Shown: piece after piece, positions 1-64,000 of the stretch | Layout of the letters: every line of letters starts with the position of its first letter | Position numbering within the stretch: the stretch's first letter is position 1 | Source: Allostella vacuolata | GTDB taxonomy: Bacteria; Pseudomonadota; Alphaproteobacteria; ATCC43930; Allostellaceae | Reading direction: 5' to 3' | Assembly: GCA_006739055.1 (NCBI GenBank) | Contig: AP019702.1 | Location: forward strand, 4,861,388 to 4,925,387 | DNA: 64,000 bases | The notes under the pieces: model-generated | Databases searched by the model: none | The model's input: only the letters and a program-made list of their open reading frames with translations | Told to the model about the DNA's origin: nothing | Translations under genes and position numbers: made by a program

Positions 1-20
1 GGGCAAGGGGGGTGACCGGC

Positions 21-434
21 ATGGATGCGACCCAGATCTCAACCCGCGCCGGCTCGCTCGCCGCCGATGCGGACACGCTCGCCCAGAACCTGCGGGTCCT
101 GGCGGCCGATGCGGGCCAGATCGCCCATCGCTCGGCCGAGGCCGCCGGCCTCAGCCCGACGGTCGGCGCGCTGGCGGTCTTCGTGCTCGCCTGCTTCGTC
201 GGCTACTACGTCGTCTGGCGGGTGACGCCGGCCCTGCACTCGCCGCTGATGGCGGTGACCAACGCGGTGTCCAGCGTCATCATCGTCGGCGCGCTGATCG
301 CGGCCGGGCCGGCCGGGCTCGGCTTCGCCAAGGTGATGGGCTTCCTCGCGGTCGTCCTGGCATCGGTCAACATCTTCGGCGGGTTCATCGTCACCCACCG
401 GATGCTGCAGATGTTCAAGAAGAAGACGCGCTGA
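21..434 (+). CDS. pntAB: NAD(P) transhydrogenase, alpha-2 (PntAB) membrane subunit
   Basis: Small membrane subunit of the proton-translocating NAD(P) transhydrogenase, which uses the proton gradient to make NADPH from NADH. The 137-residue protein has three hydrophobic segments (about residues 48-68, 77-98 and 104-125), as expected for the alpha-2 subunit of the three-gene arrangement known in Rhodospirillum rubrum. I chose ATG 21 because a G-rich ribosome binding site lies just upstream; a GTG at 12 would overlap that site. pntB follows 13 bases after the stop. The NAD-binding alpha-1 gene (pntAA) should lie immediately left of the window. Confidence 0.93.
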
Positions 435-447
435 GGGGGCCCGACCG

Positions 448-1845
448 ATGAGCGCCAATCTTTCCGCGATCCTCTACCTCGTCTCGTCCATCTGCTTCAT
501 CATGGCCCTGCGCGGGTTGTCCTCGCCCGAGACCTCGCGCGCCGGCAACCTCTACGGCATCATCGGCATGACGGTGGCGGTGGCGACGACGCTCGCCTCG
601 CCCGAAGTCGTCAGCTACTGGATGATCATCCTCGGCATCCTGATCGGCGGCGCCATCGGCAGCCTGATCGCGCTGCGCATCGAGATGACGGCCCTGCCGC
701 AGCTGGTCGCGGCCTTCCACAGCCTGGTCGGGCTGGCCGCGGTGTTCGTGGCGGGTGCCGCCTTCTACGCGCCGGAATCCTACGGGCTCGGCGCGCGCGG
801 CTCGATCCACGCCGCCAGCCTGATCGAGATGAGCCTGGGCCTGGCGATCGGCGCCATCACCTTCACCGGCTCCGTCGTCGCCTTCGCCAAGCTGCAGGGC
901 CTGGTGTCGGGCAAGCCGCTGGTCTTCCCCGGGCAGCATGTCTTCAACGCCGCGCTCGGTATCGCCATCCTGCTGCTCTGCGCCTGGCTGGTGGCATCCG
1001 AATCGAGCGTCGCCTTCTGGCTCCTGTGCCTGGTGGCGCTGGCGCTGGGCTTCCTGCTCATCCTGCCGATCGGCGGCGCCGACATGCCGGTCGTGATCTC
1101 GATGCTGAACTCCTATTCCGGCTGGGCCGCGGCCGGGATCGGCTTCACCCTGCAGAACAACCTGCTGATCGTCACCGGGGCGCTGGTCGGCGCCTCGGGC
1201 GCCATCCTCAGCTACATCATGTGCAAGGGGATGAACCGCTCGATCTTCAACGTCATCCTGGGCGGCTTCGGCACCGACGGCGGCGTGGCCGGCCCGGCCG
1301 GCAGCTCGGGCGACAAGGCGGTGAAGTCCGGCAGCGCCGAGGACGCGGCCTTCATCATGAAGAACGCGCGCTCGGTCATCGTCGTGCCGGGCTACGGCAT
1401 GGCGGTGGCCCAGGCCCAGCACGCGCTGCGCGAGATGGCCGACCTCCTGAAGAAGGAGGGGGTGGAGGTGCGCTACGCCATCCATCCCGTCGCCGGCCGC
1501 ATGCCCGGGCACATGAACGTGCTGCTGGCGGAGGCCAACGTGCCCTACGAGGACGTGGTCGAGCTGGAGGAGATCAACCGCGACTTCGCCACCGCCGACG
1601 TCGCCTTCGTCATCGGCGCCAACGACGTCACCAACCCGGCCGCCAAGACCGATCCGCAGAGCCCGATCTACGGCATGCCGATCCTCGACGTCGAGCGGGC
1701 CCAGACGGTCTTGTTCGTGAAGCGGTCGATGAGCTCGGGCTATGCCGGGGTGGAGAACGAGCTGTTCTTCCGCGACAACACCATGATGCTGTTCGGCGAC
1801 GCCAAGAAGATGTGCGAGGAGATCGTCAAGGCGCTGGGCGCGTAG
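448..1845 (+). CDS. pntB: NAD(P) transhydrogenase subunit beta
   Basis: Beta subunit of transhydrogenase, 465 residues, the usual length for the family. The N-terminal ~270 residues are a run of hydrophobic helices that form the proton channel with PntAB. The C-terminal ~180 residues are the soluble NADP(H)-binding domain, with a Rossmann-type VPGYGMAVAQAQ motif near residue 312 and GRMPGHMNVLLAEA further on, both typical of PntB. It is co-transcribed with pntAB and is the last gene of the operon; the next gene (Lrp) is convergent, 20 bases away. Confidence 0.96.
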   Translation: MSANLSAILYLVSSICFIMALRGLSSPETSRAGNLYGIIGMTVAVATTLASPEVVSYWMIILGILIGGAIGSLIALRIEMTALPQLVAAFHSLVGLAAVFVAGAAFYAPESYGLGARGSIHAASLIEMSLGLAIGAITFTGSVVAFAKLQGLVSGKPLVFPGQHVFNAALGIAILLLCAWLVASESSVAFWLLCLVALALGFLLILPIGGADMPVVISMLNSYSGWAAAGIGFTLQNNLLIVTGALVGASGAILSYIMCKGMNRSIFNVILGGFGTDGGVAGPAGSSGDKAVKSGSAEDAAFIMKNARSVIVVPGYGMAVAQAQHALREMADLLKKEGVEVRYAIHPVAGRMPGHMNVLLAEANVPYEDVVELEEINRDFATADVAFVIGANDVTNPAAKTDPQSPIYGMPILDVERAQTVLFVKRSMSSGYAGVENELFFRDNTMMLFGDAKKMCEEIVKALGA

Positions 1846-1864
1846 CGGCCCGCGCCCGCGCCGG

Positions 1865-2356
1865 TCACGCCGGCTCGCGCTCGTCCTCGTCGATCGGCAC
1901 CCCGGGCAGTTCCTTCGAGGTGCGGATCGCCAGCGCCGACTTGACGTGGCTGACGTTGGGGGCGGCGGTCAGCCGCGTGGTCAGGAAGCGCTGGTAGGAA
2001 TCCCAGTCGCGCGCCACGATGCGCAGCAGGAAGTCGTTCTCGCCGGCCAGCATGTGGCACTCGCGCACCTCGGGCCAGCCATGGACCAGGCGCTCGAAGG
2101 CCCGGAGGTCGACCTCCGCCTGGCTCGACAGCCCGACCGAGGCGAACACGGTGACGCCGAAGCCGAGCAGCGCCGGATCGACGTCGGCATGGAAGCCGCG
2201 AATGAAGCCCGCCTCCTCCAGGGCCCGCACCCGGCGCAGGCAGGGCGGTGCCGAAATCTCCGCCCGGCGGGCCAGTTCGACATTGGTCATCCGCCCGTCC
2301 GCCTGGAGATCGTGGAGAATGCGCCGATCGATCCTGTCCAGCTTGATCCTGCGCAT
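1865..2356 (-). CDS. Lrp/AsnC family transcriptional regulator
   Basis: 163-residue regulator. Residues 1-60 form an AsnC-type helix-turn-helix (LDRIDRRILHDLQADGRMTN, then VELARRAEIS). The remainder is a RAM-type ligand-binding domain, with MLAGENDFLLRIVARD in the position where family members sense small molecules, usually amino acids. It is divergent from the ELM1-family gene across about 80 bases that contain a short A+T-rich patch (tatatt near 2390), a plausible autoregulatory promoter. Its target is unknown. A second Lrp gene lies at 35.5 kb. Confidence 0.9.
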   Translation of the reverse strand: MRRIKLDRIDRRILHDLQADGRMTNVELARRAEISAPPCLRRVRALEEAGFIRGFHADVDPALLGFGVTVFASVGLSSQAEVDLRAFERLVHGWPEVRECHMLAGENDFLLRIVARDWDSYQRFLTTRLTAAPNVSHVKSALAIRTSKELPGVPIDEDEREPA

Positions 2357-2436
2357 CGTTCCGTCTGCTCTCCCGCTCGTATGAGCAACTATATTACCCG
2401 CAATTCGCAGCCGAGCAAGAATCGAACCCTGTGCTG

Positions 2437-3414
2437 ATGACCTCCGCCCCCCCGAGCGCCTGGCTGCTGCACGACGGCAAGGCCGGCAACCTCAGCCAGC
2501 TGGCCGGGCTCGCCGCCGCGCTGGGCGGCCCGTCGGAGGCGCTGCGGGCGACCGTCGGGCTGCCCTGGTCGCTGCTGCCGGGGCGCCTGTGGCGGCGCGG
2601 TCTGGCGCCGCCCCCGGCCGGCCTGCCGGCCGCGGGACCCTGGCCCGACCTGGCGATCGGTGCCGGCTGGCGAACCGGGCGCGCCGCGCTCTGGGTGCGC
2701 GGGCGGGCGGGCGGGCGCACGCTCGCGGTCCAGATCCAGGATTGCGGGCTCGACCCCGCCCTGTTCGACCTGGTCACGGTGCCGCGCCACGATCGCCTGC
2801 GCGGGCCCAACGTCGTGGTGACCGACGGCGCCATCCACAAGGTGACCCCGGCGGCGCTGGCCGAAGCCGCCCGCCTCTGGGCCCCGCGCCTCGCCCAGCT
2901 GCCGCGGCCGCTGGTCGCCGTGCTGGTCGGCGGGTCGAGCCGCGCCTACCGCATGACCGAGGACGCGGCCCGCGACCTGGCGGCGCGGCTCCGGGCCCTG
3001 CAGGCCGACCATGGCGCCGGGCTGCTGGTGACGGCGTCGCGCCGCACCGGGCCCGCCGCGGGCGCCATCCTGCGCCAGGCGCTGGCCGGCCCCGGGATCG
3101 CGTTCTGGGACGGCCAGGGCGACAATCCCTATCTCGGCTATCTGGCGCTGGCCGACGCCATCGTCGTCACCTCGGATTCCGTGTCGATGCCGTCGGAGGC
3201 GGCGTCGACCGGCAAGCCCATCCACATCTTCGAGCTGCCTGGCGGGTCGGCGAAGTTCACCCGCTTCCACGACCATTTCCGGGCGCTCGGCATCACCCGC
3301 CCCTTCGACGGCCGGCTCGACCCGTGGAGCTACCGGCCGCCCGACGATGCCGGGCGCGTCGCCGACGCCATCCGCCAGCGCCTGGCGGATCGGGGCCCGC
3401 CGGATCAGCGGTAG
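2437..3414 (+). CDS. ELM1/GtrOC1-family (DUF1022) protein
   Basis: 325-residue protein of the mitochondrial-fission ELM1 family, common in alphaproteobacteria and of unproven biochemical function, with a glycosyltransferase-like fold. Family hallmarks visible are WLLHDGKAGN near the N-terminus, VLVGGSSRAYRMT in the middle, TASRRTG, and the C-terminal DAIVVTSDSVSMPSEA followed by GKPIHIFEL, which resembles nucleotide-sugar-binding ends of GT-B enzymes. GTG 2431 is an alternative start two codons upstream. Its 3' end overlaps the convergent glycosyltransferase gene by 10 bases. The pairing suggests a role in envelope glycan work, which is inference. Confidence 0.85.
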   Translation: MTSAPPSAWLLHDGKAGNLSQLAGLAAALGGPSEALRATVGLPWSLLPGRLWRRGLAPPPAGLPAAGPWPDLAIGAGWRTGRAALWVRGRAGGRTLAVQIQDCGLDPALFDLVTVPRHDRLRGPNVVVTDGAIHKVTPAALAEAARLWAPRLAQLPRPLVAVLVGGSSRAYRMTEDAARDLAARLRALQADHGAGLLVTASRRTGPAAGAILRQALAGPGIAFWDGQGDNPYLGYLALADAIVVTSDSVSMPSEAASTGKPIHIFELPGGSAKFTRFHDHFRALGITRPFDGRLDPWSYRPPDDAGRVADAIRQRLADRGPPDQR

Positions 3415-4928
3415 CCGCGGAAGCCCTCCGCCAGGAAGGCATGGTATCGCCGGTCCCGGTCCGGGCCGATCGGCGTTACGATCTCCCCCAGGGGCTGCCA
3501 GCGCTCGAACCGCGACAGGATGTCCGCCGGGTCGGGTCGGGCGGTGACCAGCACGAAGCCCCGCCCCGTCCCCGGCTCCAGGCGGGTGGTCAGCTCGAAA
3601 TGGTCGCTGGCGACCCCGTCCGGGTTCCACTTCACCACGTCGAAGGCGAACGGCCGCACATAGTAGACGAGCGAGGCGAGCGTCAGCCGGCTCTCGACCA
3701 GCAGGCCGGCCTGCGGGTGCTGCCGGCGCAGTTCCGTCACCGCGCGCCCGAGGTCCGACCAGCCGCGCACGCGCCGCCACGGGTCGAAGCGCGACGGCAG
3801 TTCGTAGCCGGCATGGCGCAGCAGGGGCGGTGCTGCCATGACGGTCGCGGCCAGCAGCAGGTGGGCGGCCACGGTCCAGCCGAGCAGCCGGCGCCAGCCC
3901 CGCTCCACCGCCCAGGCCGCCACCAGCACGGTCGCGCCGACATAGGCGGGTGCCGCCCAGTTGGCATGGGCACGCGACAGGAAGGCGATGGCGAGCGCGA
4001 TCGCCAGGGTCGGCCAGACGAAGGCCGCGACCAGGCGGCGGCCGGCATCCGCCCCGCGGCCCCGGGATGCCGCCAGGGCCAGCAGGAGCAGGACCATCGG
4101 CACCGGCCCGAAGACCGCGAACTGGGCGGCCGCGAACTCCAGCAGCTCGCCGGGGTTGAACAGGCGGCCGCCGAGGTTGGCGTTGTCGCCGGTATGACGG
4201 AAGGTCGCGAAGCCGTTGGCCAGGTTCCACAGGACGTTCGGCAGCAGCAGCAGCAGGGCGATCCCGGCCGTCACCGGCAGCCGGCGCCAGAGCAGCGGGC
4301 GGAAGGCCGGCGCGAGGGCCAGGCCGATCGCCGCGGACAGCAGGAAATAGCCCATCGCGTACTTGGACAGGAGGCCGAGCCCGGCCCACAGCCCGGCCGC
4401 CGCCCACCAGCCCAGGCCGCCGCCCGGCCGCACGCCGCGCAGGATCGCATGCAGGGCCAGCGCCCAGAACAGCAGCAGGGGCGGGTCGGTCGAGATGATC
4501 AGGGCGGACAGCGAGACCGCCGGCATCGTCGCCCACAGCGCCGCCGCCCAGAAGCCGATCGCCGCCCCGCGGGCCGGACTGCCGTCCGGGTCGAGGTCGC
4601 GGCCGATCCTGTAGAGGACGAGCGCGGTGCCGGCATGGAAGAGCGCGCTCGGCAGCTTGACCGCGAACTCGCCATCGCCGAAGAGCGCGGTCGACAGCGC
4701 GATCGCCCAGGCAACCAGGGGCGGCTTGGAATAGTAGCCGAATGCCGGCTCCCGGGCCCAGATCCAGTACTGGGCCTCGTCGCCGTAGAGGTCGAGGGGG
4801 ACGGCCGCCAGCCAGGCAAGCCGCAGCGCGGTCAACACCCCGACCGTGGCCAGCACGGCCACCCAGCCACATGCTGGCCGGCCGAACGCACCTTCGTGAT
4901 CGGGCGACGCAGGTGGTTCTTTCGTCAT
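3405..4928 (-). CDS. GT39/ArnT-like membrane glycosyltransferase
   Basis: 507-residue polytopic membrane protein of the dolichyl-phosphate-mannose-transferase/ArnT superfamily (PMT_2), which moves a sugar from a polyprenyl-phosphate carrier to lipid A, glycan or protein on the periplasmic side. The first periplasmic loop holds the conserved acidic pair in [14 protein letters not shown], followed by [10 protein letters not shown], the family signature. About ten hydrophobic helices follow, then a soluble C-terminal domain with [15 protein letters not shown] chose ATG 4928; TTG 4937 is possible. The acceptor cannot be told from sequence. Confidence 0.87.
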
Positions 4929-4978
4929 CCGGGTCAACTATCTTAATGTTTCATGTTCTGACTTGGAGTCGGCGGGCA

Positions 4979-5998
4979 ATGGCCCAGCGCCATCACAGCA
5001 AGGTTCTCATCATCGGCGGCGGTCCGGCCGGCTATACGGCCGCCATCTATGCCGCCCGCGCCAACCTGCAACCGATGCTGGTCGAGGGCATGCAGCCCGG
5101 CGGCCAGCTCATGATCACCACCGACGTGGAGAACTACCCCGGTTTCGCGGATGTGATCCAGGGGCCGTGGCTGATGGAGCAGATGCGCCGCCAGGCCGAG
5201 CATGTCGGCACCCGCCTGATCGGCGACCTGATCGTGTCGTGCGACCTGCAGCAGCGGCCGTTCCGCGCGGTCGGCGACAGCGGCGACGAATACACCGCCG
5301 ACAGCGTGGTGATCGCCACCGGCGCGCAGGCGCGCTGGCTCGGCCTGCCCAGCGAGGAGCGCTACCGCGGCGCCGGCGTGTCGGCCTGCGCCACCTGCGA
5401 CGGGTTCTTCTTCCGCGGCCGCCGGGTGGCGGTGATCGGCGGCGGCAATACCGCGGTCGAGGAGGCGCTCTACCTCACCAACCATGCGAGCGAGGTGATC
5501 CTCGTCCATCGCCGCGACCGGCTGCGGGCCGAGAAGATCCTGCAGGACCGGCTGTTCCGTCATCCCAAGGTGCGGGTGGTGTGGGACCAGGTGGTCGACG
5601 AGATCCTGGGCGAAGGCACGCCGCCCGGCGTGACCGCCATCCGGCTGCGCGACGTCCACACGGGCGCGGAGTCGAGCCTGGAGGTGGACGGGGTGTTCGT
5701 CGCCATCGGCCATACGCCGGTCACCGAACTCTTCCAGGGGCAGCTTGCGCTGGATGCGGACGGATACATCCAAACCCGTCCCGATTCGACGGCAACCGAC
5801 ATCGCCGGGGTCTTCGCGGCTGGGGACGTGCGTGACAAGATCTATCGGCAGGCGGTAACGGCCGCCGGGCTCGGCTGCATGGCGGCACTGGAAGCGGAAC
5901 GCTGGCTGGCCGGGCTGGAAGACGGACAGGGGCAGACGGCCGACATCCGGGAAGACGGCATCCGGCAGGATGGGCTGAACCAGCACGCCGCCGATTGA
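4979..5998 (+). CDS. trxB: thioredoxin-disulfide reductase
   Basis: 339-residue cytoplasmic flavoenzyme that passes electrons from NADPH through FAD and a redox disulfide to thioredoxin. The FAD motif [18 protein letters not shown] is at residues 13-30, the active-site pair Cys137/Cys140 in [11 protein letters not shown], the NADPH motif [13 protein letters not shown] near 153, and the C-terminal FAD contact [14 protein letters not shown] 4979 has a GGAG site 10 bases upstream; an in-frame ATG at 4946 would add 11 non-conserved residues. It is divergent from the glycosyltransferase gene, and a LysR gene follows in the same direction. Confidence 0.96.
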
Positions 5999-6058
5999 GC
6001 GGCCAACGACAGGGGGGCGTGGCGCCGGCCCGCGATGGGCCTGCCGCCGCGAACGAAC

Positions 6059-6955
6059 ATGGCAATGGACTGGGACAAGCTGCGGATTTTCCACGCCGTC
6101 GCCGAGGCCGGCAGCTTCACGCATGCGGGCGAGAACCTGAATCTCAGCCAGTCGGCGGTGAGCCGGCAGATCAGCGCGCTCGAGGACAGCCTCGGCACCC
6201 CCCTCTTCCACCGGCACGCCCGCGGGCTGATCCTGACCGAGCAGGGCGAACTCCTCTACCGCACCGCCCATGAGGTGTTCGCCAAGCTGGCGATGACCGA
6301 GGCCGCGCTCAGCGAGGCCAAGGACCGGCCGAAGGGCCCGCTCAAGGTGACCGCACCGGTCGCCTTCGGCTCGATGTGGCTGACCCCGCGGATGCGTGAC
6401 TTCGTCGACCGCTACCCGGACATCCAGGTCAGCCTGCTGCTCGACGAGACCGAGCTCGACCTCGGCATGCGCGAGGCGGACGTCGCCATCCGCATGGCGC
6501 CGCCGCGCCAGCCCGATCTGGTGCAGCGCCACCTGGTCACCGTCTCGCTCCACCTCTACGCCTCGCAGCAGTACCTGCAGGAGCATGGGACGCCGGCCAG
6601 CACCGCCGACCTGGAGAAGCACCGGCTGGTGGTCTTCGGCGAGTACGGCCATGCGCCGACGCCGTCGGTCAACTGGCTGATGGAGATCGGCGGCCAGGCC
6701 GGCCGGCACCGGCCCAACCTGTTCACGGTCAACAGCGTCTACGGCATCCTGCGCGCGGTGCAGAGCGGCGTCGGCATCGGTGCCCTGCCCGACTACATGG
6801 TGGGCGAGGCCGCCAACCTCGACCGCGTTCTGCCCGAGCTGGCCGGGCCACCGGTCGACACCTATTTCGTTTATCCCGAGGAACTGCGCCACTCGAAGCG
6901 GATTGCCGTGTTCCGCGATTATCTCGTCGCCAGGGTCGCGGAGACGCGATTTTAG
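6059..6955 (+). CDS. LysR-family transcriptional regulator (downstream of trxB)
   Basis: 298-residue LysR regulator. The helix-turn-helix is in residues 1-60 (FHAVAEAGSFTHAGENLNLS, then QSAVSRQISALE), followed by a periplasmic-binding-like co-inducer domain. ATG 6059 fits the start of the family; ATG 6065 is possible. It lies 60 bases after trxB in the same direction, so it may be co-transcribed. The effector and targets cannot be deduced. The downstream gap holds the structured ncRNA candidate. Confidence 0.9.
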   Translation: MAMDWDKLRIFHAVAEAGSFTHAGENLNLSQSAVSRQISALEDSLGTPLFHRHARGLILTEQGELLYRTAHEVFAKLAMTEAALSEAKDRPKGPLKVTAPVAFGSMWLTPRMRDFVDRYPDIQVSLLLDETELDLGMREADVAIRMAPPRQPDLVQRHLVTVSLHLYASQQYLQEHGTPASTADLEKHRLVVFGEYGHAPTPSVNWLMEIGGQAGRHRPNLFTVNSVYGILRAVQSGVGIGALPDYMVGEAANLDRVLPELAGPPVDTYFVYPEELRHSKRIAVFRDYLVARVAETRF

Positions 6956-7099
6956 GCAGTGCAGCATGAAGTTGGGCGGCCGCGAAAGGTTATGACGGCC
7001 TGCCAATTTTGTCTGCTATGTGGCCGAAGCCATGCGCTTTTCGCATATCCGCCAAGAGACAATCACTATGGTGCGCAAGCACCCCATGCCTATTTAATC

Positions 7100-7278
7100 A
7101 TCCACGGACGCTGCATTGCAGCACCACGGAATTCGGCCGGTCCGCCCGCCAGGGACGGCGCACCGGCCAGAGATTTCGGGCTCCCCGCCCGAAATGGGGT
7201 CCTTCGGGATCCTACGTCTCCCAGACGTGAAGCCTCCCTGTTCAACTGGCCCCGGTGGCAACACCGGGGCCTTTTTTT
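7100..7278 (+). ncRNA. candidate structured small RNA (6S-like possibility)
   Basis: Non-coding stretch with several consecutive perfect hairpins: ATTTCGGG/CCCGAAAT (7173-7195), GGTCC/GGATCC around 7198-7212, ACGTCT/AGACGT (7214-7228), then the terminator at 7248-7278. The piece GAAGCCTCCCTGTTCAACT just before the terminator resembles, from memory, the conserved GAAGCCT region of 6S RNA, which binds sigma-70 RNA polymerase; this has not been tested. The 5' end is a guess. No convincing reading frame with a ribosome binding site crosses the block, so an RNA gene or a long structured leader for the small gene at 7474 are the two readings. Confidence 0.45.
7248..7278 (+). terminator. strong Rho-independent terminator
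   Basis: Perfect 10-bp G+C-rich stem (GGCCCCGGTG pairing with CACCGGGGCC) closed by a GCAA tetraloop and followed at once by seven T residues (7272-7278). It is the clearest intrinsic terminator in the window and marks the 3' end of the structured RNA candidate. Confidence 0.9.
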
Positions 7279-7473
7279 CGCTTCCGTTCAGCCCTGGGCT
7301 GGTCCAGCCCTCGATGCGGTGTAGCCGACGTGCCCATGCTACCCGGCTTTCGCCCGGAGTACCGGGCCGCCCTCGCGCTGATTGCGATCGCCGTGCGGAA
7401 ACTGGGCGACGCCGGGCAAGTGAGGACACGAGTGGGGATATTGACCTCGGGTGGCTGGAGGAGGTTGCTTCTC

Positions 7474-7683
7474 GTGACATTGCGTCGAACGACCCTTGAG
7501 GAACAGGCCCGGCGGATCGCCGCTCGCATGGCCGAACTCGGGATCGATTTCCTGGTCGTGCCGCCGAACGCCGGCAGTCGCCGCACGCCCGAGAAGCGGG
7601 CGCTGCTCCAGGTGATCGCGGACAATGCCCGGGCGCAGGGCCGCGAGCCGGCCTTCGCCGCGAAGTTCCAGCCTCCGGATTGA
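7474..7683 (+). CDS. small hypothetical protein
   Basis: 69-residue basic protein starting at GTG 7474, nine bases after a very good ribosome binding site (GGAGGAGG, 7457-7464). It contains ARRIAARMAELGIDFLVVPP and an Arg/Ala-rich helical tail ending FAAKFQPPD. I do not recognise a family. There is no signal peptide or membrane segment. Reading further upstream in the same frame would run into the terminator region, so the short form is preferred. Function unknown. Confidence 0.45.
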   Translation: MTLRRTTLEEQARRIAARMAELGIDFLVVPPNAGSRRTPEKRALLQVIADNARAQGREPAFAAKFQPPD

Positions 7684-7823
7684 CGCGGCGGGCGCGCGTC
7701 CCGACATTAGGGGCATGCGCGCGGCACATCCCGTCATTCGCCAGGCCGGCATTCGCCAGGCAACCCGGGCAGGTTCTCTGCTGACGGGCCATTCCGCCCC
7801 GGGACCGGACGCGTAGAGACTGC

Positions 7824-7842
7824 GCCCCGGGACTACCGGGGC
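7824..7842. terminator. hairpin downstream of the small hypothetical gene
   Basis: Seven-bp stem GCCCCGG/CCGGGGC with a five-base loop, no T-tract. It sits in the 237-base gap between the small gene and the rnk-like gene, which also holds a 15-bp imperfect tandem repeat (CATTCGCCAGGC at 7735 and 7750). Weak candidate terminator or leader structure. Confidence 0.3.
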
Positions 7843-7920
7843 CGCATCCATTTCCGCCATTGCGATCCGATCCGTTCCCAGCCGGCGCTGCCGACAGCGC
7901 CGGGAAGCGAGGCTTGCCCG

Positions 7921-8337
7921 ATGACGACCACGCCCAAGAGCGCCGCCGCCGCCCTGCCGCCGATCACCGTGCGGCAGGAGGACTTCGAGACCCTGACGCA
8001 GCTGGCCGACGGCTACGCCGAATCGATGCCGGAGGTGGCCGAGTACCTGGCCCGCGAGCTCGACCGCGCCCGGGTGGTCGCCGCCTCCGCATTGTCCGGC
8101 GACGTCGTCGCCATGGATTCGACGGTCCGCTTCCGCGACGACGTCACCCGGCAGGAGCGGACGGTGACGCTGGTCTATCCGGGCGCGCAGGACATCGAGC
8201 AGGGCCGGGTTTCGGTCATGACCCCGATCGGGGTGGCGCTGATCGGCCTCGCCCGCGGGCAGTCGATCGCCTGGGAGACCCGGCGCGGCGAGAGCCGGGC
8301 GCTGACGGTCCTGGCCGTCCAGCCGGCCGCCGCCTGA
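7921..8337 (+). CDS. rnk: Rnk-like nucleoside diphosphate kinase regulator
   Basis: 138-residue protein with the GreA/GreB C-terminal fold of the Rnk family. It has a helical N-terminal part (about 10-55) and a C-terminal SPBP-like barrel with MDSTVRFRDD, VTLVYPG, VMTPIGVALIGLARGQSI and the terminal WETRRGE strand. Rnk proteins bind RNA polymerase or affect nucleotide pools but lack the Gre coiled-coil that stimulates transcript cleavage; none is visible here. It is followed 95 bases later by a flavoprotein gene in the same direction. Confidence 0.85.
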   Translation: MTTTPKSAAAALPPITVRQEDFETLTQLADGYAESMPEVAEYLARELDRARVVAASALSGDVVAMDSTVRFRDDVTRQERTVTLVYPGAQDIEQGRVSVMTPIGVALIGLARGQSIAWETRRGESRALTVLAVQPAAA

Positions 8338-8432
8338 CCGCCGCACCTTCTGGCGTGGCCGGGCCGCTGCCTGTATTCTGCCCGCCATACCCCTGCCGCC
8401 GTCGGACCGATCACGCCAGGAAGGCCTTGCCC

Positions 8433-9062
8433 ATGGACAGCCTCGATATCCCCGCCACGCTCGACGACCAGGAATCGCTGCGCCGCCATTACGGCCCGAT
8501 CTCCGGGTTGGCCGAGAAGAAGGTGCTGAACCATATCGACCCCCATGCCCGGCACTTCATCGGCCTGTCGCCGTTCCACGTGCTGGCGACGGCCGGCGGC
8601 GACGGCACCGCCGACGCCTCGCCGCGCGGCGACGCGCCGGGCTTCGTCCTGATCGTGGACGAGAAGACGCTGCTGATCCCCGACCGGGTCGGCAACAACC
8701 GGGTCGACAGCTTCCGCAACCTGATCGCCCATCCGGGCGTCGGCCTGCTCTTCTTCGTGCCCGGCGTCGACGAGACCCTGCGGGTCAACGGCCGCGCCCG
8801 GCTGACCACCGACCCGGCCGTCCTGGAGCCGCACGCGGTGCAGGGCCGGGTGCCGAAGGCCGGCATGCTGGTGGAGGTCGACGAGGTCTTCTTCCATTGC
8901 GGCAAGGCGCTGAAGCGCAGCCACCTGTGGGACCCGTCGACCCAGATCGAGCGCTCCAGCTTCCCGACGCTCGGCCGCATCATCGCCGACCAGACCAAGG
9001 TCGGCACGGCCGAGGAATCCGACAAGCGCCTGGAGGACAGCTACCGCAACCGCCTCTACTGA
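8433..9062 (+). CDS. PPOX-type FMN-dependent flavoprotein (MSMEG_1061-like)
   Basis: 209-residue pyridoxamine-5'-phosphate-oxidase-fold protein. The split-barrel FMN/F420 fold shows in FIGLSPFHVLATAGGDG, DASPRGDAPGFV, DRVGNNRVDSFRNL and VGLLFFVPG. The C-terminal RSHLWDP is typical of the MSMEG_1061 subgroup. The substrate is not known; the family reduces or oxidises small molecules with bound flavin. It is convergent with msrP, 27 bases apart. Confidence 0.85.
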   Translation: MDSLDIPATLDDQESLRRHYGPISGLAEKKVLNHIDPHARHFIGLSPFHVLATAGGDGTADASPRGDAPGFVLIVDEKTLLIPDRVGNNRVDSFRNLIAHPGVGLLFFVPGVDETLRVNGRARLTTDPAVLEPHAVQGRVPKAGMLVEVDEVFFHCGKALKRSHLWDPSTQIERSSFPTLGRIIADQTKVGTAEESDKRLEDSYRNRLY

Positions 9063-9089
9063 GGCGGCCGGCAGCGACCGAGGGGCGGC

Positions 9090-10064
9090 TCAGGCGTAGA
9101 GCCGCTCCTTCTCCAGCCCCTTGTAGAGGCCGGCCACGAAGTCCGCGTACCCGTTGAAGAGCTGCGTCGGCACCCGCTCGTCGGAGCCGAGCACCCGCTC
9201 GGTCGCCTGGCTCCAGCGCGGGTGCGACACCTGCGGGTTGACGTTGGCCCAGAACCCGTACTCGGAGGACTGCAGCTTCTCCCAGTAGCCGACCGGGCGC
9301 TTGTCGGTGAACTCCACCCGGACGATCGACTTGACCTGCTTGAAGCCGTACTTCCACGGCGTCACGAAGCGCAGCGGCGCCCCGTTCTGCTTGGGCAGCG
9401 GCTTGCCGTAGATCCCCGTTGCCATGAAGGCGAGCTCGTTGGTCGCCTCCTCGATGGTCAGCCCGTCGGTATAGGGCCAGGGATACCAGCTCTGGCGCTG
9501 GCCGGGTGCCACCTTCGGGTCCATGAAGGTCTGCATCACCACATACTTGGCGGACGAGAGCGGCCGGGCGAACTCGATCATCGCCTTCATCGGGAAGCCC
9601 GACCACGGCACCGCCATCGACCAGGCCTCGACGCAGCGGAAGCGATAGAGGCGCTCCTCCATCGGCATCTGCTTCACCAGCTCGTCGAAACCGACCGTCA
9701 TCGGCGTCTCGACCATGCCCTCGAAGCGCACCGTCCAGGGCCGCAGCTTCAGCGCCTGGGCAGCGGGGGCGATGCCCTTGTGGGTGCCGAACTCGTAGAA
9801 GTTGTTGTAGGTGGTCGCGTCCTTCTCCGGCGTCAGCGGCCGGTCGAGGCGATAGCGCATGTTCTGCTTGAAGGGATAGAGCGAGGCGGTCGGGTCGACC
9901 TCCGGCCCCTGCGCGAACGCCCCCGGCGCGCCGATGGCGCCGCCCGCGACCGCGATCGCGCCAAGGCCGGCCGCCTTCAGCAGGTCGCGGCGGTTGAGAT
10001 AGGTCGCCTCCGGAGTGGCGGCGGATTCCGGCAGTTCCCAGCCGCGGCGGCGCTTGATCAGCAT
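9090..10064 (-). CDS. msrP: protein-methionine-sulfoxide reductase, molybdenum subunit
   Basis: 324-residue periplasmic molybdoenzyme that repairs oxidised methionines in envelope proteins. A twin-arginine signal is present (NRRDLLKAAGLGAIAVAGG, about residues 23-41) with an AFA cleavage site. The molybdopterin-ligating cysteine lies in YRFRCVEAWSMAVPW. Its usual membrane haem partner MsrQ is not next to it. The cofactor genes mobB/moeA/moaD/moaE are elsewhere in this window (26.8-29.3 kb). ATG 10064 is chosen because the signal peptide begins soon after it. Confidence 0.93.
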   Translation of the reverse strand: MLIKRRRGWELPESAATPEATYLNRRDLLKAAGLGAIAVAGGAIGAPGAFAQGPEVDPTASLYPFKQNMRYRLDRPLTPEKDATTYNNFYEFGTHKGIAPAAQALKLRPWTVRFEGMVETPMTVGFDELVKQMPMEERLYRFRCVEAWSMAVPWSGFPMKAMIEFARPLSSAKYVVMQTFMDPKVAPGQRQSWYPWPYTDGLTIEEATNELAFMATGIYGKPLPKQNGAPLRFVTPWKYGFKQVKSIVRVEFTDKRPVGYWEKLQSSEYGFWANVNPQVSHPRWSQATERVLGSDERVPTQLFNGYADFVAGLYKGLEKERLYA

Positions 10065-10146
10065 CGGACTTCTCCCTGAACGCTCTCCAGGCCATGAGAC
10101 TAGACCGGACGGCGCCCCCCGCGACAATCAACTGCGCTTGATCGAA

Positions 10147-10175
10147 GGAGGGGGTCCGCGTGAAGGACCCCCTCC
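10147..10175 (-). terminator. hairpin terminator after the hydratase gene
   Basis: Perfect 11-bp inverted repeat GGAGGGGGTCC/GGACCCCCTCC with a seven-base loop, eight bases beyond the stop of the minus-strand hydratase gene and upstream of msrP. It probably ends the EF-G-like/hydratase transcript and insulates msrP. No long T-tract follows. Confidence 0.6.
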
Positions 10176-10182
10176 TCCGGCG

Positions 10183-10956
10183 TCAGCGGAACGTGACGGC
10201 GACCTCGCCCAGCCCGGCGAAGGTCGCGGTCGCCTTCGCGTCCGGCCCCACCTTCTGCGGGGCGATGGCGCTGCCGGTGGTGACGATCTCCCCCGCCTTC
10301 AGGCCGCCCACGGATGCGGTCTCATTGGCGAGCCAGGCCAGCGAGGCGAGCGGGTTGCCCAGCACGTTGGCCCCCTTGCCCTCGACCGCCACACCGCCTT
10401 CCACCGCGAAGGTCACCCGGCCATCGACCAGGTCGAGCCCGCGCCAGTCTTCCACCGCCGGCCCGATGATGAAGGCGCCGTGGCCGCCATTGTCGGCGAT
10501 CAGGCTCTCGATCCCGACCGCCAGCCAGTCGACGAAGGCGGTATCGACCACCTCGATCGCCGGATGGACCGCGGCCACCGCGTCCGCCACCGTCTGGGCG
10601 GTGTAGGGCTGGCCGGACGGCGGCAGGTCGCGGCCGAGGCGGAAGGCGTATTCCGCCTCCAGCACCCGGGCGACGAAGTCGCCGCCGGCCAGCGTCACCG
10701 GGCTCCGGTGGAACAGCCCCTCGACCAGCCGGCCATAGAAGGGCCGGTCGTAGCCGAGCAGCTTCTCGGCCCCCGGGCTGGTGCAGCCGACCTTCCAGCC
10801 GAGCGTCGCGGCGCCGCGCGCGGCGATGCCGGCCCGCTGGACGGCGAGTGCCGCCGCCAGGTCCGCCGGCCGCTCGTCCGGCGGCAGGGCCGCGATCCGG
10901 CTGCCGGCCCTGGCCGCCAGCAGGCGGGCCGCCGCCCGCGCCTCGATACCACTCAT
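10183..10956 (-). CDS. 2-keto-4-pentenoate hydratase-like protein (MhpD/FAH fold)
   Basis: 257-residue member of the fumarylacetoacetate-hydrolase superfamily, closest in pattern to 2-oxopent-4-enoate hydratases and oxalocrotonate decarboxylases of meta-cleavage pathways. Visible motifs are LGWKVGCTSPGAEKLLG, AEYAFRLGRDLPP with a metal-site glutamate, PAIEVVD, and GNPLASLAWLANE. The C-terminal GEIVTTGSAIAPQ is the usual family strand. No other ring-cleavage genes are adjacent (two LigB-type dioxygenases are at 59-60 kb), so the physiological substrate is open. It follows the EF-G-like gene by 11 bases. Confidence 0.82.
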   Translation of the reverse strand: MSGIEARAAARLLAARAGSRIAALPPDERPADLAAALAVQRAGIAARGAATLGWKVGCTSPGAEKLLGYDRPFYGRLVEGLFHRSPVTLAGGDFVARVLEAEYAFRLGRDLPPSGQPYTAQTVADAVAAVHPAIEVVDTAFVDWLAVGIESLIADNGGHGAFIIGPAVEDWRGLDLVDGRVTFAVEGGVAVEGKGANVLGNPLASLAWLANETASVGGLKAGEIVTTGSAIAPQKVGPDAKATATFAGLGEVAVTFR

Positions 10957-10967
10957 CCCGTTTCCCC

Positions 10968-13025
10968 CTATTGCGCCGCGGCAGCCCGGCCCTCGACCAC
11001 CTTGTCGGCCAGCCGCCCGGTCAGTTCCTGCAAATGGTCGAAGCGGGCGGTATAGCTGCCGACCCCGTGCGACAGCGAGCGCAATTCGACGATCAGGTCG
11101 TGGATCTCCGACGCCGGCATGTAGGCGGTCACCACGTCCCAGCCGGGCCAGCCCTCGCGGCCGTCATATCCCAGCAGCTGCCCGCGCCGCCCGCTGACCA
11201 GCCGCTGGACGCGCGCGGTGTAGGCGTTGGGCGCGGTGATCGCGACCTCCTGGATCGGCTCCAGCAGCACCGGCTCACAATGGGGCATGCCCTCGACCAT
11301 CGCCTGGCGGCCCGCCGTCTTGAAGGCCATGTCGGAGCTGTCGACGGCGTGGAACTGGCCGCTGGTCAGGGTCACCGCCACGTCGACCACGGGAAAGCCG
11401 AGCGGCCCCTGCTTCAGGTACTCCCGCACCCCCTCCTCGACCGAGGGGATGTACTGCTTCGGCACCACCCCGCCGACGATCGAATCGCCGAAGGCGAAGC
11501 CCGCGCCGCGCGGCAGCGGCTTGATGTCGATATGGATGTCGGCGAACTGCCCGTGCCCGCCCGACTGCCGCTTGAACCGGGTGTGGAGCGAGTGCCCGCG
11601 GCGGATCGTCTCCTTGAAGGCGACCTGCGGCGCCCGGGTGGTGACGGGCACGTTGTAACGGTTGCGCAGCCGCTCGATGGCGATCTGCAGGTGGATGTCA
11701 CCCTGGCCGGACAGCACCAGCTCATGCGTCTCCTCGCGGAAGGCGGACGACAGCGAGGGATCCTCCTCGGCCAGGCGGGCGAGCGCGCCCGTCAGCTTCA
11801 CCTCGTCCGCCCGCTTCTCCGCATGGACCGCCAGGGCATAGACCGGCGGCGGCGGCGCCGGCCAGTCCAGCGCCGGATCGCCGCGGCCGGACGGCGTCAG
11901 CACGGTGCCGGTCTGGATGCCCTCCATCCGGGCGAGGCCGACCAGGTCCCCCGCCTGGGCCTGGGCCACCTTCTGCTGCTGCTGGCCGAGCAGCCGGACG
12001 ACGCCACCCACCCGCACGTCGTTCAGCACCATCCCCTCGGCCAGCTGGCCGCGCCAGACCCGCACCAGCGACAGCTTGCCGGTGTGGGCGGCGTGCACCG
12101 TCTTGAACACTTGCGCCAGCGCCTCGCCCTCGGCCGCGATGCCCTTGTGCTCGGCCGTGCGCCAGGGCGGCGGCACCTCGTGGCGCAGCGCCTTCAGCAG
12201 GCGGCGGACGCCATGGTCGCGCTCGGCCGCGCCCAGGAAGACCGGCACGATCAGGTCGCGCTCCAGGTCCTGGCTCAGCTGGGCGTAGATCTCCTCCTTG
12301 GGCGGGATTGCGTCGGACAGCAGCTGCTCCAGCAGCTCGTCGTCGAAGTCGGCCAGGCGCTCCAGCAGCTTCTGCCGCTCGTCCGCCTCGCGCTCGCGCA
12401 CCGCCTCGGGCATGGCGATCAGCTCGGAGGGCTGCCCCGGCTTGTAGGCGTAGGCCCGCTCGCTCACCAGGTCGACATAGCCGGTCACCGCCGACTCGGC
12501 CTCGCTGCCGCGGATCGGCACCTGGCGCAGCACCAGCGGCCGGGGCGACACCTCCTGCAGCGCCTGCAGGAGGTCGCGCACGCGCACGGCCGCGGCATCC
12601 ATCTTGTTGATGAACAGCATGTGCGGGATGCGGTGCTCGTCCAGGAACCGGAACAGCGGCCCCAGCATCACTGCCTTGTCGATATCCGGCTCGCAGACCA
12701 CCACGGCGGCATCGGCCGCCAGCAGGGCCGCGTTGGCCTCGGCCGCCAGCTCGACCGAGCCGGGGCAGTCGATGAAGATCCAGGGATCGCCCAGGAAGCT
12801 GGTGTGCGCGACGGTCATTTCCGTCGACATCTGCCGGGCCCGGGCCTCGGGCGAGCCGTCGCCGACGGTGGTCCCGTCCTTGACGGTGCCGCGGCGCTGG
12901 GTCGCCTCGGTCGCGTGCAGCAGGGATTCGAGCAGGCTCGTCTTGCCCGACAGGTAGGGTCCGACCAGGGCCGCGCAGCGGGGCGCGGCCGGTTTCCTTT
13001 CACCCGCAGTCTTGCCTTCAGCCAT
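10968..13025 (-). CDS. elongation factor G-like GTPase (FusA2-type)
   Basis: 685-residue translational GTPase of the EF-G-like class. The P-loop is GPYLSGKTSLLESL (near residue 23), switch-II DCPGSVEL takes the place of the canonical DTPGH, and NKMD gives guanine specificity. Domains II-V follow, with GQGDIHLQIAIERL in domain III and the C-terminal SLSHGVGSYTARFDHL. The replaced DTPGH histidine and overall divergence show this is the paralogue and not the housekeeping EF-G. The role of these paralogues is poorly defined. It is probably transcribed with the downstream hydratase. Confidence 0.9.
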   Translation of the reverse strand: MAEGKTAGERKPAAPRCAALVGPYLSGKTSLLESLLHATEATQRRGTVKDGTTVGDGSPEARARQMSTEMTVAHTSFLGDPWIFIDCPGSVELAAEANAALLAADAAVVVCEPDIDKAVMLGPLFRFLDEHRIPHMLFINKMDAAAVRVRDLLQALQEVSPRPLVLRQVPIRGSEAESAVTGYVDLVSERAYAYKPGQPSELIAMPEAVREREADERQKLLERLADFDDELLEQLLSDAIPPKEEIYAQLSQDLERDLIVPVFLGAAERDHGVRRLLKALRHEVPPPWRTAEHKGIAAEGEALAQVFKTVHAAHTGKLSLVRVWRGQLAEGMVLNDVRVGGVVRLLGQQQQKVAQAQAGDLVGLARMEGIQTGTVLTPSGRGDPALDWPAPPPPVYALAVHAEKRADEVKLTGALARLAEEDPSLSSAFREETHELVLSGQGDIHLQIAIERLRNRYNVPVTTRAPQVAFKETIRRGHSLHTRFKRQSGGHGQFADIHIDIKPLPRGAGFAFGDSIVGGVVPKQYIPSVEEGVREYLKQGPLGFPVVDVAVTLTSGQFHAVDSSDMAFKTAGRQAMVEGMPHCEPVLLEPIQEVAITAPNAYTARVQRLVSGRRGQLLGYDGREGWPGWDVVTAYMPASEIHDLIVELRSLSHGVGSYTARFDHLQELTGRLADKVVEGRAAAAQ

Positions 13026-13220
13026 CGTCAGCCTCCTTCAGGAGGTCTCCGAGCCGCCGGGCGGGATAGCCCTCGCGGCTCCTCCCGACGGAAAGGATGG
13101 GCGCGCCGCGAAGGCCGGCGCAACAGGAAATTTCCCCGGCGGAACCGGCGTCCGCTTCGCGGGTTGCCCATCGCAGGCGGCGTTCCCGCCGCGGTCACCA
13201 TGGCAGGGCCGGGCGCGCGG

Positions 13221-14123
13221 ATGGCGAAATCGGGCGATGTGCGGATCGGGCTCAGCGGCTGGACCTATCCGCCCTGGCGCGGGCACTTCTATCCCGAGGG
13301 GCTGGTGCAGAAGCGCGAACTGGCATACGCCGCCTCGGTCTTCCGCAGCCTGGAGGTCAACGGCACCTTCTACGGGCTGCAGAAACCGGAGAGCTTCGCG
13401 CGCTGGGCGGACGAGACGCCGGACGGCTTCGTCTTCGCGGTCAAGGCGCCGCGCTATATCACCCATGTCCGCCGCTTGCAGGATCCGGCCGGGCCGCTCG
13501 CCAACTTCCTGGCCTCGGGCGTGCTGCGGCTGGGGGCCCGGCTGGGGCCGGTCCTGTGGCAGCTGCCGCCCAACTTCCGCTTCGACCGGGACCGGCTGGA
13601 GCCGTTCCTGGCGATGCTGCCGCACGATACCGAGGCCGCGGCCGCGCTCGCCGCCCGGCACGAGGGGCGGATGGAAGGGCGTGCCTGGACCCGCACCGAC
13701 GCCAGGCGCCCGCTGCGCCACGCGCTGGAGATCCGCCACGAGAGCTTCCGCGACCCGGCCTTCGTCGCCCTGCTGCGCCGCCACCGGGTGGCGCTCGTCT
13801 GCGCCGACACGGTCGAATGGCCGCGCCTGATGGACCTGACCGCCGACTTCGTCTACTGCCGCCTGCACGGCTCGACGGAACTCTATCGCAGCGCCTACGG
13901 CCCCGCGGACCTGCGCCGCTGGCACGACCGCATCCGCGCCTGGTCCGCGGGCCGGCCGATGGCGGACGGCGACTTCGCCGGCCGCGGCCACGGCGAGCGC
14001 CGCCCGCGCGACGTCCACGTCTATTTCGACAATACGGACAAGCGGCACGCGCCGGACGACGCCCGGGCGCTGGAAAGACTGGTGACGGGCGCCGCGCCGG
14101 GCGCCCGCCCCTTCAGGCGATAG
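13221..14123 (+). CDS. DUF72 family protein
   Basis: 300-residue TIM-barrel-like DUF72 protein (YecE family), function unproven. Family signatures are RIGLSGWTYPPWRGHFYP at the N-terminus, FYGLQKPESFARWADETP, FVFAVKAPRYITH, and the C-terminal DFVYCRLHGSTELY with VYFDNTDKRHAP. An ATG at 13200 would add seven residues. It is convergent with the aspartate aminotransferase gene; the two stop codons abut at 14123/14124 with no space for a separate terminator. Confidence 0.88.
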   Translation: MAKSGDVRIGLSGWTYPPWRGHFYPEGLVQKRELAYAASVFRSLEVNGTFYGLQKPESFARWADETPDGFVFAVKAPRYITHVRRLQDPAGPLANFLASGVLRLGARLGPVLWQLPPNFRFDRDRLEPFLAMLPHDTEAAAALAARHEGRMEGRAWTRTDARRPLRHALEIRHESFRDPAFVALLRRHRVALVCADTVEWPRLMDLTADFVYCRLHGSTELYRSAYGPADLRRWHDRIRAWSAGRPMADGDFAGRGHGERRPRDVHVYFDNTDKRHAPDDARALERLVTGAAPGARPFRR

Positions 14124-15365
<1,242 letters not shown>

Positions 15366-15416
15366 CTAGGACCGAAGCCCGGCCGACGCAACCGGCGTCG
15401 GCAGGGCCCAAGCCAG

Positions 15417-16358
15417 TCACTGGGGAAAGTAGCCGACGCCGAAGGGGTCGGGGGCGCCGTCCGGCCGCTCCAGCAGGTCGTCCAGGCCGACGCCGCCCAG
15501 CGTCACCCGGTTGCCGCCGCCGAGGTCGATGACGACGTTGCCGTCCGCATCCTCCGACAGGCGGCCGCGCAGGTCGTCCGCATCGTCGATGCCGGTGTCG
15601 TTGACGCCCGGCTCGACGATGATGCGGTCATGGTCCGGGTCGAAGTCGGTGATGAGATCGGACCCCGACCCGTCGCCGAAGACGAACGTGTCGTCGGAAT
15701 CGCCGCCGGCCAACTGGTCGTCGCCCGTCCCGCCGACGAGCGTGTCGGCCCCGGCCCCGCCGTCGAGGGTGTCGTCGTCCGCGCCGCCGTCGACGAGGTC
15801 GCGCCCCTCGCCGCCGCCCAGCAGGTCGCGACCGCCCTCGCCCAGGACCGTATCGTCGTCTCGGTCGCCCACGGCGGTGTCGTCGCCCGGCCCGGCATGG
15901 ATCAGGTCGTTGCCGCGACCGCCGAACAGCAGGTCGCCGTCGTTGCCGGGGCCGCCGGCCGCGAACGGGTGGTCGCCCCAGATCTCGTCGTCGCCCTTGC
16001 CGCCGCCGACGGTATCCGCGCCGAGATCGCCATAGAGCAGGTCGGCGTCGTCGCCGCCGGCCAGGGAATCGTCGCTGGCGCCGCCATGCAGGGTGTCCCG
16101 GCCCTCTTCGCCGAACAGCGTGTCGGCGCCGCCATTGCCGTTGCCGAAATCGTGGCCGGGGCCGCCGAAGATGAGGTCGTCGCCGCCCTGGCCGAATGCC
16201 CGGTCGTCGCCCGGGCCGGCCGTGATGGTGTCGGGACCGGCGCCGCTGGCGATGGTGTCGTCGCCCTCGTCGGCGTCGATCTCGTGCCCGTCCAGTCCGC
16301 CGCCGAGTTCGCTCGAGCCGATGGAATCCCCGCCGGCCGTCCCTGTGAACTTTGCCAT
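15417..16358 (-). CDS. RTX-type calcium-binding repeat protein
   Basis: 313-residue acidic protein made almost entirely of Gly/Asp-rich nonapeptides of the RTX (hemolysin-type) kind, for example GGAGADTLVG, GGTGDDQLAG and GGRGNDLIHA. These form calcium-binding beta-rolls once outside the cell. The C-terminal third (FVFGDGSGSDLITDFDPDHD onward) is the usual uncleaved RTX secretion-signal-type region. No N-terminal signal peptide is seen, as expected for type I secretion, but no ABC/HlyD transporter genes are nearby. ATG 16358 has GGAAAGG eight bases upstream. No catalytic domain is visible. Confidence 0.88.
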   Translation of the reverse strand: MAKFTGTAGGDSIGSSELGGGLDGHEIDADEGDDTIASGAGPDTITAGPGDDRAFGQGGDDLIFGGPGHDFGNGNGGADTLFGEEGRDTLHGGASDDSLAGGDDADLLYGDLGADTVGGGKGDDEIWGDHPFAAGGPGNDGDLLFGGRGNDLIHAGPGDDTAVGDRDDDTVLGEGGRDLLGGGEGRDLVDGGADDDTLDGGAGADTLVGGTGDDQLAGGDSDDTFVFGDGSGSDLITDFDPDHDRIIVEPGVNDTGIDDADDLRGRLSEDADGNVVIDLGGGNRVTLGGVGLDDLLERPDGAPDPFGVGYFPQ

Positions 16359-16573
16359 GGTGGAAGCCTTTCCGAGTTGGCCCGCTCTTTCCGGAGCGTT
16401 GACCCTCGGACGCATGTCGCGGCCCTCTGGTTCAACCGATAAGACACGCTTCTGAAGACCGCACCGATCCGGGCCGGTCTCCGGCCTCGGCGCAACGGGA
16501 TGGATGGCCCGCAACCATCGGTGCTACTTCACAAATTCACCGACGCGCCCCATTTCTGCCGCTATGGCAGGGC

Positions 16574-16768
16574 ATGGTGATCGGCATGGAACAGCATCGA
16601 GACACCACCATCGGCCGGGCGCCATCCGAACTGTGGCTGCGCGGCGAGCCGAAGCTCGAGGAGCTGCTGCAGGATCCGATGCTGCTCCTGGTGCTTCGCC
16701 GCTGGAACACGAGCGTCGAGGAGATCCGCCGGCTGGCGAATCGCGTCGAAAACTCGCCGTTTCACTGA
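16574..16768 (+). CDS. small conserved-looking hypothetical protein
   Basis: 64-residue protein: short N-terminus, then LRGEPKLEELLQDPMLLLVL and RRWNTSVEEIRRLANRV, a helical pattern like small alphaproteobacterial proteins of unknown function that carry a E-D/ELL-DP-x-LLM/V-RR core. It is divergent from the RTX gene and convergent with ahpD, with a hairpin after its stop. Codon use matches its neighbours. Function unknown; ATG 16586 is an alternative start. Confidence 0.55.
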   Translation: MVIGMEQHRDTTIGRAPSELWLRGEPKLEELLQDPMLLLVLRRWNTSVEEIRRLANRVENSPFH

Positions 16769-16770
16769 CG

Positions 16771-16798
16771 GCGCTCCCGCCGCGTCCGGAGGGAGCGC
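16771..16798. terminator. bidirectional hairpin between convergent genes
   Basis: Inverted repeat GCGCTCCC/GGGAGCGC with a 12-base loop, placed between the stop of the small + gene and the stop of ahpD on the minus strand. No T-run follows on either side. Position makes a shared terminator plausible. Confidence 0.5.
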
Positions 16799-16837
16799 AC
16801 CGCCAGTCTGCGTGCCGTGCAGTCGCGTGCGCGACGG

Positions 16838-17386
16838 TCAGGCCGCCGCGGGCAGCGTCTCCGTGCGGCGCGCCTCTTCGAGCGCCACGGCCACGCCATG
16901 GACCACGGCCGCGATGCGCACCACCGCCTGCACCGCCTCCTTGCTGCCACCCTTGTCGGTGACCGCGCGGGCGTGCGCCGCCATGCACATGCCGCAGCCG
17001 TTGATCGCCGACACCCCCAGCGACCACAGCTCGAAATCGAGGTGCGGCACGCCCGGATTGCCGATCACCGTCATCCGCAGCCGGGCCGGCATCCGGCCGT
17101 AGTCCGGATCCTCCACCAGATGGGTGAAGCGGTAGTAGATGTTGTTCATGGCCATGATGGAGGCGGCCGCCCGCGCCGCGTCCCGGCCGGCAGCGTCCAG
17201 GTGCGCCGCGGCATCCGCCTCGATGGCCGCCACCAGTTCGGGATTGCGCGCCGCGACCGCGGCCGACAGGGCGGCACCCCAGCGCTGCGCCGGGGTCAGC
17301 TCGTTGGCGGCCAGCACCGTCGACAGGTTGAGCTTGAGGTCGCGCGCGAAGGCCGGCAGCGCGTCGCGGATCGATTCGATCGACAT
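16838..17386 (-). CDS. ahpD: AhpD-like alkylhydroperoxidase
   Basis: 182-residue carboxymuconolactone-decarboxylase-fold protein with the AhpD active site CGMCMAAHA (about residues 131-139), including both catalytic cysteines and the following histidine. AhpD reduces the peroxiredoxin AhpC in some bacteria or breaks down organic peroxides itself. The peroxiredoxin gene lies 124 bases upstream on the same strand, so the two form a peroxide-defence pair. A large hairpin in the gap (17417-17444) may lower ahpD expression. Confidence 0.92.
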   Translation of the reverse strand: MSIESIRDALPAFARDLKLNLSTVLAANELTPAQRWGAALSAAVAARNPELVAAIEADAAAHLDAAGRDAARAAASIMAMNNIYYRFTHLVEDPDYGRMPARLRMTVIGNPGVPHLDFELWSLGVSAINGCGMCMAAHARAVTDKGGSKEAVQAVVRIAAVVHGVAVALEEARRTETLPAAA

Positions 17387-17416
17387 GTTCCAGACTTTCG
17401 GTCAGGTTTCGGACAA

Positions 17417-17444
17417 GGGCGGCCGGCCATCCGGCCGGCCGCCC
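17417..17444. terminator. perfect 12-bp hairpin between the peroxiredoxin gene and ahpD
   Basis: GGGCGGCCGGCC/GGCCGGCCGCCC with an ATCC loop. On the minus strand it lies after the peroxiredoxin stop and before ahpD. There is no T-tract, so it could be a partial terminator or an mRNA-stabilising structure that sets the ratio of the two proteins. Confidence 0.5.
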
Positions 17445-17510
17445 CTTCGTCAGCCCTGGATTGTCGCCGGGACCCCATGGCCCCGGCGTCCGGGCTCGTG
17501 GCGTCCGGGC

Positions 17511-18050
17511 TCAGGCGACCTTGAGGACCGCCTCGCCCTGCTGCCAGTTGCAGGGGCACAGCTCGTCGGTCTGCAGCGCATCGAGGACGCGCAGGACCTC
17601 CTCCGGGTTGCGGCCGACGCTGAGGTCGTTGACCGACGCGAAGCGGATCACGCCCTCGGGGTCGACGATGAAGGTCGCGCGCAGGGCCACGCCCGCACCC
17701 TTGTCGAGGATGCCCAGCTCCTGGCACAGCTCGCGCTTGATGTCCGAGAGCCAGGGGAAGGTCAGCTTGCCGAGGTCGTCGCGGCTCTGGCGCCACGCCG
17801 CGTGCACGAACTCGCTGTCCGTGCTGCCGCCGACCAGCACCGTGTCGCGCTCGGCGAACGCCTTCTCGAGCGCACCGAAGGCCACGATCTCGGTCGGGCA
17901 CACGAAGGTGAAGTCCTTCGGCCAGAAGAAGAAGACCTTCCACTTGCCGGCGTCGCTGGCATTGGTCATCTGCGTGAAGCCGGTCTTGATGTCACCGGAC
18001 ACGACGGCCTGGAGGTCGAAGGAGGGAAACTTGTCGCCAACAGTCAGCAC
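17511..18050 (-). CDS. peroxiredoxin (AhpC/TSA family)
   Basis: 179-residue thiol peroxidase. The peroxidatic cysteine lies in FFWPKDFTFVCPTEIVAFG (about residue 48) and a resolving cysteine in TDELCPCNW near the C-terminus, giving a typical two-cysteine AhpC. It reduces hydrogen peroxide and organic or peroxynitrite oxidants, with AhpD downstream as the probable reductant. The start is followed upstream by a divergent AAA ATPase gene, with an imperfect palindrome in the shared promoter region (18105-18126) that may bind OxyR. Confidence 0.92.
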   Translation of the reverse strand: MLTVGDKFPSFDLQAVVSGDIKTGFTQMTNASDAGKWKVFFFWPKDFTFVCPTEIVAFGALEKAFAERDTVLVGGSTDSEFVHAAWRQSRDDLGKLTFPWLSDIKRELCQELGILDKGAGVALRATFIVDPEGVIRFASVNDLSVGRNPEEVLRVLDALQTDELCPCNWQQGEAVLKVA

Positions 18051-18104
18051 GGCTAAAACTCCACGGGTTCGGGGGTTGGTGAATGCACCTTAGAGGCATT
18101 CTAG

Positions 18105-18126
18105 ATAGCCATCCCAAGATGGTATT
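18105..18126. promoter_or_regulatory. imperfect palindrome in the peroxiredoxin promoter region
   Basis: The sequence ATAGCCATC-CCAA-GATGGTATT has CCATC/GATGG as a perfect core and near-matching A+T flanks. It lies about 60 bases upstream of the peroxiredoxin start, where LysR-type activators such as OxyR bind. OxyR sites are loosely defined, so this rests on symmetry and position only. Confidence 0.35.
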
Positions 18127-18130
18127 CTGA

Positions 18131-18763
18131 TTGGTGCCCGTCAAGGATACTTCGCCACTGCAGCATGGCGAATCATCCCTCCTGGAGCAGCCTGCGGCGA
18201 TCCGCCGCCCGCCCCCCTTCGTCGTCCCCCCTTTCGTCGTAGTGACCGGTGGGCCCGGCGCCGGCAAGAGCACCCTGGTGGCGGCGCTCGCCGCGGCCGG
18301 CGTCGCCACCCAGGCGGAAGCCGGGCGCGCCGTCATCCGCGCGCAGTCGGCGGCGGGCGGCACCGCCCTGCCCTGGATCGACCCGGCGGCGTTCGCCGCA
18401 CGGATGCTGGACCATGACCGCCGTTCCTACCGGGATGCCTGGCGCCGGGGTGTCCCTTGCGTCTTCGACCGCGGGATTCCCGATTCGGCCGGCTACCTCG
18501 ACCTGGTCGGCCTGCCCGTGCCGGCCGTCCTGGCACGGGCCGCGCGCCGGCTGCGCTACGCCGCCATCCTGGTCGCCCCGCACTGGCCCGGGATCTATCA
18601 CAACGACGCCGAGCGCCGGCAGACGCCGGAGGAGGCCCGCCGCACCGAAGAGCGGGTCTGCCAGGCCTACCGCGCCTGTGGCTACGAGCCGGTGCCCCTG
18701 CCGCGCGCGAGCGTGGCCGAGCGGGTCGGCTTCGTCCTGGACATCCTGCGCCGGCTGGGCTGA
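18131..18763 (+). CDS. AAA-family ATPase (AAA_28-like nucleotide kinase fold)
   Basis: Up to 210 residues with a Walker A motif GGPGAGKSTLVAAL (about residue 40) and a pattern seen in AAA_28 predicted ATPases (CVFDRGIPDSAGYLDL, then an Arg-rich lid and a C-terminal RASVAERVGFVLDILRRLG). The start is uncertain: TTG 18131 gives a long Pro-rich lead, GTG 18134 and GTG 18241 are alternatives, and the last begins just before the P-loop. It may phosphorylate a small molecule; the substrate is unknown. Confidence 0.75.
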   Translation: MVPVKDTSPLQHGESSLLEQPAAIRRPPPFVVPPFVVVTGGPGAGKSTLVAALAAAGVATQAEAGRAVIRAQSAAGGTALPWIDPAAFAARMLDHDRRSYRDAWRRGVPCVFDRGIPDSAGYLDLVGLPVPAVLARAARRLRYAAILVAPHWPGIYHNDAERRQTPEEARRTEERVCQAYRACGYEPVPLPRASVAERVGFVLDILRRLG

Positions 18764-18846
18764 CGGCCGGCATCGGCCCTTTACCGCGCCGCCCCGGTCC
18801 GCCGATGATGGCAGCCGCGGCAAGGCGATCATCGGGGGCAGGGACG

Positions 18847-19842
18847 ATGGAGTATCGGCCGGAGGTTCTGGCGGATCTGGAGCGGCGGGTGCAGGCGGCC
18901 CTGCCGCAATGGGGCCTGCCGGCCGGGACGGCGATCACCCTGCTCAACCTGTCGGAGAACGCCACCTACCTGCTGGACGATGCCGCGGCCGGCCGCCGGC
19001 TGGTGCTGCGCGTGCACCGCATCGGCTACAGCAGCCGGGCCGAGATCGAATCCGAGCTGGCCTGGATCGGCGCGCTGCGGGCGGGCGGCGCGGTGGAGAC
19101 GCCGGCGCCGTTTGCCGGGCGCGACGGCGCCCTGGTCCAGGTGCTGCCCGCCTCCGCCGAGGGGCCGGCGCGCCATGCCGTCGCCTTCGAGTTCGCCCCC
19201 GGCAAGGAGCCCGACCGGGGCGACGACCTGGTCGAATGGTTCCGCACCCTGGGCACCGTCACCGCGCGGATGCACGCCCATGTCCGCGCCTGGCCCCTGC
19301 CCGACGGCTTCCGGCGCCGGAACTGGGACTTCGAGGCGATGTTCGGGCCGGAGCCGGCCTGGGGCGACTGGCGCGCGGCCGTCGGCCTCGACCCGGCCGG
19401 CGAGGCGCTGATCGAGCGCGCCCTCGAGCTGATCCGGCACCGGACCGAGCGGTTCGGCCGCGGGCCCGCGCGCTTTGGGCTGGTCCATGCCGACCTGCGC
19501 CTGGCCAACCTGCTGGTCGGCGACGGCCGCCTGACGGTCATCGACTTCGACGATTGCGGCTTCTCGTGGCTGGTCTACGACTTCGCCGCGGCGGTCAGCT
19601 TCATGGAGGACGACCCGCTGGTGCCGGCCCTGGCCGATGCCTGGGTCGCCGGCTATCGCGCCGTCCTGCCCCTGTCCGAGGAGGACGCGGCCGAGATCCC
19701 GGTGTTCCTGATGATGCGCCGGATCCTGCTGATGGGCTGGCTCGCCTCCCATGCCGAGGTGCCGATCGCGGCCGAGCTCGGCCCCTGCTACACCCAGGGC
19801 GCGCTGGCCATGGCCCGACGGCTGCTCGCCCGCTACCCCTGA
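18847..19842 (+). CDS. phosphotransferase enzyme family (APH/choline-kinase-like)
   Basis: 331-residue protein with a protein-kinase-like APH fold. The N-lobe holds LNLSENATYLLDD and VLRVHRIGYSS with the ATP lysine replaced by the Arg/His region typical of some members. The catalytic loop is LVHADLRLANLLV (usual HGDLHxxN), and the metal-binding IDFDDCGFSWLVYDF follows. It resembles homoserine/choline kinase-like and SrkA-type enzymes. It is co-directional with the downstream SDR gene, 23 bases away. Substrate unknown; antibiotic resistance is not implied. Confidence 0.85.
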   Translation: MEYRPEVLADLERRVQAALPQWGLPAGTAITLLNLSENATYLLDDAAAGRRLVLRVHRIGYSSRAEIESELAWIGALRAGGAVETPAPFAGRDGALVQVLPASAEGPARHAVAFEFAPGKEPDRGDDLVEWFRTLGTVTARMHAHVRAWPLPDGFRRRNWDFEAMFGPEPAWGDWRAAVGLDPAGEALIERALELIRHRTERFGRGPARFGLVHADLRLANLLVGDGRLTVIDFDDCGFSWLVYDFAAAVSFMEDDPLVPALADAWVAGYRAVLPLSEEDAAEIPVFLMMRRILLMGWLASHAEVPIAAELGPCYTQGALAMARRLLARYP

Positions 19843-19865
19843 GACCCATCCGCGGAGCGTTTCCC

Positions 19866-20636
19866 ATGTTCGCATCCCTCGCCGGACGAAGCGTCGTCGT
19901 CACCGGTGGCAGCCGCGGCATCGGCCGCGGCATGGCCGTGCGCTTCGCCGAAGCCGGCTGCCGCGTGCTCCTGGCCGCCCGCAACGCCGCCGAGGCGGAC
20001 CAGACCGCGGCGGAGATCACCGCTGCCGGCGGCACCGCCTTCGGCTTCGCGGCCGACATCGCCGACCCGGACGGCGCGACGGCGCTGGCGGCCGAGGCCG
20101 AGCGCCGCTTCGGCGGCATCGACATCCTGCTGGCGAATGCCGGCATCTTCCCCTCCGCCAGGCTCGGCGAGATGACCCCGGCGGACTTCGACCAGGTGAT
20201 CGCCACCAACCTGCGCGGCACCTTCCTGTCGGTCACCGCCTGCCTGCCGGCGATGCGCCGGGCCGGGCGCGGGCGCATCATCGTCACCTCGTCGATCACC
20301 GGCCCGGTCACCGGCTATCCCGGCTGGGCCCATTACGGGGCCAGCAAGGCGGGGCAGCTCGGCTTCGTGCGCACCGCCGCGATCGAGCTCGCGGCCGACG
20401 CCATCACCATCAACGCGGTGATGCCGGGCAACATCATGACCGAGGGGCTGGCCGGCATCGGCCCGGACTACCTGCGCCGGATGGAGGCGTCGATCCCCAT
20501 GCGCCGGCTCGGCAGCGTCGCCGACGTCGCCAACGCCGCGCTCTTCTTCGCCTCCGACGAGGCCGGCTGGATCACCGGCCAGACGCTGGTCATCGACGGC
20601 GGCCAGATCCTGCCGGAGGCCGCGCCGGATGCATAG
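19866..20636 (+). CDS. short-chain dehydrogenase/reductase (FabG-like)
   Basis: 256-residue classical SDR. It has the cofactor motif VVVTGGSRGIGRG (residues 10-22), NAGIF, the catalytic Ser in VTSSITGPVTG, and the YGASKAG triad (Tyr, Lys). The ending TGQTLVIDGGQILPE is the usual C-terminus. It oxidises or reduces an alcohol/ketone with NAD(P)(H); the kinase-like gene upstream suggests a shared sugar or polyol pathway, which is inference. Confidence 0.9.
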   Translation: MFASLAGRSVVVTGGSRGIGRGMAVRFAEAGCRVLLAARNAAEADQTAAEITAAGGTAFGFAADIADPDGATALAAEAERRFGGIDILLANAGIFPSARLGEMTPADFDQVIATNLRGTFLSVTACLPAMRRAGRGRIIVTSSITGPVTGYPGWAHYGASKAGQLGFVRTAAIELAADAITINAVMPGNIMTEGLAGIGPDYLRRMEASIPMRRLGSVADVANAALFFASDEAGWITGQTLVIDGGQILPEAAPDA

Positions 20637-20665
20637 ATGGAAGCACGGCGCTGCCCATCGGTCGT

Positions 20666-20766
20666 AGCGTCCCTCGACTGCGCTCGGGATGAGGCATCTC
20701 TCCATTGGCGGAAGCGCTTGTGGAACAAAGGAGGTTTCCTCATCCCGAGCGCAGTCGAGGGACGCT
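20666..20766. repeat. REP-like 29-bp perfect inverted repeat
   Basis: Left arm 20666-20694 (AGCGTCCCTCGACTGCGCTC + GGGATGAGG) is exactly complementary to the right arm 20738-20766, around a 43-base spacer. Versions of this sequence, reading as rev-comp of CCTCATCC-GAGCG-AGTCGA-GGAC, are scattered in several alphaproteobacterial genomes as intergenic repeats. It fills the gap between an SDR and uvrB and could form a long hairpin that ends or stabilises transcripts. Confidence 0.85.
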
Positions 20767-20875
20767 TTGGCCGTCGGCCAACGCTCCCCCGGTGGGAACT
20801 GATCCCCGACACGCCGGGCCGGCACATTTCATCCCCGCCTAGCCATCGCCGGGGTGCCGCCGCATATAGTACCCC

Positions 20876-23002
20876 ATGCTGATCGACCATCTCGACCGCC
20901 CGGTCGCCGACGCCGCGGTGCCCTTCCGCATCCAGTCGGAGTTCCAGCCCGCCGGCGACCAGCCGGCCGCGATCGACGCCCTGCTGCAGGGCATCGCCCA
21001 GAAGGAACGCGACCAGGTGCTGCTCGGCGTCACCGGGTCGGGCAAGACCTTCACCATGGCCCACGTCATCCAGCAGATCCAGCGGCCGGCCCTGGTGCTG
21101 GCGCCGAACAAGACGCTCGCCGCCCAGCTCTACGGCGAGATGAAGTCGTTCTTCCCGGACAATGCGGTGGAGTACTTCGTCTCCTACTACGACTACTACC
21201 AGCCGGAAGCCTACGTCCCGCGCACCGACACCTATGTCGAGAAGGAATCGTCGATCAACGAGCAGATCGACCGCATGCGCCATTCGGCGACCCGGGCCCT
21301 GTTCGAGCGCCGCGACGTCATCATCGTCGCCTCGGTCTCGTGCATCTACGGCATCGGCTCGCCCGAGACCTACCAGACGATGACGCTGACCCTGAAGGCG
21401 GGCCAGACCATCAACCGCACCCAGCTCCTCGCCCGGCTGGTCGAGCTGCAGTACCGGCGCAACGACCTGGGCTTCATGCGCGGCGCCTTCCGGGTGCGCG
21501 GCGACACCGTCGAGCTGTTCCCCGCCCATTACGAGGATCGCGCCTGGCGGGTGACGATGTTCGGCGACGAGATCGAATCGATCCACGAGATCGACCCGCT
21601 GACCGGGGAGAAGGTGGCGGCCCTGCAGCAGATCAAGGTCTACGCCAACAGCCACTACGTCACGCCGAAGCCGACGCTGATGCAGGCCGTCGAGCAGATC
21701 AAGCGCGAGCTCAAGGTCCGGCTCGACGAGCTCTATGCCGCCGGCAAGCTGCTGGAGGCGCAGCGGCTGGAGCAGCGCACCACCTTCGACATGGAGATGA
21801 TGGCGGCGACCGGCAGCTGCGCCGGCATCGAGAATTATTCCCGCTACCTGACCGGGCGCGCCCCGGGCGAGCCGCCGCCGACCCTGTTCGAGTACCTGCC
21901 CGAGGACGCCCTGCTGATCCTCGACGAGAGCCACGTCACGGTGCCGCAGATCGGCGGCATGTACCGGGGCGACTATGCGCGCAAGTCGGTCCTGTCCGAC
22001 TACGGCTTCCGCCTGCCGTCCTGCATCGACAACCGGCCGCTCAAGTTCGAGGAGTGGGAGGCGATGCGCCCGCAGAGCGTGTTCGTGTCGGCCACGCCCG
22101 GCCCGTGGGAGCTGGAGCGGACCGGCGGCGTCTTCGTCGAGCAGGTGGTGCGGCCGACCGGGCTGATCGACCCCGAGACGATCATCCGCCCGACCGAGCA
22201 CCAGGTCGACGACCTGCTGGCGGAATGCCGCAGCTGCGCCGCCAAGGGGCAGCGCGTCCTGGTCACCACCCTGACCAAGAAGATGGCCGAGGCCCTGACC
22301 GAGTACATGCACGAGGCCGGCATCCGCTGCCGCTACCTGCATTCCGACGTCGAGACCCTGGAGCGCATCGAGATCATCCGCGACCTGCGGCTCGGCGCCT
22401 TCGACGTGCTGATCGGCATCAACCTGCTGCGCGAGGGCCTCGACATCCCGGAATGCGCGCTGGTCGCGATCCTCGACGCCGACAAGGAGGGCTACCTGCG
22501 GTCCCGCACCTCGCTGGTGCAGACGATCGGCCGCGCCGCCCGCCACGTCGAGGGCCGGGCGATCCTCTATGCCGACCGCATGACGGCCTCGCTCGAATAC
22601 GCGATCGAGGAGACCCGGCGGCGGCGCGAGAAGCAGCGCGCCTACAACCTGGAGCACGGCATCACCCCGGAGAGCGTGCGCCGCGGCATCTCCAACATCA
22701 TGGAGAGCGTCTACGAGCGCGACCATGTGACGGTGTCGACGGGCCTGGCCGAGGACAAGCCGCTGGTCGGGCACAACCTGCAGATGGTCGTGGCCGACCT
22801 GGAGAAGCAGATGCGCGAGGCCGCCGCCGACCTCGACTTCGAGCAGGCGGCGCGCCTGCGCGACGAGATCCGCCGGCTGGAGGCGATCGACCTCGGCGTC
22901 GCGCCGGCACCCCATGTCAGCGGCGGCGGGGACCGGCCGGCCCGCCCGGCCGCCCCCAAGCCGCAGGGCCGCCCCCGCGGACGCGGGCGGCGCGCCAAGT
23001 GA
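20876..23002 (+). CDS. uvrB: excinuclease ABC subunit B
   Basis: 708-residue DNA-repair helicase that verifies damage in nucleotide excision repair. Walker [12 protein letters not shown] is at residues 51-61, the beta-hairpin [11 protein letters not shown] follows, the helicase box [13 protein letters not shown] and motif [14 protein letters not shown] are present, and the C-terminal UVR domain is [12 protein letters not shown] + [19 protein letters not shown]. The tail is Pro/Arg/Lys-rich. The next gene starts in the stop codon. uvrC lies one gene away (24.1 kb), so both nicking factors are neighbours here. Confidence 0.97.
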
Positions 23003-23775
23003 TGCCGGGCATGGAGCCGATCCCGCGGGTGGCCCTGGTCACCGGCGGGGCGCGACGCATCGGCCGGGCGCTGGCGCTCGACCTCGCCGCCCAGGGCTGG
23101 GCCGTGGCGGTCCATCACCATGCCTCGGCGGACGAGGCGCGAGCGCTGGTGGAGGCGATCCGGGCCGACGGCGGCGGGGCGGTGGCGCTGGCCGCCGACC
23201 TGTCCCGGGAGGACGAGGTCGAGACCCTGCTGGCGCGGGCCGCCGACGCGCTGGGGCCGGTCGGCTGTCTCGTCAACAATGCCTCCCTCTTCGAGCGCGA
23301 CGAGGCCCTGACGGCCACCCGGGCGTCCTGGGACGCCCATATGGAGACCAACCTGCGCGCGCCCTTCCGGCTGACCCAGCAGCTGGCCGCGGCGCTGCCC
23401 GACGGCGCCGCGGGCGCGGTCATCAACCTGCTCGACGAACGGGTCTGGAGCCTGACGCCGCACTTCGTCTCCTACACCGTCAGCAAGAGCGCGCTGTGGA
23501 CCCTGACGCGGACGCTGGCGCTGGCACTGGCGCCGCGCATCCGGGTCAACGGCATCGGCCCGGGGCCGACCCTGCCCAGCCCGCGCCAGTCGCGCGCGCA
23601 GTTCGAGCGGCAGTGCGCCAGCGTGCCGCTCGGCCGCGGCACCACTCCGGCGGAGATCTGTGCCGCGGCCCGGTTCATCCTGGCCGCGCCCTCGATGACC
23701 GGCCAGATGATCGCGCTCGACGGCGGCCAGCACCTGCAATGGTCCCCCGCCGGCCGCGCCGAGATCGATGAATGA
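23002..23775 (+). CDS. SDR oxidoreductase (FolM/pteridine-reductase-like)
   Basis: 257-residue SDR with the motif ALVTGGARRIGRALALDLA (the R-R of this glycine motif is typical of the dihydromonapterin/pteridine reductase group), NNASLFERD, NLLDERVWSLTPHFVSYTVSK (Tyr, Lys catalytic pair) and a C-terminal TGQMIALDGGQHLQW. Such enzymes reduce dihydropteridines or dihydrofolate. It starts within the uvrB stop (TGATG), indicating translational coupling. Catalytic activity is inferred only. Confidence 0.82.
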   Translation: MPGMEPIPRVALVTGGARRIGRALALDLAAQGWAVAVHHHASADEARALVEAIRADGGGAVALAADLSREDEVETLLARAADALGPVGCLVNNASLFERDEALTATRASWDAHMETNLRAPFRLTQQLAAALPDGAAGAVINLLDERVWSLTPHFVSYTVSKSALWTLTRTLALALAPRIRVNGIGPGPTLPSPRQSRAQFERQCASVPLGRGTTPAEICAAARFILAAPSMTGQMIALDGGQHLQWSPAGRAEIDE

Positions 23776-23846
23776 CGGCCGCCTGTCCGCCGTATCTCCA
23801 ACAAAACCGCTACTTCGTCCTGCAACATGGCGGAACCGTTGGGGTT

Positions 23847-24068
23847 TTGTGCACAGCCCCCGGAAATCCGCGGGGCCGCGGGCGAGTCAAGTACTCTTTG
23901 GGGCCGATTGTCGCCGCCCCTCCGGTTGTGCGATTGGCCCAGTTTTATTCATTCAGGAAAATCAATAACTTAGAATTTTTGCACAGAAATTGTGCAGGGC
24001 GCCCGAAGGTATCGGAGAATCAGGGGTCGGTACCACTCGCCAAGCGATTCCCCACATGCTTATCCACA
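23847..24068. promoter_or_regulatory. cluster of DnaA-box-like sites and A+T-rich DNA
   Basis: In a gap of about 350 bases without a gene. One perfect DnaA box TTATCCACA is at 24060-24068. One-mismatch copies in the same orientation are TTGTGCACA (23847-23855) and TTTTGCACA (23977-23985), and a two-mismatch copy TTCCCCACA is at 24048-24056. The stretch 23942-23994 is only about a quarter G+C in a ~70% genome. Three GANTC methylation sites (23884, 24017, 24046) and a palindrome TGCACA-N5-TGTGCA (23980-23996) lie here. It may be a replication origin or a cell-cycle-regulated promoter. Confidence 0.5.
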
Positions 24069-24127
24069 GGTTCGGTGGAAAAGGGAACTATGTGCGCTGA
24101 CGGCCGGGTTTGCGCGGTGGAGCGGCC

Positions 24128-26077
24128 ATGAGCGGCGACAGCGACGAGCTCCTGCAGGTTGAGGAGCCCCCCGCCGGATCGCCGCCGGGGCGGATCGCGA
24201 GCGGGGCGGAGGTGATCCGCGGCGCGCTCAGGACCATGCCGCTCGGGCCCGGCGTCTACCGCATGCTCGATGCCAAGGGCGACGTCCTCTATGTCGGCAA
24301 GGCGCGAAGCCTGAAGCGGCGGGTCGTGTCCTACACCCATGTCGACCAGCTCTCGACCCGGCTGCGCCGGATGGTCGCCGACACGGTCACGGTCGAGATC
24401 GTCACGACCCACACCGAGGTCGAGGCGCTGCTGCTCGAAAGCAACCTCATCAAGCGCCTGCGGCCGCGCTACAACGTGCTGCTGCGGGACGACAAGTCGT
24501 TCCCGGACATCCTGCTGACCGGCGACCATCCCTTCCCGCAGATCACCAAGCATCGCGGCAGCCGCAACCGGCCCGGACGCTATTTCGGGCCCTTCGCGTC
24601 GGCCGGCTCGGTCAACCGGACCATCGTCGCCCTGCAGCGCGCGTTCCTGGTGCGCAACTGCGCCGACACCGTCTTCGCCCAGCGCACCCGGCCGTGCCTG
24701 CAGCACCAGATCAAGCGCTGCACCGCGCCCTGCGTCGGCCGGGTGACGGCGGCCGACTACGCGGCCCAGGTGGCCGACGCCGAGGCCTTCCTGTCCGGGC
24801 GCAGCCGGGCGGTCCAGGCAGCCCTGGTCGAGCGGATGCAGGCGGCGAGCGAGGCGCTGGACTTCGAGAGTGCCGCCCTCTACCGCGACCGCATCCGCGC
24901 CCTCACCCAGATCCAGGCGCACCAGGACATCAACGTCGCCGGCCTGGACGACGCCGACGTGATCGCCGCCCACCAGGCCGGCGGCCACACCTGCATCCAG
25001 GTGTTCTTCTTCCGCGGCGGCCAGAACCTCGGCAACCATCCCTATTTCCCGAGCCACGACCGGCAGCTGCCGGTCGAGGAGGTGCTGGCCGCCTTCGTCG
25101 GGCAGTTCTACGACAACAAGATGCCGCCGCCCCTGATCCTGCTGAGCCACGCCCTGGCCGAGCAGGACCTGCTGGCCGAGGCCCTGGCGATCCGCGCCGA
25201 GCGCAAGGTGGAGCTGGTGGCCCCGCAGCGCGGCGACCGCCGCAAGCTGGTCGACCACGCCCTGACCAATGCCCGCGAGGCCCATGGCCGGCGCCTGGCC
25301 GAAAGCGCCACCCAGCGCCAGCTGCTGGAGGGGGTGGCCCGGGTCTTCGGCCTGCCCGCGACGCCGGAGCGCATCGAGATCTACGACAACAGCCACATCC
25401 AGGGCACCCATGCGGTGGGCGCCATGGTGGTCGCCGGCGCCGAGGGCTTCGTCAAGGGCGCCTACCGCAAGTTCACGATCCGCGCCCCGGGCGCGGCCGG
25501 CGACGACTTCGCGATGATGCGCGAGGTCTTCACCCGGCGCTTTGCCCGGGCGCTGGAGGAGCGGGGGGCGGAGCTCGACGCCGCCGACCCGGACGGCCAG
25601 GGCGGCGAGCGCGCCAGGGTCGCCTGGCCCGACCTGGTGCTGATCGACGGCGGGGCCGGGCAGCTGAGCGCGGCCCAGGCCGTCCTGGCCGACCTCGGGG
25701 TCAGCGACGTGCCGCTGGTGGCGATCGCCAAGGGGCCCGATCGCGACGCCGGGCGCGAGCGGTTCTTCACCGCCGACCGGCCGCCGATCAGCCTGGAACC
25801 GCGCGACCCGGTCCTGTACTTTCTCCAGCGGCTGCGCGACGAGGCCCACCGCTTCGCCATCGGCACCCACCGGGCGAAGCGGACCAAGGCCCTGGGCCAG
25901 TCGCCGCTCGACGAGGTTCCGGGCATCGGTCCGCGGCGCAAGCGGGCGTTGCTGCACCATTTCGGTTCCGCCCGGGCGGTTGCGCGGGCGGGCTTGGCCG
26001 ATCTCGAGGCGGTGGCGGGGATCAACAAAACCGTCGCAAAGATGATATACGATTTTTTCCACGGAAACGGCCCCTGA
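24128..26077 (+). CDS. uvrC: excinuclease ABC subunit C
   Basis: 649-residue nuclease that makes both incisions in nucleotide excision repair. The GIY-YIG domain is at the N-terminus ([20 protein letters not shown]). Next come a cysteine cluster ([17 protein letters not shown]), a UVR domain ([19 protein letters not shown]), the RNase-H-like endonuclease ([19 protein letters not shown], with DGGAGQLS), and C-terminal helix-hairpin-helix motifs ([33 protein letters not shown]). ATG 24128 is preferred to the upstream TTG. It begins a co-directional run of genes to 31.2 kb. Confidence 0.97.
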
Positions 26078-26090
26078 GGCGCACGACCGG

Positions 26091-26702
26091 ATGTGGACCA
26101 ATCTTCCCAATCTGCTGACCCTGTCCCGGATCGCGGTCATCCCGATCCTGGTGGCCACCTTCTATTTCGAGGGGCCCTGGGCCAGCTATGCCGCCTGCCT
26201 GCTGTTCACGGCGGCCGCCCTGACCGACTGGCTGGACGGCCATGTCGCCCGGCGGCAGAACCAGCAGTCGGAGCTGGGGCGCTGCCTCGACCCGATCGCC
26301 GACAAGCTGCTGGTGGCGGCCGCCCTGTTCATGCTGGTCGCCTTCCAGCGGGTCGACGGGGCGACGGTGCTGGCCGCCGTGGTCATCCTGTGCCGCGAGA
26401 TCCTCGTCTCCGGCCTGCGGGAATACCTGGCCGGCCTGCGCGTCGGCGTGCCGGTCAGCAAGCTGGCCAAGTGGAAGACCGGCATCCAGATGACCGCGAT
26501 CGGCTTCCTGCTGGTCGGCGAGGCGGGCCCCGCCTACCTGCCGGTCGTCGCCATCGGCACCGTCGGCCTGTGGTGCGCGGCGGCCCTGACGCTCGTCACC
26601 GGCTACGACTACCTGCATGCCGGGCTGCGCCACCTGCAGCCGGGCGCGGTGCCGCCGGAGAAGCCGCACGACCAGCCGGCCACCCCCGGGCGCGCCCGTT
26701 GA
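26091..26702 (+). CDS. pgsA: CDP-diacylglycerol-glycerol-3-phosphate phosphatidyltransferase
   Basis: 203-residue integral membrane enzyme that commits CDP-diacylglycerol to phosphatidylglycerol. The CDP-alcohol phosphotransferase motif D-G-x2-A-R-x8-G-x3-D-x3-D is present from WLDGHVARRQ through GRCLDPIADK, and about six hydrophobic helices surround it. It follows uvrC by 13 bases, an order seen in many alphaproteobacteria. The C-terminal tail (PGAVPPEKPHDQPATP) is extended and polar. Confidence 0.95.
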   Translation: MWTNLPNLLTLSRIAVIPILVATFYFEGPWASYAACLLFTAAALTDWLDGHVARRQNQQSELGRCLDPIADKLLVAAALFMLVAFQRVDGATVLAAVVILCREILVSGLREYLAGLRVGVPVSKLAKWKTGIQMTAIGFLLVGEAGPAYLPVVAIGTVGLWCAAALTLVTGYDYLHAGLRHLQPGAVPPEKPHDQPATPGRAR

Positions 26703-26810
26703 GCCACCGCGCGCGCTGAGCCGCCGCACCCGGCGGCCATTGCCGCGGCAGCGCCCCGTCCCAATCTGGGAAGGGCCATGCGGCGGAGATCGGAACACCC
26801 TGCGGACCCC

Positions 26811-27329
26811 ATGAAGACCTTTGGCCTGGCCGGCTGGAGCGGCAGCGGCAAGACCTCGCTGCTGCGGCGGCTCATCCCCGAACTGCGTGCCCGCGGCCTC
26901 TCGGTGTCGACGGTGAAGCACGCCCACCACGCCTTCGACCTGGACCAGCCGGGCAAGGACAGCCACAGCCACCGCCAGGCCGGGGCGACCGAGGTGCTGG
27001 TCACCTCGTCGGCCCGCTGGGCCCTGATGCACGAGCTGCGCGGGGCCGACGAGCCATCGCTGGAGGCGCTGCTGGCCCGCATGAGCCCGGTCGACCTGGT
27101 GCTGGTGGAGGGCTTCAAGCACACCGCCCTGCCCAAGCTGGAGGTGCATCGCCCATCGGTCGGCAAGCCCCTGCTGGCAGGGGAGGATCCCTGGATCGTC
27201 GCGGTCGCCACCGACGCCGCCGGCCTGGCGGTCGACCGGCCGGTGCTGGCGCTCGACGACACGGCCGCGATCGCCCGCTTCGTCCTGGATCACCTGGCGC
27301 TGGGCCGCCCTGCGAGCGCCGCCGGATGA
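26811..27329 (+). CDS. mobB: molybdopterin-guanine dinucleotide biosynthesis adapter protein
   Basis: 172-residue GTP-binding protein of molybdenum cofactor synthesis. The P-loop GWSGSGKTSLLRRL is at residues 7-20, followed by TVKHAHHAFDLDQPGKDSHS and LVEGFKHTALPKLEV, family-specific strands. It helps MobA attach GMP to the cofactor. ATG 26811 is chosen because the conserved strand KTFGLAGWSG starts directly after it. Its stop overlaps the start of moeA by four bases (ATGA). Confidence 0.93.
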   Translation: MKTFGLAGWSGSGKTSLLRRLIPELRARGLSVSTVKHAHHAFDLDQPGKDSHSHRQAGATEVLVTSSARWALMHELRGADEPSLEALLARMSPVDLVLVEGFKHTALPKLEVHRPSVGKPLLAGEDPWIVAVATDAAGLAVDRPVLALDDTAAIARFVLDHLALGRPASAAG

Positions 27330-28582
27330 GCCAGCTTTCCGACGACTGCTTCGCGGCCGGCGAGGGCCTGCTGACGGCGGCCGAGGCCGCCCGGATCATC
27401 GCCGACCGGGTGCGGCCGATCGCCGGGACCGAGACCGTGCCCCTGACCGCGGCCCTGGGCCGGGTGCTGGCGGAAGACCTGCGCGCGGACCGCGCCGTGC
27501 CGCCGCACGACAGTTCCGCCGTCGATGGCTATGCGATCCACCATGCCGACCTTCTCGCGGAGGCGGAGACGGTGCTGCCGGTCGGGGGCCGGGTGACGGC
27601 CGGCCATCCGCTCGGCCGCGCCCAACGCCGCGGCGAGGCCATCCGCATCTTCACCGGCGCCATGCTGCCGCCCGGCCCGGACACGGTGATGATGCAGGAA
27701 GACTGCATCGCCGACGGCGACCGGGTGCGCCTGCGCCCCGGCATCCGGGCCGGCGCCAACCGCCGCCTGGCGGGCGAGGACGTGCCGGCGGGTGCGGTCG
27801 CGCTCCACGGCGGGCGCCGGATGCGGGCCCAGGAGGTCGGCATGGCGGCCGCGGTCGGTAGCCCGGCGGTGACGGTGCGCCGCCGCCTGTCGGCTGCCCT
27901 CTTCTCCACCGGCGACGAGATCCGCCTGCCCGGCGAGCCGCTGCCGCCGGGTGCGGTCTACGACAGCAACCGCTACACGGTAGCAGCCCTGCTGTCCGGG
28001 CTCGGCGTGGCGGTCGACGACCTCGGCATCCTGCCCGACGACATCGACTGCATCCGCCCCGCCCTCGCCGCCGCCGCCGCCGCCCACGACCTGATCGTCA
28101 CCACCGGCGGCATGTCGGTCGGCGACGAGGACCATGTCCGGGCCGCCGTCATGGCGGCCGGGCGGCTGGATTTCTGGCGCCTGGCCATCCGTCCCGGGCG
28201 GCCGGTGGCGCTCGGCCGCATCGACGAGGCGATCTTCATCGGCCTGCCCGGCAACCCGGTGTCGGTGATGGTCGCCTTCATGACCGTGGCCCGCCCCGTC
28301 CTGCTGGCCCGCATGGGCGCCCGGCCGGAGCCGCCGCGCGCCTTTCCGGTCCGTCTCGGCTTCGACTACCGCAAGAAGGCCGGCCGCCGCGAATACCTGC
28401 GGGCGCGCCTGGAGGACGGGCCGGACGGCCTGCCGCTGGTGCGCAAGTTCCCCCGCGACGGCGTCGGCATCCTGTCGGCGATGGTCGAATCCGACGGGCT
28501 GGTCGCCCTGGCCGAGGACACCACCGACTTGACGGCGGGAACGCTGGTCGATTTCCTGCCCTTCAGCGAGATGATGCGATGA
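27326..28582 (+). CDS. moeA: molybdopterin molybdenumtransferase
   Basis: 418-residue enzyme that inserts molybdate into adenylylated molybdopterin to give active cofactor. It shows the MoeA order: PPHDSSAVDGYAIH, RIFTGAMLPPGPDTVMMQED, STGDEI, YDSNRYTVAALL, the MPT-binding TTGGMSVGDEDHV and GLPGNPVSVMVAF. It starts in the mobB stop and ends four bases into moaD, so the mobB-moeA-moaD-moaE genes are translationally coupled. These make cofactor for enzymes such as MsrP in this window. Confidence 0.95.
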   Translation: MSQLSDDCFAAGEGLLTAAEAARIIADRVRPIAGTETVPLTAALGRVLAEDLRADRAVPPHDSSAVDGYAIHHADLLAEAETVLPVGGRVTAGHPLGRAQRRGEAIRIFTGAMLPPGPDTVMMQEDCIADGDRVRLRPGIRAGANRRLAGEDVPAGAVALHGGRRMRAQEVGMAAAVGSPAVTVRRRLSAALFSTGDEIRLPGEPLPPGAVYDSNRYTVAALLSGLGVAVDDLGILPDDIDCIRPALAAAAAAHDLIVTTGGMSVGDEDHVRAAVMAAGRLDFWRLAIRPGRPVALGRIDEAIFIGLPGNPVSVMVAFMTVARPVLLARMGARPEPPRAFPVRLGFDYRKKAGRREYLRARLEDGPDGLPLVRKFPRDGVGILSAMVESDGLVALAEDTTDLTAGTLVDFLPFSEMMR

Positions 28583-28830
28583 AGCTCCTCTACTTCGCCT
28601 GGCTCAAGCAGCGCACCGGCATCTCCGAAGAGACCGTCTCGCCGCCCGACGACGTGCGCACCGTGGCCGCCCTGGTCGACTGGCTGCGGCTGCGCGGCCC
28701 CGGATACGCCGACGCCTTCGCCGACCTGCGGCCGATCCGGGTCGCGGTCAACCAGGAGTTCGCCGCCTTCGACAGCGCCATCGGCCCGGACGACGAGATC
28801 GCCCTGTTCCCCCCGGTGACCGGCGGATGA
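28579..28830 (+). CDS. moaD: molybdopterin synthase sulfur carrier subunit
   Basis: 83-residue ubiquitin-like protein ending in the functional Gly-Gly (FPPVTGG), which is activated to a thiocarboxylate and supplies sulfur to MoaE. It has the standard MoaD beta-grasp pattern (MKLLYFAWLKQRTG, then VRVAVNQEF-like strand IRVAVNQEFAAFDS and DEIALFPP). Overlaps both neighbours by ATGA, so it is tightly coupled in the operon. Confidence 0.95.
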   Translation: MKLLYFAWLKQRTGISEETVSPPDDVRTVAALVDWLRLRGPGYADAFADLRPIRVAVNQEFAAFDSAIGPDDEIALFPPVTGG

Positions 28831-29324
28831 GCCCGTCCGGCACCGTCATCCGCGTGCAGGAGGCCGACTTCGACGTCGGCGCCGAGATCGCGGCCGTTTC
28901 GGACGGGCAGCCGTCGGTCGGCGGGGTCGCCGCCTTCGTCGGCCTGGTCCGCGACATCGCCGGCGGCGCCGCCGTCGCGGCGATGACGCTGGAGCATTAT
29001 CCGGGCATGACCGAGAAGGCCCTGGCGGCGATCGCCGCGGAGGCCCGGTCGCGCTGGCCGCTCGACGGCGTCTGCATCGTCCACCGTTTCGGCCGTCTGC
29101 TGCCGGGCGACCGCATCGTCCTGGTCGTCACCGCCTCGGCCCACCGCGACGCCGCCTTCGACGGCTGCCGCTTCCTGATGGACTGGCTGAAGACCAAGGC
29201 GCCGTTCTGGAAGCGCGAGGAGACGCCGGACGGCGACCGCTGGGTCGCCGCGCGCAGCGACGACGACCGTGCCGCCGAGCGCTGGCTCGCCACCCCCGCC
29301 CCCCTCTCCGAAAAGGCCCCATGA
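28827..29324 (+). CDS. moaE: molybdopterin synthase catalytic subunit
   Basis: 165-residue partner of MoaD. It converts cyclic pyranopterin monophosphate to molybdopterin. Recognisable parts are GGVAAFVGLVRD, LEHYPGMTEKAL, VCIVHRFGRLLPGD, and the active-site lysine in TKAPFWKREE. It overlaps moaD and the following yqhA-like gene by four bases each. MoaA, MoaC and MoaB are not in the window. Confidence 0.95.
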   Translation: MSPSGTVIRVQEADFDVGAEIAAVSDGQPSVGGVAAFVGLVRDIAGGAAVAAMTLEHYPGMTEKALAAIAAEARSRWPLDGVCIVHRFGRLLPGDRIVLVVTASAHRDAAFDGCRFLMDWLKTKAPFWKREETPDGDRWVAARSDDDRAAERWLATPAPLSEKAP

Positions 29325-29860
29325 CCCCCGTCGACCACGAGACCGGATCCATCACACGGCTCCACCGCATCGAGCTGGCCCTGGAGGGCTGGATCTTCCA
29401 CAGCCGCTGGCTGCTGGCGCCGCTCTATCTCGGCCTGATCGTCGGGCTGGTGATCCTGCTCATCAAGTTCCTGCAGGAGCTGATCGTCTTCCTGCCGCAG
29501 ACGCTGGTCGCCAGCCAGAGCGACGTCATCCTGGCGCTGCTGACCCTGGTCGACCTGGTGCTGGTGGCGAACCTGGTGCTGATGGTGGTCTTCAGCGGCT
29601 ACGAGAACTTCGTCTCCAAGATCGACGTCCACCTGCACCCGGACCGGCCGGAATGGATGGGCAAGCTCGACTCGGGCGGCCTCAAGCTGAAGCTGATCGC
29701 GTCCATCGTTGCCATCTCGTCGATCTCGCTGCTCAAGAGCTTCATGAACGTCGACAAGACCAGCGACCGCGAGATGGCCTGGATGGTCGGGCTGCACGCG
29801 CTGTTCGTCGTCTCGGGCCTGGTCCTGGCCCTGACCGACAAGCTGTCGGCCAAGAAGTAG
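29321..29860 (+). CDS. YqhA/UPF0114 (TIGR00645) membrane protein
   Basis: 179-residue inner-membrane protein of unknown function. It has four hydrophobic segments (about residues 28-50, 60-85, 110-130 and 140-165) and the family motif EGWIFHSRWLLAPLYLGL with VVFSGYENFVSKID. It overlaps moaE by four bases and is part of the same run. No partner function is established. Confidence 0.9.
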   Translation: MTPVDHETGSITRLHRIELALEGWIFHSRWLLAPLYLGLIVGLVILLIKFLQELIVFLPQTLVASQSDVILALLTLVDLVLVANLVLMVVFSGYENFVSKIDVHLHPDRPEWMGKLDSGGLKLKLIASIVAISSISLLKSFMNVDKTSDREMAWMVGLHALFVVSGLVLALTDKLSAKK

Positions 29861-29867
29861 TCCCGCC

Positions 29868-30653
29868 GTGGACGCCCCCGCGCCGATCGACGCCGAGGCC
29901 CTGCGGGCGGCGCTCGCCGGCGGCGGGACGATCGCCGGGCGGATGTTCGCCGGCGCCGAGTGGCCGGCCGTGGCCGGCGAGGAGGCCCGCTTCGTCGACT
30001 GCCGCTTCGCCGGCATCCGCTTCGTCGATGGCCGGCTGGCCGGCGCCCGGTTCGAGGATTGCCGCTTCCTGCGCTGCCGCTTCGCCCATGCCGACCTGCA
30101 GGATGCGCGCTTCGAGCGCTGCACCTTCGTCGACCCCGACGCCCCGGCCGAGGGATGCAGCTTCGCCTTCAGCGACCTGCGGGCGGCGGCCTTCGCCGCC
30201 TGCGACCTGTCCTTCGCCCGCTTCGACCGCTGCGATCTCTTCTCGATCGACATGGAGGGCTGCAACCTGCGCGGCGCCACCTTCACCCAGGTCGAGTTCG
30301 CACGGGCCTTCGGCCGCAAGGTGACCGTGACCCGGGCCCGCTTCGCACGCTGCAACCTGGAGCTGGCCATGATGGCCGGCGCCCGGCTGCCGGACTGCGA
30401 GCTGGCCGGCAGCCGGCTGCGCGAGGCCGACCTGCGCGAGGCGGACCTCCGCCGGGCCGACCTGCGCGACTGCGACCTGGTCCAGGCGCTGCTCGGCGAT
30501 ACCCGGCTGGACGGCGCCGACCTGCGCGGGGCGGACCTCGGCGGCCTCGTCCTGACCGACCTCGCCGGCTTCGCCGGGATCCGGATCCGCGCCGGGCAGC
30601 AATACCCGCTCCTGTCCGCGCTCGGGGTCGACATCCATCCAGACCCGGCATGA
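29868..30653 (+). CDS. pentapeptide-repeat protein
   Basis: 261-residue soluble protein built of pentapeptide repeats A(D/N)Lxx, for example ARFEDCRFLRCRFAHADL and LREADLREADLRRADLRDCD, which fold into a right-handed quadrilateral beta-helix. Such proteins can mimic DNA in gyrase protection or be scaffolds, but no target can be told. Start is GTG 29868. It ends in the ATGA that begins the speG gene, so the two are coupled. Confidence 0.88.
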   Translation: MDAPAPIDAEALRAALAGGGTIAGRMFAGAEWPAVAGEEARFVDCRFAGIRFVDGRLAGARFEDCRFLRCRFAHADLQDARFERCTFVDPDAPAEGCSFAFSDLRAAAFAACDLSFARFDRCDLFSIDMEGCNLRGATFTQVEFARAFGRKVTVTRARFARCNLELAMMAGARLPDCELAGSRLREADLREADLRRADLRDCDLVQALLGDTRLDGADLRGADLGGLVLTDLAGFAGIRIRAGQQYPLLSALGVDIHPDPA

Positions 30654-30679
30654 GCAGCCGGACCGACGAGGAAGAGCCC

Positions 30680-31231
30680 ATGGACCGGATCAAGCTGCGA
30701 CCGCTGGAGCGCGAGGACCTGCTCTTCGTCCACCAGCTCAACAACAACGACAGCATCATGCGCTACTGGTTCGAGGAGGCATACGAGTCCTTCGCCGAGC
30801 TGTCGCAGCTGTTCGACCGCAACATCCACAACCAGACCGAACGGCGCTTCATCATCGCGACCGAGGCCGAGGAGCGGATCGGGCTGGTGGAGCTGGTGGA
30901 GATCAACCACCTGCACCGGCGCTGCGAGTTCCAGATCGCCATCCATCCGACCGGCCAGGGCCGTGGCCACGCCAAGCGGGCGACCCGGATCGCCATCGAC
31001 TATGCCTTCAAGGTGCTGAACATCCACAAGCTCTACCTGCATGTGGACAAGGACAACCTGCGCGCCATCGCCATCTACGAGAGCTGCGGCTTCCGCCCGG
31101 AGGGCATCCTCAAGGACGAGTTCTTCGTCAACGGGCGCTACCGCGACGCGGTGCGCATGTGCCTGTTCCAGCAGGACCACCTCAACCGGGGCGGGGTCGG
31201 CGACGCAGCCGAGCCGGTGCTCAATCCCTGA
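30680..31231 (+). CDS. speG: spermidine N1-acetyltransferase
   Basis: GNAT acetyltransferase of the SpeG type. It acetylates spermidine or spermine with acetyl-CoA to lower polyamine stress. The N-terminus matches SpeG (KLRPLEREDLLFVHQLNNND, MRYWFEEAYESF), then the acetyl-CoA loop PTGQGRGHAKRAT and KLYLHVDKDNLRAIAIYESCGF. ATG 30680 has GAGGAAGAG upstream; ATG 30650, overlapping the previous stop, would add ten residues. A 15-bp tandem repeat runs out of its stop codon. Confidence 0.9.
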   Translation: MDRIKLRPLEREDLLFVHQLNNNDSIMRYWFEEAYESFAELSQLFDRNIHNQTERRFIIATEAEERIGLVELVEINHLHRRCEFQIAIHPTGQGRGHAKRATRIAIDYAFKVLNIHKLYLHVDKDNLRAIAIYESCGFRPEGILKDEFFVNGRYRDAVRMCLFQQDHLNRGGVGDAAEPVLNP

Positions 31232-31282
31232 GCGCCCGGCCCCTGAGCGCCCGGCCCCTGAGCGCCGGGCCCCTGAGCGGCC
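31227..31282. repeat. 15-bp tandem repeat at the speG stop codon
   Basis: The unit CCTGAGCGCCCGGCC occurs about 3.6 times in a row (31227-31241, 31242-31256, 31257-31271 with one change, then a partial). The first copy holds the TGA stop of speG, so the stop is itself repeated downstream. Slippage is the likely origin. It lies in the gap to bioY. Confidence 0.85.
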
Positions 31283-31363
31283 AGCCACGGCGGCAGTGGC
31301 CGGGCAGGCCGCGCGGCTGCTAAAGAGCGGGCCGGCTTTCCAGACCGCAAACGAGGTGCCGCC

Positions 31364-31915
31364 TTGCTCTCCCCCTCCGACGCCCGGACCGTTCCGACGG
31401 CCGGCCTCCGCTTCGTCCTCGCCACCCTCGCCGGCGCCGCCCTGCTGACGCTCAGCGCCAAGACCCAGGTGCCGTTCTGGCCCGTGCCGATGACGCTGCA
31501 GACCATGGCGGTGCTGGGCTTCGCGGTGCTGCTCGGCCCGCGCCTGGCGGTGTCGATCGTCGCCGCCTACCTGGCGGCGGGGCTGGCGGGGCTGCCGGTC
31601 CTGGCCGGCTCGCCCGAGCGCGGCATCGGCCTCGCCTACATGATGGGCCCGACCGGCGGCTTCCTGGCCGGGTGCCTGGTCGCGGCCTGGCTTACCGGCC
31701 GGCTCGCCGCCGGTCGCGGAACGGCGGGGCGGATCGGCGCCATGCTGGCCGGGCTGGTGCCGATCTACGGGCTGGGGCTCGCCTGGCTGGCGCTGTTCGT
31801 CCCGGCCGGCCGCCTGCTGGCGACGGGGGCAACGCCGTTCCTGGCCGGGGAGGCGGTGAAGATCGCGCTGGTCGCGGCGGTCGCCGCCCTCGCCGGCCGC
31901 CTGCAACGGCGATAG
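31364..31915 (+). CDS. bioY: biotin transporter BioY
   Basis: 183-residue substrate-binding membrane protein (S component) for biotin uptake. Six hydrophobic helices are visible. Family motifs are QVPFWPVPMTLQTMAVL and LGPRLAVSIVAAYLAAGLAGLPVLAG, with YMMGPTGGFLAG. Start is TTG 31364 with ACGAGG seven bases upstream. BioM/BioN energising genes are not adjacent, as is common for solitary BioY. A bidirectional hairpin separates it from ilvE. Confidence 0.92.
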   Translation: MLSPSDARTVPTAGLRFVLATLAGAALLTLSAKTQVPFWPVPMTLQTMAVLGFAVLLGPRLAVSIVAAYLAAGLAGLPVLAGSPERGIGLAYMMGPTGGFLAGCLVAAWLTGRLAAGRGTAGRIGAMLAGLVPIYGLGLAWLALFVPAGRLLATGATPFLAGEAVKIALVAAVAALAGRLQRR

Positions 31916-31929
31916 ACGCGATGGAAAGA

Positions 31930-31955
31930 GGCCGGCGGCCGTTCGACCGCCGGCC
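31930..31955. terminator. bidirectional hairpin terminator between bioY and ilvE
   Basis: Stem GGCCGGCGG/CCGCCGGCC around an eight-base loop, placed in the 53-base gap between convergent genes. G+C-rich, no T-run. Confidence 0.6.
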
Positions 31956-31968
31956 CGTTCCGATCTTC

Positions 31969-32880
31969 CTATGCCAACGCCGGCTCCTTTGTCGGCACCA
32001 GGCTGGGCTGGCGCCGCACCAGGGCCATATAGTCCGCGTAGAGCAGTTGGCTCATGCGACCAGGGGTGAAGGTGAGGTCATCGATCTGCCCGACCGGCGT
32101 CAGCTCGGCGGCACTGCCCGTCAGGAACACCTCCGACGCCGTCTTGAGTTCGGCCGGCCCGATATGACGCTCGACCACCTCGATCTGGCGTTCCCGGGCC
32201 AGCCGGATCACCGTCTGGCGGGTCAGCCCGTCGAGGAAGCAGTCGGGCCTGGGCGTGTGCAGCTTGCCGTCGATCGCCAGGAACAGGTTGGCGCCGGTCG
32301 CCTCGGCCAGGAAGCCGCGATAGTCCAGCATCAGGGCGTCGTCGCAGCCCTGCTCCTCCGCGGCATGCTTGCTCATGGTGCAGATCATGTAGAGGCCGGC
32401 CGCCTTGCTCTCCACCGGCGCACATTCCGGCGAGGGCCGGCGCCACGGCGCCATCGTCATGCGGACGCCGCGCGCCCGCGCCTCGGGCGGGAAGTAGGAG
32501 GGCCAGACCCAGGCCGCGATCGCCAGGTGGATCCGGGTCGCCCGCGCCGCCACGCCCATCATCTCGCTGCCGCGCCAGGCGACCGGGCGGACATAGCCGT
32601 CGTCCAGCCCGTGCGCCGCCACCACCTGGCGCTTGGCCTGGTCGATCTCGGCCGCCGAATAGGGGATCTCGAAGCCCAGGATCTCGGCCGAGCGGCGCAG
32701 GCGGCGCGAATGCGCCTCGCACTCGAAGATGTGGCCGCCATAGACGCGCTCGCCTTCGAACACCGCGCTGGCATAATGCAGCCCATGGGTCAGCACATGC
32801 ACCTGGGCGTCCCGCCACGGGATCATCCGCCCGTCCATCCACAGGGCGCCGTCGCGGTCGTCGAAGGGAATCATCGCCAT
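31969..32880 (-). CDS. ilvE: branched-chain amino acid aminotransferase
   Basis: 303-residue class IV (fold-type IV) PLP aminotransferase that interconverts valine, leucine and isoleucine with their keto acids. It shows the class pattern GLHYASAVFEGERVYGG near residue 33, the PLP lysine in VESKAAGLYMICTMSKH, and the substrate loop GFLAEATGANLFL. It is divergent from a MarR gene across 75 bases. Family members also act on D-amino acids, but the length and motifs fit IlvE. Confidence 0.9.
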   Translation of the reverse strand: MAMIPFDDRDGALWMDGRMIPWRDAQVHVLTHGLHYASAVFEGERVYGGHIFECEAHSRRLRRSAEILGFEIPYSAAEIDQAKRQVVAAHGLDDGYVRPVAWRGSEMMGVAARATRIHLAIAAWVWPSYFPPEARARGVRMTMAPWRRPSPECAPVESKAAGLYMICTMSKHAAEEQGCDDALMLDYRGFLAEATGANLFLAIDGKLHTPRPDCFLDGLTRQTVIRLARERQIEVVERHIGPAELKTASEVFLTGSAAELTPVGQIDDLTFTPGRMSQLLYADYMALVRRQPSLVPTKEPALA

Positions 32881-32955
32881 CGGGGGGGCTCCTCTTGCTC
32901 AGATCGTGTCGTCTCGACCCCCCAGTCCGTAACATTCTGCCCAAAATGAGTCAAC

Positions 32956-33453
32956 ATGGCTGACATAAAAGCGCCGACCCGGCTGCTGTTCCTGCGCGAG
33001 GAGGAGCTGCGCCAGGGCATCGAGCTGCTCTATTTCGCATACCGCGACTTCACCGCCGGCCCGGACGAGATCCTGGCCGGCTACGGCTTCGGGCGGGCCC
33101 ATCACCGGGTGATCTATTTCGTCGGCCGCCATCCGGGCATGACCGTCTCCGACCTGCTCGGCATCCTGCGCATCACCAAGCAGAGCCTGTCGCGGGTGCT
33201 GGGGCAGCTGGTCGAGGAGGGCTTCATCGAGCAGCGCGCCGGCGAGCGGGACCGGCGGCAGCGGCTGCTGACCCTGACCGAGAAGGGCGTCGAGCTGGAG
33301 CGGCAGCTGTCGCAGAACCAGCGCGACCGCATCGCGCGCGCCTTCCGCGGCGCCGGCGCGGATGCAGTCGAAGGGTTCCGGCGGGTCATGCTGGGCATCG
33401 TCAACGAGGATGACCGGGCCCGCTTCGACCGCCCGCGGGAGGGGCGCGCGTGA
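32956..33453 (+). CDS. petP: MarR-family regulator (PetP-like)
   Basis: 165-residue winged-helix regulator. The helix-turn-helix is MTVSDLLGILRITKQSLSRV and the wing is QRAGERDRRQRLLTL. Its stop overlaps the response-regulator start by four bases. The order MarR, then OmpR-type regulator matches petP-petR next to petABC in Rhodobacter capsulatus, but the pet genes themselves are absent here, so the name is by analogy. It is divergent from ilvE. Confidence 0.82.
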   Translation: MADIKAPTRLLFLREEELRQGIELLYFAYRDFTAGPDEILAGYGFGRAHHRVIYFVGRHPGMTVSDLLGILRITKQSLSRVLGQLVEEGFIEQRAGERDRRQRLLTLTEKGVELERQLSQNQRDRIARAFRGAGADAVEGFRRVMLGIVNEDDRARFDRPREGRA

Positions 33454-34181
33454 GCCAGCCCGAGCCCCTGGCCGGCCCCGGGCCTGGCCCCGGACCCGGC
33501 GCGGACGACGCCCCCCATGTCCTGGTGGTCGACGACGACCAGCGCCTGCGCGACCTGCTGCGGCGCTACCTGTCGGAGAACGGGTTCCGCGTCACCGCCG
33601 CGGGCGACGCGGCCGAGGCCCGCCACCACCTGTCGGCGATCCATTTCGACCTGCTGGTGCTGGACGTGATGATGCCGGGCGAGAACGGGCTCGAGCTGAC
33701 CCGCTCGCTGCGCGCGACGGGCGAGATGCCGATCCTGCTGCTGACGGCCATGGGCGAGGCCGCCAATCGCATCGCCGGACTGGAGAGCGGGGCCGACGAC
33801 TACCTGGCCAAGCCGTTCGAGCCGCGCGAGCTGCTGCTGCGCATGCAGACCATCCTGCGCCGCCGGTCCGGCGCGGCCTCGGCTGCCGTCCTGATCCAGT
33901 TCGGCCCGTTCCGCTTCGAGCCGCGCCGCGGCGAGCTGCGCCGCGGCGCCACCGCCATCCGCCTGACCCAGGCCGAGACCGGCCTGCTCCGGGTGCTGGC
34001 CGAAAGCCCCGGCACCGCCGTGTCGCGCGAGGGGCTGGCGGAGGCGATCGGCATCCAGGGCAGCGTGCGTACGGTGGACGTGCAGATGACCCGCCTGCGC
34101 CGCAAGATCGAGGCCGACCCGCGCTACCCCCGCTATCTGCAGACGGTGCGCGGCACCGGCTACGTCCTGATCCCGGACTAG
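33450..34181 (+). CDS. petR: OmpR-family response regulator (PetR-like)
   Basis: 243-residue response regulator. After a Pro/Gly-rich N-terminus (1-20) comes the receiver domain with the phosphorylated Asp72 in LLVLDVMMPGENGLEL and the Lys of YLAKPFEPRELLLRM. The C-terminal winged helix DNA-binding domain shows RLTQAETGLLRVLAE and RTVDVQMTRLRRKIE. It is encoded with a histidine kinase 5 bases downstream and a MarR gene upstream. Its regulon is unknown. Confidence 0.92.
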   Translation: MSQPEPLAGPGPGPGPGADDAPHVLVVDDDQRLRDLLRRYLSENGFRVTAAGDAAEARHHLSAIHFDLLVLDVMMPGENGLELTRSLRATGEMPILLLTAMGEAANRIAGLESGADDYLAKPFEPRELLLRMQTILRRRSGAASAAVLIQFGPFRFEPRRGELRRGATAIRLTQAETGLLRVLAESPGTAVSREGLAEAIGIQGSVRTVDVQMTRLRRKIEADPRYPRYLQTVRGTGYVLIPD

Positions 34182-34185
34182 GGCG

Positions 34186-35508
34186 ATGGACACGGCCGGC
34201 TGGCGGCACCGGGTCCTGCCGCGATCGCTCTTCGGGCGGTCGCTGCTGATCATCATCATGCCGCTGCTGATCGTGCAGATCGTCTCCACCTGGTATTTCT
34301 ACGATCGCCACTGGGACATCGTCGCCCGCCGCCTGGCCCAGGCGATCGCCGGCGACGTGGCGGCCATCGTCGACCTGCACGAACAGGCCAAGACCCCGGC
34401 CGAGCGGGCGGAGATCGTGGCGCTGGCACTGCGCCACATGGACCTGCGCGTCGACTGGCGGCCGGGCGAGCGCCTGCCGCCGATCGACCGCGAGCCGGAC
34501 GACTTCTTCATCGCCGGCCAGCTCTTCTCGGCCCTGCGCGAGCGGGTCGACCGGCCGGTCGCGATCGACCCCGAATCGCGGCCGCGCCAAGTGGAGATCC
34601 TGGTCCAGCTGGAGGACGGGGTGATCGAGCTGATGGCGCCGCAGAAGCGGCTCTTCAGCTTCACCGCCTATGCCATCATCGCCTGGACGATCGGCTCGTC
34701 CCTGCTGCTGTTCGGCGTCGCCTCGCTCTTCATGCGCAACCAGGTGAAGCCGATCCGCCGCCTGGCCGCCGCGGCCGAGAGCTTCGGCAAGGGCCGCGAC
34801 GTGCCCGGCTTCAAGCCCGAGGGGGCGACCGAGGTGCGCCAGGCCGCCGCCGCCTTCCTGGTCATGCGCAGCCGCATCCAGCGCCAGATCGCCCAGCGCA
34901 CCACCATGCTGGCCGGCGTCTCCCACGACCTGCGCACCCCGCTCACCCGCATGCGCCTCGGCCTGGCGCTGCTGCCGCAGAGCGCCGACACCGCCGACCT
35001 GCAGGGCGACGTGATCGAGATGGAGCGGATGATCCAGGCCTATCTCGACTTCACCCGCGGCGACGGGGACGAGGCGCCGGTCCATGCCGACCTGCGCCAG
35101 CTGCTGGACGAGATCGCCGTCGGCGCCCGGCGCGACGGGGTCGACATCGCGGTCGCGGTGCCGGCCGGCCTGCACCTGACGGTGCGCCCGCAGGCGATCA
35201 AGCGCTGCATCGCCAACCTGGTCGGCAACGCCGCGCGCCATGCCCGGCGGGTCTGGATCGGGGCGGTGAGCCGGTCGGCGACCGTCGACATCCTGGTCGA
35301 CGACGACGGGCCGGGCATCCCGGCGGGGGAGCGCGAGAACGCCTTCCGCCCGTTCCACCGCCTCGACCCGTCGCGCAACGTGGCGACCGGCGGGGTCGGG
35401 CTCGGCCTCACCATCGCCCGCGACATCGCCCGCGGCCATGGCGGCGACATCGTGCTGGAGGAATCGCCCCAGGGGGGCCTGCGCGCCCGGGTGGTTCTGC
35501 CGGTGTAG
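34186..35508 (+). CDS. EnvZ-like sensor histidine kinase
   Basis: 440-residue membrane kinase, partner of the adjacent response regulator. A hydrophobic segment is at about 19-36 and another at 160-180, framing a periplasmic sensor domain. HAMP follows (NQVKPIRRLAAAAESFG). The phosphoacceptor His247 is in GVSHDLRTPLTRMRLGLALL. ATP-binding boxes are NLVGNAARHA, DDDGPGIP and GGVGLGLTIARD. The signal is not evident. It is the last gene of the MarR-regulator-kinase operon; the convergent Lrp gene is 7 bases away. Confidence 0.93.
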   Translation: MDTAGWRHRVLPRSLFGRSLLIIIMPLLIVQIVSTWYFYDRHWDIVARRLAQAIAGDVAAIVDLHEQAKTPAERAEIVALALRHMDLRVDWRPGERLPPIDREPDDFFIAGQLFSALRERVDRPVAIDPESRPRQVEILVQLEDGVIELMAPQKRLFSFTAYAIIAWTIGSSLLLFGVASLFMRNQVKPIRRLAAAAESFGKGRDVPGFKPEGATEVRQAAAAFLVMRSRIQRQIAQRTTMLAGVSHDLRTPLTRMRLGLALLPQSADTADLQGDVIEMERMIQAYLDFTRGDGDEAPVHADLRQLLDEIAVGARRDGVDIAVAVPAGLHLTVRPQAIKRCIANLVGNAARHARRVWIGAVSRSATVDILVDDDGPGIPAGERENAFRPFHRLDPSRNVATGGVGLGLTIARDIARGHGGDIVLEESPQGGLRARVVLPV

Positions 35509-35515
35509 GCCCGCC

Positions 35516-35992
35516 CTACCCAGCCCGGCTGCCGCGGACGTAGGCCAGCGGCAGGGCGGTCGTGTACTTGATCTCCTCCATCGCGAAGCTCGAACTGACG
35601 TCGTAGAGGTCGATCGCGCCGATCAGGCGCTTGTAGACCCCGTCATAGGCGGCGATGTCGGGCACGACGATGCGCAGCAGGTAATCCACGTCGCCCGCCA
35701 TGCGATAGAACTCGACCACCTCCGGAATGGTCTCGACCGCGGCGGCGAAGCGGGCCAGCCAGTCCGGGGTGTGCTGGTTGGTGCGGATGTTGACGAACAC
35801 CGTCACCCCGACATTGAGCCGGTCCCGGTCGAGGAGCGCGACCCGGCGGCGGATCACCCCGGTCTCCTCCAGGTGGCGGATGCGGCGCCAGCACGGCGTG
35901 GCCGACAGGCCGACCCGGTCCGCGATCTCGGCATTGGACAACCCCGCATCCTCCTGGAGCAGGGCAAGGATCTTCAGATCGATCGCATCCAT
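35516..35992 (-). CDS. Lrp/AsnC family transcriptional regulator (second copy)
   Basis: 158-residue regulator. The N-terminal helix-turn-helix is MDAIDLKILALLQEDAGLSN with AEIADRVGLSATPCWRRI, followed by a RAM-type effector domain (YRMAGDVDYLLRIVVPDI). It is a different paralogue from the one at 1.9 kb. It is divergent from the small DUF6356 gene. The start at 35992 is favoured by conservation with AsnC-family N-termini. Effector unknown, most likely an amino acid. Confidence 0.9.
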   Translation of the reverse strand: MDAIDLKILALLQEDAGLSNAEIADRVGLSATPCWRRIRHLEETGVIRRRVALLDRDRLNVGVTVFVNIRTNQHTPDWLARFAAAVETIPEVVEFYRMAGDVDYLLRIVVPDIAAYDGVYKRLIGAIDLYDVSSSFAMEEIKYTTALPLAYVRGSRAG

Positions 35993-36130
35993 GGGCAGGA
36001 TATTCTCATCGAACCGCGGTCTCGGAAATGAATTATCCTGGCCCGGCCGAAATCGGCCCGACTTCGCAACCCGATTTCCCGTCAAAGCCCCTACCCTTCG
36101 GGAAAACACGGCTCCAGGGGGCTTCCGTCG

Positions 36131-36382
36131 ATGTCGTTGATCCGTTCCTTCACCCACCATCCCGCCACCGTGGGCGAGACCTATGGCCAGCATCTGGGCT
36201 TCGCGACCGGCGTCGGCGGCCGCATGGTGCTGGCCGGCCTCGCCTGCATGGTGCACGGGCTCTTCCCGTTCCTGTTCGAGCGGACCGGCAGCCGGACCAT
36301 CCTGGCGCTGCATGCCCGGGTCACCACCGGGGCGCGCGGCGCCCACCCGGCACCGCCGGCGGGCGCGCCCGAGCGCGCCTGA
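36131..36382 (+). CDS. DUF6356-family small membrane protein
   Basis: 83-residue protein. It has the family pattern FTHHPATVGETYGQHLGFA, a hydrophobic middle (VLAGLACMVHGLFPFLFERTG) and a short polar tail. Such small proteins are widespread in alphaproteobacteria, of unknown function and probably inner-membrane. It is divergent from the Lrp gene and convergent with the DUF3303-like gene, 3 bases apart. Confidence 0.75.
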   Translation: MSLIRSFTHHPATVGETYGQHLGFATGVGGRMVLAGLACMVHGLFPFLFERTGSRTILALHARVTTGARGAHPAPPAGAPERA

Positions 36383-36385
36383 CGC

Positions 36386-36682
36386 CTATTTCCGGTCGGG
36401 CCGGTCGAGATAGGGGGCGACCACCGCCCGCGTCTCGTCGCTGGTCACGACCGGCACGATCTCGACCGTCATGTCGAAGCCGCGCCACTCCAGCACCCAT
36501 TGCTGGAGCAGGCGCAGGTCATCGCATTCCATCACCTGGAAGCAGCGGCTGAAGTTCGGCTCGATCCAGCTCGCGATGTACTTCAAGCCGTCGGGGAGGT
36601 GCCGCGAGCCGTCGCGCAGCTCGCGATAGATCGGGACCATGTCGTTGCGCGGCCCGAACCGCTCGATGACCATGAACAGCAT
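36386..36682 (-). CDS. DUF3303-like small protein
   Basis: 98-residue protein. Its N-terminus MLFMVIERFGPRNDMVPIYR, the central SRHLPDGLKYIASWIEPNFS and ending VEIVPVVTSDETRAVV match the small ferredoxin-like-fold (dimeric alpha-beta barrel) DUF3303 family, function unknown. No catalytic residues can be assigned. It lies downstream of the D-aminoacylase gene by 35 bases and may be co-transcribed with it. Confidence 0.75.
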   Translation of the reverse strand: MLFMVIERFGPRNDMVPIYRELRDGSRHLPDGLKYIASWIEPNFSRCFQVMECDDLRLLQQWVLEWRGFDMTVEIVPVVTSDETRAVVAPYLDRPDRK

Positions 36683-36717
36683 GCGGCAACCCTCCCACCC
36701 GGCCGTTCGCGCCCGTG

Positions 36718-38397
36718 TCAGGCCGCGAACTCGCGCAGCACCCGGCCGGGCCGGCGATCGGGATCGACCACCCGGTTGCCGGCGACGATGCGGGTGCCGT
36801 TGACCCATACCCCGTGGATGCCGATCCCTTCGGTCACCAGCCGGGGCGCGCCCGCCGGCAGGTCGTGGACCTTGCGCTTCTGGCCGCGGCCGACCGTCAG
36901 CGGGTCGAGCAGCAGCAGGTCGGCCGCCTGGCCGACCTGGAGCCGCCCGCGGTCGGCGATGCCGAACAGGTCGGCCGGCTGCGCGGTCAGGCGGCGTGCC
37001 GCCTCCTCGAAGGACATGACGCCGCGGCCCCGTACCCAGTGGCCGAGCAGGTGCAGCCCGTAGCCGGCATCGCACAGGAAGGTCAGGTGGGCGCCCGCGT
37101 CCGACAGCGAGATGTGCGTGTCGGGATCGGTCAGCAACGGCGCCACCCCCGCCTCCTCGGCGTTCAGCAGCACTGCCGTGAACTCCGTGTCCAGGTCCTC
37201 GCCCAGGGCGATGTCGAGCATGCAGTCGAGCGGATCCTGGCCGCGCTCCCGGGCCAGATCCTCGAGCGAGCGGCCTTCCAGGCCAGCATTCGCCGGCCGC
37301 CCGGCATTGACGAGGTTGAGGCGGTCCCACTGGCTGTTGAAGAGACGGCGGCCGCGGAAGTCGCGCAGCTCGGTCTTCACCCCCTCGCGGAAGGCGGGGT
37401 CGGCATAGACCCGCTTCACCGCCTCGCCATGGGCCTCCATCGCCGGCTTCCAGGCCGTCAGCCCCTCGAAGACGTAGGGGTTGCGCAGGGTGAAATCCAT
37501 CGTCAGCGGACAGCAGGAGACCTGGGCGTAGACGCGGTTGCCGCGCTCGCGCGCCGCCCGGGTCTGGGCGAGCGTGGTGGCCGCCCCGGCCGGGTTGGTG
37601 CTGCTGTAGAAGGTGGCGGCGACGATCACCGGCCGGCCGCTTTCGGCCGCGACCGACTCCAGGAAGTCGATCGAGGTCGTCTGGCCGCGGGTCAGCATGT
37701 AGACGCCGCGCCCGCCCGCCCCCATGGCGTTGACCAGCGCCCGCACCTCGCGCTCGTCGGCCAGGCGGGACGGCATCGGGATGCCGTTCTCGCCATTGTG
37801 CGGCTCGGCGGTGGAGGTCGCGAAGCCGACCGCGCCCGCCGCCATCGCGCCGCGCACCAGATCGGCCATCTGCCCGATCTCCGCGTCGGTCGCGACCCGG
37901 CTGGCCGCGTCCTCGCCCAGGACATAGGTGCGCACCGAGGAGTGGCCGACGAAGGCGGCGACGTTGGGCGCCACCCCCTGCCGCTCCAGCATCGCCAGGT
38001 ATTCCGGGAACTGCTCGAAGTCCCAGCGCACGCCGGTGCGGAGCGCATCCAGCGACATGCCCTCGACATGGGTCAGGTTGCGCATGGTCAGGTCGCGGTC
38101 GGCGGGCCGGCAGGGCGCGATGGTGAAGCCGCAATTGCCGATGACGACGCTGGTCACCCCCAGGAGCGGCGAAGGGTCGGCATAGGCGTCCCAGGTCAGC
38201 TGCGCGTCGTAGTGGGTGTGGCCGTCGATGATCCCCGGCATGAGCGTCAGCCCGTCGGCATCGACCGTCTCGCGGGCCGGCCCCAGGTCCCGGCCGATGG
38301 CGGCGATCCGCCCGTCGGTCACCGCCAGGTCGGCGGCGTAGGCGGGCCGGCCGGTGCCGTCGACGATGCTCGCCCCGCGAAAGATCGTATCGAACAT
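36718..38397 (-). CDS. N-acyl-D-amino-acid deacylase (D-aminoacylase) family amidohydrolase
   Basis: 559-residue zinc amidohydrolase of the D-aminoacylase/dihydroorotase superfamily. The metal-binding IDGHTHYDAQLTWD motif is near residue 59, followed by the family-typical SVVIGNCGFTIAPC (cysteine ligand). The C-terminal LSDAGAHLTFLCDAGY carries the metal Asp. It probably removes the acyl group from N-acyl-D-amino acids or a related amide. ATG 38397 has a GGGAG site eight bases upstream. It follows an MFS transporter gene by five bases, so uptake and hydrolysis may be coupled. Confidence 0.86.
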   Translation of the reverse strand: MFDTIFRGASIVDGTGRPAYAADLAVTDGRIAAIGRDLGPARETVDADGLTLMPGIIDGHTHYDAQLTWDAYADPSPLLGVTSVVIGNCGFTIAPCRPADRDLTMRNLTHVEGMSLDALRTGVRWDFEQFPEYLAMLERQGVAPNVAAFVGHSSVRTYVLGEDAASRVATDAEIGQMADLVRGAMAAGAVGFATSTAEPHNGENGIPMPSRLADEREVRALVNAMGAGGRGVYMLTRGQTTSIDFLESVAAESGRPVIVAATFYSSTNPAGAATTLAQTRAARERGNRVYAQVSCCPLTMDFTLRNPYVFEGLTAWKPAMEAHGEAVKRVYADPAFREGVKTELRDFRGRRLFNSQWDRLNLVNAGRPANAGLEGRSLEDLARERGQDPLDCMLDIALGEDLDTEFTAVLLNAEEAGVAPLLTDPDTHISLSDAGAHLTFLCDAGYGLHLLGHWVRGRGVMSFEEAARRLTAQPADLFGIADRGRLQVGQAADLLLLDPLTVGRGQKRKVHDLPAGAPRLVTEGIGIHGVWVNGTRIVAGNRVVDPDRRPGRVLREFAA

Positions 38398-38402
38398 GGC
38401 GT

Positions 38403-39608
38403 TCACTCCCGTCTGTTGTTCTCCCGCCCCGCCGCCAGCCAGCCGGCGGCGAGCAGGTTGAGCGCGGCCAGGGTCAGGAAGGCGGCCGGGTAGGACCCGG
38501 TCGCCGCCACGATCCCGGTCACCAGCGGCGGCCCGAAGACGACCCCGCCGAAGGTCATGAACATGGCCCCGCCGGTCGCCTCGCCGGCCCGGCCGGGCGG
38601 GGCCAGGCGCGCCACCTCCGCCAGGTAGAGGCCGGTCCAGCCGATCGCGGTCGACCCCAGCAATGCTGCGATCGCCGCCACCATCCAGAACGGCCAGGTG
38701 GCGTCCGCCTGGACGAGTGCGGCCATGCTGAGGGCGGTCGCCACCCCCACCAGGATGACCAGGGTGCGGGTGCGCAGGACCGTCTCGGCCAGCGCCCCCC
38801 AGATGATCCGGCCGACCACCCCGCCGCCCTGGGCGATCGCGTAGGCGATGCCGGCCTGGGTCAGGCCGAGGCCGATCACCTCGACGAAGAAGACCACCAG
38901 GAAGGCGCTGACCGAGAGCTGCATGGCCGAGAAGACGAAGGACGCCAGGGCCAGCCGGCGCAGCGCCGGGTCGGAGAGGATGAGGGCGAGCGGCCCGCGG
39001 ATGCGGATGCGCGCCCGCGGCCCGTCCGGCCGGCGATCGGCATCGAGCCAGCCGCGCAGCGGCTGGAGCAGGAGCGCGCAGGCGATGCCGCCCGCCGCCA
39101 GCGCCAGCGCCGCCCCCTGCCAGTCGAGCAGCAGGACCAGCGGCGGCGCCAGCAGCCCGGCCAGCGCGCCGCCGATCGGGACCCCGGTCTGCTTGATCGA
39201 GAAGGCCATCGGCTGCAGGGCGGGCGGTGTCTGCCGGGCCAGGATGTGCGAGCTGGCGGGCGTCGCCGGGCCGACCCCGCAGCCGATCGCCAGCGCGCTC
39301 AGGATCGCGGCCAGCGGGTGGCCGAGGGCGAACAGCACCAGCCCCAGCGACGCCACGACGAGAGCCGCCTGCTGGATGCGCAGGCCCCCGTAGCGCGCCA
39401 GCAGGCCGCCCGCGATCGGGCTGGTGATGGTCGCCGCGGCATAGACCACGGCCGTGTAGGCGCCGACATTGCTGGGGTCGATGCCGATGGTGGCGGCCGC
39501 CCGCGGCGCCAGCACCGGCACGCTGAGGCCGCTCATGGTGACGAGCGACTGGCCGACCACCGTCGCCAGCACCGGCACGCCCACGGCGACGGTGAACAGT
39601 CCGCGCAT
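38403..39608 (-). CDS. MFS transporter
   Basis: 401-residue major facilitator with about 12 hydrophobic helices in two halves separated by an Arg/Asp-rich loop (residues ~190-205, DADRRPDGPRARIRIRG). Substrate is unknown. It is next to the D-aminoacylase gene downstream and the CaiB/PrpD cluster upstream, all on the minus strand, so it may import the organic acid or acyl-amino acid these enzymes use. Confidence 0.87.
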   Translation of the reverse strand: MRGLFTVAVGVPVLATVVGQSLVTMSGLSVPVLAPRAAATIGIDPSNVGAYTAVVYAAATITSPIAGGLLARYGGLRIQQAALVVASLGLVLFALGHPLAAILSALAIGCGVGPATPASSHILARQTPPALQPMAFSIKQTGVPIGGALAGLLAPPLVLLLDWQGAALALAAGGIACALLLQPLRGWLDADRRPDGPRARIRIRGPLALILSDPALRRLALASFVFSAMQLSVSAFLVVFFVEVIGLGLTQAGIAYAIAQGGGVVGRIIWGALAETVLRTRTLVILVGVATALSMAALVQADATWPFWMVAAIAALLGSTAIGWTGLYLAEVARLAPPGRAGEATGGAMFMTFGGVVFGPPLVTGIVAATGSYPAAFLTLAALNLLAAGWLAAGRENNRRE

Positions 39609-39640
39609 GATGGTGGCCGGCCTTCGCCCCTCCCCGCCCC

Positions 39641-40849
39641 TCAGACGATCGCCAGGCGGCGCAGCTCGGCGATCGCGGCCGGGTCGTAGCCGATCTCGGC
39701 CAGCACCTGGTCGGTGTCCGCCCCCAGCGCCGGGGCGGCCGACAGGGGCGCCCGCCGGCCGTCGACCTTGACCGGGCCGGCGATCGCGCGGAAGCCGCCC
39801 TCGCCGGTCGCCACCCTCTGCAGCCGGTCGGTCGCCGCGACGAACGGGTTGTCGAGCGCCTGGGCGATGTCGTGGACCGGGGCGGCCGGCACCTTGCCGG
39901 CGAAGGCCGCCATCCATTCCGCGGTGGTCCGCGCCGACAGGGCCTGGTCCAGCATCTCCTCGATGACCTCCCGGTTGCGGCGGCGGTCGGGGAAGCGCCG
40001 GAAGCGCTCGTCCTCGATCCATTCCGGGCGGCCGATCGCCCGGCACAGGGCGCCCCAGAACTTCTCCTTGTTGCACATCAGGTAGATCCAGCCGTCGCCG
40101 GTCCGGTAGAGCTGGCAGGGGACCAGCGCGGCATGGGCCGAGCGGCGCTCGCGGCCCTGGACATGGCCGTGGGTCAGGCGCCACTGGCCGATGTAGCTGA
40201 GGTGGAAGAGCGCGGTGTCGAACAGGCTGACGTCGATCTCCGCCCCCTCGCCGCTGGTGCGCGCCGCCATGACCGCGGAGACGAGGCCGAGGGCCGCCGA
40301 CAGGCCGGCCGCATAGTCGATCATCGGCAGGCCGAAGCGCGACGGCGCGCCGTCGGGCTCGCCCGTCAGCGCGAAGTGCCCGGCCTCGGCCTGCATCAGG
40401 AAGTCGTAGCCGGGCCAGTTGGCGCGCTCCGGCTCGCGCCCATAGCCGGTCAGGTGAACCACCACGAGGCGCGGGTTGACGGGGGCGAGGTCGGCCCGAG
40501 TCAGGCCGAGCCGGGCCGGCACGTCGCCGCGCAGGTTGTGGATCAGCGCGTCCGCGCCGGCCGCCAGCCGCTCCAGCACCGAGCGGCCTTCCGGCCGGGA
40601 CAGGTCTAGGGTCAGGCTGCGCTTGTTGAGGTTGAGGGCCTGGAACAGGCCGCTCGCCGCGGTCGGGTCGAGCCCGTCGATGAAGTGCGGGCCGACCGAC
40701 CGGCTGACGTCGCCGCCGTCCCTGGGGTTCTCGATCTTGATCACCTCGGCCCCCAGCTGGGCCAGGTGCAGGGTGCCGAAGGGGGCCGCCCCGTACTGCT
40801 CGACGGCGATGACCTTGAGGCCGGCGAGCGGCCGGGGGGCCGGGGTCAT
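39641..40849 (-). CDS. CaiB/BaiF CoA-transferase (first copy)
   Basis: 402-residue class III CoA-transferase. N-terminal PLAGLKVIAVEQYGAAP is the fold signature, and the catalytic Asp is predicted in DVSLFDTALFHL by comparison with FRC Asp169. It moves CoA from one acid to another, probably activating the substrate of this cluster. It starts within the stop of the PrpD gene (ATGA), so they are coupled. The specific acid is unknown. Confidence 0.88.
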   Translation of the reverse strand: MTPAPRPLAGLKVIAVEQYGAAPFGTLHLAQLGAEVIKIENPRDGGDVSRSVGPHFIDGLDPTAASGLFQALNLNKRSLTLDLSRPEGRSVLERLAAGADALIHNLRGDVPARLGLTRADLAPVNPRLVVVHLTGYGREPERANWPGYDFLMQAEAGHFALTGEPDGAPSRFGLPMIDYAAGLSAALGLVSAVMAARTSGEGAEIDVSLFDTALFHLSYIGQWRLTHGHVQGRERRSAHAALVPCQLYRTGDGWIYLMCNKEKFWGALCRAIGRPEWIEDERFRRFPDRRRNREVIEEMLDQALSARTTAEWMAAFAGKVPAAPVHDIAQALDNPFVAATDRLQRVATGEGGFRAIAGPVKVDGRRAPLSAAPALGADTDQVLAEIGYDPAAIAELRRLAIV

Positions 40850-42252
40850 GCGCTCTTCCGGGCGGGATCCGGGCTGTTGGGGGCGGCGGCGTCGAAGATC
40901 GCGGCGACGGTGCCGCGGTCCATGCCCATCACGGCATGGAACAGGCGCGCCTCCTGGGCCTGGCCGATCACCGGCAGGACCAGGGCGGCGTACTTGGCGC
41001 GCAGTTCGTCGGCGGTCTGGAAATTCTCGGGCTCGCCCTTGGGGATCGGCACGAACAGGCGGTCGACCGTCCCGTCGACCGTCTCGACCTCGACCGAGGC
41101 CGAGAACTGCCGTGGATACTCGGCCTCCGCGGCCGCGTCGTGGCCGACCTCGACCCGGCCCAGCAGGGCCGCGGTGCGGGCGTCGCCGATGTGGGTGGCA
41201 TAGTCGTCCCAGCCGAAGCGGCCCTCCTGCAGCGCCACGCCGACGCCGAAATGGCACGAGAACTGGCCGTCGACCACGTTCTGCGGCACCCGCTTCTGCT
41301 CCTGCGGGGTGCCGACCAGGCGCAGCGCCGTCTCCGACAGGCCGACGCGCACGGATTTGATCCGCTCCTCGACCAGGTTGTGGCGGGCGCGCAGCGCGAT
41401 CACCCCGTCGACCGCCGCATGCATGGCGCGGCAGGCGGGGTAGGGCTTGACCGCGATCGCCGAGGTCTCCCAGACCGAACCCAGCCCCGCCACCGCCAGC
41501 TCCGGCCGGGCGTTGCGGGCATAGGCATGGAAGAAGCCGTAGCGCCCCTCGAGCGCGGCGCTGGCGCCGCGGTAGCCCCGGGCGGCGAAGACCGCGGCCA
41601 TCAGCCCGGCCATGGCCGAATGGCCGACCTGGAAGCGCTTGGTCCAGGCGCCGTTGGCCAGGAACTGCAGCGAGCCGCCCGCCTCGGACAGCGCGATGCC
41701 GAAGGCGTCCTCCATCTGCGCGGCGTCGAGCCCGAGCACCCGGCCGGCCGCGGCCGCCGCGGCGAAGGTGCCGCAGGTGGCGGTGGGGTGGAAGCCGAGG
41801 TCGTAGTGCTCCGACGGGATCAGGGCCCGGCTGACGCGGCAGATCACCTCGTAGCCGGCGACGATGCCGGCCAGCGCCGCCTGCCCGTCCCGGCCCGCGA
41901 TCTCGGCCGCGGCGAGTGCGGCCGGGATCACCGGCGCGCTCGGATGCAGCGAGGCCGGGGCGTGGGTGTCGTCGAAGTCGAGGCTGTGCATCAGCGCCCC
42001 GTTGACCAGCGCAGCACCGGCCGGCGACCAGCCGTCGCGCTCGCCGAAGACCCGCGCGGTGCCGTGGTCGAGCCCCAGCATGCGCGCCGCCTCCAGCATC
42101 GGCGGGGTCGAGTCGGTGTCGTGCCGGGCCCGGACTGCAATCCCAACGGTGTCCAGGATCAGGAGCTTGGCGCGCTCGCGCACCTCGGCCGGGATGGCGT
42201 CGTGGCGCAGTCCGGCGGCGAAGCGGGCGAGCGTCTTCGTCTCTTCGGTCAT
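40846..42252 (-). CDS. MmgE/PrpD-family protein
   Basis: 468-residue protein of the PrpD/aconitate-decarboxylase-like superfamily, whose members dehydrate 2-methylcitrate or convert small tricarboxylic/itaconate-type acids. It shows the family pattern LLILDTVGIAVRAR, GALMHSLDFDDTH and the C-terminal RVSGLSE-like stretch. The PrpC/PrpB partners are absent; its coupling to CaiB and an HMG-CoA-lyase-like enzyme suggests a different acid. It is transcribed before CaiB. Confidence 0.86.
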   Translation of the reverse strand: MTEETKTLARFAAGLRHDAIPAEVRERAKLLILDTVGIAVRARHDTDSTPPMLEAARMLGLDHGTARVFGERDGWSPAGAALVNGALMHSLDFDDTHAPASLHPSAPVIPAALAAAEIAGRDGQAALAGIVAGYEVICRVSRALIPSEHYDLGFHPTATCGTFAAAAAAGRVLGLDAAQMEDAFGIALSEAGGSLQFLANGAWTKRFQVGHSAMAGLMAAVFAARGYRGASAALEGRYGFFHAYARNARPELAVAGLGSVWETSAIAVKPYPACRAMHAAVDGVIALRARHNLVEERIKSVRVGLSETALRLVGTPQEQKRVPQNVVDGQFSCHFGVGVALQEGRFGWDDYATHIGDARTAALLGRVEVGHDAAAEAEYPRQFSASVEVETVDGTVDRLFVPIPKGEPENFQTADELRAKYAALVLPVIGQAQEARLFHAVMGMDRGTVAAIFDAAAPNSPDPARKSA

Positions 42253-42340
42253 CTCGGGCGGGCTCCCTCGGGTGGCGGACTGGCGTCCGTTCGTGGCGGG
42301 CGGCCTGTCGTTGCTGCAGGCGCCGTGGATTCGCGAATGC

Positions 42341-43267
42341 TCAGGCCGCCTGGGCGAACCCCTTGGGCGGCCCCGCCTTGGCGATCTGGCCGTAGAGGGC
42401 CTCGCCCGGCAGGTTGTCGGCGACGATGCGGCGCACCTCGACCAGGCGGCCGAGGTCGATGCCGGTCGCGATCCCCATCGATTCCAGCAGGAACACCAGG
42501 TCCTCGGTGACGATGTTGCCGCTGGCACCGGGCGCGTAGGGGCAACCGCCCAGCCCGGCCAGCGAGGCATCGAACAGGCGGATGCCGGCCTCGACGGCGG
42601 CATAGACGTTGGCGAGGCCGAGGCCGCGGGTGTCGTGGAAATGGGCCGCGATCGGCAGGCGGTGGCCCAGCTCGCGCTGGGCGCGATCGAAGAGGGCGCG
42701 CACCTGGGCCGGGTTGGCGTAGCCGACCGTGTCGGCCAGCGACAGCTCGTCGGCGCCGGCATCGACCACGACATGGGCCAGCTCGATCACCCGGCCGGGA
42801 TCGACCGGCCCGGCGATGGTGCAGCCGAGCGCCGTCGCCAGCGCGGCGCTGACCCGGACCCGGCCCGGCTGGGCGCGGGCCAGCTCGACCACGGCGCGGA
42901 ACTCGTCGACCGACTGCTGCACCGTGCGCTGGACGTTGCGCAGGTTATGCTCCTCGGACACCGACAGCACGAAGTGCAGCTCGGGCATGCCGGCCGCGAC
43001 CGCGCGCTGCGCACCCTTGAGGTTGGGGACCAGCGCGGACGGGCGCAGGCCCGGCATGGCGACCGACGCCTCGGCCACCTCGAGCGCGTCGGCGAACTGC
43101 GGGATGTTCTTGGGCGGCACGAACGAGCACACCTCGATGTCGCGCACGCCGGCCGCCAGCTCGGCCTTGATCCAGGCGAGCTTGGCGGCGGTCGGGAAGA
43201 AGGTCGGGATGATCTGGAGCCCGTCGCGGAGCCCCACCTCGCGGACGATCGCGCTGTCGGTGGCCAT
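42341..43267 (-). CDS. hydroxymethylglutaryl-CoA lyase
   Basis: 308-residue TIM-barrel lyase of the HMGL-like family. Metal and substrate residues lie in EVGLRDGLQ (Asp with Arg), the C-terminal GGCPYAPGASGN motif with the catalytic cysteine, and AHFHDTRGLGLAN. It cleaves a 3-hydroxy-3-alkyl-glutaryl-CoA to acetyl-CoA and a ketoacid. Beyond HMG-CoA itself, such enzymes take citramalyl-type or related CoA esters. It lies between PrpD and a crotonase in the same transcript. Confidence 0.9.
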   Translation of the reverse strand: MATDSAIVREVGLRDGLQIIPTFFPTAAKLAWIKAELAAGVRDIEVCSFVPPKNIPQFADALEVAEASVAMPGLRPSALVPNLKGAQRAVAAGMPELHFVLSVSEEHNLRNVQRTVQQSVDEFRAVVELARAQPGRVRVSAALATALGCTIAGPVDPGRVIELAHVVVDAGADELSLADTVGYANPAQVRALFDRAQRELGHRLPIAAHFHDTRGLGLANVYAAVEAGIRLFDASLAGLGGCPYAPGASGNIVTEDLVFLLESMGIATGIDLGRLVEVRRIVADNLPGEALYGQIAKAGPPKGFAQAA

Positions 43268-43284
43268 CGGATTCTCCTGTCGCG

Positions 43285-44079
43285 TCAGCGCCCGGTATAT
43301 TGGGGCTTCCGCTTCTCGTTGAAGGCGCGGATGCCCTCCAGCCGGTCGGCGGTGGGCACCATGCGATTGTAGGCCTCGATCTCGAAGGCCAGCCCGTTCT
43401 TCAGGTCGACCTGGGTCGCCACGTCCATCGAGCGCTTGGCCTGGCGGATCGAGACCGGGGCGTTCTGGGCGATGCGCCGGGCGGTCGCCATCACCTCGTC
43501 CATCAGCCGGTCGTCGTCGCAGACCTTGTTGACGATGCCCCAGTCGAGCGCCTCCTGGGCGCCGAAGGGCAGGCCGGTCAGGATGATCTCCTTGGCGCGG
43601 CGGATGCCGACGGCGCGCGGCAGGGTCTGGGTCCCGCCCGCCCCCGGCATGATGCCGAGGGTGACCTCGGTCAGGGCAAAGCGGGCGGAGCGCGCGGCAT
43701 AGGCGAAGTCGCAGGCGAGCGTGAACTCGCAGCCGCCGGCATAGGCCGCCCCGTTGACCGCGCCGATCACCGGCACCGGGCAGTCCATCATGCGGTAGAC
43801 GGCCTGCTCGAAGATGGCATGCTGCTTCTGCCACGCATCGTCCGTCATGCCGTTGCGTTCCTTGAGGTCGCCGCCGGCGCAGAAGGCCTTGGTCCCGGCC
43901 CCCGTCACGACGATGCAGCGCAGGTCGCGATGGTCGAGCACCAGCGACAGCCACAGGTCGAGCAGGTCGCGGCCCATCTGGGTGTTGAGGGCGTTGGCCG
44001 CCTGCGGGCGGTTCAGCGTCACCTTCAGGATATGCGGCTCGACCGTCTCGACGAGCAGGGTTTCGTACTGGTCGCGCAT
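43285..44079 (-). CDS. enoyl-CoA hydratase (both active-site Glu present)
   Basis: 264-residue crotonase. Both catalytic glutamates of enoyl-CoA hydratase are present, in AYAGGCEFTLACD and RFALTEVTLGIMPGAGGTQ, so hydratase activity is likely. The oxyanion-hole pattern CAGGDLK is also there. It hydrates 2-enoyl-CoA thioesters and would provide the hydroxyacyl-CoA for the neighbouring HMG-CoA-lyase-like enzyme. It lies 6 bases after the second CaiB stop in the same direction. Confidence 0.9.
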   Translation of the reverse strand: MRDQYETLLVETVEPHILKVTLNRPQAANALNTQMGRDLLDLWLSLVLDHRDLRCIVVTGAGTKAFCAGGDLKERNGMTDDAWQKQHAIFEQAVYRMMDCPVPVIGAVNGAAYAGGCEFTLACDFAYAARSARFALTEVTLGIMPGAGGTQTLPRAVGIRRAKEIILTGLPFGAQEALDWGIVNKVCDDDRLMDEVMATARRIAQNAPVSIRQAKRSMDVATQVDLKNGLAFEIEAYNRMVPTADRLEGIRAFNEKRKPQYTGR

Positions 44080-44085
44080 GTCGGA

Positions 44086-45294
44086 TCAGGCCTTCCCGGT
44101 GGGGAGCAGGGCTTCGGTGTCGGCGCCCAGCGCCGGGGCCGCGTTGCGGAGCGGCGGCCGCTCGCCGTCGAAGGACATCGGCAGGCCGAAGATGTCCATC
44201 CGCCCGTCCGGCGTCTTCTGCAGCATGCCGAGCGCCACCGTCTGCGGGTGGACCACGACCTCGTCGATGGTCTGGGTGGGGGTGGTCGGGATGCCCGCCG
44301 CCTCCAGCACCGCCTGCCATTCGCCGCGCGAGCGGGTGACCAGGATCGCCTCGATCAGGGCGTTGAGCGCGGCCAGGTTCTGCACCCGGCTCGGGTTGTC
44401 GGCGAAGCGCGGGTCGCCCGCCCATTCCTCGTGCCCCAGCGCCGCCGCCAGCTTGCGGAACAGCCGGTCGTTGGGCGCGGCCACCATCAGGTAGCCGTCG
44501 GCGCAATGATAGGCCTGGTAGGGGGCGATGCCGCGGGTGGCCGACCCGTTGCGCCGGCCGGGCACGCCGGTCGAGAGGAAGTCGGCCGAATGGTAGGTCA
44601 TCCAGGCGAGTGCCGTCTCGTAGAGCGAGGTGTCGATGCGCGCCCCCTTCCCGCCCTTCTCGCGCTGCAGCAGGGCCGAGACGATGCCGAGCGCGCACCA
44701 CATGCCGGTGCCCATGTCGATCAGCGAGGTGCCGACCCGCACCGGCGGCCGCCCCTCCTCGCCCGTCATCATCATCAGGCCGCCGAAGGCCTGCATCAGC
44801 GGGTCGTAGCCGGGCTTGTCCTTGAGCGGCCCGGTCGCCCCGAAGGCGCCGATGTTGCAGTAGACGAGCTCGGGCTTGGCGGCCTGCAGGCTGGCGGCGT
44901 CGAGCCCGTACTTCTCCACCTGGCCCGGGCGCATGTTCTGCAGCACGGCGTCGCCGGTCTCGACGATCAGCGCCTTCAGGCGGGCCAGCTCGGCCGGGTC
45001 CTTGAGGTCGACCACGACCGAGCGCTTGTTGGTGTTGAAGACCTGGAAGATCGACGAGGCGCCGTGCCAGAAGGGCGGGCCCCAGTGGCGGGCGTCGTCG
45101 CCCTCCGGGCGCTCCACCTTCACCAGCTCGGCGCCGAGCGACGCCAGGATCAACCCGGCATAGGGCGCGGCGACGCTGGTCCCGATCTCGAATACACGAA
45201 TGCCGGCAAGCGGCAGCGACTGCGGAACGGCCTCGGAATCTGACACGGGCTTGGCGTTTCCCTGGGTGGTGTTTCCCGAAACGGTAGGCGCCAC
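44086..45294 (-). CDS. CaiB/BaiF CoA-transferase (second copy, Glu at the active site)
   Basis: Up to 402 residues of the class III CoA-transferase family. The N-terminus is PLAGIRVFEIGTSVAAPYAG. At the position of the catalytic Asp of FRC-type enzymes it has Glu (DTSLYETALAW), a variant seen in a subset of CaiB-like proteins. GTG 45294 is the longest start; GTG 45246 is possible. It is the first gene of the CaiB-ECH-HMGL-PrpD-CaiB minus-strand run, so two transferases flank the pathway. Confidence 0.85.
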   Translation of the reverse strand: MAPTVSGNTTQGNAKPVSDSEAVPQSLPLAGIRVFEIGTSVAAPYAGLILASLGAELVKVERPEGDDARHWGPPFWHGASSIFQVFNTNKRSVVVDLKDPAELARLKALIVETGDAVLQNMRPGQVEKYGLDAASLQAAKPELVYCNIGAFGATGPLKDKPGYDPLMQAFGGLMMMTGEEGRPPVRVGTSLIDMGTGMWCALGIVSALLQREKGGKGARIDTSLYETALAWMTYHSADFLSTGVPGRRNGSATRGIAPYQAYHCADGYLMVAAPNDRLFRKLAAALGHEEWAGDPRFADNPSRVQNLAALNALIEAILVTRSRGEWQAVLEAAGIPTTPTQTIDEVVVHPQTVALGMLQKTPDGRMDIFGLPMSFDGERPPLRNAAPALGADTEALLPTGKA

Positions 45295-45371
45295 CCGGCG
45301 GGAGCGTCAATGCAGAACCGGGCCCGGCCGGCCAGGGATGGCGCCGGACCGGACCCGGTTGCGGGCGGGCC

Positions 45372-45794
45372 TCACGCCCGGCCCGACTTCTCCCGGTTGC
45401 GGTCGTGCAGCTCGGCCGTCTCCGGCGTCAGGAGCTCGGCGAAATCCTCCATCTCGTAGAGCGGGCGGATCTCGATCTCGCTCGGGCCCAGCATCGGGTT
45501 GGGGCAGCGCTTCACCCAGGCGACCGCCTCGTCCATGTCCTTCACCTCCCACAGCCAGAAGCCGGCGACCAGTTCCTCGGTCGCCTGGAAGGGGCCGTCG
45601 ACCACCGTGCGGCCGGCCCCGTCGAAGCGCACCCGCTTGCCGTCGGAGGAGGGGCGCAAGCCGTCGCCGGACTTCATGATCCCGGCCTCGATGAGCTGCT
45701 CGTTGAACCGGCCCATCGCCTCCAGCAGGTCGTTGCCGGGCAGCACGCCCGCCTCGCTGTCCTTCGTCGCCTTGACCAGCACCATGACGCGCAT
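45372..45794 (-). CDS. YciI-like (DGPF-domain) protein
   Basis: 140-residue protein of the YCII/DGPF-domain superfamily, a ferredoxin-like alpha-beta fold common near ECF sigma factors and in catabolic clusters. It shows MRVMVLVKATKDSEAG at the start and the conserved TVVDGPFQATEELVAGFWLWEV core, with EIRPLYEMEDF near the end. No enzyme function is established. It is divergent from the crotonase gene at 45955. Confidence 0.8.
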   Translation of the reverse strand: MRVMVLVKATKDSEAGVLPGNDLLEAMGRFNEQLIEAGIMKSGDGLRPSSDGKRVRFDGAGRTVVDGPFQATEELVAGFWLWEVKDMDEAVAWVKRCPNPMLGPSEIEIRPLYEMEDFAELLTPETAELHDRNREKSGRA

Positions 45795-45954
45795 CGTCCC
45801 GTCTCCTCTGCATGCGGGGGCTCCGATCGGCCCCTCCTTCCCGAACGACGAACGGCGCCGGCCCGGGGCGACATCGTGCCCCAGCTTTTTTTGTGCGGCC
45901 GGCGGCGCGGGCGCGGCATCCTGTCGGAAGGCCCCCACGAAGAAGGTACGTCCC

Positions 45955-46740
45955 ATGTCCGTCGTGCTGACCGAGGTCGATGACCGCGGCGTCGCCACCG
46001 TCCGGCTTAACCGGCCACAGGTCCACAACGCCTATGACGGCGCCGTCATCGACGGGCTGCTGGACGGGCTCGACCGGCTGGCCGACGACCGGGCGGTGCG
46101 GGTGCTGGTGCTGCGCGGCAACGGCCGGCACTTCCAGGCCGGCGCCGACCTCGCCTGGCTGCAGCAGGTGGCGGCGATGCTGCCGGAAGCCAACCGCGAC
46201 TTCTCGGTCCGCACCACCCGCGCGATGCGGGCACTCCACCTGTTTCCGCACCCGACCATCGCGCTCGTGCACGGCGCCTGCTTCGGCGGCGGCGTCGGCC
46301 TGGCCGCCGCCTGCGACGTGGTGGTCGCCAGCGCGGAGGCCCGCTTCGCCCTGACCGAGGTCAAGTTCGGCGTGGTCCCGGCGCCGATCATCCCGCAGCT
46401 GCTGAAGGCGATCGGCCTGCCGCAGCTGCGCCGCTGGGGCATCTCCGGCGAGCCGTTCGGCGCCGACCGGGCCGAGCGCATGGGCCTCGTCCACGAGGTC
46501 TGCCCGACCGGCGGGCTGGACGAGGCGGCAGCGCCCATCATCGACGCCTTCCTGCGCGCCGGCCCGGAGGCGACGGCGGCGACGAAGCGCCTGACCCTGG
46601 AAGCGGCCGGCGCGCTCATCCCCGACGCGCTGGTGGAGCGCCTGGTCGACGTCGCCGCCCACCACCGCGCCTCGCCCGAGGCGGCAGAGGGCCTGGCCAG
46701 CTTCCTGGAGAAGCGCAACCCGGCCTGGTATCGCGGCTGA
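45955..46740 (+). CDS. enoyl-CoA hydratase-related (methylglutaconyl-CoA hydratase-like)
   Basis: 261-residue crotonase closest in motif order to LiuC/AtuE-type enzymes: GRHFQAGADLAWLQ, FGGGVGLAAACDVVVA and FALTEVKFGVVPAPI. The first hydratase Glu is replaced by Gly (GGVGL), the second is kept, as in 3-methylglutaconyl/isohexenylglutaconyl-CoA hydratases. Such an enzyme makes HMG-CoA-type products for an HMG-CoA lyase, which is encoded at 42.3 kb. It is divergent from the YciI gene. Confidence 0.82.
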   Translation: MSVVLTEVDDRGVATVRLNRPQVHNAYDGAVIDGLLDGLDRLADDRAVRVLVLRGNGRHFQAGADLAWLQQVAAMLPEANRDFSVRTTRAMRALHLFPHPTIALVHGACFGGGVGLAAACDVVVASAEARFALTEVKFGVVPAPIIPQLLKAIGLPQLRRWGISGEPFGADRAERMGLVHEVCPTGGLDEAAAPIIDAFLRAGPEATAATKRLTLEAAGALIPDALVERLVDVAAHHRASPEAAEGLASFLEKRNPAWYRG

Positions 46741-46833
46741 GCCGCCGCGAGGGCGCTCTTTAGGCCGATGCTCCCATAAACGACCCGAGGGAATGTCATC
46801 CCAGGGCGATGCCGGGTCTATCCCGGGGCCTCC

Positions 46834-47601
46834 TCAGCCACGCCGGCGGCGGGCGAGGAGGGCCGCCATGGCGCGCTGCGGCTCGCCGGCCGCGTAGGCC
46901 TCGCGCTGGGCTTCGAGGCCGGCGCGATAGGCGGCGTCGAAGCCGGGCTGCGTCATCTCGCGCAGGCGGCGCTTGGTCAGGCGGTAGGCGGTGGCGGGCA
47001 TCGCCGCCAGGCGGGCCGCCTCGGCCAGCGCAGAATCGAGGACATCGGCCTGCGGCACCAGCCGGGTGAGGAGGCCCAGCGCGTGGGCGCGCTCGCCCGG
47101 GATGAGTTCGCCCGACAGGGACAGCTCGGCATTGACGCCGGCGCCGACATACTGGGCCAGGAACCACGAGCCGACGATGCTGGCGAGGCCGGCGCGCACC
47201 TCCGGCTGGCCGAAGCGCATCTCCGGGTAGCCGACGCGCAGGTCACAGGCGAGCCCGATCTGCATGCCCGCCCCCGCGGCAAGCCCGTTGAAGGCCGCGA
47301 CCGTCGGCTTGTCCATGTCGCGCACCGACTGGTAGAGGTCGCGCATCCCGGTCAGCCAGGCGGCCACCGCCGGCGCGGTCGCCAGGCCGGCCGCCTCGTC
47401 GATGTCCTGCCCGGCGCAGAAGGCGCGGTCGCCGGTGCCGGTGACGACGACCGCGGCCACCGCCGGATCGTGCCGGGCGGCGTCCATGGCGGCGACGAAG
47501 GCCCGGCGCAGCGGCGCGTTGACCGCGTTGAGCGCCTCTGGCCGGTTGAGGCGGATGATCCGGGCCGGCCCCCGGTCCTCGACGACGATCGGATCGACCA
47601 T
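46834..47601 (-). CDS. enoyl-CoA hydratase/isomerase family protein (third copy)
   Basis: 255-residue crotonase-fold protein. The catalytic positions read AAGAGMQIGLACD (Gln where the first Glu of hydratases lies) and FGQPEVRAGLASI (second Glu kept), so it may be an isomerase, a different hydratase or a hydrolase. It is convergent with the LiuC-like gene at 46.7 kb and lies just downstream of the MaoC gene on the same strand. Confidence 0.83.
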   Translation of the reverse strand: MVDPIVVEDRGPARIIRLNRPEALNAVNAPLRRAFVAAMDAARHDPAVAAVVVTGTGDRAFCAGQDIDEAAGLATAPAVAAWLTGMRDLYQSVRDMDKPTVAAFNGLAAGAGMQIGLACDLRVGYPEMRFGQPEVRAGLASIVGSWFLAQYVGAGVNAELSLSGELIPGERAHALGLLTRLVPQADVLDSALAEAARLAAMPATAYRLTKRRLREMTQPGFDAAYRAGLEAQREAYAAGEPQRAMAALLARRRRG

Positions 47602-47627
47602 CTACTGCCCCCTACTCCGGGCCGCCC

Positions 47628-48113
47628 CTACTCCGGTCCGAACGGCCGGTCCGGGTCCGCGGGGCGGCGCTTCACCATGCGCAGCGGCGTATAGACGATC
47701 GCCGTCTCGCCGCGCTGGTTGCGGATCTCGTTGCGGGTGCGCACCAGGCCGCGCGCCCCCCGGGCGGCCGGGCGGGCCTCCACCACCTCGCATTCGACAT
47801 GGACGGTGTCGCCGGCGAAGGTCGGCGCCTTCACGTCGAAATCCATGTGCAGGAAGGCCATGCCGGTGCCCTGCACGACCGACTGCATCAGCAGCCCCTC
47901 GGCCAGGCAGTAGACCAGCGCGCCCGGCGCCAGGCGGCCCGGGATGGCCGAGACCTTGGTCGCATACTCGATGTTGGTGAACAGCACCTCGGTCATGCCG
48001 GTGCAGTTCACGAAGTTGACGATGTCGGTTTCCGTCACCGTCCGGCCGATGGTCCGGAACCGGTCGCCGACCGCATAATCCTCGAAATACAGGCCGAGCC
48101 CGACGGTGCGCAT
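47628..48113 (-). CDS. MaoC-like dehydratase
   Basis: 161-residue hot-dog-fold enoyl-CoA hydratase of the MaoC family. It shows YFEDYAVGDRFRTIGRTVTE and TDIVNFVNCTGM, the pattern of the (R)-specific hydratase region, with a central GALVYCLAEGLL and DTVHVECEVVEARP. It hydrates 2-enoyl-CoA or mesaconyl-type CoA esters. It lies upstream of the third crotonase with a 26-base gap, consistent with one operon. Confidence 0.85.
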   Translation of the reverse strand: MRTVGLGLYFEDYAVGDRFRTIGRTVTETDIVNFVNCTGMTEVLFTNIEYATKVSAIPGRLAPGALVYCLAEGLLMQSVVQGTGMAFLHMDFDVKAPTFAGDTVHVECEVVEARPAARGARGLVRTRNEIRNQRGETAIVYTPLRMVKRRPADPDRPFGPE

Positions 48114-48127
48114 GGGCGGGTCCTCCT

Positions 48128-48493
48128 TCAGGCGTCCGGCTCGAACTGCTTGGCGGTGATCTGCCAGCGGCCGTCGAGCCTGGCGAAGGTCAGGTAGTCG
48201 ACGAACACCGCCTGGCCCATGCGCACGCGCACCTTGGCGACGGCCGAGCGGTCGGAGGCCAGGTCGACCGACAGGATCGCCTCCTCGCGCGGGGCGCCCG
48301 ACGCCTTGGCCGAGACCCGGCCCGCGGTCAGGGCGCGGTATTCGGCGATCGGCCAGCACACCGGCTTGCCCTCGCGCCAGCCATGGAGCTGCGCGGTCGG
48401 GTGGAACACCTGGTCGAAGGTCGCCAGGTCGCCGTCATACATCGTGTCGAGGTAGAGCTGGATGGCGGCTTCGAGGTCGCTGAGCCGGGACAT
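48128..48493 (-). CDS. NTF2-like (lumazine-binding/SnoaL-like) protein
   Basis: 121-residue cone-shaped alpha-plus-beta-barrel protein: [31 protein letters not shown], and a C-terminal strand FVDYLTFARLDGRWQITAKQF. Members bind small ligands or act as small hydrolases or isomerases. It overlaps the ArsR gene start region (59 bases, different frame) and precedes the MaoC gene by 14 bases. Role in the cluster unknown. Confidence 0.8.
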   Translation of the reverse strand: MSRLSDLEAAIQLYLDTMYDGDLATFDQVFHPTAQLHGWREGKPVCWPIAEYRALTAGRVSAKASGAPREEAILSVDLASDRSAVAKVRVRMGQAVFVDYLTFARLDGRWQITAKQFEPDA

Positions 48494-49217
48494 GCGATGG
48501 GGTCTCCTGGGAAGGGTCGGCCGGCGAGGATGCCGCCTGCGGCCCGAAGGTGGCAAGGAACTGCGCCCGGCCGGAGGCCGAGAACGCCACCAGGCGGCTG
48601 TCGGGCACGCGCCGGGCCCAGCCGAGATGGAAGAGCTGGCTCAGCAGGGCCGCCCCCAGCGCGCCCGCCAGGTGGCTGCGGCGCACGCTCCAGTCGAGGC
48701 AGGCGCGGCACACCGGCCGGCGCGAGCGCGACAGCGACGGCATGTCGATGCCGAAGCCGGCGAGGAAGGCAGCGCCGGCCGCGGTCAGCCGGATCGCGTC
48801 CTCGCTGCGGGTGACCGCGCCGCGGGCCACCAGCCCGTCGAGCAGGGCGACGCCCAGGTCGCCCGCCAGGTGGTCGTAGCAGACCCGCGCCTCGCGCAGC
48901 GCCGGCTCGGCCGGGCCGGTCCGGGTGCGGCGATGGCCGGTGCGGGCGGCCAGGCCCATCAGCCCCTCCAGCACCCGGGCGACGTCGTCGCCCGACAGGG
49001 AATAGTAGGAATGGCGGCCCTGGCGGCGGACCTCGACCAGGCCGCCGGCGGCGAGCTTGGCCAGGTGCGAGCTGGCGGTCTGCGCGGTGACGCCCGCCTC
49101 CCGCGCCAGCTCGCCCGCGGTCAGCGCCACCCCGCCGATCAGCGCCGTCACCATGTTGGCGCGCGCCGGGTCGCCCAGCAGGGCGGCCACCACGGCGATG
49201 TCGGGTCCGGTCTTCAT
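48435..49217 (-). CDS. ArsR-family winged-helix regulator
   Basis: 260-residue repressor, longer than a typical ArsR. The first ~90 residues are the DNA-binding domain ([20 protein letters not shown] with [20 protein letters not shown]), then a longer C-terminal effector region with a [20 protein letters not shown] stretch containing a Cys pair. Its last ~20 residues read into the NTF2-like gene in another frame. It likely regulates the catabolic genes downstream on the same strand and the divergent NIPSNAP/ABM pair. Confidence 0.82.
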
Positions 49218-49294
49218 GGTTCGACCATAGTCGAAGCATCGCCGTCATTCCACCGGCTAGTGTCCGGCACCGCCCCCGACCGGAGCACGCCCAC

Positions 49295-49609
49295 ATGGCC
49301 GTCACCTGCTGCATCCGCTACGTCATCGACCCGTTCCAGCGCGACGCCTTCGCCGACTATGCCCGCAACTGGCTGGCCATCATCCCGGCCTGCGGCGGCG
49401 ACCTGCTGGGCTACTTCCTGCCCCACGAGGGCACCAACAATGTCGCGCTTGCCCTCATCTCGTTCGACAGCCTGGCCGCCTACGAGGCCTATCGCACCCG
49501 CCTCCGGCAGGACGAGGCCGGCGCGGCCAACTTCGCCACGGCGCAGCGCCTGCGCTTCATCCTGTCGGAGGAGCGAACCTTCCTGGAGCCGGTGGAGGCG
49601 CGCCCATGA
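49295..49609 (+). CDS. NIPSNAP-family protein
   Basis: 104-residue protein of the NIPSNAP family, a small dimeric ferredoxin-like fold. It has [33 protein letters not shown]-like spacing ([20 protein letters not shown]), and [14 protein letters not shown]. No enzyme activity is established. It overlaps the next gene by four bases and is divergent from the ArsR repressor. Confidence 0.8.
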
Positions 49610-49950
49610 TCGCCGTCCTGTTCGAGGTCGTGCCGAAGCCGGGGCTGCGGCAGGCCTATCTCGACATCGCCCAGCAGTTGCGGCCGCTGCTGGACGGCAT
49701 CGACGGGTTCGTCTCGATCGAGCGCTTCCAGAGCCTGTCGCAGCCGGACAAGATCCTGTCCCTGTCCTTCTTCCGCGACGAGGCGGCGGTCGCCGAATGG
49801 CGGCGGCTCGACGCCCACCGCACCGCCCAGGCGGCCGGCCGCGGCCATGTCTTCGCCGACTACCGCCTGCGGGTGGCGGCCGTCCTGCGCGACTACGGGA
49901 TGACGCAACGCGAGGAGGCTCCGGCCGACGCCCGGGCACAGCACGGCTAG
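49606..49950 (+). CDS. antibiotic biosynthesis monooxygenase (ABM) family protein
   Basis: 114-residue protein with the ABM dimeric alpha-beta-barrel fold: [20 protein letters not shown] at the start, the central [20 protein letters not shown] and [14 protein letters not shown]. Despite the name, most members are not known to make antibiotics. The start is four bases inside the NIPSNAP gene. The two probably form a regulon with the ArsR gene. Confidence 0.8.
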
Positions 49951-50070
49951 GACTGTTTCCTACGGAGATCCAATCTGTCGACAAAGGGACGGATTATCCC
50001 GCGACGGGGTGCGCGGTATCTCTTGGCCATCGAACGGGGCGCACCGCCCCACCAGCCAAGGAGAGCCATC

Positions 50071-50337
50071 ATGACCAGCCTGCGCACCCTGACCGCCGCC
50101 GCCCTCGTCGCCGTCGCCACCCTCGCCGCGCCGCTGGCCGCGGCCGGCCTCGACGACGGCAAGTTCGGCCGCAACCTCGACGACGGCAAGTACGGGCAGA
50201 GCCTCGACGAGGGCAAGCTCGGCCGCAACGCCGACGAAGGGAAGCTCGGCGCCAACAGCGACGATGGCAAGTACGGCCGCAACATCGACGAGGGCAAGCT
50301 CGGCGCCAATGCCGACGAAGGCCGCCTCGGCCGCTGA
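50071..50337 (+). CDS. secreted nonapeptide-repeat protein
   Basis: 88-residue protein. Residues 1-25 are a signal peptide (hydrophobic run AALVAVATLAAPLAAAG). The mature part is seven nearly perfect nine-residue repeats of consensus (L/A)D(D/E)GK(F/Y/L)G(R/A)N, in residues 27-88, ending GRLGR. The DNA repeat is 27 bp. A good ribosome binding site (AAGGAGAG) precedes ATG 50071. I know no family for it. The repeats suggest ligand or metal binding or a surface role; this is conjecture. Confidence 0.75.
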   Translation: MTSLRTLTAAALVAVATLAAPLAAAGLDDGKFGRNLDDGKYGQSLDEGKLGRNADEGKLGANSDDGKYGRNIDEGKLGANADEGRLGR

Positions 50338-50375
50338 CCGCTCCGTAGCGAACCCCCTACGCGTTGGAGGCTCCG

Positions 50376-50801
50376 ATGACTGACAACCGCTCCGCCGATC
50401 TTGCCGCCACCCTGCTCCGCGTCAGCCTGGGCGCGCTCCTGCTCGCCCATGCCGGCCTCAAGGTCTTCGTCTTCTCGGTCCCCGGGACCGTGCAGTTCTT
50501 CCAGTCGATCGGGTATCCGGGCCAGCTCGCCTACCTGGTGATCCTGGCCGAGGCCGCGGGCGGGCTCGCCCTGGTGCTCGGCCTGTGGAGCCGCTGGGTC
50601 TCGCTCGCCCTGGTGCCGGTCCTGGTGGGTGCCACGCTGCAGCATGCCGGCAACGGCTGGCTCTTCTCCGCCCCCGGCGGCGGGTGGGAGTTCCCGGCCT
50701 TCTGGACGGTGGCGCTGCTGGTCCAGTCGCTGCTCGGCGACGGCGCCTATTCCGTCCGCTCCGTCCTGGCCGGCAGCCCGGCCCGTCCGCTGACGGCCTG
50801 A
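50376..50801 (+). CDS. DoxX-family membrane protein
   Basis: 141-residue inner-membrane protein with four hydrophobic segments and the DoxX-family pattern ATLLRVSLGALLLAHAGLK, FFQSIGYPGQLAYLVILAE, LGLWSRWVSLALVPVLVGAT. Such proteins are often induced with thiol or oxidant stress or found beside secreted small proteins. A TTGGAGG site lies five bases upstream of ATG 50376. It follows the repeat-protein gene by 38 bases and may share its transcript. Confidence 0.85.
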   Translation: MTDNRSADLAATLLRVSLGALLLAHAGLKVFVFSVPGTVQFFQSIGYPGQLAYLVILAEAAGGLALVLGLWSRWVSLALVPVLVGATLQHAGNGWLFSAPGGGWEFPAFWTVALLVQSLLGDGAYSVRSVLAGSPARPLTA

Positions 50802-50818
50802 CATCGGCCCGCGCGCAG

Positions 50819-50850
50819 GAAGGCGGCCGCCCCTCGGGTCGGCCGCCTTC
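50819..50850. terminator. bidirectional hairpin between the DoxX and WD40 genes
   Basis: Eleven-bp stem GAAGGCGGCCG/CGGCCGCCTTC around a ten-base loop, between two convergent stops. Placed as a shared terminator; no long T-run. Confidence 0.65.
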
Positions 50851-50856
50851 GCCTGT

Positions 50857-51897
50857 TCAAGCCTCGGAAAAGTCGAACAGCGCCGCCCCGCCGCCGTCGC
50901 CGCCCGCGAGAAGCTGGTCGCCCGACGGCGACCAGGCGAGTGCGGCCAGGGGGCCGGTGCCGACCGGCTCCAGCACCGTCGTCCGCACATGGCCCGGCCG
51001 GCCCAGGCGCACGGTGCCGTCCTCGTAGCCGGCGGCGACGATCGGCACCTTGGGGTGGAAGGCGACCGCCGTCACCAGCGCCCCGTCGCCCGGGCAGATC
51101 TCCGACGGCGGCCGGCCCATCGGCCCCTTGCCGGAGAAGTCCCAGCAGGTCACCACCTCGGCGCCGCTGTTGGCGAGCCAGCGCGAATCCTGCGACCAGG
51201 TGAGCGACTTGGCCTTGGTCGCCAGCCCGGCCATGCGCATCTCGGCCGAATCGGCGACCCGCCAGCCATGCAGCTCGTTCTCCTGCATCGCGGTCATCAG
51301 GTACTTGCCGTTGGGTGACCAGGAGAGCGCGACGTGCGAGCCCTTCCAGGTCAGCCGGGTCGGGCTCTGCTGCTTGGAGGCGAGCCACCACAGGCTGACC
51401 CCGTTGTAGTGGGCGACGGCGAGCCGCTTGCCGGCCGGGTTGAGGGCGAGCCCGGCGACGGTCGAGGGGTGGCCTTCCCAGCGCCCCTGGACGATGCCGG
51501 CCGGATCGAGGCCGATCGCCGCCTTGCCGGCCGCGGCCATGATCGTCCGGGACGGGGCATGGACCGCCAGGTGGCTGATCCAGCGCCGCGGCTCATGGAA
51601 GATCTGGCGCGCGGCACCGGCCGCCGTCAGCACCACCCGCCCGTCGTCGCCGCCCGAGACGAAGCCGCCGCCCGGTGCGGCGGCCAGCGCCAGCACCGCG
51701 CCCTGGTGGGCCTCGACGATTTCCGGCGGGGCGTCGTCGGCGAACACGACCTGGCGCACGGTGCCGTCGCCCAGTGCGAAGGCGCCGCTGCGACCGTCCA
51801 GCGCCGCCGCCACCGCGGTCACCGCGGCCGGCAGCGTCCAGCGGCGGACGCGGCGGCGGATCTGCCCGGCGGCTGCCGCCTCAGGTGCGGCAGGCAT
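50857..51897 (-). CDS. WD40-repeat protein
   Basis: 346-residue beta-propeller with at least six WD40-like blades, each showing GxxD/GHxxV.L...P-x-G..LA type cores (for example [20 protein letters not shown] and [14 protein letters not shown]-like [12 protein letters not shown]). No enzymatic domain and no signal peptide are seen, so it is a cytoplasmic scaffold or sensor. It overlaps the 3' end of the CobW-type GTPase gene by 17 bases, so they are probably one unit. Partner unknown. Confidence 0.8.
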
Positions 51898-52936
51898 CGA
51901 ACCCGGCTTCCAGCTGCGCCACGTCCAGCTCCTTGCCGATGAAGACGAGCCGGCTCCAGCGCCGCTCGCCGTCCTTCCATGGCCGCTGGAAGGCGCCTTC
52001 CTTGATCATGTGCACGGCCTGCAGGACGAAGCGCCGGTCATGGCCCTTCAGGTCGATGATGCCCTTGGCGCGCAGGATGCTGGGCCCCTGCTCGGCCAGG
52101 ACCTTGGAGATCCACTGGTCGAAGCGGCGCTCGTCGAGCGGCCGGTCGGACTGCAGGCAGAGGCTGCCCATGTCCTCGTCGTGGTAGTGCTTGCGATGGC
52201 CGTGGCCATGCCCGTGCCCGTGGTCATGGCCGTGCCCGTGATGGTCATGGTCATGATCGTGGCCATGGTGGTCGTGGCCATGGTCCTGGTCTTCCGGGTC
52301 CAGGAAGTGCGGCTCGATCGACAGGATGCGCTCGAGGTCGAACGCGCCGCGGTCGAGCACCCGGTCGAGCGGGATCTCGCAGCGCTCGGTGTGGTGGATG
52401 GTGCCGAGCGGGTTGATCTGCCGGATCCGCGCCTCCACCGCCACCAGCTCGTCGGCGGAGACGAGGTCGGTCTTGTTGAGCAGGATGACGTCGGCGAAGG
52501 CGATCTGGTCCTCCGCCTCCTCGGTGTCCTCCAGCCGCTGCAGCACGTGGCGGGCGTCGACCACCGTCACCACCGCATCGAGCCGGGTCTTGCGGCGCAC
52601 GTCCTCGTCGACGAAGAAGGTCTGGGCGACCGGGGCGGGGGCGGCCAGGCCGGTCGTCTCGATGATGATGGCGTCGAACTTGTCGCTGCGCTTCATCAGC
52701 CCGTCGATGATGCGGATCAGGTCGCCGCGCACGGTGCAGCAGATGCAGCCGTTGTTCATCTCGAACACTTCCTCGTCGGCATCCACCACGAGGTCGTTGT
52801 CGATGCCGATCTCGCCGAACTCGTTGACGATGACGGCGTACTTCTTGCCGTGCTGCTCGGTCAGGATGCGGTTCAGCAGCGTGGTCTTGCCGGCGCCGAG
52901 ATAGCCGGTCAGGACGGTGACGGGAGTCGCCGACAT
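51881..52936 (-). CDS. CobW/YjiA-type zinc-chaperone GTPase with His-rich loop
   Basis: 351-residue G3E GTPase of the COG0523 family. Walker [12 protein letters not shown] is at 11-21, the CxCC metal site GCICC at 63-67, and NKTD at 154-157. Residues 219-252 are a His-Asp-Gly run that is very rich in histidine, followed by the CobW C-terminal domain. Proteins of this shape deliver zinc or another metal to target enzymes under metal limitation. It is encoded with the WD40 protein and divergent from nothing close; the LysR gene follows at its 5' side. Confidence 0.92.
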
Positions 52937-53012
52937 GGAATGCTCCGTTCGGGTGGGCGATGGCGGATCGCCAGAGAATTGGGGTGGCGTTACAGATAGG
53001 CAGCCGGACCCG

Positions 53013-53906
53013 TCAAGATAATGCCGCGCGGGCCGCGAATGCCGCCTCCAGATGGTCGGCCAGCAGGACCGCCGCCCGGTCGTCCGCCTCGCCGCCCGGC
53101 CGCGGCGGCGCGCGGTGCAGCCGCACGTCGGCATCCGGGAGGGCGGGCAGGCCTTCGGCCGCGGCCGGGCGGCGCAGGCGCGTCGGGAAGGTGCCGGCCT
53201 TGACCACGGTCACCGCCAGCCCTTCGGCCGCGATCGCCTCGACCGCGGCCTGCCCGTGGGCGACATACGCAAGCCGCCACGGCCGCCCCGCGCCGTCGAG
53301 CGCCGCCGTCGCCCATCGACGGAAAAGACAGCCGGTCGGGTAGAGGGCGAGCGGCAGCGGCTGGCCCACCGGCGCACGCCAGCCGGGTGCCGCCGCCCAC
53401 AGGATCCGCTCGCGGGCGACGAGCGTGCCGCCGCCCTCGCCGGCCGGATGCATGGCGATCACCAGGTCGAAGTCGCGGCCGAGCCGGTCCGGCATGCGCG
53501 CCGTCAGGCCCGTCTCCATCTCGACCGCGACGCGCGGATAGGCCCGGGCGAAGCCGGCCAGCATCGCCGGCAGCAGCAGGCTGCCATAGTCGTCCATGAC
53601 GCCGAGCCGGACGCGGCCCGCCGCGCCATGGTCCCGGACCCGGCCGATCGCCTCCGCCTCCAGCCGCAGCATCCGCCGGGCATGGCCGACCAGTGCCTCG
53701 CCGGCCGGGGTCGGCGTCACCGCCGCTCCGCCGCGGTCGAGCAGCGTCGTGCCGAGCCGGGCTTCCAGCCGGGCGATCTGCATGCTGACCGCCGACTGGG
53801 TGCGGTGCAGGGCCGCCGCGGCGCGGGTGAAGGAGCCATGGTCGGCGACCGCCACCAGGGCGCGCAGCAGGTCCAGTTCCAGCCCGACGCTCATGCGCAT
53901 CACCAT
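53013..53906 (-). CDS. LysR-family regulator divergent from a DMT transporter
   Basis: 297-residue LysR regulator with the helix-turn-helix [20 protein letters not shown] and a co-inducer-binding domain. ATG 53906 is used; ATG 53900 and 53894 are possible. It is divergent from the DMT transporter at 53989, the common layout for a LysR gene and its target, so it likely controls that exporter in response to its substrate, which is unknown. Confidence 0.88.
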
Positions 53907-53988
53907 ACGTGATTCCGGGGATAATGCTTATGCGTTTCCCTGATGCCTTTCCCTCCGCTACGCCAGGCCGGCATCAAGGAGTACGGGA

Positions 53989-54870
53989 ATGGGCAAGGGG
54001 CTGGGCGTTGCGGCGGCACTTCTGTCGAGCGCCCTGGGCGGCACCGCGGTCGGCGCGACGCGGCAGCTGGCGGGCAGCGTCGATCCGCTGACGCTCGGCT
54101 GCCTGCGCTTTGCCATCGGCGCGGCGATCCTGCTGCCGATGGCCCTGCGGTCCGGCCAGGCGTGGCCGGCAGGCCGCGACCGCTGGCCGGTGATCACGCT
54201 CGGCATGCTGTTCTTCGGCCTGTTCCCGGTCCTCTTCAACGCGGCCCTGGCCCTGACCAGTGCCGCCCGCGGCGCGCTCGCGCTGTCGACCCTGCCGCTG
54301 CTGACGATGGCGGCGGCGGCCCTGCTGGGGGTCGAGCGGCTGGCCGCCCGCAAGTGCTTCGGGGTCGGGATCGCGATGGCGGGCGTCGCCGCGGCGCTGG
54401 CGGCCGACCTGTCGGCGGCCCCCGCCGGCGCCTGGCGGGGCGACCTCCTGATGGCGGCGGCCGCGCTGTGCATGGCGCTCTACAATGTCTGGTCGCGTCC
54501 CTTCATCCGGCGCAGCGCGGTCCTGCCCTATGCCGCCACCGGCATGGCGGCGGGGGCGCTGCTGCTCCTGCCGCTCTCGGTCCTGGGCGGGGCGCCGGCT
54601 CGCCTGGCCGCGCTGTCGGCGACCGACGGGCTGGCCGTGGCCTATCTCGGCGTCGTCTGCGGCGCCCTGGTCTTCTGGCTGTGGGCCGAGGCGCTGGCCC
54701 GCACGACGCCGACCCGGGTTGCGGTCACCGTCTGCGTCAACCCGGTGAGCGCCGCCCTGTTCGGGCTGGTGCTGCTGGACGAGCCGGTCGGCCCGGCGCT
54801 CGCGGCCGGCCTGGCCGCGGTCGCAGCCGGCATCGCGCTCGCCGGGACCGGCGGCGACCGGGCCCGATAG
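53989..54870 (+). CDS. EamA/DMT-superfamily transporter (first copy)
   Basis: 293-residue membrane protein with two EamA domains and about ten hydrophobic helices; the start is at the divergent LysR gene. It likely exports or imports an amino acid or metabolite. A paralogue follows in the same direction 60 bases downstream, and the two may form a heterodimer or act alone. Confidence 0.86.
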   Translation: MGKGLGVAAALLSSALGGTAVGATRQLAGSVDPLTLGCLRFAIGAAILLPMALRSGQAWPAGRDRWPVITLGMLFFGLFPVLFNAALALTSAARGALALSTLPLLTMAAAALLGVERLAARKCFGVGIAMAGVAAALAADLSAAPAGAWRGDLLMAAAALCMALYNVWSRPFIRRSAVLPYAATGMAAGALLLLPLSVLGGAPARLAALSATDGLAVAYLGVVCGALVFWLWAEALARTTPTRVAVTVCVNPVSAALFGLVLLDEPVGPALAAGLAAVAAGIALAGTGGDRAR

Positions 54871-54929
54871 CGCTCTCCCGCCGTCACGCTTGCCGCGGGC
54901 CGGCCGGGCGCCTAGCTTCGGCCGGCCCC

Positions 54930-55853
54930 ATGCCATTCCCCGCCCTCGCCGCCCGCTGGTCGGGCCTTGCCCCGACCTCGCGCGGGCTCGCCTGGTTCCT
55001 GCTCGACCAGGTCCTGCTCGTCTCCACCTTCGTGCTCATCAAGTGGCTGGGGGCGCACTATTCCGTCTTCCAGATCGTCTTCCTGCGCCTGGCCGTCGGC
55101 CTGGTGGTGCTGGCGCCGAAGATCGCCGCGCTCGGCCCGGCCGGCCTGCGCACCCGGCGCTTCGGCGAGCACATGTGGCGCAACGTCTGCTCGATCGTCG
55201 GCATGACCTGCAGCTACCTGGCGCTGACCCGCCTGCCGCTCGCCGAGGCGACCATCGTCAGCTTCACCGGGCCGATGATCATGACCGTGCTGGCGGTCCT
55301 GCTGCTGGGCGAGAAGGTGCGCTGGCGGCGCTGGTCGGCGGTGCTGGTCGGCTTCTCGGGCGTGCTGCTGATCGCCCAGCCCGGCGCCGGCACCCCGCTC
55401 GACGCGCTCGCCATCGCGCTGTTCGGCACCTTCGTCACCTGCCTCAGCGTAGCCACCGCCAAGAACCTGCTGCGCCACGAGCCGGCCATGCAGGTCACCA
55501 TCTGGTACACGATGCTGTCGCTGCTGCTGGCGGCGCCGCTCGGCATCTGGTCCTGGCAATGGCCGACGGCGGCGGAATGGCCGCTCTTCGTCGGCATCGG
55601 CCTGCTGGCGACGGCCGGGCACTACTGCTTCCTGCGCGCCTATGCCGAGGCCGAGGCCGGCTACCTGGCCGGCTTCGGCTATGTCCGGCTGCTGTTCGCC
55701 ATCGCCATCGGCTACTTCGTCTTCGGCGAGGTGCCGACGCAATGGGCGCTGGCGGGGGCCGCCGTCATCCTGTCGAGCGCCGTCTATATCGGCTGGCGCG
55801 AGGCCCAGCTGCACCGCAAGGCCGGGCCGTCGCGCGGCGGCGCGCCGCGCTAG
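54930..55853 (+). CDS. EamA/DMT-superfamily transporter (second copy)
   Basis: 307-residue DMT transporter with about ten hydrophobic helices (starts LAWFLLDQVLLVSTFVLIKW; second EamA half from QVTIWYTMLSLLLAAPLG). It is different from the first by length and sequence, so it is a paralogue and not a duplication. Its TAG stop (55851-55853) lies in the CTAG tetranucleotide that forms the left edge of the inserted element, so the coding sequence was not cut by the insertion. Confidence 0.86.
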   Translation: MPFPALAARWSGLAPTSRGLAWFLLDQVLLVSTFVLIKWLGAHYSVFQIVFLRLAVGLVVLAPKIAALGPAGLRTRRFGEHMWRNVCSIVGMTCSYLALTRLPLAEATIVSFTGPMIMTVLAVLLLGEKVRWRRWSAVLVGFSGVLLIAQPGAGTPLDALAIALFGTFVTCLSVATAKNLLRHEPAMQVTIWYTMLSLLLAAPLGIWSWQWPTAAEWPLFVGIGLLATAGHYCFLRAYAEAEAGYLAGFGYVRLLFAIAIGYFVFGEVPTQWALAGAAVILSSAVYIGWREAQLHRKAGPSRGGAPR

Positions 55854-55969
55854 ATGTTTAGTCCGGGGAACTGATGGTGCATCCTTTTCGCCAGAATGGA
55901 AGGGTGCGCTATGGGCCAGATTCTTCTCGCGGGCGCCCGCACGACCCATCAGTTACTGGGACTAAACAT
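55854..55969 (+). mobile_element. IS481 deletion remnant (MITE-like, ~115 bp)
   Basis: Outer left end of the composite. It starts with the terminal repeat TGTTTAGTCCGGGGAACTG (55855), carries the first codons of an IS481 transposase (from ATG 55911, MGQILLAGARTT) and then jumps straight to the opposite terminal repeat (CAGTTACTGGGACTAAACA, 55950-55968). It keeps both ends but almost no transposase, as in MITEs. It provides the last codons of the KAP gene. Confidence 0.7.
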
Positions 55970-58192
55970 CTGATCCTCCTGCTCGCCGCGCCGTGGATTG
56001 GCCCAGGCCTGCTCGAAGCGGGTAAGGGCAGTGCGGGTGGTTTCATCAACCGTCGACGCCTGGATTTCGCCGACCCGCTGGAGGAAGTGGCCTGCGTCGA
56101 CCAACTCGCGGACCGCCCCCCGGCTCACATAGTCGAACCGCTGTGAGACTCTGTCGCCCATGCTGGCCATCCAGCCATGCGTCACGAAGGAACTGGCAAG
56201 CGCAATGATCGCGCGATCGTCCGCGAGGCGTAGTGCCAGCCACTCACGAACCCGAGCCTCACCGCCATCGCCAATGAGGTCCCGCCAGCGAAGTAGCTTC
56301 TCGACTGGGTCCCGCCACGTCAGCAACGAACCATCATCGGCAGCGCTCTCAAGCCGAAGCAGCGCCAACTGCCGGAGGCCTTCGGCGTCTGCGGCGGTCA
56401 CCAGAGGCTCTGCCTCGCGCTTCGAATCAGCACTCGGCCGGTGCTGGCCGATACATCGCACTGCGAACTCAACCAGCCAACCCGAGGACGCGCGCTCACA
56501 GGCCTCCAAGAGGACCACGCCGCGGACTGGCGGCGGAAGACGGTCGCGCACGAGCCGGTTCACGAGCCAGTGCAGGCGACGCATGTTGTCGGCAAAGCCG
56601 CGGCCCTTGTCCTCGGGCAGGTCAAGTTCGTCTGCTATTGCGAAGATGGCGCCCAAAAGCGGCCCGATGTCCTCTTCTGCCACCGTCTCCGCAGCTTCGG
56701 TAAGCTCGTCGAGCAGGATGGCCGCCTTTGTGCCGCCGCGGCGCAGCCGCGTACCGCTCGCCGTTCGGAAGATCGCCTGGATCTCCTGCGATTCGGCCGC
56801 GTTGGCCACCACCGACCGCAACTCCTGCGCCGAAACCGTCGCCTCGGACATGGCGAAGCGGAAATAGGTGTCGAAGTGGGCGGCAACACAGACCCTGCGC
56901 TCCACCCGCGCCCGCGCCTCGTCGGCGTCGTGGTGATGACTGTCCCAATACGGCGCCAGCTGTGGGAAGAGGCGCAAGAGTGCCCGGCGCGCCATCGGGC
57001 GCTCGTCCGGCGGAACCGCTGCCAGCAACCGCCGGTCGCATTCCTCAGCGCTCCGCGCGACATCAAGCAACGGCCCTTCGGTCCCGCACACCATGGCCTT
57101 GTTGTCATGGACCGCTCCATGCACCGCCGGCAGAAAAAGGCGCATCGCCTCCATCGCCAGGAAATCGGCGCGGTCGACCTCTTGGCCAACGGCGGGCCAG
57201 GTCAGCTTCAGACCGCTGGTCAGCCGCACCACGTCCCGCGGCCGCGCGATAAGTGGAGCCACGGCGTCCTGGAAGACGTTGACGAAGCGTGCGATCTGGC
57301 TTTCGGCGAGGTCGCCCATGATCTGCTGCGCCTTCTCAAGGAGGAAGTCGCGTAGGTCTTCGCTCGCGGGCGGCGGCAGATCGAAGGCAACCTGGACTAT
57401 CTTCTCCAGGAAATGCGGCCCTTCTGACGGGAAGCGTTGCGCCACCGCCGCCTCCGCCAGTTGGCGGTCGAAGATGAGTAGGTAGGTGACGTTCGGCAGC
57501 CGGCCGACCGATTTAACAAGCTTGAACGTCATTAGTGCTTCGTCGGGATCGAGGCGGTCGAGATCGTCGATGACCACGAGGAAGCGCTGCCTAGAGCGGC
57601 GCAGCCCCGCTGCCAGGATCTCGTGCTCTCGCACCACCGAGCGGGCCGGACTGAGGAGGTTGCCGAGATAGGCGGCCGCGTCCTTGGTGCCCTTGACCCC
57701 GGTCGCCAGTTCGACTGCCGTCCCGACGACGGGTGCCGCGGAGCCGAGCCGCGCGCCCAGGCTGCGCAGGGCGGCCCGGGCCTCGTCCGTCAGGGATCTC
57801 TCCATAGCGGCGCCGAGCTCGCCGAAGAAGGCCATCGCCAGCGCATCTGGACCGGTGAACCACCAGGGAGTGAAGTCGACGACCGTGAGGTCGCTCCCCG
57901 CCGGCAAGCTCTTCAGATGGTGCTTCACCAGGTTGATGGCACTGCTCTTGCCCGATCCCCATCGACCATGCACACCTATGACGAACCCCTCCTGCGACCC
58001 CATCGAAGCAATCGCCGTCGCGAGGTTCCGCGCGAAAGGGTCGAGGCCGAAGAAATCTTGGGTGGGCGCCGTGATTGGCTGGTCGGCGCTGGGCTGGGCA
58101 TCGGCGCTATCGGCTGCCGCCGGGCTAGCCGGCGTCTGGGCGCAACCGTCCCGGCGTTCACGCGCCTTCTTTCTCCAGAAGGCAAGTCGCAT
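55949..58192 (-). CDS. KAP-family P-loop NTPase (candidate phage-defence gene)
   Basis: 747-residue KAP NTPase. Motifs: Walker A GRWGSGKSSAINLV (residues 76-89), the KAP-specific DFTPWWFTGPD (106-116), Walker B RFLVVIDDLDRLDPDE (203-218). No transmembrane insertion is apparent, unlike many KAP proteins. The C-terminal ~500 residues are helical and not recognised. KAP members include PifA of F plasmid, which excludes phage T7. ATG 58192 has GAGGGGAG upstream. The last residues MFSPSN and the stop are encoded inside the IS481 terminal repeat, so the native C-terminus is probably lost. G+C is visibly lower than in neighbours, in keeping with transfer. Confidence 0.85.
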   Translation of the reverse strand: MRLAFWRKKARERRDGCAQTPASPAAADSADAQPSADQPITAPTQDFFGLDPFARNLATAIASMGSQEGFVIGVHGRWGSGKSSAINLVKHHLKSLPAGSDLTVVDFTPWWFTGPDALAMAFFGELGAAMERSLTDEARAALRSLGARLGSAAPVVGTAVELATGVKGTKDAAAYLGNLLSPARSVVREHEILAAGLRRSRQRFLVVIDDLDRLDPDEALMTFKLVKSVGRLPNVTYLLIFDRQLAEAAVAQRFPSEGPHFLEKIVQVAFDLPPPASEDLRDFLLEKAQQIMGDLAESQIARFVNVFQDAVAPLIARPRDVVRLTSGLKLTWPAVGQEVDRADFLAMEAMRLFLPAVHGAVHDNKAMVCGTEGPLLDVARSAEECDRRLLAAVPPDERPMARRALLRLFPQLAPYWDSHHHDADEARARVERRVCVAAHFDTYFRFAMSEATVSAQELRSVVANAAESQEIQAIFRTASGTRLRRGGTKAAILLDELTEAAETVAEEDIGPLLGAIFAIADELDLPEDKGRGFADNMRRLHWLVNRLVRDRLPPPVRGVVLLEACERASSGWLVEFAVRCIGQHRPSADSKREAEPLVTAADAEGLRQLALLRLESAADDGSLLTWRDPVEKLLRWRDLIGDGGEARVREWLALRLADDRAIIALASSFVTHGWMASMGDRVSQRFDYVSRGAVRELVDAGHFLQRVGEIQASTVDETTRTALTRFEQAWANPRRGEQEDQMFSPSN

Positions 58193-58451
58193 CGTCTCCC
58201 CTCGCTTTCTCGCCACGCCCGGTCGCCATCGGCGACATCCGCAAGTTAAGCCATGGTGGCAGTCGGACATAAGTGGTCTGGGCGCCCCGGGGCGGGGGTG
58301 TGCTCGCTCGACCGTTCGAAGGGCGAGGTGCTCGGGCCGGTCAAGTGACCCAGCGGGCGGGCTTTCGGGCGGCGATGCTGTGTGCGCGAGGCTCAAGAGG
58401 AAGAGGGTCGGCGCGGCGGCCAAGCACGCAGTGGGACACGACCAGCAAGGG

Positions 58452-58748
58452 CCGTGTCAGGTGCGGAATAGTTGGCTGCAGGGCATAGAGGCAGTCGTCG
58501 AGCGGCAGCAGCGTGTAGCGTCGAAAGGCAACGATGACCGCTTCTTCCTCCGCTGACAGGACGGTCGATCGCGGCTCCTTGGGCCCGGCCTTGGCATCGG
58601 CAACGGTGCTCCGCGCGTTCCACTTCGGAACGGTCTCTGGGTTAATGCCGTGGCGTCGCACCAGAGACCTCAGGCTCTCTTGACTATGCTTTATCGCTCG
58701 ACGGAGCGCCTCTGTCGTGCGGGAGACCCCGTGAAGCATTTGGCCCAT
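58452..58748 (-). pseudogene. IS481-family transposase, 5' fragment
   Basis: About 100 residues of the N-terminal part of an IS481 transposase (MGQMLHGVSRTTEALRRAIK, helix-turn-helix HGINPETVPKWNARSTVADA, SAEEEAVIVAFRRYTLLPLD, ending around CLYALQPTIPHLTR). After LTR the family continuation is missing and unrelated codons follow. The catalytic DDE domain is absent, so it cannot transpose itself. It reads toward the KAP gene, from the outer right end of the composite. Confidence 0.85.
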
Positions 58749-58805
58749 AGCGCATCCTTCCATTCCTGCGAAAAGGATCCATCATCAGTTCCCGGGACTA
58801 AACAT

Positions 58806-59603
58806 CTAGGCGGCGCGGCCCCAAGCGGGCGGGGCGAAAGCGAACGCGTCCATGCCGATCACCCCGTACTCGACGCTGGCATGCAGGCGGTAGCCGACCG
58901 CGCCCTCGCCGGCAGCGCCCAGCGCCACGAAGAACGGCAGGAAGTGCTCCGGGCTCGGGTGGTTGACCTCGGCCGCGGGCGCCTCGTCGCGATAGGCCAG
59001 GAGCCGCTCCACCTCGCCCGCCGCGACCCGCGCCGCGACCCACTCCCGGAAGGCATCGACCCAGGCGGGCGCGGCGGCGCCGACCGCCTGGCCGCGCGCC
59101 GCGTGGAGGTTGTGGGTGACCGCGCCCGAGCCGACGACGAGGACGCCGTCCCGCGCCAGCGGCGCCAGGGCCCGGCCCAGCGCCAGGTGATGGCGCGCGT
59201 CGCGGTCGGGCTGCACGGACAGCGGCACGATCGGGATCTCGGCCCCCGGCAGGGCGATGCCGAACGGGACCCAGACGCCGTGGTCGAAGCCGCGCCGCGG
59301 GTCGATCGCGGCCGGGATACCGGCCGCGGCCAGGGCCGAGGCGACCGCCGCGGCCACCGCGGGGTCGCCCGGCGCCGGATACCGAGCGCGGTGCAGCGGC
59401 TCCGGAAAGCCGCCGAAGTCGTGGATGGTGGCCGGCCGTGCCGCTGCGCCGACCATGGGCTGGGACGTCTCCCAATGGGCGGAGGCGACGACGATTGCCC
59501 GCGGCGGGGCCAGGCCCGCCCCCAGCGCCGCCAGGAAGCGATGCGCCGGGGTGTCGGTCAGGTAGAGCATGGGCGAGCCATGGGAGAGGAAGAGCGGGGT
59601 CAC
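58806..59603 (-). CDS. LigB/4,5-DOPA-type extradiol dioxygenase (first of two)
   Basis: 265-residue extradiol ring-opening dioxygenase of the DODA/YgiD type. It shows FLSHGSPMLYL (metal His), ASAHWETSQP, FDHGVWVPFG and the GSGAVTHNLHA stretch of the family; metal His/Glu residues are in usual places. It opens catechol-type rings, or acts on DOPA-like substrates. It begins inside the stop of the next gene (ATGA, 59600-59603). Its TAG stop (58806-58808 on the minus strand) overlaps the CTAG bordering the inserted element. Confidence 0.86.
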   Translation of the reverse strand: MTPLFLSHGSPMLYLTDTPAHRFLAALGAGLAPPRAIVVASAHWETSQPMVGAAARPATIHDFGGFPEPLHRARYPAPGDPAVAAAVASALAAAGIPAAIDPRRGFDHGVWVPFGIALPGAEIPIVPLSVQPDRDARHHLALGRALAPLARDGVLVVGSGAVTHNLHAARGQAVGAAAPAWVDAFREWVAARVAAGEVERLLAYRDEAPAAEVNHPSPEHFLPFFVALGAAGEGAVGYRLHASVEYGVIGMDAFAFAPPAWGRAA

Positions 59604-60448
59604 GACACGGCCTCCAGGCTGGCGGCGCGCTGCGGGCGGGACCGGGCGGCCGGCGCGAAGGCATAGGCGTCCATCGCCAGCGCCCCGTGGGTGACGCTGG
59701 CATGCAGCCGCTCGACGGCGACGCCGTCGCCGGCGGCCCCCAGGGCCACGAACAGGGGCAGCAGGTGCTCCGGGGTCGGGTGGTTCTCGCGCCGCGCCGG
59801 GGCCCGCTCCAGCCCGGCCGTCAGGGCCAACAGGTCGCCGTCAAGCAGGCGGATGTCGAGCAGACGGGCCGCCAGCCAGTCCTGGAACTGCGTGACCCAG
59901 GCCGGGACCGGCGCGTCCTCGGCCCGGCCGTGGCTCGCGTGGATGTTGCTGGTGACGCCGCCCGAGCCCAGGACCAGCACGCCGTCGGCCGCGAGCGGCG
60001 CCAGGGCACGGCCCATCGCCAGGTGGTGCAGCGGCCCCTGCCCCGGCTGGATCGACAGCGGCACGACGGGGATGTCGGCGCCCGGAAACATCAGACGCAG
60101 CGGCACCCAGGCGCCATGGTCGAGGCCGCGCTCGGGATCGATCGACGCCGGGATGCCGGCCGCCTGCAGCAGCCCCGCCACCCGGGCGGCGAGCGCCCGG
60201 TCGCCCGGCGCCGGGTACTGCATCCGACAGGTGCCCTGGGCCCCGGCGCACAGGTCGTGCAGCGTCGCCGGCCGGTCGGCGCCGCCGACCAGCGGCCGCC
60301 CGCTCGCCCAATGGGCGCTGGCGACCACGACCGCCCGCGGGCGCGCCAGGCCGCGGCCGAGATCCTCCAGGAAGCGGCGGGCGGGCGAGCCGCCCAGGAT
60401 CAGGTCGGGGGCGCCGTGGGAGACGAACAGCGAGGGAATGGCGGTCAT
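59600..60448 (-). CDS. LigB/4,5-DOPA-type extradiol dioxygenase (second of two)
   Basis: 282-residue paralogue of the downstream gene: FVSHGAPDLILG, ASAHWASGRPL, LDHGAWVPLRL, GSGGVTSNIHASHG. It keeps the same metal-binding motifs but is otherwise well diverged. The pair is coupled (ATGA overlap) and divergent from a LysR gene, so they likely act in one aromatic route and are LysR-regulated. Substrates unknown. Confidence 0.86.
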   Translation of the reverse strand: MTAIPSLFVSHGAPDLILGGSPARRFLEDLGRGLARPRAVVVASAHWASGRPLVGGADRPATLHDLCAGAQGTCRMQYPAPGDRALAARVAGLLQAAGIPASIDPERGLDHGAWVPLRLMFPGADIPVVPLSIQPGQGPLHHLAMGRALAPLAADGVLVLGSGGVTSNIHASHGRAEDAPVPAWVTQFQDWLAARLLDIRLLDGDLLALTAGLERAPARRENHPTPEHLLPLFVALGAAGDGVAVERLHASVTHGALAMDAYAFAPAARSRPQRAASLEAVS

Positions 60449-60583
60449 GGGCGGCCTCTCGAATGCGGCTCGGCCTGCCTGTCGGGTGCCGATGCAAGGA
60501 ACAGATAGAACCGGCGATCGAGATTGATAATCGGCACCCTCTTCAACATATTCGTTCGGCAATCGAAACAATCGGCGGGATCC

Positions 60584-61516
60584 ATGGACCGGCTGCAGAG
60601 CATGGAAGCGTTCGTGAAGGTGGTGGAGCAGGGCAGCTTCGCCGGGGCCGCCGAGGCCCTCAACCTGTCCCGGGCCATGGTGTCGAAGCATGTGGCGGCC
60701 CTGGAAGACCGGCTCGGCGTGCGCCTCCTGCAGCGCACCACCCGGCGCCTCAGCCTGACCGAGGTCGGCCGCGCCTATTTCGACCGCTCGCGCGACATCA
60801 TCCACCAGCTGGCGGAAGCGGAGGAGGCGGCCTCCGCCCTGCAGTCGATGCCGCGCGGCACGCTGCGCATCAACTGCTCGACCGGCTTCGGGGTGCGCCA
60901 CCTGGCCCCGGCGCTGGCCGCGTTCCAGGCGCAATATCCCGAGCTGGAGGTGGATTTCACCCTCTCCGACCGGCTGGTCGACATCGTCGAGGACGGCTTC
61001 GACCTCGTCATCCGCATCGGCCAGCTGCAGGATTCCTCGCTGATCGCCCGGCGCCTGGCGCCGTCGCGGCTGGCGCTGTGCGCGGCCCCCGCCTACCTCG
61101 CCGCCCGCGGCGAGCCCGATCATCCGAGCCGGCTGGCCGGGCACAACTTCCTGCGCTACGCCTACGCCTCCACCCAGGAAGTGCCGCTGACCGGGCCCGG
61201 CGGCGAGGTCGTGGAGGTGACGTTCTCCGGCAACCTCGTCTCCAACAACGGCGACGCGCTGCTGGCCGCCGCCCTGACCGGACAGGGCATCGTCCTGCTG
61301 CCGACCTTCTATGTCGGCGCGCACCTGGCCGAGGGCGCCCTGCGCACGGTCCTGCCGGGATGGAAGCTGCCGCAGCTCACCATCCACGCCGTCTATCCGG
61401 TCAACCGGCACCTGGCGGCCAAGGTGCGGCTGTTCGTCGACTTCCTGGTCGACCGCTTCCGCGGCGACCCGCCCTGGGATGCCTGCTGGCTGCCGGGCGG
61501 CCCGCTCGCGGGGTAG
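60584..61516 (+). CDS. LysR-family regulator of the dioxygenase pair
   Basis: 310-residue LysR regulator with helix-turn-helix GSFAGAAEALNLSRAMVSKH and a long co-inducer domain. ATG 60584 is preferred because it begins a typical MDRLQSMEAFVKVVE start; an upstream ATG adds residues unlike the family. It is divergent from the two dioxygenase genes, so it is their probable activator. The A+T-rich stretch before it (about 60520-60560) is a likely promoter/operator region. Confidence 0.88.
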   Translation: MDRLQSMEAFVKVVEQGSFAGAAEALNLSRAMVSKHVAALEDRLGVRLLQRTTRRLSLTEVGRAYFDRSRDIIHQLAEAEEAASALQSMPRGTLRINCSTGFGVRHLAPALAAFQAQYPELEVDFTLSDRLVDIVEDGFDLVIRIGQLQDSSLIARRLAPSRLALCAAPAYLAARGEPDHPSRLAGHNFLRYAYASTQEVPLTGPGGEVVEVTFSGNLVSNNGDALLAAALTGQGIVLLPTFYVGAHLAEGALRTVLPGWKLPQLTIHAVYPVNRHLAAKVRLFVDFLVDRFRGDPPWDACWLPGGPLAG

Positions 61517-61539
61517 CGGCCCCTAAGTCACGGGCCCTC

Positions 61540-62343
61540 CTACGTCACCGGCTCGACGTCGAGCCGGACGACGATGCCCTCCAGGTCCGGGCTCGGCGCC
61601 GGATAGCGGCGCATGACGTCCGGGTCGTGGCCGGGGATGACATGGTCGGCCGAGCTCGCCAGGCGGCGCAGCTTCTTGTGGCCCTCCAGCATCTCGCCGA
61701 CATGGAAGACGATCGGGAAGGGCCGCGACAGCTCCATGTTCGGGTAGAGGTGGCTGGCGTCGGACGCCAGCACGACCCAGCCGCGCCGGGTCCACACCCG
61801 GACCGACTGCAGCCCCATGGTGTGGCCGCCGATGAAGTGGACCGACAGGCCGGGGGCCAGCTCCTGGTCGCCGTCATGGAAGACGGTGCGGTCGGCATAG
61901 ACGGCCCGCACCATCTCCAGCACATGGTCCAGCTCATAGGCGTGGCGGAAGGCTGGATACTGCATGTAGCGGCCGGTCGCGTACTGCATCTCCCGGTCCT
62001 GGACATGGATGCGGGCCCGGGGGAACAGGCCGACATTGCCGACATGGTCCCAGTGCAGGTGGGTGATGATGACGTCCTCGACCGTGGCGGCGTCGACCCC
62101 CATCAGCTTCAGCCCGTCGACCGGGTTGCGGATGATGGTGCGGCCGCGCTTGTCGGCGACCGCCTTGTCGTAGCCGATGTCGACGACCCAGGTACGCCCG
62201 CCGCCCTGGATCAGCCAGACGTAGAAATCGAGGCCGAGCGGCCCGTCATGCTCGTCGATGCCGATGAAGTTGGTCCAGGGCTGCCGGTCCGGCATCGCCG
62301 CGTACTTGATCGCGAAGACCTCGTAGACATGGGGTTCGGTCAT
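61540..62343 (-). CDS. MBL-fold lactonase-like hydrolase
   Basis: 267-residue metallo-beta-lactamase-fold enzyme close in layout to N-acyl-homoserine lactonases. The zinc motif HLHWDHVGN is present, with FIGGHTMGLQ and LASDASHLY giving further ligands, and VIPGHDPDVM near the end. The natural substrate may be a lactone of the neighbouring catabolic genes and not a quorum signal. The convergent LysR gene ends 24 bases away. Confidence 0.85.
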   Translation of the reverse strand: MTEPHVYEVFAIKYAAMPDRQPWTNFIGIDEHDGPLGLDFYVWLIQGGGRTWVVDIGYDKAVADKRGRTIIRNPVDGLKLMGVDAATVEDVIITHLHWDHVGNVGLFPRARIHVQDREMQYATGRYMQYPAFRHAYELDHVLEMVRAVYADRTVFHDGDQELAPGLSVHFIGGHTMGLQSVRVWTRRGWVVLASDASHLYPNMELSRPFPIVFHVGEMLEGHKKLRRLASSADHVIPGHDPDVMRRYPAPSPDLEGIVVRLDVEPVT

Positions 62344-62396
62344 GGGTGTCCCTCCGCCGGGGACGGGATGCGCTGCCCCGTCCCCTTGATTCTCGC

Positions 62397-63320
62397 CTAG
62401 GCCGCCTCGTCGCCCGGGGTGCCGAGCCCTTCGAGGTAGCGCACGATCTCCGTATGGTCGGAGCCCGGGCCGACCTTGGCCTCGGCCGCAGCCCAGATCT
62501 CGGTGCACAGCCGGGCGAAGTCGGCCGGCTCCCCGGTCGCCTCGGCCAGTTCGAGTGCGGTGCGCAGGTCCTTCACCATCAGCCCGGTGGCGAAGCCGGC
62601 GGCCCAGGTGCGGGGGATGATGAAGGGCTTGAACTTGACCTCGGTCGCGTTGTTGCGGCCGGTCGAGGCGTTCCACACGTCGACCATGGTTTCGGCCTGC
62701 AGGCCGAACTTCTGGCCCATCAGCATCGCCTCGCCCGCCGCCAGCAGGCCCGCCGCCGACAGGTAGTTGTTGAGCGCCTTCATGGCGTGGCCGGTGCCGA
62801 CCGGGCCGGTGTGGAACACCTGCCGCCCCATGGCGCCCAGGACCGGGCGCAGCCGCTCGACGTCGGCCGCGTCGCCGCCCGCCATGATGGCGAGCGAGCC
62901 GTCGACCGCCCGCTTGACCCCGCCCGAGACCGGGGCGTCGACCAGCTTGATGCCGCGCTCGGCCAGGCGCGCCGCCAGCGCGCGGGTGCCGACCGGCGAG
63001 GACGAGCTCATGTCGACGATGACCGAGCCCGCCTTCAGGCCGGCGGCCAGCCCGTCGTTGGCGCCGTCGCGGCCGAACACCACGTCCTCGACGATCTTGC
63101 CGTTGGGCAGCATGGTGATGACGACCTCGGACCCCGCCCCCAGCTCGGCCAGCGTCGCCGGGCGGCTCGCGCCTTCCCGGCCGGCATAGGGCTCCAGCGC
63201 GGCGGGGTTGGCATCGGCCAGCGCCACCCGGTGGCCGGTCGCCAGCAGGCGGTTGACCATCGGCACGCCCATCATGCCGATGCCGACGAACCCGATCGGT
63301 CCCTGTTCGCTTGCAGCCAT
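62397..63320 (-). CDS. 3-hydroxyisobutyrate dehydrogenase-like NAD-dependent reductase
   Basis: 307-residue beta-hydroxyacid dehydrogenase. NAD site GFVGIGMMGVPMVNRL is at residues 10-25. The catalytic Lys is in GHAMKALNNYLSAA. SSPVGTRALA and VDAPVSGGVKRAVDG are also typical. It oxidises 3-hydroxyisobutyrate or 2-hydroxy-3-oxo acids such as tartronate semialdehyde. It starts four bases inside the next gene's stop (63320), linking it to the decarboxylase-like protein and the MBL gene in one minus-strand operon. Confidence 0.88.
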   Translation of the reverse strand: MAASEQGPIGFVGIGMMGVPMVNRLLATGHRVALADANPAALEPYAGREGASRPATLAELGAGSEVVITMLPNGKIVEDVVFGRDGANDGLAAGLKAGSVIVDMSSSSPVGTRALAARLAERGIKLVDAPVSGGVKRAVDGSLAIMAGGDAADVERLRPVLGAMGRQVFHTGPVGTGHAMKALNNYLSAAGLLAAGEAMLMGQKFGLQAETMVDVWNASTGRNNATEVKFKPFIIPRTWAAGFATGLMVKDLRTALELAEATGEPADFARLCTEIWAAAEAKVGPGSDHTEIVRYLEGLGTPGDEAA

Positions 63321-63697
63321 CAGATGCCCCGTTCCTTGAAGACTTCGCGGGCGATGCGGAAGCTGTCGATCGACGCCGGCACCCCGCAATAGACCGCGGT
63401 CTGGAGGAAGACCTCCATGATCTCGTCCTTGGTCACGCCGTTGTTGAGCGCGCCGTTGATATGCAGCTTGATCTCGTGAGGGCGGTTCAACGCCGTCAGC
63501 ATGGCGAGGTTGAGCAGCGAGCGCGTCTTGCGCGGCAGGCCGGGCCGGGTCCAGATCGCCCCCCAGGCCGCCTCGGTCACATACTCCTGCAGGGGCCGGG
63601 TGAAGTCGTCCGCCCCCTGGATCGCCTTGTCGACATAGTCCGAGCCCAGCACTTCCCGCCGGACGGCGAGCCCGCGGTCATAGCGATCCTGGTCCAT
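63320..63697 (-). CDS. carboxymuconolactone decarboxylase-like protein (PcaC type)
   Basis: 125-residue AhpD-fold protein without the CxxC of AhpD, matching the PcaC group (RSLLNLAMLTALNRPHEIKL, LHINGALNNGVTKDEIMEVF, TAVYCGVPASIDSFRIA). The enzyme PcaC decarboxylates carboxymuconolactone in aromatic catabolism; near-relatives have other or no known activity. It is the first gene of the operon with the dehydrogenase and the MBL enzyme. No other pca genes are seen. Confidence 0.82.
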   Translation of the reverse strand: MDQDRYDRGLAVRREVLGSDYVDKAIQGADDFTRPLQEYVTEAAWGAIWTRPGLPRKTRSLLNLAMLTALNRPHEIKLHINGALNNGVTKDEIMEVFLQTAVYCGVPASIDSFRIAREVFKERGI

Positions 63698-63801
63698 GCG
63701 CTTCCTTCCCGATGATCGGCCCGATTGTCGGATTGTCCGACGAGCGCCGATTGGGCGACGCCGCCATGCCCGCCGTCAAGCGGGCATGGCGGGGATGCCG
63801 T

Positions 63802-64000
<199 letters not shown>

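Follow-up and report, generated by a model that had tools for sequence, protein, structure and literature searches.

The gap upstream of uvrC in Allostella vacuolata probably holds an alphaproteobacterial DARS-like site, resembling DARS2 of E. coli in that IHF would act together with a second protein. Judged from the sequence, the element is DARS-like in every feature of its core and DARS2-like by its predicted IHF site, and its second site differs in position and in probable binder. It lies within a 64-kb stretch (here, the window; nt 4861388–4925387 of the 5,834,761-base single-contig chromosome, whose record opens with dnaA), between a short-chain dehydrogenase gene and uvrC. This gap (from 23775 to 24128) holds every motif listed in a preliminary description of the DNA, which had proposed an origin or a promoter controlled by DnaA and CcrM. 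The features are as follows, in window positions, with offsets counted from box II.

23011–23775, + strand: short-chain dehydrogenase gene, stopping just before the gap
23847–23855, + strand: distal DnaA-box-like site TTGTGCACA, weak, beyond the IHF site on the far side from the core
23884–23888: GANTC (GAGTC)
23941–23993: 53-bp stretch of lowest G+C in the whole window (24.5%), containing the IHF site and the palindrome
23960–23972, + strand: match AATCAATAACTTA to the IHF-binding consensus WATCAANNNNTTR (9/9), 100 bp from box II (-100)
23980–23996: 17-bp palindrome TGCACAGAAATTGTGCA (TGCACA-N5-TGTGCA), centred at -71
24017–24021: GANTC (GAATC), within a zone of modest GANTC enrichment in relatives
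24046–24050: GANTC (GATTC), overlapping the start of box III
24048–24056, + strand: DnaA box III, TTCCCCACA (7/9), with a 3-bp spacer to box II
24060–24068, + strand: DnaA box II, perfect TTATCCACA
24074–24082, - strand: DnaA box I, TTTTCCACC (7/9), head-to-head with box II across a 5-bp spacer
24128–26077, + strand: uvrC (GIY-YIG, UvrC RNase H and HHH domains), adjoining the element throughout the class

The perfect TTATCCACA and the three near matches already reported (TTGTGCACA at 23847, TTTTGCACA at 23977 and TTCCCCACA at 24048) were all located, all on the + strand, and so were the three GANTC sites, the palindrome and the A+T-rich stretch of about 53 bases, in a window of ≈71% G+C (≈70% in the preliminary description). 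The statement that all boxes share one orientation was wrong, the inverted TTTTCCACC lying on the minus strand 5 bp from the perfect box. This missed box is the most informative feature of the site, and the functional element extends to 24082, beyond the end originally given (24068). The near match at 23977 overlaps the palindrome and probably belongs to it, and the distal site corresponds in Azospirillum to TTTTACACA or TTGTACACA, with a spacing that differs among species.

Other elements were observed in the same region. A short frame of 13 codons (24090–24131) has a good Shine-Dalgarno sequence and a TGA that overlaps the uvrC start codon; it is also present, with a different peptide, in one relative (G001) and absent from another (G003), and translational coupling to uvrC is possible. 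The sequence TTGACTC, considered as a common -35 box, was dropped: Azospirillum has it, whereas in the window it lies at another place and on the opposite strand. At 20664–20768 lies a REP-like intergenic inverted repeat occurring genome-wide, formed by GCGTCCCTCGACTGCGCTCGGGATGA and its complement ≈50–70 bp apart, and observed also in loci L017, L018, L020, L028, L030, L038, L050, L163 and L164.

Taken singly, the DnaA boxes are unremarkable, as the window holds 50 boxes with up to two mismatches against 33.7 ± 5.4 expected. The perfect 9-mer occurs in five copies in the 5.83-Mb genome, and the core geometry is absent at the other four, one of which (5201756) sits in a head-to-tail cluster. 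Read on the minus strand from 24082 to 24048, the uvrC core is TTTTCCACC-GAACC-TGTGGATAA-GCA-TGTGGGGAA, namely a 9-5-9-3-9 arrangement in which boxes II and III are opposed by box I. In E. coli MG1655 the core of DARS1, in the bioD-uvrB gap, reads TTATCCACT-ATTCC-TGTGGATAA-CCA-TGTGTATTA, and DARS2 at mutH likewise has the 9-5-9-3-9 layout. DARS cores are defined by three boxes, equally spaced in DARS1 and DARS2, with box I opposing the other two (PMC5742627), and the head-to-head I/II pair is characteristic of DARS and essential (PMC10380432). At 24048–24082 the three boxes have the DARS1/DARS2 spacing, I and II are head-to-head and III is parallel to II.

When the three boxes were scored together, the uvrC core reached 23 out of 27 (DARS1 scores 24, DARS2 20), the top value of 3.16 million positions scanned in its own genome, with a runner-up of 21. 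A profile built from sequence alone for the 131-bp element, searched against genomes, gave 67.5 bits at uvrC, while the second-best place of the same genome scored 10.5 bits; together with the core score, this difference indicates that the arrangement, unlike the single boxes, is not due to chance. One match was found in each of the four genomes of the genus (61–67 bits), two of which (G002 and G003) were outside the profile training. The next-best place (G000:C1:5201724-5201764, L054:1724-1764) holds the boxes TTATCCACA, TTATCCGCA and TTATCCCCA head-to-tail, in a gap adjoining an ACT-domain-like reading frame.

Relatives of UvrC were collected; 61 of their loci have a perfect box no more than 900 bp upstream of uvrC, and in these the match to the DnaA box was averaged at every offset. 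Only two offsets stand out, and they are the positions of DARS boxes III and I: -12 on the strand of the perfect box (6.3/9 on average, z 7.0) and +14 on the other one (5.3/9, z 5.8), the latter being the sole strong opposite-strand peak. The strict core pattern TCCAC-N6-TGTGGATAA was present in 101 of 289 genomes of the class, versus one for the reversed pattern used as control. Restricting the count to the 150 genomes with a listed uvrC position, 79 strict-core matches were found: 65, in as many genomes, lie 34–923 bp upstream of uvrC and without exception occupy the opposite strand, and 14 fall elsewhere. The strict core is absent near uvrC from about half of the alphaproteobacterial genomes. 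The DnaA-bound regulatory element predicted in the preliminary description is well supported by the conservation. In some Acetobacteraceae boxes II and III are kept and box I is lost. Loci of the Reyranella type (L092, L118, L119, L123, L129, L132, L135, L139 and L141) show one perfect DnaA box ≈240–350 bp upstream of uvrC in another conserved context, CTTATCCACAnATCGAAGCGCGGCAGACGAT, and lack boxes I and III.

The adjacency to uvrC in 65 genomes could also be explained by a uvrC promoter regulated by DnaA and IHF, with cell-cycle repression or activation and no nucleotide exchange. In Caulobacter DnaA serves as a transcription factor (PMC3193534), and in E. coli it represses uvrB when bound to the DARS1 boxes (PMC6015884). 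The tight linkage counts against a DARS in so far as selection could have acted on the control of transcription. However, the distance between core and uvrC varies ≈25-fold (34–923 bp) whereas the internal spacings hold to 1–2 bp, which is odd for a simple operator and favours a self-contained nucleoprotein machine. Moreover, the same architecture is found at unrelated genes in beta- and gammaproteobacteria, and the head-to-head geometry is the hallmark of DARS. We therefore consider promoter control alone rather unlikely. The preferred DARS-like site would nonetheless probably give DnaA control of uvrC as well, because it lies in the uvrC promoter region, as DARS1 does at uvrB.

Across the phylum, the element profile found matches in 233 of 299 genomes at E ≤ 0.01; the E-values are rough, and ordinary clusters of boxes may account for the weak matches. 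Strong full-length matches outside the class, with gene names read from translations, were located at hemE/priA (twice), at an exbB-like gene/xseA, and at serB-like and uvrD-like genes, mostly with the palindrome kept at -78/-79. Such matches at other genes indicate that the architecture predates the class, the link to uvrC being characteristic of the class. Core and palindrome were observed together in the non-alphaproteobacterial loci L225, L234, L240, L241, L242 and L245, sometimes in several copies per genome.

The flanking sites were examined in 71 non-redundant loci picked solely by box II and part of box I, neither the IHF site nor the palindrome being used for selection. At least 8/9 matches to the IHF consensus WATCAANNNNTTR were present at -97 to -101 in 52 of the 70 aligned loci, and the perfect consensus, at any position within the upstream 200 bp, occurred in 26 of 71 loci, compared with 1.5% of shuffles. 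The palindrome, as TGC-N11-GCA and usually as TGCCYAWWWWWTRGGCA, was found at -78 to -80 in 55/70 loci (0.2% of shuffles), and the Fis 15-mer GnnYAnnnnnTRnnC (consensus from PMC8682772) at -84 to -58 in 57/70 (0.9% of shuffles); nt 23981–23995 of the window, GCACAGAAATTGTGC, fit the latter exactly. Control by CcrM, suggested from the GANTC sites, finds weak backing in the same loci: GANTC is modestly enriched at -52 to -30 (26/71 loci vs 4.8 in shuffles), but it is not universal.

These sites relate the element to DARS2, which in E. coli requires both IHF and Fis and in which the distance of the IHF site matters (PMC4245941). DARS2 has an IHF-like site at -109, on the side of box III, where the uvrC element has its own at -100, and the distal DnaA box is in both oriented as boxes II and III. 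On the other hand, the palindrome is not present at -79 in DARS2, the Fis-type 15-mer falls here between the IHF site and the core whereas in DARS2 the Fis sites FBS2-3 lie beyond the IHF site, and the element is ≈240 bp long, against 455 bp for DARS2, and precedes another gene. The genome has four HU/IHF-family genes, and a stand-alone Fis-type (HTH_8) protein was not found in it, the HTH_8 matches falling all within large open frames. The position of the Fis-type site and the lack of a stand-alone Fis thus make the element DARS2-like, but not a DARS2.

With DARS1, located in the bioD-uvrB intergenic region at uvrB promoter 3, the element shares the 9-5-9-3-9 spacing, the opposition of box I to II and III, the perfect box II and the location upstream of a UvrABC excision-repair gene (uvrB there, uvrC here). 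It differs in having the IHF site and the Fis-type palindrome, neither of which DARS1 is known to need, and in a core that points the opposite way relative to the gene. This orientation counts against a DARS, as do the only 7/9 matches of boxes I and III in the window, the lack of a stand-alone Fis, the missing palindrome in E. coli DARS2 and the many genomes of the class without the strict core at uvrC.

A resemblance to E. coli datA was also considered, since datA is likewise intergenic and not an origin, combines DnaA boxes with IHF and requires boxes around an IHF site (PMC5835720). The boxes on both sides of the IHF site upstream of uvrC would suit an element that promotes ATP hydrolysis, or simply titrates DnaA. 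Yet E. coli datA, with its boxes 2, 7 and 3 around one IHF site, differs in spacing and orientation, has no 9-5-9-3-9 head-to-head core at its boxes and affects DnaA in the way opposite to that predicted here, and the uvrC element has a single perfect box and lies 0.73 Mb from oriC; a datA-like role is improbable.

Still less credible is the view that the uvrC leader contains an RNA element and that the palindromes are hairpins of its transcript. Two inverted repeats do occur at fixed places, and the 17-bp palindrome varies in sequence with both arms changing together. Nevertheless, the mismatches of box I in the window disrupt the hairpin pairing, the core boxes fit a protein-binding consensus common to the E. 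coli DARS, the IHF consensus is conserved too and no Rfam match was obtained, the search near the site returning only chance microRNA matches below the gathering score.

As to the replication origin proposed in the preliminary description, the gap does present an A+T-rich stretch, DnaA boxes, an IHF site and GANTC. The sampled cumulative GC skew, however, has its minimum near 5.6 Mb (5.57–5.61 Mb in a finer walk) and its maximum near 3.1 Mb, where the KOPS-like GGGNAGGG also switches strand. In the searched intervals (5.50–5.83 and 0–0.12 Mb) a single cluster of DnaA boxes with up to one mismatch was detected, at 5613546–5613780, between ppsR (PF03618) and hemE (5613926), with parB at 5629930. 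This is the Caulobacter-type hemE origin of the chromosome; it has DnaA boxes in common with the uvrC element but is not matched by the element model. Skew minimum, hemE, parB and box cluster thus coincide ≈0.73 Mb from the uvrC gap, uvrC itself (4.885 Mb) being ≈728 kb from the hemE origin, and a similar separation (≈0.34–1.1 Mb) is seen in those relatives in which uvrC and hemE share a contig. On these grounds a chromosomal origin at the uvrC gap was rejected, its chance of being correct being negligible. The distance is in line with DARS, which are remote from the origin.

What the analysis establishes is the sequence, the geometry, the position, the class-wide conservation and the distance from oriC; binding by DnaA and IHF, the release of ADP and the effects on initiation and on uvrC are inferred. 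DnaA would bind boxes I, II and III, the head-to-head I/II pair joining two ADP-DnaA molecules via their AAA+ domains and box III strengthening the complex. IHF, predicted to bind 100 bp away, would bend the DNA so as to bring the core complex under the action of a second protein, bound to the Fis-type palindrome, and perhaps also of DnaA bound to the distal box. ADP would then be released, and the apo-DnaA would leave and rebind ATP, so that initiation-competent DnaA is regained. More tentatively, and with considerable doubt, Alphaproteobacteria may have inherited an IHF-dependent DnaA-reactivating element fixed to uvrC, whose second activator would be a non-Fis protein with a Fis-type (HTH_8) domain, for example a regulator of the NtrC or RegA family, or some other factor.

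The conservation of DARS has been described for gamma- and some betaproteobacteria, and a review refers to DARS-like sequences in many proteobacteria (PMC10380432). A search of the open-access literature, subscription papers being outside its scope, retrieved no report of DARS in Alphaproteobacteria or at uvrC. In Caulobacter the hydrolysis of DnaA-bound ATP was inferred to be essential, in a study of DnaA regulation that does not mention DARS or reactivation (PMC3193534). The association of DnaA control with UvrABC genes, uvrB in E. coli and uvrC here, suggests that this coupling is old or has arisen more than once. If the second activator were indeed an HTH_8 regulator, the recharging of DnaA, and hence the timing of replication, would be tied to excision repair as well as to nitrogen or redox state. 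Being single-copy, with the geometry of a DARS and with IHF and Fis-type sites at fixed places, and present in much of the class, the locus makes DnaA recharging in Alphaproteobacteria directly testable.
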